From positions 1 through 31,178 of the IMG/VR virus record IMGVR_UViG_3300006638_000016: a DNA stretch of 31,178 nucleotides; one strand, 5' to 3'. The notes below the pieces were generated by a model, which ran no database searches, was not told the DNA's origin, and saw only the letters and a program-made list of their open reading frames with translations. Origin of the DNA: a virus. The translations under genes were made by a program, and so were the position numbers. Numbering within the stretch: position 1 is the stretch's first letter; each line of letters opens with the position of its first letter. This document shows, piece after piece, positions 1-31,178 of this stretch.

Positions 1-808
1 GAATAAGACGAACGTTCCTCAGATTAAGTTTACGCTCTGCCCGGCTAAAATCGAAAAATCTAAAGACTCGAGCTTTGATTACTGGATTGATTTTGAAACT
101 CAGTTTGCGAAAAAACGCATTCGAATCCCCGCGAAGTCTCACAAAAGATTGAATCATTTTCTACGCCAAGGCTGGGAGTTGAATCCCGCCTGTGAACTCG
201 TAAAGCAGAAAAATGGAAACTGGCAGGCGAGAATCTTTGTTCAGAAGGACGTCGCTAAAGCAGAACCTAGGGCCGAGTTCCTCGGCGTTGACGTAGGAAT
301 TACCCACTCCGTATCCCGCTCCGATGGATACTTAGGCGCCGGGCTTAGTAAAGTAATCAAACAATTTAGATTAAAGAACGCGGAGCGTCGTCGGCAAAGC
401 CACGAATATCCGACTCTAAAAACAAGTGTAAAACAGCGGTTAGATATTGAGGCCCGTAGAGCGGTTGCACGTTGCAAACGCGATGGGCTGAGTCTAGCCG
501 TTGAAAGCCCGAAACGACTGGCGAATTTGAGGAGTGGGAAACTCCAAGGGTGGGCTAGGTCGTACTTAGCAAATCGTGCCACATGCATCGCAGAAGAGGA
601 GGGTATCTGGGTTGATTACGTAAATCCAGCCTACTCATCTCAGACTTGCGCTTCATGTGGTAATCGCGATAGGCTGAGTCGAGTGAAATTGGTATTTAAA
701 TGTACCGCCTGCGGAAGCAGGACCCACGCGGACATCAACGCGGCGCGGGTGATAGCTCAAAGGGCCCGGAGTAATTCAGGCTCCGTTATCACACTTGTTG
801 TGGTATGA
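1..808 (+). CDS. tnpB: TnpB-type RNA-guided nuclease (IS200/IS605 OrfB family), 5' truncated by window edge
   Basis: The frame is open from base 2, so the gene starts left of the window and about 268 C-terminal residues are visible. The family comprises RNA-guided DNA nucleases encoded by IS200/IS605 and IS607 elements, ancestral to Cas12. Seen here: a basic beta-rich stretch, then the RuvC-like motifs LGVDVG (first Asp), LAVESP (Glu) and HADINAA (last Asp), with a four-Cys zinc ribbon CASCG...CTACG between the last two. All three acidic catalytic residues are present, so it is not an obviously dead, repressor-type derivative. A short inverted repeat, CGGAG/CTCCG (767-771 and 781-785), lies at the 3' end of the coding region. 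The next gene begins 13 nt after the stop, leaving no room for a normal element right end. No tnpA is seen. An internal TTG at 149 is only an apparent start. The family call is firm; activity is not known. Confidence 0.88.
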   Translation, partial: NKTNVPQIKFTLCPAKIEKSKDSSFDYWIDFETQFAKKRIRIPAKSHKRLNHFLRQGWELNPACELVKQKNGNWQARIFVQKDVAKAEPRAEFLGVDVGITHSVSRSDGYLGAGLSKVIKQFRLKNAERRRQSHEYPTLKTSVKQRLDIEARRAVARCKRDGLSLAVESPKRLANLRSGKLQGWARSYLANRATCIAEEEGIWVDYVNPAYSSQTCASCGNRDRLSRVKLVFKCTACGSRTHADINAARVIAQRARSNSGSVITLVVV

Positions 809-821
809 TTTTTCCTGCGAT

Positions 822-1307
822 ATGAAAATTCATTGCAAATACGACGCTCTCGTCGATCCAAAATCTTTAAAAAACCATCCCAAGAATCACAATTTGCATT
901 CGAGCGATCAAATCGAACGCCTTGGAAAACTCTACGAGTTCCACGGCATCCGTCATCCCATTATCGTTTCAAAACTCTCTGGCTATATCGTCGCCGGACA
1001 CGGCAGAAAAGAGACTGCGCTCAAAAAAGGGATGAAACAATTCCCCGTCGTCTATCAAGAATTTGCCGACAAAGACGCCGAGTATGCATTCCTCCAAGCA
1101 GACAACGCCATCGCTCTTTGGGCAGAGCTTGACTTGAACGCCATTCGCCTTGATCTCCCCGAACTCGCGGATGATTTCAACTTGGATTATTTAGGAATTA
1201 AAAGTTTCGCCATTGACCAAAATACCGACGAAGAAATTAAAGAGAAAGAAGTGGACGAAACCCTAGAGGTTTCACGCGAGTGTCCGAGTTGTGGCTATGA
1301 GTGGTAA
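822..1307 (+). CDS. ParB/Srx-fold N-terminal domain protein
   Basis: A 161-residue protein starting at ATG 822, 13 nt after the tnpB stop; a longer reading from TTG 795 would overlap tnpB and adds nothing family-like. Residues 1-100 match the ParB-like nuclease/CTPase fold common in phages: the opening LVDPKSLKNHPKNHN, then YIVAGHGRKETALKKG (about 55-70) with the GHGR box, then QADNAIAL (92-99). The C terminus ends in CPSCGYEW, a single Cys-x-x-Cys pair resembling half of a zinc ribbon. In many phages this domain lies beside, or is fused to, a DNA methylase; here a methyltransferase follows immediately and overlaps the end. The role is unproven: DNA binding or nicking linked to modification or packaging is an inference. 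It is not a partition ParB, because the central HTH region is absent. Confidence 0.75.
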   Translation: MKIHCKYDALVDPKSLKNHPKNHNLHSSDQIERLGKLYEFHGIRHPIIVSKLSGYIVAGHGRKETALKKGMKQFPVVYQEFADKDAEYAFLQADNAIALWAELDLNAIRLDLPELADDFNLDYLGIKSFAIDQNTDEEIKEKEVDETLEVSRECPSCGYEW

Positions 1308-2208
1308 ACCCACGGTTATTTCAACCTTTTGCGGGACAGGGGGAAGCTCACTTGGCTACCACTGGGCCGGATTTGAAGAACGTCTTGCTATTGACTTTGA
1401 CGACCATGCTGTTGAATGTTTTAAGCTAAACTTTCCTAATGTCCCCGTTTGGAAGCGGTCAGTTACCGAAGTCACCGGGCAAGAGATTTTAGACTTCTGT
1501 AAAATTAAAAAGGGGGAGCTTGACGTTTTTGACGGTTCACCTCCTTGCCAAGGATTCTCAACTGCCGGAAAACGACAAGTCAAAGACTCACGAAATGATT
1601 TATTTAAACACTACGTCAGGCTTATTCATGAGCTTGAACCAAAAGTGTTCGTCATGGAAAACGTGTCAGGAATGATTAAGGGAACTATGAAAGGAAAATT
1701 CATAGAAATCTTAAAAACCCTAAAAGCAGAAAACTACCACGTTAAGTGTAAACTCATGAACGCTATGTATTATGGAGTTCCTCAATCCAGACAGCGGCTT
1801 ATTTTTATTGGGGTTAGAAAAGATTTAAATAAAGAACCCATATTCCCAAAACCATCAGTTAAAAAAATTATAACTCTTAATAGTCTTTTACCTCATGTAA
1901 CTTCACATTCTCGCGGTCAGTTTGATAAAAAATTTAAATCTTCAAATACCCCCGCTTACACGATAACAAAAACAGCAAGTATGGAGTTTATAGTTTCGGG
2001 TAAAAAGAGAAAACCTTTCATTGAAGAGATTCTAGTTTTAGCCTCGTTCCCTGAAAACTGGAAATTATTAGGTTCATATAATGACAGATATGCACGCATA
2101 GGAAACGCTGTGATGCCTAAATTTATGCAAGCCATTGCTGAAACAATTAAAGTTGAAATCTTAGAAAATAACGAAACACAAACGAAAAAAAGGAATAAAG
2201 TTGGGTAA
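1297..2208 (+). CDS. dcm: C5-cytosine-specific DNA methyltransferase
   Basis: A 303-residue enzyme that transfers a methyl group from S-adenosylmethionine to carbon 5 of cytosine. Motifs appear in family order: motif I STFCGTGGSS, motif IV DGSPPCQGFSTAGKR with the catalytic Cys of PCQ (about residue 84), motif VI MENVSGM, motif VIII YYGVPQSRQRLIFIG, and motif X YARIGNAVMP near the end. The target-recognition region between VIII and IX is short, so the enzyme is at the small end of its family. ATG 1297 was chosen; GTG 1291 in frame is possible, and both overlap the ParB-fold gene. No restriction endonuclease is adjacent, so self-protection against host restriction is the likeliest role (inference). 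The 3' third (from about 1850) is visibly richer in A and T than the flanking terminase genes, suggesting separate acquisition. Confidence 0.93.
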   Translation: MSGKPTVISTFCGTGGSSLGYHWAGFEERLAIDFDDHAVECFKLNFPNVPVWKRSVTEVTGQEILDFCKIKKGELDVFDGSPPCQGFSTAGKRQVKDSRNDLFKHYVRLIHELEPKVFVMENVSGMIKGTMKGKFIEILKTLKAENYHVKCKLMNAMYYGVPQSRQRLIFIGVRKDLNKEPIFPKPSVKKIITLNSLLPHVTSHSRGQFDKKFKSSNTPAYTITKTASMEFIVSGKKRKPFIEEILVLASFPENWKLLGSYNDRYARIGNAVMPKFMQAIAETIKVEILENNETQTKKRNKVG

Positions 2209-2599
2209 CACAAAACCAACCAATCCTAAAAAATTTCAAAAGGGAAACTGCGCAAACCCGCGCGGAGCCGGTGCGCACAACAAAGAAGTGAAAGTCATTC
2301 GCCGACTCACACACGATGACATCGCTGAGATCGGCTCGCTGATTCTCGACGGCAACGTAGAAAAATTAAAAGAGATTCAGACGAATCCCGCAACCACCGT
2401 TCTTAAAGTGTGGATGTGTAGCGTCGCGATTAAGGCCATTAACAAGGGCGACGCGCAGGCGCTCAACGCGCTCCTCGATAGAATCGTAGGCAAGCCCAAA
2501 GAATCTCTCAATCTCGTCTCGACAGTAATCTCTGCCAACACAGAAATTAATCTCAATCAATTCCTTGAGTTTAAAAAACAATTCAAAGATGAATACTGA
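2201..2599 (+). CDS. terminase small subunit-like protein (DUF5681-type)
   Basis: A 132-residue protein starting at TTG 2201, supported by AGGA about seven bases upstream; it overlaps the methyltransferase by 8 nt and the large terminase by 11 nt. The N terminus [18 protein letters not shown] resembles the DUF5681 signature FxxGxxGNPxG, and the end of the helical part, [15 protein letters not shown], is also typical of that family, which often sits directly before TerL. The small subunit recognises phage DNA and starts packaging. The assignment rests on this partial motif match plus position; no clear helix-turn-helix is evident by eye. Confidence 0.65.
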
Positions 2600-4097
2600 A
2601 CTGCTCCGTTACGAGCTCTCCACAGATCATCTCTCCTTCTCGCGCTACTTTTTTAAACACAGACAGAATATTAAATTTAGAATCAACTGGCATCATAGAT
2701 TAATATCCGATGTCATTGAGGACGTCATCCAAGGTCGAAAAAAGAAGGTTGTCATCAATGTCGCACCGGGGAGTTCGAAGACCGAACTTGTCGTAATCAA
2801 TTTGATTGCTCGCGGGCTTGCGATTAATCCACGGGCGCGTTTTTTACATCTCTCGTATTCGGATGACTTGGCGCTACTGAACTCTCAAACTGCCCGAGAC
2901 CTGATCATGAGCGAAGAATACCAAGCCCTTTGGCCGCTGAAGATCTCGGACGATACGAAATCAAAGAAGCGGTGGAATATCGAGATTGACGGAAAACTCG
3001 CGGGCGGTGTATACGCGACTTCGCTCAATGGACAAGTCACCGGATTCCGCGCAGGGCATATGGAGCCTGGTTTTCAGGGCATTTTATGCATCGACGATCC
3101 CTGTAAAAGTGACGATGCATTCTCAAAACCGAAGCTCGAGCAAGCCAATCGCAGGCTTCTCACCACGGTGAAGTCGCGGCTCGCTAATCCCGATATCCCG
3201 ATCATCCTCATCATGCAGCGCATTGCCGAGAACGATCCCGTCGGATTTATTAAACAAGGAAACTTAGGAGACGACTGGCATCACGTCGTCATTCCGGCCG
3301 TCATCGATGACGCCTACGTCGCCTCGCTTGATCCCAAATACCAAAAGCTCATCGAGCGAGACGGCGAGGGGAGATTCTCCTATTGGCCGTACAAGGAACC
3401 GTTAGCCGAGCTTTTAAAAATGGAGCAAGGCGGGGCCGAAGGCTCAGGCGGTGCCCGCATCTCGCGCCACGTCTTTGCGTCTCAGTACCAACAGAGCCCG
3501 ACTGCGATGGGAGGGAACCTCATCAAGAGCGAGTGGTTCGGAAAATACACGGTCCTTCCAAAAATCAAGTACCGCATGATCTTCGTTGATACCGCCATGA
3601 AGACCAAAGAGCGAAACGATTTCTCTGTATTCGGGTGCTACGGCCTGGGAGAAGATCACAAGGTCTATCTTCTCGACCAACTGCGAGGAAAGTTCGAAGC
3701 ACCTGAGTTAGAAAATCGCGCCATCGCGTTTTGGAATAAACAGAAGGGCGCGTCAGTCGAAACGCTAGGACAGTTGAGACGCATGGTGGTTGAAGATAAG
3801 GCGAGCGGCACGGGGCTCATTCAAAAGATTAAGACGATGAACCAGATCCCCGTCTTAGGTGTCGAGCGCACGAAGGACAAACTCACCCGAGTCATGGACG
3901 TGGTCGGATACATCGAAAGCGGTGTCGTCTCCATTCCTCTAGACGCTCCATTTACGAACGACTTCCTCTCCGAGTGCGAATCCTTTACGGCCGACGACTC
4001 ACACGCCCACGACGATCAAGTCGACGTCCTCTGTGACGCGATTACCCATTTAGCGACTCCTCAGAATCGGCTCGAGACCTGGAAGAAACTGATTTGA
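2589..4097 (+). CDS. terL: terminase large subunit (packaging ATPase and nuclease)
   Basis: A 502-residue motor that pumps DNA into the prohead and cuts it. ATG 2589 is preferred over TTG 2565 because it overlaps the small-subunit stop by only 11 nt. N-terminal ATPase domain: Walker A APGSSKT (residues 59-65), Walker B ILCIDDP (165-171), and a putative coupling motif ILIMQR (206-211). C-terminal RNase H-like nuclease domain: FVDTAMKTK with Asp334, VEDKASGTG with Glu402, and HAHDDQVD with Asp475 and Asp476. All expected catalytic groups are intact and the length is normal. The C-terminal domain resembles the family often annotated as phage uncharacterised protein C-terminal (TIGR01630). The packaging strategy (cos or pac) cannot be read from this alone. 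Confidence 0.95.
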
Positions 4098-4135
4098 ATT
4101 TGTAAGAACTCGAAAACTCATTTAAGGTATTCCCT

Positions 4136-5797
4136 ATGGCCCAAAATAAACCTTCCGCGATTTTCGACACGACCGACAAGAAGCCTACGAAAGTAGACGA
4201 CGGATTTCGGAACTTCGCGGCCAAGTTAGGAGTCTCGCCTCAGGGAGAGATTGGGAATAATCTTCTTTCGAAGGGTCACTATAATTTTAATCTCGTCACG
4301 CGTAACCGCGTTCAATTAGAAGCCGCCTACCGGGGTTCTTGGATCGTCGGTCAAGTCATTGACACCATCGCCAAAGACATGACCCGCGAGGGAATCCAGA
4401 TCACCACCAACGAAGATCCCGAGAACGTGGATGTCGTTCAAGCGGGTCTTAGGCGTCTAAAGTTCTGGTCGTCCGCCTGCGATACGATTAAGTGGGGAAG
4501 ACTTTACGGTGGCGCGTGTGGAGTGATGCAGGTTCGCGGGCAAGAGGATCTCTCCATCCCCATCGATATTGAGAAAGTCCAAAAGGGAGACTTCCTAGGC
4601 TTAGCCGTCTATGACCGCTGGCAGCTTTATCCCGCCTTAGACAAGCTGATTAACTCAGGCCCTGATATCGGTTTGCCTGAATACTACGATATCGTTTTAG
4701 GTTCGAACTTAAATGACCCGGGCATGGAGCCCGGCGGTCAACAGACGACTAACGCCAACGGTCGCGTGAGAGTCCATCACTCCCGGTGTCTTCGCAATAT
4801 CGGGATTCAACTCCCGTTCTGGCAAGCGATCACCGAGATGATGTGGGGCGAATCGGTTCTCGAGCGCATGTGGGACCGTCTCATTGAGTTTGATACGGCA
4901 ACCTCTTCGGCAGGTGGCTTGATCTTCCGCGCTCAACTCAGGACGGTCGGGATCGACGGGCTTCGCGAAATCTTAGCCGCAGGTGGTGAGGCTCAAGAGG
5001 CGCTCGTCGCTCAGTTCGAATACATGCGCCAATTTCAAGACAACGAAGGGATCACTCTCCTCGATAAGAATGACGTGTTCGCCTCGACCGCGTACTCGTT
5101 TGCGGGCTTATCGGACATGCTCATTCAATTCGGGCAACAAGTCTCAGGCTCCGCTGAGATCCCGCTTGTTCGTTTATTTGGTCAATCGCCTGCCGGAATG
5201 AACGCGACCGGTGATAGCGATATTCGTCTTTACTACGACGGGATCTTGGCCAAACAGGAAGCCGACATGCGCAATTTTATCGAGAAGGCGCTTAAGGTCG
5301 CGTGGCGTTCTTTCACGGGACAAGACGCACCCGGTGATCTTGAGTTTCAGTTCGTCCCTCTCTGGCAGATGTCAGCCATCGACAAGGCGAATATTGCGAA
5401 GCTCAACACGGATACGATTATCGAGGCACACGACGCGGGAGCGATTTCTACAGCGGTGATGATGAAAGAGCTCAAGCAATCGTCCGGTGAGTCAGGACTT
5501 TTCACTCATATTACGGACGAAGAGATCGACGAGGCCGAGAACGAAGAGCCCCCGATGCCGGAAGCTGAGGCCCCCGCACCCGAGGCGTCTCCCGCGGGAA
5601 CACCGGGCGAGGGACCAGCCGAGCCGAAAGCGCCGGCCCTCATTAAAAAGAGCGGCGACTCCGCGTGGTCGAAAATCCGCAAGTGGCTCTCTCGCGACCA
5701 GGTCACGGTGAAGATCGTGCCCCCCGCGCCCGCGAAGAAGCCCGTCAAACGAATGACTGCGGATCAAAAGAAGATCAAAGATTTCCTCCATGGCTAA
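4136..5797 (+). CDS. portal protein (DUF1073 family)
   Basis: A 553-residue portal subunit that would form the dodecameric DNA entry ring at one capsid vertex. The start ATG 4136 has AAGG eight bases upstream. The sequence resembles DUF1073 portals: LEAAYRGSWIVGQVIDTIAKDMTREG near residue 65, IKWGRLYGGACGVMQ, a central crown with RVHHSRCLRNIG, and a stem and wing region ending in VPLWQMSAIDKANIAK. The last 90 residues are a Pro/Ala/Glu-rich linker followed by a basic tail. Some databases label the family Acb1-like because certain members are fused to an anti-CBASS phosphoesterase domain; no such domain or HxT pair is seen here. It follows terL after 38 nt and overlaps the next head gene by 8 nt. 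Confidence 0.88.
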   Translation: MAQNKPSAIFDTTDKKPTKVDDGFRNFAAKLGVSPQGEIGNNLLSKGHYNFNLVTRNRVQLEAAYRGSWIVGQVIDTIAKDMTREGIQITTNEDPENVDVVQAGLRRLKFWSSACDTIKWGRLYGGACGVMQVRGQEDLSIPIDIEKVQKGDFLGLAVYDRWQLYPALDKLINSGPDIGLPEYYDIVLGSNLNDPGMEPGGQQTTNANGRVRVHHSRCLRNIGIQLPFWQAITEMMWGESVLERMWDRLIEFDTATSSAGGLIFRAQLRTVGIDGLREILAAGGEAQEALVAQFEYMRQFQDNEGITLLDKNDVFASTAYSFAGLSDMLIQFGQQVSGSAEIPLVRLFGQSPAGMNATGDSDIRLYYDGILAKQEADMRNFIEKALKVAWRSFTGQDAPGDLEFQFVPLWQMSAIDKANIAKLNTDTIIEAHDAGAISTAVMMKELKQSSGESGLFTHITDEEIDEAENEEPPMPEAEAPAPEASPAGTPGEGPAEPKAPALIKKSGDSAWSKIRKWLSRDQVTVKIVPPAPAKKPVKRMTADQKKIKDFLHG

Positions 5798-6521
5798 AAA
5801 GCCTCAGCACTTTAAACCGAGCGTTTCGGCAGAGACTCAGTTTTCAAGAGCGCTTAGAAAAGTGGGGCGCGCGTCCGGGCATATCGTCGAGGCACACGTC
5901 GACGGGCACAAGCTCACCGACGAGCCGGGGATGCAAAAAGCCTTAAAGGATTATTCAAAATTAATTGAACCGTGGGCGACGCGTCAGTCGGCGAAGATGC
6001 TCGAGAAAGTCTCCACCTCCAACCGCAAGAGTTATAAAAAGAAAGCCAAGTCCTTAGGAACGAAGCTTAGGCTTGAGCTCACCGAATCGGACGTGGGGGA
6101 CGTTGCGTTCGCACTCATGACCGAACAGGTCTCTTTAATTAAATCGATTCCTCTTCGAGCGGGCTTAAGAGCTCAAGAGCTCGCACGCGAGGCGGTCTTG
6201 AATGGAACGCGAGCGAGCGAGATCGCAGAGGAGCTTCAACGAACGACCCAGGTGAGCGAGTCGACCGCCAACCTCATCGCACGCACGGAGGTCGCGAAAG
6301 CAAACGCGTCATTTACGGAAGCGCGCGCACTGAACGTTGGCGCGACTCACTACGAGTGGGTTGCGACCATGGATGAGGCCACGAGACCTTCTCATAAGAA
6401 GATGAACGGGAAAATATGTGACTACGCCAATCCCCCCGAGGTTGAGAAGGGCAAGCACTACAACCCCGGAGAGATCTATAATTGCAGATGCTACGCGTCA
6501 CCCATTCTTCCAGAAGATTAA
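5790..6521 (+). CDS. minor head protein, Mu F / SPP1 gp7 family
   Basis: A 243-residue head morphogenesis protein, normally present in few copies and associated with the portal. The C-terminal signature is clear: LIARTEVAK (162-170), TRPSHKKMNGK (198-208) and the final YNCRCYASP (230-238), with the conserved Asn-Cys-Arg-Cys. The N-terminal half is helical and basic. The start ATG 5790 overlaps the portal gene by 8 nt, as is common for this pair. Members of the family sometimes carry toxin domains at the C terminus; none is present here. Confidence 0.88.
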   Translation: MAKKPQHFKPSVSAETQFSRALRKVGRASGHIVEAHVDGHKLTDEPGMQKALKDYSKLIEPWATRQSAKMLEKVSTSNRKSYKKKAKSLGTKLRLELTESDVGDVAFALMTEQVSLIKSIPLRAGLRAQELAREAVLNGTRASEIAEELQRTTQVSESTANLIARTEVAKANASFTEARALNVGATHYEWVATMDEATRPSHKKMNGKICDYANPPEVEKGKHYNPGEIYNCRCYASPILPED

Positions 6522-6618
6522 ATGTGCTTCCAAGATCCTGAATTTGAAGACTGAGAGAATTTAATTCTTGTAAAATAATTAAAACGACCTAGTTTAGAGA
6601 GAAGGAGAAAATTTTAAA

Positions 6619-7308
6619 ATGGCACTACCCAAGTTAATCATGAAGAATCAATTCGGCGAACAGTCGAATAATTACATTCTCGCCGGGTCTGATCAGATTG
6701 ATATTAATTTCGTGGTGGATAGCGCCAACGGAAACGGTCTCGGAACTCGCTCGCTGAAAAGCGCGAGTCTTTTCGCAAACGGTGGCGCAGCTGCCGTGTA
6801 CATGCATACCTCGGCTACTCCCGCCGCAGGCAACCCCAACCCAGCCGTGGGTCTCATCAAAGTGGTTTTCGCAAAAGCTTACGCCGGATACGTCGGCGGT
6901 TACGCCGGATTCGTCTCTCCCGTCTCGGGATCTGCCGTGACTTCCACCACCGCAGGACTTGCCTACACGATCGTCTCTCTCGGAACGACAACGCTTGCTC
7001 AGTGGGTAGCCGCAGGCCTCGATATCGGTGAAACTCCTGCCGTTGGATCCACTTTCATCGCCATCGCAACGGGAGCAATTGGTGGAACGGGCGCAGTTGA
7101 AGTGCCTGCCACAAGCGGCTCTGGAATTTCTGAGATCGATGTGATTGGAAATCCAAATCTCTCTATCGGGCTTGCAAGCGGCGGCGTCGTGATTTGCAGG
7201 TGTCTTGCTCCCACCGATGCGAGCACGACGACTCAAATTGCAACCGCTCCCGTAGACGGAACCGTCATCGGAATGCGGTTCGTGATGACGGCTCTCGCGG
7301 GTACTTAA
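6619..7308 (+). CDS. probable head accessory/structural protein, function unknown
   Basis: A 229-residue Gly, Ala, Thr and Val-rich protein with almost no charged residues in its middle, as seen in beta-rich virion proteins. Its strong ribosome binding site (GAAGGAG, about 10 bases before ATG 6619) suggests abundant translation. The central part (AVTSTTAGLAYTIVSLGTTT...GLDIGETPAVGSTFIA) resembles a domain that recurs in phage head proteins next to DUF2213/DUF2184 genes; I recall the pattern but cannot name a family. A decoration or head-fibre role is inferred from composition and location between the minor head protein and the protease. The 97 nt before it are AT-rich and could hold a weak promoter, but no convincing -35/-10 pair was found. 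Confidence 0.6.
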   Translation: MALPKLIMKNQFGEQSNNYILAGSDQIDINFVVDSANGNGLGTRSLKSASLFANGGAAAVYMHTSATPAAGNPNPAVGLIKVVFAKAYAGYVGGYAGFVSPVSGSAVTSTTAGLAYTIVSLGTTTLAQWVAAGLDIGETPAVGSTFIAIATGAIGGTGAVEVPATSGSGISEIDVIGNPNLSIGLASGGVVICRCLAPTDASTTTQIATAPVDGTVIGMRFVMTALAGT

Positions 7309-7313
7309 GCCAG

Positions 7314-8441
7314 GTGGCAAAATACTACACCCCGACCAAGCTATCTGAGAATATCAGAGAGACCCCCGAGGGTTTCCTGCTTTGTTTGAGTGTGCCCATC
7401 GCGCGTACCGGATGGATGGAATACGGGAAGGACGAAACACCGCTCGAAGCCGGTGACGACGGACTCGTTCACATCTACCGGGACCCGAAGGAAGTATTTC
7501 GCACCCAGACGATGGCGTCTTTCGAGGGGAAGTCTTTAACGATTAGACATCCCAATGATTTCGTCTCTCCCGAAAACTGGTCGTATCTCTCCAAGGGGAT
7601 TCTTCAGAATATTCGGAAGTCGAAAGAAAAGGACGAGGACGGAGAAGAAAGCTTGCTCTCGGACATCCTCATCACGGATGCTCAAGCCATCCAGTTGGTA
7701 AAGGCAGGTTTAAGGGAAGTTTCGTGTGGGTACGAAGCAGAGTACGAACAAACGGAGGTCGGGAAGGGTCGTCAGACGAATATCGTTGGCAATCATCTCG
7801 CGCTCGTTGAACAGGGACGCGCGGGATCTTCCTACGCAATTAACGATGAAAAAAGAAAGGGTTCTATGTCGAAGATGATTGAGAAACTAAAAGCAAAATT
7901 CGGCGCCAAAGTCGTAGACGAAGCGATGGCCGAGGGCAAAGAAGGCGAAGGATACGATGAGCTCGTCAAGGCGTGTAAAGATCTGATGGCTAAAGTCGAA
8001 GGCATGTCGAAGCCTAATGACGAAAAGGAAGAGCCTAAGAAAGAAGAAAAGCCTAATGACGAAGAGAAGGAAGAAAAGCCTAAAGACGAAGAGAAGGAAG
8101 AAAAATCCGAAGACGACGACGCTGAAGAAATGAAAATGGAAGAGCGTCTCAAGGCCGTAGAGGCCGCCGTCGCAAAACTGCTCGAGAAAAAAGCAGGCGA
8201 CGAAGACAAGGAAGAAAAATCTGAGGACGACGAAGAAGACGTCACCGAATCAGGCGACGAAGAAGGCGAAGAAGGCGAAGAGTCTCAGAAAAAAGCTAAA
8301 GCTAAGTCAGGCGACAAGAAGAAGACCGGACTCGAAGGCACAAAGAACGTTCAGTCCTTTGGTGAGTTCGATAATAAGTCTGAAGTCATGACGGCTGACA
8401 AAATGAACGAACTCAATGCGGCTCACTGGGCCAGAAAGTAA
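7314..8441 (+). CDS. DUF2213 protein: probable prohead protease with C-terminal scaffold
   Basis: A 375-residue protein starting at GTG 7314 (VAKYYTPTKL), 5 nt after the previous stop; upstream in-frame codons are shadow sequence of that gene. Residues 1-180 match DUF2213: LTIRHPNDFVSPENW (conserved His), LREVSCGYEAEY (conserved Ser and Cys) and NHLALVEQGRAG. That pattern resembles HK97/U35-type prohead proteases, though proteolysis is inferred. Residues 185-375 are a highly charged Glu/Lys/Asp low-complexity region made of EEKPNDEEKEEKPKDEEKEE-like repeats with short coiled-coil segments, typical of scaffolding domains. It sits immediately before the cement and capsid genes, the usual position. 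See the internal start at 7866. Confidence 0.8.
   Translation: MAKYYTPTKLSENIRETPEGFLLCLSVPIARTGWMEYGKDETPLEAGDDGLVHIYRDPKEVFRTQTMASFEGKSLTIRHPNDFVSPENWSYLSKGILQNIRKSKEKDEDGEESLLSDILITDAQAIQLVKAGLREVSCGYEAEYEQTEVGKGRQTNIVGNHLALVEQGRAGSSYAINDEKRKGSMSKMIEKLKAKFGAKVVDEAMAEGKEGEGYDELVKACKDLMAKVEGMSKPNDEKEEPKKEEKPNDEEKEEKPKDEEKEEKSEDDDAEEMKMEERLKAVEAAVAKLLEKKAGDEDKEEKSEDDEEDVTESGDEEGEEGEESQKKAKAKSGDKKKTGLEGTKNVQSFGEFDNKSEVMTADKMNELNAAHWARK
7866..8441 (+). CDS. candidate in-frame nested scaffold protein
   Basis: Within the DUF2213 gene, ATG 7866 is in frame and preceded by GAAAGG with a 5-nt gap, a better ribosome site than that of the full-length gene. The product would be 191 residues (MSKMIEKLKAKFGAK...), containing only the charged, repetitive, coiled-coil-forming part. 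Overlapping protease and scaffold genes sharing one C terminus are established in lambda (C and Nu3), where the short form is made in excess. That this phage does the same is inferred from the site and from the domain boundary falling exactly here. Confidence 0.5.
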   Translation: MSKMIEKLKAKFGAKVVDEAMAEGKEGEGYDELVKACKDLMAKVEGMSKPNDEKEEPKKEEKPNDEEKEEKPKDEEKEEKSEDDDAEEMKMEERLKAVEAAVAKLLEKKAGDEDKEEKSEDDEEDVTESGDEEGEEGEESQKKAKAKSGDKKKTGLEGTKNVQSFGEFDNKSEVMTADKMNELNAAHWARK

Positions 8442-8450
8442 AGGAACACA

Positions 8451-8957
8451 ATGACTTCTTATCTTTATCAAGCTCCCTCTGGCGTTCCGGGCGATATCAC
8501 CCGGGTAGACGAAAGTAACGTCGAACCAGCGATGTTGATCTCCCCCTTCCCTGCTAACTACGGCGTACCGATGAAGTACGCTACAGGCGGCGTGACTCCG
8601 ATCGCATCGGGTGACACGGCGTCCTTGTTCTGCGGTGTTCTTGCTCGTGCCGTTCCCGGTATCAGCCAGAGCTCTGCAAACGAAGCAGTGGATACGTTTC
8701 AGCCGAATCAATCCGAACCACAAGGTCTCTGTGATCGTGGATACATCAGCGTTGTTTGCAATGCTGGCGTGCCTGTTCGCGGACAGATCGTGTATATGGT
8801 CGTGACTGCATCTGCGGGTCACGTCGTCGGTCAGTTCGAAACGACCTCTAACGGTGGCAATAACGTCGCGCTCACGGGCACGATCGTTGGCAACGTGACT
8901 TGGGCCGCAGACGGACTCGATTCATTCAACAACGCCGAAATCAGGATTGCTCAGTAA
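8451..8957 (+). CDS. capsid cement/decoration protein-like
   Basis: A 168-residue beta-rich protein starting at ATG 8451 with AAGGA six bases upstream. The opening YLYQAPSGVPGDITRVDESNVEPAM, the central LFCGVLARAVPG and PQGLCDRGYISVVCNAGVPVRGQIVYMVV, followed by a Gly/Asn-rich loop, resemble the phage structural cement group (Gp24/DUF2190-like) that stabilises capsids by binding between capsomers. It lies directly before the major capsid gene, the standard place for such a protein. The family match is by pattern, so the exact family is less certain than the role. Confidence 0.68.
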   Translation: MTSYLYQAPSGVPGDITRVDESNVEPAMLISPFPANYGVPMKYATGGVTPIASGDTASLFCGVLARAVPGISQSSANEAVDTFQPNQSEPQGLCDRGYISVVCNAGVPVRGQIVYMVVTASAGHVVGQFETTSNGGNNVALTGTIVGNVTWAADGLDSFNNAEIRIAQ

Positions 8958-8990
8958 TTTAACTGAGAGAAAGAACCTAAAAGGAATTAT

Positions 8991-9965
8991 ATGATCAGAA
9001 GACCCTTCAAAACCAAGGATTCGGCGCTCAGTTTTTTTTGCAATCAGCTCGACAACCTCGATAAACGCCTCTATATGCCACTTAGCGCAACTTCATGGAG
9101 TCGGGATATTAAGCTCCGTAGCGGAATCACGATGAGCAATGAAAGCACGTCTTTCATTCAATCCGCATTCGCTGCCGGTGGAACTCTCTCCAACGGTAAC
9201 GGATCAAGCGGCGGGAACATGCCTTGGATCTCTCCTGAGACCACAGCCATCCCCGGCGTCTCGATCGACGGATCACGCGTTGTGTCTCCTCTGCGTTTGC
9301 TCGCACGAGAAATCAGCTTCACCTCCGTGGAACTGGACCGCTCTCAGCTCTTGGGCCAACCCATTGATGCTCAGAAGACGGATGCCCTCAACATTTTGAT
9401 CCAAATGAACACGGATCAAATGGTGTACATCGGCGCAAGCGAAGTCGGCGCAACCGGCCTCTTGAACAGCGCTGCGGTCACCGCAGGCTCTGTTGCTGCA
9501 GGCGTGTCAGGTTCGACTCTCTGGGTGAATAAAACACCGGACGAGATTCTTGCCGACGTGAACACTGCGCTTCAAACCGCATGGGCAAATGCTGCCTATG
9601 CAGTTTGCCCAGGGAAATGCCTGTTACCCCCCGCTCAGTTCAGCTACATCTCTTCACAAAAGGTGAGCTCGGCTGGGAACGTCTCGATCCTGAAGTTCTT
9701 GAAAGAGAACTCCATTGCCCTCCAAATCAACGGCGTTGAGCTCGATATTCAGCCCGTGAAATGGCTGGTCGGTCGTGGCGCTGCAGGTGCAGACCGTATG
9801 GTGGTTTATACGAACTCAGAAGACCGCGTTCGTTTCCCCATGGTTCCCGTTCGCCGCGAGACGGCTTATTATCAAGGAATCCGTTTCACCGCTCCCTACC
9901 TCTGGGCATTCGGTGTCATGGAATTCCCTTACCCTGAATGCGTACTGTATTCAGATGGAATATAA
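8991..9965 (+). CDS. major capsid protein (DUF2184, HK97 fold)
   Basis: A 324-residue capsid subunit of DUF2184 type, a family with the HK97/encapsulin fold. Recognisable parts are the N-terminal RLYMPLSATSWSRDIKLRSGI, the segment SPLRLLAREISFTSVELDRSQ (spine helix region), and the C-terminal DRMVVYTNSEDRVRFPMVPVRRE...GIRFTAPYLWAFGVMEFPYPECVLY. Length is normal. The start ATG 8991 is preceded by AAAGGAA. No separate delta domain is apparent, consistent with a separate or protease-linked scaffold in the upstream gene. Confidence 0.88.
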   Translation: MIRRPFKTKDSALSFFCNQLDNLDKRLYMPLSATSWSRDIKLRSGITMSNESTSFIQSAFAAGGTLSNGNGSSGGNMPWISPETTAIPGVSIDGSRVVSPLRLLAREISFTSVELDRSQLLGQPIDAQKTDALNILIQMNTDQMVYIGASEVGATGLLNSAAVTAGSVAAGVSGSTLWVNKTPDEILADVNTALQTAWANAAYAVCPGKCLLPPAQFSYISSQKVSSAGNVSILKFLKENSIALQINGVELDIQPVKWLVGRGAAGADRMVVYTNSEDRVRFPMVPVRRETAYYQGIRFTAPYLWAFGVMEFPYPECVLYSDGI

Positions 9966-9987
9966 TACGTAAAGAAAGGCAAGAACG

Positions 9988-10257
9988 ATGCGAGTACAAC
10001 TGAAGCACCCAAGAATTTTTGCTCAGAAGATTTATCCTAAAGGAGTTCACGAACTCCCGGATGGATTAGCATCTGACTGGTTCTTTAAAGCTGCGGTTGA
10101 ATCGAAAGACGTTCTCATACTTCCAGACGCAGCGGGGGAGATCACAGCCCCCGCTGCTCTCGAGGTAGCTCCTGTCCCCGAGGCGGTAGTCGTCTCTACA
10201 CAAGTTAAATCAAAATCTAAGTCAAAGGCTCAAACCCAACCACAAAAGAAGGTCTGA
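9988..10257 (+). CDS. small hypothetical head or connector protein
   Basis: An 89-residue protein with AAAGG ahead of ATG 9988. The N-terminal half (MRVQLKHPRIFAQKIYPKGVHELPD...WFFKAAVESKDVLIL) looks like a small beta-rich phage domain often found right after capsid genes; the rest is Ala/Pro/Val-rich and ends in a basic KSKSKSKAQTQPQKK tail. It is followed after one base by the head-tail connector gene, and its basic tail contains that gene's ribosome site. I do not recognise a named family. Confidence 0.65.
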   Translation: MRVQLKHPRIFAQKIYPKGVHELPDGLASDWFFKAAVESKDVLILPDAAGEITAPAALEVAPVPEAVVVSTQVKSKSKSKAQTQPQKKV

Positions 10258-10258
10258 G

Positions 10259-10645
10259 ATGTTTACCCTCGCGGCATTCCGAGCGGCATTCCCTGAGTTC
10301 GCGGATACCGCGAGGTATCCTGACGCCCAGATCACGTTCTGGTCGACGTTCGCAACCGCTCAAGTAAACCCCGATCGGTGGTGTCAACAGACGCTCATGG
10401 GCATCATGCTCTACACGGCGCACGAAATTACGCTTGCGGCTCAGAATCAAAAATCTGGCGTGATTGGTGGCGTCCCCGGCGGGACGGCAGGCCCTGCGAG
10501 CTCTAAGACCGTAGGCTCGGCAACGGTCACCTACGATACACAACAAGCGGCAGAGGCGAACGGTGGGTATTGGAACCTCACAAATTACGGGAAACAATTT
10601 CTCAGACTCGCACGCATTTTCGGAAGCGGAGTCGTTCAATTATGA
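10259..10645 (+). CDS. head-tail connector/adaptor (DUF4054-like)
   Basis: A 128-residue protein. The N terminus FTLAAFRAAFPEFADTARYPDAQITFWSTFATAQV and the segment QQTLMGIMLYTAHEITLAAQ match the helical pattern of DUF4054, the adaptor ring that docks below the portal in many myophages. The C terminus GGYWNLTNYGKQFLRLAR is also typical. Its place between capsid and neck genes agrees. It ends in an ATGA overlap with the next gene, so the two are probably translationally coupled. Confidence 0.8.
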   Translation: MFTLAAFRAAFPEFADTARYPDAQITFWSTFATAQVNPDRWCQQTLMGIMLYTAHEITLAAQNQKSGVIGGVPGGTAGPASSKTVGSATVTYDTQQAAEANGGYWNLTNYGKQFLRLARIFGSGVVQL

Positions 10646-11148
10646 AAGGCCCGACGCTTGAGGTCACCTCCGATTTCACCTCTCAATTTAACGAAGCGAT
10701 TAAACGGTTTCGAAACGACGCGGTCTTAGTCGGGATCCCCGCAAGCGATTCAACGCGAGACGAAGACGGGATCACGAACGCGGCGCTTCTCGCGATTAAC
10801 GTATTCGGATCTCCAGCAAACAACATCCCTGCCCGCGACGTGATGGGCCAGGGGATCAGGAACGCTCAAGAGGCCGTAGCGCTTCAGTTTAAAAAATGCG
10901 CTCAAGAGGTCCTCACGAAAGGCCCCGAGGCGCTTCATGTTTATTACGAACGCGCCGGGATCATTGCTTCTAATTCCGTAAAGAAAGCCATCAACGATCA
11001 AGACTGGCCACAGACGGGGAACAACGAAGGCCCATCCAAATCCACCCTGGCTTCGAGAAAGAGTCGCGGATTTAAGGGAACGAAGTCTCTGATCGTTACC
11101 GGACAACTTAGGAATTCAATCACCTACGTTGTGAAGAGTGATATCTGA
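10642..11148 (+). CDS. head closure/tail completion protein (HK97 gp10-like)
   Basis: A 168-residue protein starting at ATG 10642, which overlaps the previous stop as ATGA; the longer reading from 10570 is out of keeping with the operon pattern. It contains AVLVGIPASDSTRDEDGITNAALLAINVFGSP, NIPARDVMGQGI and the C-terminal STLASRKSRGFKGTKSLIVTGQLRNSITYVV. That arrangement (Ala-rich middle, PAR..., TGxLxxSI) is characteristic of HK97-gp10/virion-morphogenesis-type neck proteins. Exact position in the neck is inferred from gene order. Confidence 0.75.
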   Translation: MKGPTLEVTSDFTSQFNEAIKRFRNDAVLVGIPASDSTRDEDGITNAALLAINVFGSPANNIPARDVMGQGIRNAQEAVALQFKKCAQEVLTKGPEALHVYYERAGIIASNSVKKAINDQDWPQTGNNEGPSKSTLASRKSRGFKGTKSLIVTGQLRNSITYVVKSDI

Positions 11149-11516
11149 TGGCAAACATTGACGTCTCCGAACTCATGGTTGATCCGGACTTCGTCGATCC
11201 GATGGTGATCATTCGCAGGACTCCGTTCGTCGATAACCTAGGTCAAAATCAACTCAAGGAGCAGGGGTTTAATACCTACGGCTCCATTCAATCCATTTCA
11301 GGAAAAACACTTCAGAGAATCCCCGAAGCGCTCCGGGTCGCAAACGGGATGAGCTTTTTTGTTAAAGGACAAATCATTGCCGACGGGACGTGTCGTTACC
11401 CGGATATCTTGGTGTTCAACGGTGTGCGGTTCGCGGTTCAAGTCGTCTTCGATTGGTGCAATTGGGGAGAGGGATATTCCGAGGGCACGTGCGTGCGTGA
11501 GAAGCCCACACAATGA
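11148..11516 (+). CDS. neck protein, function unknown
   Basis: A 122-residue protein whose ATG overlaps the previous stop (TGATG). It reads DPMVIIRRTPFVDNLGQNQLKEQGFNTYGSIQSISGKTLQRIPEALRVANGMSFFVKG, with a conserved-looking tail VFNGVRFAVQVVFDWCNWGEGY. Proteins of this size and pattern occupy the slot between gp10-like and neck-terminator genes in related myophages and are usually annotated only as hypothetical. A minor neck or tail-completion role is inferred from position. Confidence 0.7.
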   Translation: MANIDVSELMVDPDFVDPMVIIRRTPFVDNLGQNQLKEQGFNTYGSIQSISGKTLQRIPEALRVANGMSFFVKGQIIADGTCRYPDILVFNGVRFAVQVVFDWCNWGEGYSEGTCVREKPTQ

Positions 11517-12436
11517 GTAACACGAGCGCCTCGGGCGGATACCTTTTACCAACTCCTCTCTTCCCCTCCCTTCCGGGAAACTTAACTTTAAAGCAATTCC
11601 TTCAGACGGTCTTCGTTGGAATCTCGGGTCTCCCCGGTGAGTTAGTTCGCCCGCGTTGGCAACCGAATCCCCCCAAACAACCCGACCTCTTCGTCAACTG
11701 GCTAGCGATTGGGCTCACGCAGAGTAGACCCGACGCGTATGCTTATGTGGGTCCAAGCTTAGGACAAAACGCATTCGGGTCCGTCACGATGCGGTGTAAC
11801 CCGCTTGCGGGAGATACGCTCACCGTCAACGGAACGGCAGTGACGTTCGTTGCGTCTTCTCCCTCGGGAAACCAAGTCCTTATCAACTCAGACCCTCTCG
11901 TCACTTTATCTAATCTCAATTCTTTTCTCGTGGCCTCGAGCGATACGAATTTAAAAGCACTCACCTACTCTCTCTTTTATCAAACCATCACGATGACCGC
12001 AGTCGTGCTGGGATCGGCTGGCAATTCGATTACACTCGCAAGCACGGGGATTCAACTCGTGCTCTCGGGTCCGACTCTCGCGTACGGGACGGATTCAAAC
12101 AACGCGACGCAGCGGCACGAGGATTTAGAGATTCAGTGTGCGTTCTACGGACCAAGTTCTGACGACTACGCAGGCGTAGTGCGCGACGGATTTCAAATCC
12201 CTCAGAATCTAGAGGCGCTTAGGTCCGCCAACATGGGTTTTGTCTCGACGAGTCAAACGACTCACGTCCCGGATTTAGTGAACGAGCGGTGGATTGACCG
12301 CTATGAGATGAGTGTTTTTCTGAGACGCGAGGTGATGAGAAATTATCCGATTCTTTCTTTCGCGTCCGCGAGCGGAACGATCGAAAGCATTGTGAGTGGA
12401 AATTTAAAATCGATTGCATGGCAAGAAAATACATAG
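11513..12436 (+). CDS. neck/tail terminator protein (LIC_12616 / gp12-like) with an inserted beta domain
   Basis: A 307-residue protein overlapping the previous gene as ATGA. The outer parts match the LIC_12616 (neck terminator gp12-like) pattern: LKQFLQTVFVGISGLPGELVRPRWQPNPPKQPD (about 26-58) and RHEDLEIQCAFYGPSSDDYA...NERWIDRYEMSVFLRREVMRNYPILSF (201-284). Between them, about residues 89-196, lies an extra beta-rich domain absent from the usual 150-200-residue family members. It resembles a domain in the tail sheath encoded two genes downstream. The terminator caps the tail and docks it to the head. Confidence 0.7.
   Translation: MSNTSASGGYLLPTPLFPSLPGNLTLKQFLQTVFVGISGLPGELVRPRWQPNPPKQPDLFVNWLAIGLTQSRPDAYAYVGPSLGQNAFGSVTMRCNPLAGDTLTVNGTAVTFVASSPSGNQVLINSDPLVTLSNLNSFLVASSDTNLKALTYSLFYQTITMTAVVLGSAGNSITLASTGIQLVLSGPTLAYGTDSNNATQRHEDLEIQCAFYGPSSDDYAGVVRDGFQIPQNLEALRSANMGFVSTSQTTHVPDLVNERWIDRYEMSVFLRREVMRNYPILSFASASGTIESIVSGNLKSIAWQENT
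11777..12100 (+). repeat. inserted beta domain, copy 1 (in neck terminator)
   Basis: Codes for residues about 89-196 of the neck protein. Landmarks shared with the sheath copy are GDTLTVNGTAVTFVASSPSGN, LSNLNSFLVASSDTNLKALTYS, LGSAGNSITLA and LSGPTLAYGTD. The similarity is clear at protein level but diverged at DNA level, so this is an old duplication or independent acquisition of a mobile domain. Confidence 0.7.
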
Positions 12437-12448
12437 GAGAGTAGAAAG

Positions 12449-12793
12449 ATGATTACAGGCTACCAAGGTTTTTTTAATCCCGCACAAAGCGTAACGATTG
12501 CAGACGGCGAACAAATCAGCGAAACGATCTCAACCGGCGGTTTTGAGCTCTGTGGAATTAACCTCCCCGCAGCGTTCACAGGTACAGCGCTCACATTTCT
12601 TGTTTGCTCAACCGTGGACGGGACATTCTTGCCCCTTTATAACACTTCTGGCCTTGTTTCCTACACGGTCGCTCAGGGCCGGTATATTGCGATTAACCCA
12701 GCTGATTTTCACGGCGTTGCTTTTCTTCAAATTCAATCGGGTTCGGCTGAAGGCGCGGCAAGAACTCTTGTTTGCTCAATGAAAGGGATTTAA
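12449..12793 (+). CDS. small virion protein, function unknown
   Basis: A 114-residue protein with a strong AGGAG site before ATG 12449. The sequence (SVTIADGEQISETISTGGFELCGINLPAAFTGTALTFLVCSTVDGTFLPLYN...YIAINPADFHGVAFLQIQSGSAEGAARTLVC) has the look of a compact beta sandwich that recurs as a small structural protein in many phages. Placement between terminator and sheath suggests a virion component. No family name can be given with confidence. Confidence 0.65.
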   Translation: MITGYQGFFNPAQSVTIADGEQISETISTGGFELCGINLPAAFTGTALTFLVCSTVDGTFLPLYNTSGLVSYTVAQGRYIAINPADFHGVAFLQIQSGSAEGAARTLVCSMKGI

Positions 12794-12796
12794 AAA

Positions 12797-14605
12797 ATGA
12801 CTCTACCCGTATCCAGACTCGTACAAGTATCCGTGAACTTAAGCCCCCTTCCCGCCGTAGGGAGGAACTTCGGTGATCTCTTGATCATGGGAGATTCGAA
12901 CGTCATTTCAGGGCTCGAGAGAATTAGGGATTATTCATCCTTGGCAGGCGTCGCAGCCGATTTCGGAACGACTGCTCCTGAGTACCTCTGTGCTCAAATT
13001 TATTTTGAGCAGTCCCCACAACCGACCGCTTGTAGCGTCGGGCGTTGGATTAGAGTCGCTACAGCTGCCGAGCTTCAAGGCGCACTTTTAACAGCAGCGC
13101 AATCTGCGCTTGCGAATTTCACTTCGATCACCTCCGGTGGATTTGATATCTCGATTGACGGTTCTGCGATTGATCTGACGGGTCTTGATTTTTCGACCGC
13201 TCTGAACTTAAACGGTGTCGCCTCTGCAGTGACGACTGCTCTCTCGGGCGCGGGAACTTGCATTTGGAATGGATCACAATTCGAAATCAAGAGTGCCACG
13301 ACCGGTGTAGGCGTTGCGGCTTCGGGGACAGTTACTTTTGGAAGTAACCCGACGGCGACTGACACGGTCACGGTCAACGGCGTTTCGATCGAATTTGTTT
13401 CTGCTACCCCGACCGGCAACGAAGTCTTGATTGGTGGATCTGCGGATCTCACTGCCGTGAACTTAAACACGTTCCTAGCCGCGTCTTCAAACGCAAGTCT
13501 CTCGGTTCTCTCCTACTCCGTTGCATCGGGCGTCGTCACGATCACCGATAAGACGGTAGGAACGGCAGGCAATTCGATCACACTTGCTAAATCGAGCTCT
13601 GCGATTTCTGTCTCTGGAGCAACCCTCTCGGGCGGAACCAACGCCTCATCGGTGGGCTACGCGACTTCCCCTGCTACGGGACAAGACGTGTCCTCTCTCA
13701 TGGGTCTCACCGCAGCTCTTGCGCTTCCCTTGGTTCCCGCTTACCCAGCCGAGACGGCGCTTGCCTCTGTGGTGGCTCTCGACGGAATTTCGAATGCTTG
13801 GTACGGGCTCACCTTCGGCTCATCTGTCATGCCGGACGACTCTTCAAACCTTGCGATTGCGGCTTTTATTGAAGCCGACGACGTGACGCGTATGTTTGGG
13901 GTCACCATCCAAAGCACGAACGTCCTTTCGAGCGAAGTCTCAAACGATTTAGCAAGCGAGCTTAAGCTGGGAAGCTACGAGCAGACATTCTGCCAGTACT
14001 CGTCTTCTAGCCCCTATGCGGTTGCTTCGATCTTTGGGCGAATGTTTACGGTGGATTTCACGGCTCAAAACTCGACGATCGATCTCATGTACAAACAGGA
14101 GCCAGGGATTAATCCCGAGAGCATCACGACTTCTCAGGCAAACGTGCTTCAGAATAAACGCTGTAACGTGTTCGTTCAGTACGATAACGACACGAGCATC
14201 ATTCAGTACGGCGTGATGTCCGGCCCCGCTTTTATCGACGAGATCTACGGACTGGATTGGTTCCAAAACGCTGTTCAGACGGCTTGCTATAACGTCAATT
14301 ACACGAGCTCAACCAAGATCCCTCAAACGGATCAAGGCGTGAATCAGTACGTCAACGCCATTGGCGGAGTCTGCAACGCTGCCGTCAATAACGGTCTTGC
14401 GGCTCCGGGGACTTGGAACGCTGCCGGGTTCGGACAGCTTTCTCAGGGCCAGTATTTGAAATCGGGCTACTACATTTACGCTCAACCGATTGCTCTTCAA
14501 TCCGAGAGCGACCGTGCGGCCAGGAAATCACCCCCCATTCAAGTCGCTCTCAAACTTGCGGGTTCCATTCAAACAGTCGACGTCATCGTCTCTGTGAATC
14601 GTTAA
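12797..14605 (+). CDS. contractile tail sheath protein (DUF3383)
   Basis: A 602-residue sheath subunit; its contraction drives the tube through the host envelope. AAAGGG precedes ATG 12797. The DUF3383 signature opens the protein (LPVSRLVQVSVNLSPLPAVGRNFGDLLIMGDS...RIRDYSSLAGVAADFGTTAPEY). An internal domain around 105-175 (GGFDISIDGSAIDLTGLDFSTALNLNGVA) is usual for the family. A second domain at about 176-283 is shared with the neck terminator. The C-terminal half carries the conserved handshake/core region, ending IQVALKLAGSIQTVDVIVSVNR. This gene identifies the phage as a myovirus morphotype. Confidence 0.92.
   Translation: MTLPVSRLVQVSVNLSPLPAVGRNFGDLLIMGDSNVISGLERIRDYSSLAGVAADFGTTAPEYLCAQIYFEQSPQPTACSVGRWIRVATAAELQGALLTAAQSALANFTSITSGGFDISIDGSAIDLTGLDFSTALNLNGVASAVTTALSGAGTCIWNGSQFEIKSATTGVGVAASGTVTFGSNPTATDTVTVNGVSIEFVSATPTGNEVLIGGSADLTAVNLNTFLAASSNASLSVLSYSVASGVVTITDKTVGTAGNSITLAKSSSAISVSGATLSGGTNASSVGYATSPATGQDVSSLMGLTAALALPLVPAYPAETALASVVALDGISNAWYGLTFGSSVMPDDSSNLAIAAFIEADDVTRMFGVTIQSTNVLSSEVSNDLASELKLGSYEQTFCQYSSSSPYAVASIFGRMFTVDFTAQNSTIDLMYKQEPGINPESITTSQANVLQNKRCNVFVQYDNDTSIIQYGVMSGPAFIDEIYGLDWFQNAVQTACYNVNYTSSTKIPQTDQGVNQYVNAIGGVCNAAVNNGLAAPGTWNAAGFGQLSQGQYLKSGYYIYAQPIALQSESDRAARKSPPIQVALKLAGSIQTVDVIVSVNR
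13322..13645 (+). repeat. inserted beta domain, copy 2 (in tail sheath)
   Basis: Codes for residues about 176-283 of the sheath. Landmarks aligning to the neck copy are TDTVTVNGVSIEFVSATPTGN, VNLNTFLAASSNASLSVLSYS, VGTAGNSITLA and VSGATLSGGTN. Order and spacing of these blocks are the same in the two copies. Confidence 0.72.
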
Positions 14606-14623
14606 ATAGAAGGAGAATAAAAA

Positions 14624-15064
14624 ATGGTTTATAGCTTTTTGAATGTTAGCTGTTTTATCGCAGGCCCAGGAATTGGGGCTAATCTAGCAGCGGGCGCAGC
14701 GGCGGCGGAAGAGGGCATTACCCTCGAAGCAAGCGAAGACAAGAACGTGATGACGATCGGTGCGGACGGCAAGGGCCAACACTCCCTCGTTGCAAGCGAC
14801 GCGGCGACCGCAACGATTAGACTTCTGAAGACCTCCCCCGTGAACGCACAACTCATGGTGGCCTATGATCTTCAAACGATCTCCTCTGCGCTTCACGGAC
14901 TCAACGTGATGACCATCACCGATTCAGGACGCGGTGATATCAGCGTGCTCACCTCGTGTGCGTTTAAGAAAAAACCCACACTCACCTACGCAAAAGAGGG
15001 CGGCATGATGGAGTGGACATTTGATGTCATTCAAGCCAGCACCGTGCTTGGGGCAGGGCAGTAA
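14624..15064 (+). CDS. tail tube protein (DUF3277)
   Basis: A 146-residue tube subunit polymerising inside the sheath. The start has a strong AAGGAG site. The sequence resembles DUF3277: YSFLNVSCFIAGPGIGANLAAGAAAAEEGITLEAS...NVMTIGADGKGQHSLVASDAATATIRLLKTSPVNAQL, with C-terminal MEWTFDVIQASTVLGAG. It directly follows the sheath gene, as in other DUF3383/DUF3277 myophages. Confidence 0.9.
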   Translation: MVYSFLNVSCFIAGPGIGANLAAGAAAAEEGITLEASEDKNVMTIGADGKGQHSLVASDAATATIRLLKTSPVNAQLMVAYDLQTISSALHGLNVMTITDSGRGDISVLTSCAFKKKPTLTYAKEGGMMEWTFDVIQASTVLGAGQ

Positions 15065-15085
15065 TCTTAAGGGGAACGAACGAAC

Positions 15086-15514
15086 ATGAACGAACGAGAT
15101 TTTGAAGTAGGGACTAGGAAATTTAAGCTCAACAAAATAGACGCATTCAAGCAGTTTCATATCGTGAGACGGCTTGCTCCGATCTTAGGGGATCTTCTGC
15201 CGGTCGCGCATAAGCTCTCGAAGGTCTCGCCCGATCAAATGGGAGAAGACCAATTCCAGGCGCTCTCACCGATCATGGTGGGGATTTCTAAGCTGTCCGA
15301 CGAGGACGCCAACCGCGTTCTCTTAGGCCTCTGCTCGGCGGTGGAGATGCAACAGATGCCTGCCGGGAACTGGGCCAGAGTGGCAACCGATGCGGGATTG
15401 ATGTTTCAAGATCTTGAGCTCTCCGTCTTGCTTCAAGTCGCGGCAAAAGCGTTCATGTACAATCTCTCTGGTTTTTTCGCCGTACTCCCTCAAGTTTCGC
15501 ACGGCGGAGCTTAG
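15086..15514 (+). CDS. tail assembly chaperone, short (unshifted) form
   Basis: A 142-residue helical protein between tube and tape measure, the position of chaperones equivalent to lambda G or P2 E. It reads FEVGTRKFKLNKIDAFKQFHIVRRLAPIL...LSKLSDEDANRVLLGLCSAV, a pattern common in phage tail assembly chaperones. The zero frame ends at 15514, after a run of T residues that forms a slippery heptamer; the downstream region is coding in the -1 frame. Four-base GAAC units are repeated around the start codon (15074-15095), an oddity without an obvious function. Confidence 0.85.
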   Translation: MNERDFEVGTRKFKLNKIDAFKQFHIVRRLAPILGDLLPVAHKLSKVSPDQMGEDQFQALSPIMVGISKLSDEDANRVLLGLCSAVEMQQMPAGNWARVATDAGLMFQDLELSVLLQVAAKAFMYNLSGFFAVLPQVSHGGA

Positions 15515-15708
15515 ACTCTCTAGGCTCTGTCGCTTGGGTGGAGATGCCAGACGGCGAGGATTGGCTCATGAGGCCCGTGCTGAGGGGCCTGTGCAAGTTT
15601 GAGAGCCTGAAAGATGGGACGATTGATTTAGCGGACCTTGCAATGATGAATGACGCTTTAGATGTTCAAACTGAGAATGAATATCGAAGAGAGAAAGCAA
15701 ATGAGTAA
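15086..15708 (+). CDS. tail assembly chaperone, frameshifted long form
   Basis: Predicted 207-residue product: 131 residues in the zero frame to the slippery TTC, then 76 residues in the -1 frame from 15478. The extension includes WVEMPDGEDWLMRPVLRGLCK and FESLKDGTIDLADLAMMNDALD, then a charged end. It resembles the small DUF6889-like proteins that follow the chaperone in related phages. The extension has no well-placed start of its own: GGAG abuts its first ATG (15544). Its stop is immediately followed by the tape-measure ATG (15709). The long form would bridge the tape measure and tube during assembly, by analogy with lambda GT. Confidence 0.78.
15472..15478 (+). promoter_or_regulatory. -1 ribosomal frameshift site T TTT TTC
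   Basis: In the chaperone frame the bases read ..GGT TTT TTC GCC.., so the heptamer T TTT TTC fits the X XXY YYZ rule exactly. Slipping back one base lets the ribosome bypass the stop at 15512-15514 and continue to 15708. Frameshifting in this gene position is established for lambda G/GT and P2 E/E+E'. No downstream stimulatory structure was worked out. Confidence 0.8.
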
Positions 15709-16911
15709 ATGACCGGAAACGTAATTCAAAGCTTTCTTGTGAGCCTGGGCTTCGGTGTAGACGAAACCTCTCTTTCTAAATTTAATAAATCGATTGCCTC
15801 CGCAGCCATCCGAGTCACCGCTCTTTACGCGACCATTCAGGTTGCTGCCGCTGGAATATTTAAAGGCGTCTCTAGTATCACCGACGAATTCGAACGCTTC
15901 GGGTATGAGGCGAGAATCATCGCGCCCGCAATTAATAAAGCGCTTCAACTCAGGAACGCGCTCCTCAGCGCCTACCGAGCGGCTGGGATTAATATCACGA
16001 AGGTCGTTCAAGAGTCGGTGAAGTTTAACTTCTCGCTCGCTAAAACGAAGTTCGCCCTCGACGCCATTTATAAATCGGTGGGTTCTAAATTCATTCCCGT
16101 GCTCACGAAACAACTCGATATTTTCCGTGGCAAGATCTATGCGAATCTCCCCAAGATTCAAGCGATGCTTGAGAAATTCGTTAAGTTTATTTTAAAAGCG
16201 TTCGAAGCGACCACCATCCTGGGTGGCCGAGTTTTTTCGATTCTAGGAAGAGTCTGGGATTTTTTCGAGAAGTTAGATAAGGCCACGAACGGCTGGTCAA
16301 CGAAGATCTTAGCCGCAGTCGCTGCGTGGAAACTTCTTAATCTCGCTTTCTTGGCCTCGCCTCTGGGCATGATTCTCACCGGCTTAGTCGCGATTCTTGC
16401 GCTCTACGACGATTTCAAGACCTTCCAAGAGGGCGGAGAATCACTGTTCGATTGGTCGGCAGCGATTCCCATCTTCAAAGCGATTGCAGACGGTGCGAGT
16501 GAGTTCTTCGGATGGTTAAAACAAATCTGGGATGTCATGACAGAGATCACTCAGGCCATCATGGGGCTTGGGAGCTCAAACATTTTTGACTCACTCATCA
16601 AATCGGGAGAAGGATTTCTCTCGCTCATCGAATCGATTGGATCCGCCATCGGAAAAATGCTGGGTGTTCTTTTATCAGCAGGGACGTTTGGTGGATCTCT
16701 CTCCGGGATTTTTGGTAAAGACTCCGCACCGGGTGCGACTCGCGCGCCGCTTCTACCACAGGGCGGCGGAACGAATCAGCGCGTGAATCAGGAAACAAAT
16801 ATCAATATTCAAGGCTCACCGGATGCGAACGCCACGGGCAAGGCGGTTGCAGGGGAGCAAGGCAAAGTGAACTTTGATTTAACCCGTAACCTAAAGTCGG
16901 CAACGCAATGA
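15709..16911 (+). CDS. tail tape measure protein (short)
   Basis: A 400-residue, largely helical protein starting directly after the chaperone stop. Hydrophobic stretches AAVAAWKLLNLAFLASPLGMILTGLVAILALYDDF (about 210-245) and the final low-complexity tail NQRVNQETNINIQGSPDANATG are typical of tape measures. N-terminal LVSLGFGVDETSLSKFNKSI is a common opening in myophage tape measures. By the usual 0.15 nm per residue this implies a tail near 60 nm, short for a contractile tail. No lytic transglycosylase or peptidase domain is seen. Confidence 0.85.
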   Translation: MTGNVIQSFLVSLGFGVDETSLSKFNKSIASAAIRVTALYATIQVAAAGIFKGVSSITDEFERFGYEARIIAPAINKALQLRNALLSAYRAAGINITKVVQESVKFNFSLAKTKFALDAIYKSVGSKFIPVLTKQLDIFRGKIYANLPKIQAMLEKFVKFILKAFEATTILGGRVFSILGRVWDFFEKLDKATNGWSTKILAAVAAWKLLNLAFLASPLGMILTGLVAILALYDDFKTFQEGGESLFDWSAAIPIFKAIADGASEFFGWLKQIWDVMTEITQAIMGLGSSNIFDSLIKSGEGFLSLIESIGSAIGKMLGVLLSAGTFGGSLSGIFGKDSAPGATRAPLLPQGGGTNQRVNQETNINIQGSPDANATGKAVAGEQGKVNFDLTRNLKSATQ

Positions 16912-16921
16912 GGACGTTTAG

Positions 16922-17461
16922 ATGAGCTTTCTCAGTCAACCGATCTCTACTCTGTTTGCAATCGGGGCGACTCGTTCGTTTGCGGGTCTCACCGGATACG
17001 TGACGATTCAGGAGAGTACAGTGGATAGCTTAGAGATCACGCAACAGCCGGTTCAACAAGGGGCGATGATTGCGGATCATGCGTTCAAAAAACCCGTGAA
17101 TCTCTCGGTGACCATGCAGTTTAAAGACAACCCGCTTCAATCCTTGGCTCAGGTCTATCAGAGCCTCCTTGCGCTTCAAACCCCGGTACTCCCCGCGACG
17201 CTCGCTCCGTTCACGGTGATCACTCCGAAGCGCGTCTATACGAACATGCTGCTTTCGACCCTAGGTCTCACCACGGATAAGAAGACGGAAGCGGTACTTG
17301 CCATCTCCGCAAGCTTTCAAGAGGTGCTTTTAGTTTCAGTCGGAACGACGATCGTCCCCCGGTCTCAACTCAAGAACCCTGGGAATAACGGCGGCACTCA
17401 AGCGGTGGGGAAAAAATCGGCTCTAAAAACGCTTGCACAAGGGATAGGTCTTTCACCATAA
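16922..17461 (+). CDS. Dit-like baseplate/distal tail protein
   Basis: A 179-residue protein with GAGGA before ATG 16922. The N-terminal region (YVTIQESTVDSLEITQQPVQQGAMIADHAFKKPVNLSVTMQF) matches the Dit-like phage tail protein N-terminal pattern, in which the protein caps the tube and starts the baseplate. The C terminus is a flexible Lys/Gly/Asn-rich tail. Its neighbours downstream are plug and hub genes, as in simple baseplates such as that of cyanophage Pam3. Confidence 0.75.
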   Translation: MSFLSQPISTLFAIGATRSFAGLTGYVTIQESTVDSLEITQQPVQQGAMIADHAFKKPVNLSVTMQFKDNPLQSLAQVYQSLLALQTPVLPATLAPFTVITPKRVYTNMLLSTLGLTTDKKTEAVLAISASFQEVLLVSVGTTIVPRSQLKNPGNNGGTQAVGKKSALKTLAQGIGLSP

Positions 17462-17799
17462 TGGCCACCACCCTCACCAATTACCTCATCCCAGTCATCA
17501 ACGAGCCTCAGACCTTCGAGATTAATCTCGCGGGCGTCGACTATCTTTTGACCTGTAAATGGAATGATGCGGACGAGGCGGGTTGGGTCTTGGATTTCTC
17601 GGACATCACGGGCACTCCGATTGCCGTGAATATTCCTCTCATCACAGGAACCGATTGTTTAAACGGGCTTGGATACCTTGGGATTGGTGGATCTCTTTTT
17701 ATTCTAACGAACGGTGCAAACCCGTTAGACGTTCCTACGCTCTCTAATTTAGGAACGGATTCGAATCTTTATTTCCAGACGAGTATTACGGATGGATGA
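17461..17799 (+). CDS. baseplate plug protein (Pam3 gp18-like)
   Basis: A 112-residue beta-rich protein whose ATG overlaps the previous stop by one base (TAATG). It reads YLIPVINEPQTFEINLAGVDYLLTCKWNDADEAGWVLDFSD, then TPIAVNIPLITGTDCLNGLGYLGIGGSLFI, matching the baseplate plug family described in Pam3-like baseplates. It fits between the Dit-like and hub genes, where it would close the tube lumen. Confidence 0.78.
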   Translation: MATTLTNYLIPVINEPQTFEINLAGVDYLLTCKWNDADEAGWVLDFSDITGTPIAVNIPLITGTDCLNGLGYLGIGGSLFILTNGANPLDVPTLSNLGTDSNLYFQTSITDG

Positions 17800-18733
17800 T
17801 TCGACGAACACCCTTCAGTTTTTAAGAACGTGCACTCTTCTCGTTTCAAATAAGCAAGGCAAGGCGCTCGATCTTTCGAAGCTCAGAATTAAATTTGCTG
17901 TGAAACGATCGGACACGCAAACTCCGAACGTAGCCGACATCCGTGTCTACAATTTGGATGTGAGCTACGCCGAGCAGATTCAAAAAGAGTTTACGACCGT
18001 GATTCTTCAAGCCGGATATGCAGGCAATTTCGGAGTCATCTTTCAAGGCAATATCAAGCAAGTGATCTTGGGGAGAGAAAGTGCGGTCGATACGTTCATT
18101 GATATTATCGCAGGCGACGGGGATCGGGCCTACAATTTTGCGGTGGTCAATACGACCCTGGCCGCAGGTTCTACTCCGAGTGACCACCTCGCTGCTGCTG
18201 TAAAACCGATGAACGCCTCGGGCGTGACCTCGGGCTACACGGGAGATCTCCCACCGACGAAGCTCCCACGCGGTAAGGTGATGTATGGGAACTCAAAAAA
18301 TTATATCAGAGGCATCGCGGATTCGACGGGGTTTGCGTGGTCGATGCAGGACGAGAAGATTAATTTCGTGAAACAAACGACCTACCTCCCCGGAACTGCG
18401 GTCGTGCTGACGAGCAAGACGGGTTTGATCGGGACCCCTCAACAAACAAACGAAGGCGTCAATTGTCGGTGTCTTCTTAATCCCTTTATTAAAATCGCGG
18501 GCCGGGTTCAAATCGATAACCGATCGGTCGAGAGACTCAAGATCAATCTCTCGGTGCCTAATAGCGCGGCCAATATCCCAGCTCCAGTCAACGCAGACGG
18601 CATTTACTACGTGCTTGTCGTCGAGCACAAGGGAGATACCAGAGGGACTGATTGGTATAGTGATCTCGTGACCCTCAACGTCGCGGTGACTTCGAATCCA
18701 ATTAATAGCGTTCAAGTCGGGGCGGGTGACTGA
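17792..18733 (+). CDS. baseplate hub protein (gp44/gp27-like)
   Basis: A 313-residue hub subunit overlapping the plug gene by 8 nt. It contains LRIKFAVKRSDTQTPNVADIRVYNLD and VILQAGYAGNFGVIFQGNIKQV at the front and a long beta-rich middle (IIAGDGDRAYNFAVVNTTLAAGSTPSDHLAAAV), the arrangement expected for tube-like hub domains of simple myophages. It would join tube, plug and spike. No lysozyme-like domain is present. Confidence 0.78.
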   Translation: MDDSTNTLQFLRTCTLLVSNKQGKALDLSKLRIKFAVKRSDTQTPNVADIRVYNLDVSYAEQIQKEFTTVILQAGYAGNFGVIFQGNIKQVILGRESAVDTFIDIIAGDGDRAYNFAVVNTTLAAGSTPSDHLAAAVKPMNASGVTSGYTGDLPPTKLPRGKVMYGNSKNYIRGIADSTGFAWSMQDEKINFVKQTTYLPGTAVVLTSKTGLIGTPQQTNEGVNCRCLLNPFIKIAGRVQIDNRSVERLKINLSVPNSAANIPAPVNADGIYYVLVVEHKGDTRGTDWYSDLVTLNVAVTSNPINSVQVGAGD

Positions 18734-19395
18734 TGGACCGAAATCAACTTTTAAACGACACCGAGACCTCGATTCGATACGCACTCGACGGGAGACAGTC
18801 GAATCTCTGGACGGCGATGCCTGCGATTGTTCAGTCCGTCAATCTCACCGCAATGACTCTCGAATGCCAACCCGCGATTCAGGGAGTCGTCTCGAATCCA
18901 GACGGATCGACGACGCTCGTGAATCTTCCCCTTCTCGTTGACGTTCCGATTTGTTTCCCGAGCGCAGGGGGTTTTTCTCTCACATTCCCCATTGCTCAGG
19001 GGGATGAGGTGCTTGTCATCATTGCATCGCGTTGTATCGATGCGTGGTGGCAACAAGGGGGAGTACAGCCTCCGATCGAAAACCGGATGCACGATTTATC
19101 AGACGGGTTTGCCTTGCCTGGACCACGCTCTCAGCCTAGAGTTATTTCTACCATCAGCTCATCAAACGTACAGCTTCGGAACGACGCCGGGACCGTGTAC
19201 GTCGAGATTACAGCGGGGGGAGGAATTAACTTGAAATCAACCGCAGGCTTTACACTCACCGGGGATTTAAACGTCACGGGCGCAATCACTGCGACGGGCG
19301 ATATCGCGGCTGGCCCCGGTGGTGCAATTACTCTTCTGACGCACTTGCACGAAAGCTCTACACCCGGAAACCCAACAGGACCTCCTATCCCATGA
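18733..19395 (+). CDS. membrane-puncturing spike (gp138-type)
   Basis: A 220-residue trimeric needle. The N-terminal OB-fold domain reads MPAIVQSVNLTAMTLECQPAIQGVV...LPLLVDVPICFPSAGGFSLTFPIAQGDEVLVIIASRCIDAWW, the gp138 N-terminal pattern. A beta-helix stem follows (VQLRNDAGTVYVEITAGGGINLKSTAGFTLTGDLNVTGAITATGDI). The end, THLHESSTPGNPTGPP, holds an HxH pair (His204 and His206) of the type that binds iron at spike tips. It overlaps the hub stop by one base. Confidence 0.85.
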   Translation: MDRNQLLNDTETSIRYALDGRQSNLWTAMPAIVQSVNLTAMTLECQPAIQGVVSNPDGSTTLVNLPLLVDVPICFPSAGGFSLTFPIAQGDEVLVIIASRCIDAWWQQGGVQPPIENRMHDLSDGFALPGPRSQPRVISTISSSNVQLRNDAGTVYVEITAGGGINLKSTAGFTLTGDLNVTGAITATGDIAAGPGGAITLLTHLHESSTPGNPTGPPIP

Positions 19396-19760
19396 GAGTG
19401 AGACAATTATCCCCCACTGGAGATTTCACGTTCGGCTCAGGCCAGTTGAATTACTTAATCAACTCCCCTGAGGCAGTGGCGCAGGTGGTTCAAACGTCTT
19501 TGCTATTGTTTTTAGGCGAATGGTATCTCGACCTCACCGCAGGGGTTCCCTATCCCGAGGATATTATCGGGAAGCATTCTCAGGCGTTGGCGGACGCAAC
19601 GCTCATTGCGTACATCAGTCAAATTCAAGGCGTGACGAATATCGAGGGTTTCCAAACGGTGCTCGATCCCGACACGCGCGCGTATCGATCGATTAGCGGA
19701 ACTTTAAACACGATTTATGGAATCACTCCGTTTGAGCTTTCAAACGAGAATAATTTTTAG
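19392..19760 (+). CDS. baseplate wedge protein, gp25/GPW-like
   Basis: A 122-residue protein with an ATGA overlap with the spike gene. The pattern QLNYLINSPEAVAQVVQTSLLLFLGEWYLDLTAGVPYPEDIIGKHSQALADATL is typical of short gp25-like wedge proteins in simple myophages, including the conserved GEWYLD segment. The partner J-like wedge gene follows after 11 nt. Confidence 0.8.
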   Translation: MRVRQLSPTGDFTFGSGQLNYLINSPEAVAQVVQTSLLLFLGEWYLDLTAGVPYPEDIIGKHSQALADATLIAYISQIQGVTNIEGFQTVLDPDTRAYRSISGTLNTIYGITPFELSNENNF

Positions 19761-19771
19761 CGAGGACTGCT

Positions 19772-20950
19772 ATGGCGATTACAGATCTAGTTTACATCGA
19801 CGCGACGGGATATCACTACTCAGACTATCCGAGCTTTCTCTCTTGGCTTCAAGGCCAGTATCAAGCGATTTACGGTGCGGATGTTTACTTAGGAGCCGAT
19901 TCTCAGGACGGGCAATTCGTTGCAATTCTGGCTCAGGCTTTTTTTGATTCCGCCGCAGTCGGTGCGTCCGTGTATAATTCGTTTTCACCCGTGACGGCTC
20001 AAGGCGTGGGGCTTTCTCGGAACGTCAAGATTAACGGCATTCAGAGAAATGTTTCATCGAACTCCACCGTACAACTCGTTCTCGTAGGCGTGTATGGGAC
20101 GGTGCTCACGAACGCGATTGCAGTCGACAGCCTTCAACAGCAATGGGCGATTCCTTCTCCCACGACCATTCCAAGCTCAGGCACCGTTACGGTGACTGCA
20201 ACCGCAGTCGTCACGGGCGCACTCAACGCGCTTCCCAATACGATCACGGGGATCTTCACACCGACGCAGGGCTGGCAGACGGTCAACAATCCGGCAGCCG
20301 CCACACCGGGTGCGGGCGTAGAATCCGACGTCGCGCTTCGCGCGAGACAAATCGTCTCGACTGCGAACCCTTCTCAAACCGTATTCGACGGGACACTGGG
20401 CGCGGTCGCAAACGTCTCGGGCGTGATTTCTTCTCAAGGCTACGAAAACGACACAGAGACGACGGACGGAAACGGCTTGCCTGCGCATAGTATTTCGATC
20501 GTCGTCGTCGGTGGCGATGAAAACGCGATTGCGGACGCGATTCAAGTACACAAGACCCCGGGCACGACCACCTACGGGACGACTACGGTCGATACGGTGG
20601 ACTCACGCGGGATGCCGGTCCCGATCAATTTCTACTACGCAACGCCTGCCACGATCGGAGTACAAGTTACGATCACGCCGCTTACGGGGTATGATTCGAG
20701 CTACGCGGCTTTGATTCAAACGGCGATTTCTAATTTTATCAATACGCCTGCGCTCCCCATCGGGTCAGATATCATCATCACCAAGCTCTATCCGCTTGCG
20801 TACTTAAACGGAGCTCCTCAGTCTTTGACCTATAACGTCGTCTCGATTGAGATTAAAAAGAACTCGGGAAGTTACGGGACCACAAATATTCAACTCTTGT
20901 TTAACGAGAATCCGATTTGTGCGACGACGAACGTGTCGGTGGTGACCTAA
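19772..20950 (+). CDS. baseplate J-like wedge protein (gp47-type)
   Basis: A 392-residue wedge protein that transmits the trigger signal and links fibres to the baseplate. Conserved baseplate-J features are seen: LSWLQGQYQAIYGADVYLGADSQDGQFVAILAQAFFD near the start, the GVGLSRNVKINGIQR motif, AAATPGAGVESDVALRARQIVSTANPS in the middle and ISIVVVGGDENAIADAI later. Length is normal. GAGGA precedes ATG 19772. Confidence 0.9.
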   Translation: MAITDLVYIDATGYHYSDYPSFLSWLQGQYQAIYGADVYLGADSQDGQFVAILAQAFFDSAAVGASVYNSFSPVTAQGVGLSRNVKINGIQRNVSSNSTVQLVLVGVYGTVLTNAIAVDSLQQQWAIPSPTTIPSSGTVTVTATAVVTGALNALPNTITGIFTPTQGWQTVNNPAAATPGAGVESDVALRARQIVSTANPSQTVFDGTLGAVANVSGVISSQGYENDTETTDGNGLPAHSISIVVVGGDENAIADAIQVHKTPGTTTYGTTTVDTVDSRGMPVPINFYYATPATIGVQVTITPLTGYDSSYAALIQTAISNFINTPALPIGSDIIITKLYPLAYLNGAPQSLTYNVVSIEIKKNSGSYGTTNIQLLFNENPICATTNVSVVT

Positions 20951-20954
20951 GCGT

Positions 20955-21626
20955 ATGGCAAATACAACGGAGACTTATCAAAATTTACTCACCTCGGAGT
21001 ATCAGGGACAGCCAAATTTCGAGGCCATGATTGCGGCAGACACCGCACCGCTCGTTCAGATTCAAGCGGTCCTGGCGTCGATGATCCCTCTTTTTGATCT
21101 CGGGACTCCCCCCGTCGGAAACCAGCTTGACATCATTGGTCAGTGGGTGGGCGTGAGTCGGGATCTTCAAGTTCCCGTCACGGGTGTTCTCTTTACTTGG
21201 AATGGCACGGTAACTGAGGGTTGGAACCGCGGGATTTGGGCCGACGCGTCGAACTCAAGCTCGGTCACGGTGCTCACCGATGCGGCTTATTTGACTCTGA
21301 TCCAAGCAAAAATTGCGGCCAATCGCTGGGACGGGACGACCGAAGGGGCTTATGCGATTTGGTCGATTGTTTTTCCGAACTTAGTCATTCTGATTCAAGA
21401 CAACGAGAACATGTCTTTTGCGGTGGCCATCCAAGGCACCGTGCTTGACTCACTCACCGAGGCGCTCTTAACTGACGGGCTCATCCCTCTTAAGCCCGAG
21501 GGCGTGAGAATCTCGGCCTACTACATCCCCGTCGATACAAATCCTCTTTTTGGTTGGAATATGAACACGGCCTACGTTCAAGGATGGGGCACCGGGTCAT
21601 GGGCGAACGAGATCGCGGGGTTATGA
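20955..21626 (+). CDS. DUF2612 baseplate protein
   Basis: A 223-residue protein right after the J-like gene, the position of gpI-type wedge components. It has the DUF2612 features PLFDLGTPPVGNQLDIIGQWVGVSR and LIQAKIAANRWDGTTEGAYAIW. An aromatic motif occurs twice: FTWNGTVTEGWNRGIWAD and, at the C terminus, FGWNMNTAYVQGWGTGSWAN. It would anchor the fibres encoded next. Confidence 0.85.
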   Translation: MANTTETYQNLLTSEYQGQPNFEAMIAADTAPLVQIQAVLASMIPLFDLGTPPVGNQLDIIGQWVGVSRDLQVPVTGVLFTWNGTVTEGWNRGIWADASNSSSVTVLTDAAYLTLIQAKIAANRWDGTTEGAYAIWSIVFPNLVILIQDNENMSFAVAIQGTVLDSLTEALLTDGLIPLKPEGVRISAYYIPVDTNPLFGWNMNTAYVQGWGTGSWANEIAGL

Positions 21627-21754
21627 AAAATAAAAAGTTTTCTCTACTGAGTAGGGGAATCAGCCTCGGCGGTGACTTTATCGTTCAGGTCATCGCTGAG
21701 GTTTTAAAATTTAGAATTTGGTGTATCTTTAAATTTAACGAGGAGATTTTATGA
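21623..21754 (+). CDS. possible 43-residue peptide in fibre junction
   Basis: ATG 21623 overlaps the DUF2612 stop (ATGA), and the TGA at 21752-21754 overlaps the next start (ATG 21751), so the frame exactly fills the gap between two coupled genes. The peptide MKNKKFSLLSRGISLGGDFI... is basic and partly hydrophobic. No ribosome site of its own is seen, which fits translational coupling. The AT-rich 3' half also supplies the next gene's GAGGAG site, so the region may instead be just a spacer. Function unknown. Confidence 0.35.
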   Translation: MKNKKFSLLSRGISLGGDFIVQVIAEVLKFRIWCIFKFNEEIL

Positions 21755-22665
21755 CCGCAACGAATGATTTTTTACCATTTTGCCCGACTGATACGGGGAC
21801 CAATTTACTTTCTCAGGCCGACTATGCGGCGGACCCTCAGCTTGCAATCGGGAATCAAGCCGGTGTTGCAAGACTTGAGTTAGTCAACAAGGCACTCAGA
21901 CAGTCCACCTACATTGCGTCGTGTCTTTCTCAGTTCCTGGCCAATCAGACCGGGAATAACGTATTAGACGATGCGACTCCGAGCGAAGTCATCACGACGA
22001 TGAACACAGCTTTTAGATCCCACCCCACAGTTCAAAGATTTCTTAGTGGGAGCGGCACTTATACTAAGCCCGCAAATGTACTTTATTTACGCGTGCGCGC
22101 AGTGGGCGGAGGCGCTTCGGGCGGTAATTCTTCTGCCGCCACGGGGGGAGACGGACTTGCAGGCGGAGACACGACTTTCGGGACCTCTCTGCTCATTGCA
22201 GGGGGCGGATTGGGAGGCGGCGGCGGTAACTCTGGAATTTTAGGAGTCGGCGGAACGCCTACGGTCAATTCCCCAGCGATTGCTCTCGTTTCTCTTTCAG
22301 GCGGGACAGGCGGAGCCGGAACAACGAACTCCACGTCCGGTGTTGCAGGACCCGGGGGAATGGGAGCAAGTAGCTTCTTTGGTGGAGCGGGAAGCGGAAA
22401 CGCGGACGCTGTCGGCGGAGATGCCATTGTAAATTCTGGATCCGGTGGCGGAGGCGGTGGTTATAATCCCGCAGTTAGCAGTAATATTTATGGCGCTTCG
22501 GGCGGAGGTGCTGGAGCTTATATCGAGGCTCAAATTAATTCTCCTTCAGCCACTTATGCTTATTCCGTAGGCGCTGGCGGTTTAGCCAACTCGGGCGGGT
22601 CAGGGACTCTCGCCGGTGGCGCAGGCGGTTCTGGTTTCATCGAAGTCACTGAATATTATCAATAA
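21751..22665 (+). CDS. tail fibre/adhesin with glycine-rich domain
   Basis: A 304-residue protein with GAGGAG before ATG 21751. Residues 1-90 (FLPFCPTDTGTNLLSQADYAADPQLAIGNQAGVARLELVNKALRQSTYIASCLSQFLANQTG) form an N-terminal attachment region common in phage fibres. From about residue 110 the sequence is extremely Gly-rich with runs such as GGGGGNSG and SGGGGGGY, as in glycine-rich adhesins that pack polyglycine-II helices. Its C terminus GGSGFIEVTEYYQ is typical of that domain. Probable receptor-binding component, by position after the wedge genes. Confidence 0.8.
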   Translation: MTATNDFLPFCPTDTGTNLLSQADYAADPQLAIGNQAGVARLELVNKALRQSTYIASCLSQFLANQTGNNVLDDATPSEVITTMNTAFRSHPTVQRFLSGSGTYTKPANVLYLRVRAVGGGASGGNSSAATGGDGLAGGDTTFGTSLLIAGGGLGGGGGNSGILGVGGTPTVNSPAIALVSLSGGTGGAGTTNSTSGVAGPGGMGASSFFGGAGSGNADAVGGDAIVNSGSGGGGGGYNPAVSSNIYGASGGGAGAYIEAQINSPSATYAYSVGAGGLANSGGSGTLAGGAGGSGFIEVTEYYQ

Positions 22666-22676
22666 GGACTGTGTAA

Positions 22677-23075
22677 ATGAAAACTCGTAACCTAGGGATT
22701 GTCTTAGACCAGGGCACCGATTTTAGTCTCGTCATCGGGATCAACGGCGTCGATGGTCCGATTGATATCACGGGTTACGAGTTCAAGTCTCAGATGCGTG
22801 AGACGACGAGCCCCACGTCTCCCGTCGTGGCGGAGTTTATTTTCACGATCAGTGATCAGACGACCAACACGGGCCAAGTCGTGATGTCTCTTCCCGCAAC
22901 GAGCGACGAAGAGAGCGCGATTACGACCTCGGTTGCGACTCCTCTGAATGCTCTGAGACAGACGACCCCGTTTGTTTTTGACGTGAAGATGAAGGACACA
23001 TTGGGTGCGATTAGCCGAATCATTCAGGGTATTATTTACGTCTCGCCCGAAGCGACGCAGGAGCTCTATTCGTGA
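22677..23075 (+). CDS. fibre-associated structural protein, BppU-N-like pattern
   Basis: A 132-residue beta-rich protein; AAGGA precedes ATG 22677. The pattern DQGTDFSLVIGINGVDGPIDITGYEFKSQMRE...QVVMSLPATSDEE...FVFDVKMKDTLGAISRIIQGIIYVSPEATQ matches a widespread small phage domain that decorates fibres or baseplates. No enzymatic motif is present. It overlaps the next gene by 4 nt. Confidence 0.7.
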   Translation: MKTRNLGIVLDQGTDFSLVIGINGVDGPIDITGYEFKSQMRETTSPTSPVVAEFIFTISDQTTNTGQVVMSLPATSDEESAITTSVATPLNALRQTTPFVFDVKMKDTLGAISRIIQGIIYVSPEATQELYS

Positions 23076-23605
23076 GAGTTTTCCAACTCGACATCTGCGA
23101 TACGAGTCAAGAGGGCGTGACCGTCTTCAGTCTCGACTCACCGGATAATCCGCAGGCGAATCTTCAAGTTTTTAGTTTAGATTCGACGGACGCCGCGTGC
23201 GAGGTGAACGTCTTTAGTCTAGAGGACCCGGATTGCTGTAACGACGCGGATATTGAGATTTATATTCCTGGACCTCCCGGTCCACAAGGACCCGTAGGGC
23301 CTCAAGGCCCATCCGGTGCAAGTGGTTTGGTGTCTGTCATCTCGGCGAGCTCTTCGATCCCCATCGATCAATACTTCACGATTGTGAATGCTTCGGCACC
23401 TACGACTCAAACTCTTCCTCTCATCTCATCCGTTTTAATTGACAACATCACGAGTTCATTCACGGTCGTTAATTTGACCTCGCATAACGTCGCAATCATT
23501 GCCTCTGGGTCGGATGAAATTTTAGTAGGCTCGCCCGTCAACGAACCGTATCCGAATACCTCTTTTAGCTTTGTAGCCACACCACTGGGATGGGTGATCA
23601 TATGA
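23072..23605 (+). CDS. fibre protein with VFSLD repeats and a collagen-like segment
   Basis: A 177-residue protein starting at GTG 23072 (overlap GTGA). Residues 3-54 contain four tandem units, VFQLDICD, VFSLDSPD, VFSLDSTD and VFSLEDPD, spaced 14-15 residues apart. Residues 67-85 are collagen-like Gly-x-y triplets (GPPGPQGPVGPQGPSGASG). The C-terminal 90 residues are a beta-rich domain (FTIVNASAPTTQTLPLIS...NTSFSFVATPLGWVII). Trimeric collagen-like stalks are common in phage fibres. The N-terminal repeat may be the attachment region. Ends in an ATGA overlap. Confidence 0.72.
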   Translation: MRVFQLDICDTSQEGVTVFSLDSPDNPQANLQVFSLDSTDAACEVNVFSLEDPDCCNDADIEIYIPGPPGPQGPVGPQGPSGASGLVSVISASSSIPIDQYFTIVNASAPTTQTLPLISSVLIDNITSSFTVVNLTSHNVAIIASGSDEILVGSPVNEPYPNTSFSFVATPLGWVII

Positions 23606-24450
23606 TAAAATTTCTCTCTCTTCTTTTCATTTCGACGCAGAGCCTTGCGGCATTCTCACCGCAGACGGTGATTACGGACGCGGCAAGCGGTGCGACGGCG
23701 CACGTCGAATCGGATCAATCTTTAGACGTGACCGTCATCGGCGGCGTGTCTTCTACGGTGAACCAAGGCACGGCGGGATCTTCGCCCTGGCTCTTTGCTC
23801 TCCCCACGGGCGCGTCTTCGTCCTCTCTTCAGACGATCGGCAACGCATCTTTAGCTTCCATTTTAACCGCTTTGGGCTCACCCTTTCAGAGTGGCGGCTC
23901 TATTGCGAATACTGCTTTTGGTGTTAGTGGTACTCTTCCTGCTTTTGCTAGCACTCCTACCTTTAATCTTGGAACACTTAACGGAGCGGCGACGGCGTCA
24001 AACCAAGTCACCGCGCAAACGTCGCTCTCGTCGATCGACTCGAAGCTCACGTCCCCGCTCACGGTGACGGCGACGCAAGCAACCGCTGCGAATTTGAACG
24101 CAACTGTGGTTCAAGGAACGGGGACGAATCTTCACACGGTGGTGGATTCGGGTTCAGTCACCGTATCTTCGACAAAGGCTCCAATCAATTCCACGGGTTC
24201 AGGGACAGCGGGCACCGTGTCAACGGTGATCACTCTTTCTGCCCCATCGAATGCTGTTGGTTTTGTTTTGATGAACATGGACACCTCGACTGCAAACTTA
24301 AGGTGGGCCGTCGGAAGGACTGCAACCACCACGGTGGGGCAACAGCTTCAGCCGGGGAGATCTTCTGATTTTGTGAGCGTAGGAGCTGACGTCTCTTTGG
24401 TCGCCGAATCAGGGACTCAAAACTATGACATCCAATGGATCTCACAATGA
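23602..24450 (+). CDS. fibre-locus protein with predicted Sec signal peptide
   Basis: A 282-residue protein; ATG 23602 is chosen because it overlaps the previous stop as ATGA. The start MIKFLSLLFISTQSLAAFSPQ has a basic residue, a hydrophobic core and an Ala-x-Ala-like end, so it looks like a cleavable signal peptide. The body is low-complexity Ser, Thr, Ala and Gly-rich (VNQGTAGSSPWLF...), and the C terminus (APSNAVGFVLMNMDTSTANLRWAVGR...LVAESGTQNYDIQWISQ) is a beta sandwich seen in many phage appendage proteins. A virion protein with a Sec signal is unusual. Function unknown. Confidence 0.68.
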   Translation: MIKFLSLLFISTQSLAAFSPQTVITDAASGATAHVESDQSLDVTVIGGVSSTVNQGTAGSSPWLFALPTGASSSSLQTIGNASLASILTALGSPFQSGGSIANTAFGVSGTLPAFASTPTFNLGTLNGAATASNQVTAQTSLSSIDSKLTSPLTVTATQATAANLNATVVQGTGTNLHTVVDSGSVTVSSTKAPINSTGSGTAGTVSTVITLSAPSNAVGFVLMNMDTSTANLRWAVGRTATTTVGQQLQPGRSSDFVSVGADVSLVAESGTQNYDIQWISQ

Positions 24451-26951
24451 TGAAAACTAGAAGTTACTGCAGAAAGTTACTAGAAGTTATTGCAGTATTC
24501 ACGTTTTGTGTTTCAGCTCAGGCGGGTTTGCCTCCCACCACGTCAAAGGACAGCGCTGACTCAGCTAACGTCGTCACGTTTAATTACCAATTCCCTAATT
24601 TTACGGGCTCGCACACCGGCCCGACTTTTAGCTTAGGAATTAATAGCATTGCAGGCGGAGGGACTGGACAGGCGACTCAGCAATTAGCTATCAATGCGCT
24701 GACTGGCACGCAAACTTCGGGATACTATTTAAGATCGGACGGCACGAACGCAACGCTCTCTCAGCTTTTAGCGTCCGACATGTCCGGTCTTTTTTATCAA
24801 ACGATTCAATCTAACACCGCTGCTCAAACCCAGGAGCCTGCTCTCAACTTTTCTACCAACTACACGCTGACCACGACCGCTTCGACTTCGACCAACGTGG
24901 ATCTTGCAACCTCGATTACGACGAATAACGTCACCGCAAGAACGGTTGCGGGAACTCTCGTTCTTGCGGGCGCAGCGGCTTCTAGTTCAGGGACAGGCGG
25001 CGGCGCAACATTGGAGAGTGCGGCAGGGGCTGGCGGTAGTGCTTCCGGGACCACGAGCATTTTAGGTGCGGCAGGAACGGCGGGCGGTGGCGGAGGACCG
25101 ATCGTCATCACCGCAGGAACGAGCGCGAATAGCACGGGCTCAGCAATCACGATTACCACGGGCGCGGATACGCAAACCGGCAACGGAACGCAGACCGGAA
25201 CGCTCACGCTGAAAGCTGCAAATGGGCAGTCGATTTCGACGACGACCGCAAGCGGGACTTTGGGCGGACCAATAAACATCACGGGTGGAACCGGAGGAAA
25301 CGTCACGGGCACCGGGTCAACTGTGGCGGGCGCTGGAACAACGATTACGATTGCACCGGGCGCGGGGGGCAACTCCTCGGGCGCAGCCACCACGGGACAT
25401 GGGGGCGCAGGCGGAGCGATCAGTTTAAACGCAGCAAATGGAGGCACGGCGACTACTGCAACCACGACCATAGCGGGAGCGGGCGGAGCATGGTCCGGTG
25501 TGGCTGGCAATGCAGGAACTGCAACGACGACGGGCGCTGCTGGAGGTGGATGGACAGGTGCGGCAGGAAATAGCTCTAATGCAATCGCAGGAGGAACGGC
25601 AGCTCTTTCTGGTGGTGTGGGCGGCGGAACAGGAGCTGGTGGGCCTCTTAATCTCACTGCGGGCGCGGGTGGAAGTACCTCAGGAAATGGGGGCGCAGCG
25701 ACACTGGGTGGTGGCGCATCCACGAGTGGAACAGGCGGAGCGGCGAATATTAATGGTGGGGCTTCTTCTGCAGGCGCAGGTGGATCGATTACCCTCACCG
25801 GCGGGAACGCCGCTGGCATCAGCAACGCGGGTGGAAACGTCAACATTAATGGTGGTAACTCCAATTCTTATAACGGCGGAAACGTCAACATTACCGGCGG
25901 CCTTCCTGCGAACACGACTTCCGTCAGTGCCACAGCGGGCGCGGTCACCATCACGTCGGGTGGCGGAGGGGCGGGTGGTGCCCTAAATAACTCAGGCACC
26001 GTCACGGTAACAACCGGAGTTCCTACTGTTTCAGGGAACTCCGGGGCAGTAACTATTTCAACCAATGCCGGAGGCAATACGACCTCAGCAAGTTTTAATC
26101 CTGTCTCAGGCGCAATCAATCTCACCACAGGAGCGGGCGGGAATAATTCTGCAGCAACCTCTACAGCCGGCGCTGCTGGAACCATTGTTGTTACAGGTGG
26201 AAATGGGGGTGTGGCCAGCGCTACTACAGGCACCAATGTCAGCGGCGCGGGCGGCGGGATGACCGTGAATTTAGGAGCCGGTGGAATTCCCTCTGGTGCA
26301 GCTACGCAGAACACAGGTGGGGCCGGCGGTGCTTTTGTCGTGTCTGCGGGGGCAGGCGCAACGCCCACTGCTGGAACTACGAAGATAGGTGGAGCTGGTG
26401 GCGCAATTTTTCTAACCTCTGGTGCCGGAGCATTGGGTGCAGCAGGGGGTGCTATGACCCTCGTCTCTGGGGCAGGCGGTGCAACGGGAACCTCTGGACC
26501 GATCTTTATTTCTACAGGCGCAGCGGGCACGGTGGGGTCTTCGATTACTTTGAAAGGTTCGAATATCGCGGTTACTAACGTAGCGGATATTATTTCGAAT
26601 ACGTCCGTAACGAGAACCAACGGATTTATTCATTCGTTTCGAAATGGTGGAACGCAAAAGCTGGGGATTGATTTTAATGGGAAGATCAATGTCCCCACTG
26701 GCGGTACGGCGGACACCATGGGTCGAGCTGTTTTGGTTTTAGGAACGGTGACCGTATCGACCACGGCAGTCGATGCGAACAGTATTATTTTACTGACCAA
26801 TTGCGCTCTCGGGGGGACATCATTAGGATTGCCCACGGTAGGAACGGTAACGGCAGGAACGTCGTTCGTGATCAACTCGGAAATTGCGGGAGCATCTCCC
26901 GTCGTTAATACTTTAGATACGTCAACGATTTGCTGGCAGATTGCCAACTAA
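24447..26951 (+). CDS. large glycine-rich tail fibre with predicted signal peptide
   Basis: An 834-residue protein; ATG 24447 gives an ATGA overlap. Residues 1-26 (MMKTRSYCRKLLEVIAVFTFCVSAQA) look like a signal peptide ending in AQA. The GGTGQAT motif near residue 75 is typical of phage fibres. Residues about 180-700 are Gly/Ala/Thr/Ser-rich imperfect repeats of the form GGxIxLTxGxGG, compatible with a beta-solenoid or polyglycine stack. The C-terminal knob (AVLVLGTVTVSTTAVDANSIILLTNCALGGTSLG...TAGTSFVINSEIAGASPVVNTLDTSTICWQI) matches a widespread fibre-tip domain. Probable main host-binding fibre. Confidence 0.8.
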   Translation: MMKTRSYCRKLLEVIAVFTFCVSAQAGLPPTTSKDSADSANVVTFNYQFPNFTGSHTGPTFSLGINSIAGGGTGQATQQLAINALTGTQTSGYYLRSDGTNATLSQLLASDMSGLFYQTIQSNTAAQTQEPALNFSTNYTLTTTASTSTNVDLATSITTNNVTARTVAGTLVLAGAAASSSGTGGGATLESAAGAGGSASGTTSILGAAGTAGGGGGPIVITAGTSANSTGSAITITTGADTQTGNGTQTGTLTLKAANGQSISTTTASGTLGGPINITGGTGGNVTGTGSTVAGAGTTITIAPGAGGNSSGAATTGHGGAGGAISLNAANGGTATTATTTIAGAGGAWSGVAGNAGTATTTGAAGGGWTGAAGNSSNAIAGGTAALSGGVGGGTGAGGPLNLTAGAGGSTSGNGGAATLGGGASTSGTGGAANINGGASSAGAGGSITLTGGNAAGISNAGGNVNINGGNSNSYNGGNVNITGGLPANTTSVSATAGAVTITSGGGGAGGALNNSGTVTVTTGVPTVSGNSGAVTISTNAGGNTTSASFNPVSGAINLTTGAGGNNSAATSTAGAAGTIVVTGGNGGVASATTGTNVSGAGGGMTVNLGAGGIPSGAATQNTGGAGGAFVVSAGAGATPTAGTTKIGGAGGAIFLTSGAGALGAAGGAMTLVSGAGGATGTSGPIFISTGAAGTVGSSITLKGSNIAVTNVADIISNTSVTRTNGFIHSFRNGGTQKLGIDFNGKINVPTGGTADTMGRAVLVLGTVTVSTTAVDANSIILLTNCALGGTSLGLPTVGTVTAGTSFVINSEIAGASPVVNTLDTSTICWQIAN

Positions 26952-26963
26952 GGAGAAAAGAAA

Positions 26964-27212
26964 ATGGGATCTCTTTCGATTACTCTCGATGTACCGCTAG
27001 CTACTTGTTTTGTGACGGGATGCCAAACGGCTCCCATCATGTTTAGTCCGGGGATGATCGAAATCGATTATTCGGGCGATGCACCGGCCTATACGGCTAG
27101 GAATTTAATCCCCCCTACGGGTTGGAAACTTTTCTCATCCGAAAATTCAAACGTCGTCATGTGTCCAACTTGTCAGACGAACCTGATGGGTTCTCTGGGT
27201 GGAGTTCAATAA
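26964..27212 (+). CDS. small Cys-containing hypothetical protein
   Basis: An 82-residue protein with a strong AAGGAG site before ATG 26964. It has Cys15 and Cys20, and a C-terminal CPTC pair in VVMCPTCQTNLMG, which could form a small zinc site. It sits between the fibre genes and the lysis region. I recognise no family. Confidence 0.62.
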   Translation: MGSLSITLDVPLATCFVTGCQTAPIMFSPGMIEIDYSGDAPAYTARNLIPPTGWKLFSSENSNVVMCPTCQTNLMGSLGGVQ

Positions 27213-27241
27213 AAAATAATCGAAGTGGGGGGCCTCTTCTT

Positions 27242-27487
27242 ATGTCATCAAAAATTGACGAAAAAACAGAAGTACCTCTTGGGCTCGTGGCGAGCCTCTT
27301 TGTTTTAGGGATGGGAGTGACCGCGACCGGCGCGTTTTGGGTTTCTCGTGTGGATAATCGCTTAGCCCGGATTGAAGACAAGTTAGGAATTATTCAACTC
27401 CCGCAGGTGAAAAAATTAGAGCGGCACGAAGACGAATTAGCAAAACGAGAGAGGAGCATCTATGGACTTAAAATTGACACGGACTAG
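27242..27487 (+). CDS. small membrane protein, holin candidate
   Basis: An 81-residue protein starting at ATG 27242. One transmembrane segment (VPLGLVASLFVLGMGVTATGAFWV, residues about 11-34) is followed by a charged coiled-coil-like tail (RVDNRLARIEDKLGIIQLPQVKKLERHEDELAKRERS). This is the size and layout of class III-type holins or small lysis membrane proteins. It overlaps the DUF5675 gene by 26 nt. Lysis function is inferred from position. The ribosome site is weak (a GGGGGG run 10-15 bases upstream). Confidence 0.55.
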   Translation: MSSKIDEKTEVPLGLVASLFVLGMGVTATGAFWVSRVDNRLARIEDKLGIIQLPQVKKLERHEDELAKRERSIYGLKIDTD

Positions 27488-27866
27488 TTTCGAGATGTCA
27501 GGCATCTATGGCCAGATCACCCGCCCCGATGGCTCTCTTTTTTGCGTCACTCTCGAGCACAGCTATCCAGGCGGGACGGGGCCGATTATCTATGCGCCCA
27601 AAATTCCACCGGGGCAGTACGTCTGTAAACGAGGGATGCACCTCCTCGAAGGACACTCGATCCCCTTTGAGACGTTCGAAATTACAAACGTACCGGGGCA
27701 TACGAACTGCCTCGTGCACGTCGGGAACGTCGGAGACGACTCGAGCGGTTGCGTTTTAGTCGGTGCGTCTCGTTTAAATAACATGATCGTTCAGAGCCGA
27801 ATTACATTCGATGCGTTCATGCAGTTACAAACAGGAGTTGGCGAGTTTAAATTAGAGGTGGTTTGA
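27462..27866 (+). CDS. DUF5675 family protein, possible cell-wall enzyme
   Basis: A 134-residue protein with GAGGAG before ATG 27462. The opening KLTRTSFEMSGIYGQITRPDGSLFCVTLEHSYPGG and the core LVHVGNVGDDSSGCVLVG (residues 84-101, with His86, Asp92, Asp93, Gly96 and Cys97) match DUF5675, a family common in phage lysis regions. The HxGN...D..GC pattern resembles the active-site loop of L,D-transpeptidase-like folds. Wall binding or cleavage is an inference from the fold pattern and neighbours; no other endolysin is seen in this window. Confidence 0.72.
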   Translation: MDLKLTRTSFEMSGIYGQITRPDGSLFCVTLEHSYPGGTGPIIYAPKIPPGQYVCKRGMHLLEGHSIPFETFEITNVPGHTNCLVHVGNVGDDSSGCVLVGASRLNNMIVQSRITFDAFMQLQTGVGEFKLEVV

Positions 27867-28285
27867 TGCACCTCATCCATGCTTTTATAGGATTAGTCCT
27901 CTACCGGGCTTTTGATTACTGGTTAAAGAGAACCGAACTCATCGCTGCTAATTCGACCGGCGAACTTCTCGCGTGGGGCTTTAGGCGGCTTTTTTATCGA
28001 AAGGATATCCAGATGTTTTCAAAGGAACTTAAACTAGGTGACGCAGGCTCTCTCGTGGTCTCTGAATCCGCAGGCGTAGCAAAACTGATTCTCTCGATCG
28101 GTGGCTCTGCAGGCGGCGGTGCGGTTGCGGGCGCTCTCAAATGCCAAGCCTCAGTCGAAGCGGACGTTGCTGCGGCTGAGCTCATTGACTTAGGTCTTGC
28201 TCTTGCGGAAGCAAAATTCCCTCTCGTTGCGGGATTGATTGCCGCAGCCAAAGCGGGCATTGACGCAGAGCTTGCAAAAGCATAA
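27866..28285 (+). CDS. membrane-associated hypothetical protein with possible internal start
   Basis: A 139-residue protein starting at ATG 27866 (TGATG overlap with DUF5675). Residues 1-20 (HLIHAFIGLVLYRAFDYWLK) are an amphipathic or membrane helix. The second half has a glycine-zipper-like GGSAGGGAVAGAL segment and Ala-rich helices ending AAAKAGIDAELAKA. ATG 28013 is in frame with a strong AAGGAT site six bases upstream and would give a 90-residue protein lacking the N-terminal helix. Function unknown; the location suggests lysis or membrane work. Confidence 0.6.
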   Translation: MHLIHAFIGLVLYRAFDYWLKRTELIAANSTGELLAWGFRRLFYRKDIQMFSKELKLGDAGSLVVSESAGVAKLILSIGGSAGGGAVAGALKCQASVEADVAAAELIDLGLALAEAKFPLVAGLIAAAKAGIDAELAKA

Positions 28286-28296
28286 TTAAAAAAGGG

Positions 28297-28370
28297 ACAA
28301 GCGGTGGGGAAATCATCTTAAAACGGTGTTTGAATCTTCCAAGTCTTCAAAACTCCCACCGCTTGTTTTT
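28297..28370 (+). terminator. long-loop hairpin with T-run, terminator-like
   Basis: A perfect 12-bp inverted repeat, ACAAGCGGTGGG (28297-28308) and CCCACCGCTTGT (28355-28366), with a 46-nt loop, followed by Ts to 28370. It would terminate plus-strand transcription if the arms pair across the loop. The next gene's ATG lies only 7 nt beyond the T-run, so this may be an attenuator or leader structure rather than a plain terminator. Confidence 0.55.
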
Positions 28371-28376
28371 CATCTC

Positions 28377-28769
28377 ATGTCAAACGATCCAAAACCTCCT
28401 ACTACCGAAAACCAACTGGCCGATGAGATCAACACGGCGATCGATAATCTTTCGAACCTAGGGATCTCCGTGGTGGAGGGCATGATGATTGCGGATCAAC
28501 CGTGGCTTGGGTTTCCCGGAATTAAACAAGCCTGGGAGCTTTTATTCGGCTGGGTTGCGGGTTACTTTATTAGGGCCGCACAAAACGGAGTGACGTTTGC
28601 CGTCATCGACGCACAGGTGGGACACGAAGAATCCAACATGTCCACCGCGCTTGCAAACCTTGTTGCGGCAGAAAAAACAGGGGACCCCGATGCGATTCAC
28701 CAAGCGATTCTCGACTATGCATCCGCCCAAAGTGCGCTCACGAGGGATGATGGCTCGAGCCTTCATTAG
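28377..28769 (+). CDS. hypothetical lysis-region protein
   Basis: A 130-residue protein; ATG 28377 is chosen because the reading MSNDPKPPTTENQLADEINTAIDNL looks like real coding sequence, though its ribosome site is poor and covered by the hairpin just upstream. Alternatives are GTG 28326 inside the hairpin loop and ATG 28485 after GGAGGG. The middle WLGFPGIKQAWELLFGWVAGYFIRAAQNGVTFAVIDAQ has one hydrophobic or amphipathic segment; the rest is helical with KTGDPDAIHQAILDYASAQ. Similar small proteins occur in phage lysis regions without known function. Confidence 0.6.
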   Translation: MSNDPKPPTTENQLADEINTAIDNLSNLGISVVEGMMIADQPWLGFPGIKQAWELLFGWVAGYFIRAAQNGVTFAVIDAQVGHEESNMSTALANLVAAEKTGDPDAIHQAILDYASAQSALTRDDGSSLH

Positions 28770-29100
28770 TTTTCTCCTCATTTTCTTACTCCAGGGATGC
28801 GCAACCGCAATCGTTGATTACGAGTTCTGCTCTCCTCTTCCCGGTGGACTAGGTAGCATTTGTGATCACTTTCTCACGGCGCATCAAGAGATTTTAACCG
28901 AAGAGCAGTGGGTTGCGCTTCAAGCACAGTGGCTCTCTCAGGGGCAGGCGACCGAGTGCACGACCGCAAACGCGCTGGGGGATCTTAAAAAAGAGATCGA
29001 AGAGCTTTGCTCTAAGACGCGCTGCAGTTATGAGGCGGTTCAAATCATTACATCGGGATTAAATAAGATTCAGAATTTAGGCAAAGCTGCTGTACCCTAA
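28750..29100 (+). CDS. small lipoprotein, outer-membrane spanin candidate
   Basis: A 116-residue protein starting at ATG 28750 (ATG 28747 is an equal alternative), overlapping the previous gene by about 20 nt. The N terminus MARAFISFLLIFLLQGCATA is a lipoprotein signal with lipobox LLQGC and lipidation Cys17. The mature part has five more Cys residues (FCSPL, SICDH, TECTT, ELCSK and TRCSY) and a helical stretch LTEEQWVALQAQWLSQ. Spanin lipoproteins occur in this place in Gram-negative phages, but no partner inner-membrane spanin is evident and the protein is longer than typical Rz1, so the role is tentative. Confidence 0.65.
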   Translation: MARAFISFLLIFLLQGCATAIVDYEFCSPLPGGLGSICDHFLTAHQEILTEEQWVALQAQWLSQGQATECTTANALGDLKKEIEELCSKTRCSYEAVQIITSGLNKIQNLGKAAVP

Positions 29101-29104
29101 AAGG

Positions 29105-29189
29105 GTCCCGTTTGCTCAATGGAATGAGCCGCCCAGTGGTCCCGTACTACTCGGCATGGGTGTTAGAGAGTTCGATTCTCTCCGGGACA
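29105..29189 (+). tRNA. tRNA-like gene with enlarged anticodon arm (possible pseudo-tRNA)
   Basis: Three tRNA elements are clear: an acceptor stem GTCCCG (29105-29110) with CGGGAC (29183-29188), a D arm GCTC-AATGGAAT-GAGC (29114-29129), and a T arm GAGAG-TTCGATT-CTCTC (29166-29182) with a canonical TTCGATT loop. A 5-bp stem GCCCA/TGGGT (29131-29135 and 29157-29161) sits where the anticodon stem belongs, but closes 21 nt instead of 7. Within it GTGGT/ACTAC can form a second hairpin. Leaving out 14 nt gives a normal cloverleaf with loop CTCGGCA and anticodon CGG (Pro), but this reading is ambiguous. The seventh acceptor pair is missing and CCA is not encoded. Confidence 0.5.
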
Positions 29190-29365
29190 ACTTGTTCTTT
29201 TGGAACTTCCCTGACGTTCACTTCCCCAATTAAGTTTTTGACTTTAATTCCCACCGTTTTAATCTTCGTGTAGTAGACGGTCGCGGGTACGGGCTTCACG
29301 ACTTCGCTGCCTGAGTACCAATTCCTTCGATTCCAAATGACGCGGTCACCGGGCATGAGCTTCAT
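29147..29365 (-). CDS. small basic beta protein, phage hypothetical
   Basis: A 72-residue protein whose ATG overlaps the stop of the next upstream (minus-strand) gene as ATGA, with GAGGGG as ribosome site. The pattern KLMPGDRVIWNRRNWYSGSEVVKPVPATVYYTKIKTVGIKVKN resembles a common short phage protein with a KOW/SH3-like barrel. Its last residues (VVPERIELSNTHAE) are read antisense through the tRNA-like element, so the C terminus is probably borrowed sequence. Function unknown. Confidence 0.6.
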   Translation of the reverse strand: MKLMPGDRVIWNRRNWYSGSEVVKPVPATVYYTKIKTVGIKVKNLIGEVNVREVPKEQVVPERIELSNTHAE

Positions 29366-29526
29366 TTTTTAATCCCCTCGCCAAGAGGTTCAGAACCTTT
29401 TTTCTTTTTTTCTCGGCATCTCTTCTGTGTTGCAGCACGACACCGTCTGCAATTTCTCTTCCCCGCATTGGTGTAGGTATTTAAATCCGTAAATGCATGC
29501 CCGCGTTGGCAGTGAGTGAGCTTCAT
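29362..29526 (-). CDS. small zinc-binding protein (HNH-associated type zinc ribbon)
   Basis: A 54-residue protein from ATG 29526 (overlaps the upstream peptide stop as ATGA). It reads KLTHCQRGHAFTDLNTYTNAGKRNCRRCRAATQKRCREKKKKG. The CxxGH...CxxC arrangement (Cys6, His9, then NCRRC) is the zinc module often found ahead of phage HNH nucleases, but no HNH domain follows; the rest is a basic tail. It may be a stand-alone nucleic-acid-binding remnant. A longer reading from 29577 is disfavoured because it overlaps the peptide gene. Confidence 0.6.
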   Translation of the reverse strand: MKLTHCQRGHAFTDLNTYTNAGKRNCRRCRAATQKRCREKKKKGSEPLGEGIKK

Positions 29527-29600
29527 TGGTTCAAACTCACAATCACCCACGAGACGCAAACGATGAGCGCGGTCCAAAATAAGGCTGAAGTCCAGGTCAT
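29523..29600 (-). CDS. 25-residue single-span membrane peptide
   Basis: ATG at 29600 (minus strand) has a very strong GGAGG site (29608-29612 complement) with a six-base gap. The frame encodes MTWTSALFWTALIVCVSWVI followed by VSLNQ, then a TGA that overlaps the next start as ATGA. The peptide is almost wholly hydrophobic, one transmembrane helix. Its stop and start overlap indicates coupling to the zinc-binding gene. Tiny membrane proteins are frequent in phage early regions; the role is unknown. Confidence 0.6.
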   Translation of the reverse strand: MTWTSALFWTALIVCVSWVIVSLNQ

Positions 29601-29603
29601 TCT

Positions 29604-29909
29604 TTACCTCCGAAAATAGTTTTCAATGTGTTCGTTGTATTGCTCAAGGATAGATAGAAGCCGCGCCTCTCTCGCTTTGGAAGCAGCAAACTGTTGGTCT
29701 AAGTTTGCTGCTTCTACCATCCTCTTTGAACGCTCTCTCACTAGTTCGGCTCTGGCCCATTCTGTTCGCTTAGATTCTTGAGCCAACTCGGCTTCGAGGG
29801 CGGCGATATGACCGATGAGAGAACCGTCGTCCTCCCACTCCCCGTTTGATACGTATTGTTTAATCTCTTCCAGCCGATCGGGGCTCAGGCGTTTTGTGGT
29901 TGCGGTCAT
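29604..29909 (-). CDS. coiled-coil hypothetical phage protein
   Basis: A 101-residue protein; AGGAG lies about 10 bases before its ATG at 29909. The N terminus TATTKRLSPDRLEEIKQYVSNGEWEDDGSLIGHIAALEAEL matches a common phage pattern (TxxRLSPxRLxEI...LLAHIAALEAEL), followed by a long charged heptad-like coiled coil. Function unknown. Directly upstream is a hairpin and an identical leader shared with the 30498 gene. Confidence 0.7.
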   Translation of the reverse strand: MTATTKRLSPDRLEEIKQYVSNGEWEDDGSLIGHIAALEAELAQESKRTEWARAELVRERSKRMVEAANLDQQFAASKAREARLLSILEQYNEHIENYFRR

Positions 29910-29927
29910 TCTCTACTTCTCCTATTT

Positions 29928-29964
29928 AAAAAGTGAGAGCCTTCCAGACACGGTTAGCTCTCAC
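29928..29964 (-). terminator. hairpin with U-run in the leader of the coiled-coil gene
   Basis: Read on the minus strand: GTGAGAGC, a 16-nt loop, GCTCTCAC, then TTTTT, then AAATAGGAGAAG and the gene start. The 8-bp perfect stem plus T-run is the intrinsic terminator form, but the ribosome site begins four bases after the Ts, leaving no room for a new promoter. It may be a partial terminator or an mRNA-stabilising leader. Confidence 0.5.
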
Positions 29965-30023
29965 CCCTCTCCCCCGCTTTTGGGAATGCGCCTTTCGGCG
30001 AAGTTGCGGGGGAAACTTTTAAG

Positions 30024-30236
30024 TCAATACTCTGTTTTTGATTCAAAATTTCCAGGCTTAGATGCAATTGCTTTTGCGCCAAAGAAAACGCCCTCTTCCA
30101 TCTTTGTGATAAAAAGAGACTTATCTCGACCGTCTGGCATTTTAGACGCCACGAGCTTTACAGCGTCTGCAATCGTTGACTTATAAACGGCCATATCGAG
30201 TTTCCCTTGTTCGTTCAACATGTGTGTATCAAACAT
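30024..30236 (-). CDS. Acb2/Tad1-hairpin family protein, candidate anti-CBASS/anti-Thoeris sponge
   Basis: A 70-residue protein starting at ATG 30236 with AAGGAGAG nine bases upstream; it overlaps the upstream gene by 8 nt. It reads MFDTHMLNEQGKLDMAVYKS then TIADAVKLVASKMPDGRDKS, followed by LFITKMEEGVFFGAKAIASK and a short tail. The PxGRxKSLxxTKxEExxFxxxxAIA core is the hallmark of the Acb2/Tad1 hairpin family. Established members bind cyclic nucleotide signals and so block CBASS (Acb2) or Thoeris (Tad1); the family also has many untested relatives. Family assignment is fairly sure; sponge activity is inferred. The short length fits a hairpin-only member. Confidence 0.66.
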   Translation of the reverse strand: MFDTHMLNEQGKLDMAVYKSTIADAVKLVASKMPDGRDKSLFITKMEEGVFFGAKAIASKPGNFESKTEY

Positions 30237-30498
30237 TTTTCTCTCCTTGTTTAATTGCAAACCAATAGCCCGCAAAAAACGACTCTCGTGCAAGCGGGCT
30301 TCTTGCAAAAGGTCTCTTATCGGCCGCTTTGACCAAATAATCTAAATATTGATCTTGCAAAGTAGCGGTAAACAAAACTGGAATACCCAGCAATTCAAAG
30401 AACTCTTTATCTCTTTTTTCAAAGGCAATCGTCGCATCTTCTAAGGACCGATCTATTAGTTTTTGATCGTGTTCGCTGATGTTTTTATCGTCGTGCAT
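30229..30498 (-). CDS. hypothetical small phage protein
   Basis: An 89-residue protein from ATG 30498 with AGGAG seven bases upstream, as part of the repeated leader. It reads HDDKNISEHDQKLIDRSLEDATIAFEKRDKEFFELLGIPVLF, then LAARESFFAGYWFAI-like ending ARESFFAGYWFAIKQGEKN. No family is recognised. It overlaps the Acb2/Tad1-like gene by 8 nt, so the two are probably translated from one message. The longer frame to 30576 runs into the leader hairpin and is unlikely. Confidence 0.66.
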   Translation of the reverse strand: MHDDKNISEHDQKLIDRSLEDATIAFEKRDKEFFELLGIPVLFTATLQDQYLDYLVKAADKRPFARSPLARESFFAGYWFAIKQGEKNV

Positions 30499-30511
30499 AA
30501 TTCTCCTATTT

Positions 30512-30579
30512 AAAAAACGGTGGGCCGTCGTGGCTTGACAGTTACTGGCGCCCGGACTGGTTACCGAATTACCCACCGT
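30512..30579 (-). terminator. long-loop hairpin with U-run ahead of the 30498 gene
   Basis: Minus strand: ACGGTGGG (30579-30572), a 47-nt loop, CCCACCGT (30524-30517), TTTTT, then AAATAGGAGAATT and the start codon. Core arms CGGTGGG/CCCACCG are the same as in the plus-strand hairpin at 28297-28370, and the loop length is almost the same. Terminator or leader role is undecided. The flanking 30580-30663 holds no convincing promoter. Confidence 0.45.
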
Positions 30580-30663
30580 ATCTCCCCCAAGCTATTACCG
30601 TTAAGCTGACTTTTACACTGAGTTCGCTCGCCGGTTCTAGTAAGGCCTGGGAAAATTTTTATT

Positions 30664-31113
30664 TCATTTCCTCACCTGTATTCTAATATACCCAAACGCT
30701 TTATCGTAAAAACACTCCGATACCGTCTCAAATAAGAAGTGTTTAAATGTTTTATAAAACGGGGTTTGTTTCACCGCAAGAACACACTCCTCAAACGTGA
30801 TGGGCCTATTCACGTACTTCAGCCCCGAGAGCTCTAAGTTATCTAAGATCAGAATCGCCGAGACCTGGGTGACCTCCTTCTCACGCGCAAGCATTTGGCC
30901 TGCTAGGTAGGTGGATAAGCCTCTCCGCTCGAAGTCAGGCTGTATAAACATGCTATCCACCACTACAACCTTGGGGGTAATCCGGTGATACTGGTACGCA
31001 CCTGCAAAGCGATTTCCAATCAACGCCTCGATATGAGTCTTCTGTTCTAAATCGGTGCTCAGATTGATTCTACAATCCGTAGCGAGGATGAGTAGTAGGG
31101 AGCTTAAAAACAT
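30664..31113 (-). CDS. GNAT-like acetyltransferase
   Basis: A 149-residue protein; AGAGGA lies about six bases before ATG 31113. The segment VVVVDSMFIQPDFERRGLSTYLAGQMLARE (about 49-78) fits GNAT motif A, with RRGLST as the acetyl-CoA pyrophosphate-binding loop. The first 14 residues (MFLSSLLLILATDC) are hydrophobic; they could be a core strand or a membrane leader, and the lipobox fit is poor. The N-terminal GNAT strands are short, so the family call is moderate. The substrate is unknown. It leads the minus-strand cluster in this window. Confidence 0.5.
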   Translation of the reverse strand: MFLSSLLLILATDCRINLSTDLEQKTHIEALIGNRFAGAYQYHRITPKVVVVDSMFIQPDFERRGLSTYLAGQMLAREKEVTQVSAILILDNLELSGLKYVNRPITFEECVLAVKQTPFYKTFKHFLFETVSECFYDKAFGYIRIQVRK

Positions 31114-31138
31114 TCGGGTCCTCTTTGTCGTGAATGAA

Positions 31139-31177
31139 ATCTAAAGACTGGCAGAGGAGATGACCACGTCTTTAGAT
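31139..31177. repeat. perfect 10-bp inverted repeat upstream of the GNAT-like gene
   Basis: ATCTAAAGAC (31139-31148) and GTCTTTAGAT (31168-31177) flank a 19-nt spacer, 25 nt upstream of the minus-strand start codon at 31113. This could be an operator or a leader hairpin; there is no T-run. The same 10-mer ATCTAAAGAC also occurs at 58-67 within tnpB. Confidence 0.45.
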
Positions 31178-31178
31178 C

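Follow-up and report, generated by a model that had tools for sequence, protein, structure and literature searches.

Conserved Sec-type leaders predicted on two adjacent fibre-locus proteins of a phage and on their relatives

Two adjacent genes in the fibre locus of the window, the whole 31,178-nucleotide stretch of DNA analysed, encode fibre-like proteins with Sec/signal-peptidase-I-type leaders. This observation, made in the original prediction, was confirmed by a leader rule and by conservation in relatives, and it is wider than the window, as leaders of this kind recur in many related phage sequences. Both proteins, named SP1 and SP2, are very probably exported, judging from their sequences. 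The full reading proposed here is that SP1 and SP2 would be a late, Sec-exported pair of receptor-binding fibres that folds in the periplasm, is released at lysis and acts as a non-virion adhesin or decoy; it is put forward tentatively, with a confidence that falls a little short of even.

Fibres of tailed phages are taught as virion parts made in the cytoplasm. The recurring class described here, which combines selected Sec leaders, disulphide-type cysteines and virion-type tips, would represent either an overlooked extra-virion product or a fibre whose maturation takes place beyond the cytoplasm. The first option would imply a common and overlooked phage product serving receptor masking or adhesion, and either would alter the annotation and use of receptor-binding proteins in uncultured phages.

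The fibre locus and its leader-bearing genes

All features described lie on the plus strand. The SP1 gene (23602..24450, 282 aa) is preceded by genes for a leaderless virion-type tail fibre (21751..22665, phrog_11303), whose Gly-rich tip is also present on the putatively exported SP2 of the relative L031, for a leaderless phrog_1084 or L-shaped-fibre-assembly-like protein (22677..23075) and for a leaderless collagen-like protein coupled to SP1 (23072..23605); it is followed by the SP2 gene (24447..26951, 834 aa). The SP1 ATG overlaps the preceding stop codon by 4 nt (ATGA) and the SP2 start overlaps the end of SP1 in the same way. Such ATGA overlaps fix the start in 6 of 10 adjacent gene pairs, and a Shine-Dalgarno-like sequence is found in several others. 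The interval originally singled out, 23602-24540, does contain both leaders, but the body and tip of SP2 extend beyond it, to 26951. Promoter and terminator scans gave nothing above shuffled sequences, and none of five window proteins matched the PADLOC anti-phage defence models.

Leaders were scored with a simple home-made rule, fixed before use; of 11 known secretory proteins taken as controls, 10 pass it. Three of the 38 window genes pass it, namely SP1 (score 4.38), SP2 (5.87) and a gene for an Rz1-like lipoprotein (28741..29100; lipobox LLQGC; weak phrog_456 match, E 0.041). SP1, more weakly, and SP2 both display a positive n-region, a hydrophobic core and small residues at -3 and -1. The SP1 signal peptide MIKFLSLLFISTQSLA (23602..23649, residues 1-16) is predicted to be cut before AFSPQ, and the SP2 signal peptide MMKTRSYCRKLLEVIAVFTFCVSAQA (24447..24524) before GLPPTTSK. 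A chance origin of the SP2 leader was rejected, its score being reached in 1 of 20000 shuffles of the first 35 residues. The SP1 score was reached in 269 of 20000 such shuffles (about 1.3%); chance can therefore not be dismissed for this leader taken alone, which by itself is only suggestive of a secretion signal. It gains weight because the SP1 homologues L002, L005 and L057 keep a leader. Searching relatives for the same leader, as had been proposed originally, thus gave a positive answer: a leader is kept by the SP2 relatives of 10 further distinct phages, as it is by these three SP1 homologues. The rule was also applied to the 122 proteins of at least 250 aa in 12 phage records; it selects 15 of them, every one located in a fibre locus.

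Conservation of SP2, its upstream partner and the cysteine pattern

The GLPPTTSK motif was scanned without requiring a leader and matched 19 stretches. Twelve of these are SP2 homologues, in all of which the leader ends at the motif, and the remainder are one unrelated long ORF and six chance or unrelated frames. The leader sequence varies among the 11 distinct SP2 sequences, window included, yet it always stops exactly at the invariant GLPPTTSK. Position -3 is A, S, T or C, position -2 is free, position -1 is A in ten sequences and G in one, and position +1, where a lipobox would have Cys, is occupied by Gly in all 11. The leader is followed by a conserved mature N-terminal domain (24525..24675; GLPPTTSKxSxDxxNVxTFNYQFPNFTGxHTG..., with 8 invariant residues after the cut in 11 rows), which is probably a docking domain, by a Gly/Thr/Ala-rich body and by a K1-lyase_C tip (26715..26945, residues 757-832; Pfam PF24146, E 2e-15). 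The likeness to Klebsiella K1 lyase is limited to this tip, and no lyase domain was detected in SP2.

Tail-fibre families were matched by several of the 12 SP2s (phrog_863 in four, phrog_6202 in one and Gly_rich_2 in three), and the window SP2 matches PF24146 only. None of the 12 contains an S74 chaperone-protease or has a Pfam match to the C-terminal membrane anchor of trimeric autotransporters (type V secretion). Tips are shared between the putatively exported proteins and leaderless tail fibres, in one case at 60% over 43 aa (E 9e-11) and in another at 29% over 104 aa (E 2.5e-6). No match to SP2 was found in named phages, and the PDB sequence search returned none.

SP1 consists of its leader, a repeat body and a C-terminal jelly-roll-like module (profile A7; 24181..24447, about residues 201-280), and its mature start, [AS][FY]SP[QS]T, is common to L002 and L005. 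The window SP1 matches no Pfam or phrog tail-fibre family; SP1 and two leader-bearing relatives each gave at most one weak, repeat-level match in named phages. The AlphaFold2 model of SP1 exceeds a pLDDT of 90 in its C-terminal part. Foldseek retrieved nothing from the PDB for the module at E 0.001 or less; VIA-align gave a best Z of 8.8 with cupin or jelly-roll chains, a common arrangement, and similar small modules from uncultured phages are present in a viral structure library. The module was found in 10 of the 11 SP2-bearing phages, directly upstream of SP2 in nine and non-adjacent in one. An exported SP1-type partner is not general, since the SP1-type upstream protein is leaderless in seven relatives (L026, L027, L028, L029, L031, L037 and L038); in L034 its leader is doubtful.

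Cysteine counts provide independent support for real export of the leader-bearing proteins. Among 26 leader-bearing fibre-like proteins the count is even in 20, odd in 4 and zero in 2, compared to 55, 53 and 28, respectively, of 136 control proteins, and leaderless repeat relatives have a lower cysteine density (p 0.0006). The trend was stated in advance for a fresh sample of 49 proteins and held there, the even/odd/none counts being 8/2/1 for leader-bearing proteins against 9/13/16 for the others (p 0.0004 for density; Fisher p 0.046 for parity); all these p values are optimistic because the tested proteins are partly homologous. In the window, mature SP1 is cysteine-free and mature SP2 has two cysteines.

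The same data bear on the earlier suggestion that the hydrophobic segment is retained as an anchor. An uncleaved N-terminus might anchor the proteins in a membrane or virion, or export might be outpaced by fast cytoplasmic folding, as some strong folders escape Sec. The AlphaFold models do begin with a helix, which spans residues 2-13 in SP1 and 3-19 in SP2, the latter in a poor model (pLDDT 40). However, positions -3/-1 and +1 to +8 are conserved and the hydrophobic core is not, and cysteine counts are even and elevated in leader-bearing proteins. Because the cleavage site is what is conserved and the cysteines differ in content and parity between leader-bearing and leaderless proteins, the anchor reading is disfavoured and appears very doubtful.

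Site of action and origin of the exported fibres

According to the decoy reading, SP1 and SP2 would be produced late in infection by coupled translation from the fibre operon and would be Sec and signal-peptidase-I substrates, losing their leaders, in the case of SP2 before GLPPTTSK. The mature chains would take up a fibre-like fold in the oxidising periplasm, where cysteines would be available in SP2 and most leader-bearing relatives and lacking in the window SP1. The mature N-terminal domain of SP2 would dock, probably onto the SP1-type C-terminal module, and its variable tip, of the tail-fibre kind, would bind a surface receptor. Freed by spanin-driven lysis or by some surface route, the pair would function off the virion: as an adhesin or decoy it would bind and cover receptors on debris and neighbouring cells and might thereby limit superinfection or wasteful re-adsorption. 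The conserved leaders and cleavage site, the cysteine pattern, the locus and the sharing of tips are supported by the sequences; docking, trimer formation, timing and the non-virion decoy role are inferred. The sole pointer to an outer membrane in the host is the Rz1-like lipobox protein. Among the options offered originally, display or release of the fibre proteins by the infected cell fits best; as to display, no outer-membrane anchor or lipobox that would account for it was found in SP1 or SP2.

Besides SP1 and SP2 the window encodes a leaderless tail fibre, which speaks for the non-virion reading. None of the leaderless proteins scanned in G002 and G003, two podovirus-like relatives, matches a tail-fibre family, which counts against that reading and favours a virion role. 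The claim that export would remove the proteins from the virion is thus not proven, and attachment to virions after failure of the inner membrane has to be considered. SP2, with or without SP1, might be exported, oxidised in the periplasm and joined to virions once holins or spanins have broken the inner membrane, attachment occurring via the mature SP2 N-terminus and the SP1-type module and the virion being completed outside the cytoplasm. With its conserved docking-like N-terminus and variable tip, SP2 follows the layout usual for fibres, and the SP1 module is co-retained even when non-adjacent and is leaderless in most other relatives, hence possibly virion-borne. On the other hand, L002 and L005 resemble the window in owning a separate leaderless fibre together with a leader-bearing SP1, and a leaderless protein of 352-367 aa may be the fibre of G002 and G003. 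To our knowledge such maturation has no precedent in tailed phages, and we regard it as possible but unlikely. Slightly more speculative still is the generalisation that many uncultured tailed phages build part of their receptor-binding apparatus in two compartments, with cytoplasmic particles and Sec-exported, disulphide-bearing periplasmic fibres meeting or competing for receptors only at lysis. If it were true, cytoplasm-only assembly would not be universal for tailed-phage fibres.

A host origin had also been suggested. SP1 and SP2 might be captured surface adhesins resembling the MAT proteins, which excerpts of PMC10769870 describe as exported phage-like fibres, and might alter how the host adheres when infected or lysogenic. 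The only genome match to the SP2 domain is indeed a Deltaproteobacteria MAG contig, from a phylum in which S74 fibres occur in 9 of 54 genomes, with a leader-bearing protein in 2 of 4 loci read. However, this contig bears terminase-like fragments, the domain is absent from 57 other genomes of the phylum, and BLASTP gave no match between the SP2 N-terminus and the single MAT-like N-terminus compared, the SP2 model being too poor for a fold comparison. With the SP2 domain on 12 viral contigs and this one bacterial contig, host derivation is unsupported and the captured-adhesin reading improbable. The base composition of SP1 and SP2 resembles that of the rest of the phage, and the best relatives of TerL and the baseplate are mostly from Proteobacteria phages, at up to about 60% identity among the matches listed. 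A search of 50,697 phage records gave no match to the G002 portal or the L031 capsid. The phylum of the L039 MAG, represented by 56 genomes, gave none either, but this second search lacked a positive control and is uninformative.

Comparison with known systems

Superinfection-exclusion lipoproteins such as Llp and Cor are phage-encoded envelope proteins that block receptors; they are small and bear a lipobox, whereas SP1 and SP2 are long, fibre-like and without one. The open-access papers searched do not describe Sec leaders conserved on the fibres of tailed phages, a weak negative as subscription papers were outside the scope. Phages of Porphyromonas gingivalis encode signal-peptide proteins that, as SP1 and SP2 probably do, serve as Sec substrates adapted to the host signal peptidase; the five genes highlighted in the available portion of that report are of unknown function and are not described there as fibre-locus fibres (PMC10367356).

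The nearest precedents are pneumococcal phage PblB and the MAT fibres of Bdellovibrio. PblB of Streptococcus phages is a tail protein that acts as an adhesin off the virion, as is proposed here for SP1 and SP2, and its pneumococcal form has a putative signal peptide. It differs in its Gram-positive hosts, in its release in S. mitis by phage-induced permeabilisation and in not forming a conserved leader family (PMC4508584). The MAT proteins, according to extracts of PMC10769870, are encoded by bacterial chromosome genes and resemble SP2 in being phage-tail-fibre-like, with a signal peptide followed by a conserved N-terminal domain and variable C-terminal tips. Their N-terminal beta domain comprises ~130 aa and 13 of 21 end in S74, whereas SP2 is encoded in a phage fibre locus, has a GLPPTTSK domain of about 45 aa and lacks S74 in all 12 members. 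Predatory bacteria have a repertoire of exported fibres, to which the class described here may be the counterpart on the phage side.

Leaders and gene starts in the fibre locus

The virus record spanning the window is 31,178 bases long and carries, before the fibre locus, terminase, portal, DUF3383 and baseplate-J genes, a set of the contractile-tail type. In the fibre locus, a tail fibre without a leader (21751-22665; phrog_11303, E 1.5e-25) is followed by genes for an L-shaped-fibre-assembly-like protein, a collagen-like protein, the fibre-like proteins SP1 (23602-24450) and SP2 (24447-26951), and apparent lysis genes. Both SP1 and SP2 begin in a 4-nt ATGA overlap with the preceding gene, and their start codons, and hence their predicted signal peptides (leaders), are therefore well fixed. 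The gene coupled to SP1 (23072-23605) contains a short collagen-like repeat (GPPGPQGPVGPQGPSG), and a short stretch resembling it is found in neighbour proteins of L002 and L005, loci of two relatives. A DUF5675 protein (PF18925, E 6.9e-17) is encoded at 27462-27866, and L002, L026 and L046 have look-alikes close to their lysis genes. At the left edge (2-808) lies a transposon-type ORF, truncated, whose TNB domain is Cas12f1-like (PF07282, E 1.3e-17); a ParB-like gene and a cytosine methylase gene follow it.

Leaders were scored by a simple rule written by us (charged n-region, 9-residue hydrophobic core, small residues at -3/-1), which was passed by 10 of 11 known secretory leaders. Among the 38 window genes, three passed, namely those for SP1, for SP2 and for a lipoprotein of Rz1-like type. 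Of 20000 shuffles of each N-terminus, 1 reached the score of SP2 and 269 that of SP1. The original prediction of Sec-type leaders on both proteins is thus borne out for SP2, whose leader is beyond chance by itself, whereas that of SP1 passes the rule but depends for support on its relatives in L002 and L005, which have kept both the leader and a mature start of the form [AS][FY]SP. In 12 records or loci, the rule was passed by 15 of the 122 proteins that are 250 aa or longer, all from fibre loci and either of SP1/SP2 type or the third leader protein adjoining SP2 in L047. With a limit of 80 aa, 32 of 374 passed (11 records, window left out), many of the additional ones being small lipoprotein-like proteins. 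The rule is conservative, since some genuine-looking leaders failed it, such as that of the L026 SP2, with an Asp in the leader end.

The predicted SP2 cleavage site and the SP1-type module

An alignment-based scan of viral contigs identified SP2 relatives in 12 loci, of which L033 and L035 are contigs already encountered and L028, L030 and L032 are nearly one phage; the alignment comprised 11 distinct sequences, window included. Conservation of the leader in relatives, suggested earlier as a check, was found in all 11; the leader is hydrophobic throughout but differs among them in sequence and length, and the invariant GLPPTTSK follows it directly in every case. Position -1 is Ala in ten sequences and Gly in one, position -3 is Ala (7), Ser (2), Thr (1) or Cys (1), and position -2 is occupied by six different residues, some of them large. 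A separate DNA pattern scan for GLPPTTSK, in which a leader was not required, returned 19 stretches; 12 were SP2 homologues, all 12 with a leader, and the others were one unrelated long ORF (L067) and six chance or unrelated frames. Beyond the conserved ~45 residues there is wide divergence among the SP2 sequences, and they end in different tips, with K1-lyase_C in the window SP2, Gly-rich tips in three and tail-fibre PHROGs in several. The third long leader-bearing protein of L047 (1-1697, minus strand), with a cut before GWIQNEDV, gave no match in Pfam and PHROG searches. In phage G008, a 160-aa leader-bearing protein (L054 14321-14803, minus strand) lies immediately after SP2.

The C-terminal module of SP1 (~85 residues) is confidently predicted to be a small beta domain. 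It was found in 10 of 11 SP2-bearing phages and immediately upstream of SP2 in the MAG contig L039, a co-occurrence that is partly due to selection because the loci were mostly picked through SP2. The best single evidence for co-retention is phage G007, in which the SP1-type and SP2 genes are widely separated and both retained. The SP1-type partner does not generally carry a leader: the window, L002 and G007 have one, L034 has a doubtful one, and L026, L027, L028, L029, L031, L037 and L038 have none. The SP1 body repeats also match 24 loci of quite different phages, with a leader in 14 (13 of 22 without two apparent duplicates). At L008 5149-10371 and at L009 3098-8835, several long leader-bearing proteins are clustered within one phage locus.

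Cysteine content of the leader-bearing class

Cysteines tend to come in pairs in proteins folded in the periplasm, and their number served as an independent check on export. Even, odd and zero mature counts were 20, 4 and 2 for 26 leader-bearing fibre-like proteins (the near-duplicate L032 left out) versus 55, 53 and 28 for 136 leaderless controls from the same records (Fisher p 0.003; this and the following p values are optimistic because the rows are partly homologous). Cysteine density (per 100 residues) ranged from 0 to 1.66 in repeat-found relatives with a leader and from 0 to 0.66 in those without (p 0.0006). For a second sample the prediction was stated beforehand, and loci were obtained via body repeats of two other proteins, one of the two scans contributing the best 80 of 401; the 84 loci used, with three contigs of the first sample excluded, gave 65 complete proteins (19 cut-off ones omitted), 49 of them distinct. 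Counts were 8, 2 and 1 with a leader (n=11) versus 9, 13 and 16 without (n=38; parity Fisher p 0.046), and median density was 0.75 versus 0.19 (p 0.0004), with L138, a probable leader protein, scored as leaderless by the rule. As a class, leader-bearing proteins thus show a cysteine pattern typical of oxidised proteins. Since SP1 of the window lacks cysteines and window SP2 has two, the test bears on the class more than on these two. A second leader-bearing fibre-like family has a conserved mature start at or beside the cut (DTPPPGTVKAK in L131 and L134, DTPPPNTVKAK in L143); L101 also belongs to this family, whose mature chains begin DTPPP.

Possible role and known exported fibres

The leaderless window fibre and the leader-bearing L031 SP2 have similar tips (60% over 43 aa, E 9e-11), Gly-rich in the window fibre. 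Similarity is also seen between the leaderless fibre of L002 and the L037 SP2 in its tip region (29% over 104 aa, E 2.5e-6), and residues 130-203 of the L029 SP2 (74 aa) resemble a leaderless 1000-aa structural-looking protein (L031 11125-14127; 61%, E 5e-9). Leader-bearing proteins and virion proteins therefore share a common pool of parts for receptor binding. Sequence features point to translation from the leader ATG, selection for a signal-peptidase-I site, receptor-type tips and a conserved mature N-terminus. The exported proteins would form trimers, the mature N-terminus of SP2 may dock on the SP1-type module, and after release at lysis the proteins could act as a non-virion adhesin or decoy. 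We favour such a role for SP1 and SP2 on two grounds: Sec export would separate a protein from the assembling particles, and another fibre is present in the window, L002 and L005. The main rival, a serious one, is that the fibre joins virions once the inner membrane fails; it is favoured by the podovirus-like phages G002 and G003, whose scanned leaderless proteins gave no tail-fibre family match, although a leaderless protein of 352-367 aa in these phages could be a fibre.

As to origin, the sole genome match for the SP2 domain is L039, which carries terminase-like fragments, and the domain is absent from 57 other genomes of its phylum. S74 fibres occur in 9 of 54 genomes of this phylum, and two of the four S74 loci read have a leader-bearing protein, whose N-terminus we take, by eye, to resemble Bdellovibrio mosaic adhesive trimer (MAT) proteins. 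A host possessing exported fibres of its own is conceivable.

The MAT proteins are described as phage-like, exported and bacterium-encoded fibres (PMC10769870), a putative signal peptide is reported for PblB of a pneumococcal phage (PMC4508584), and P. gingivalis phages have genes with Sec signals (PMC10367356). SP1/SP2-type fibres belong to none of these three kinds; MAT fibres are bacterial genes, and SP1 and SP2 lie in a phage fibre locus. The fibres described here are encoded in phage fibre loci, are predicted to be Sec-exported and carry a conserved, putative docking sequence after the cleavage site.
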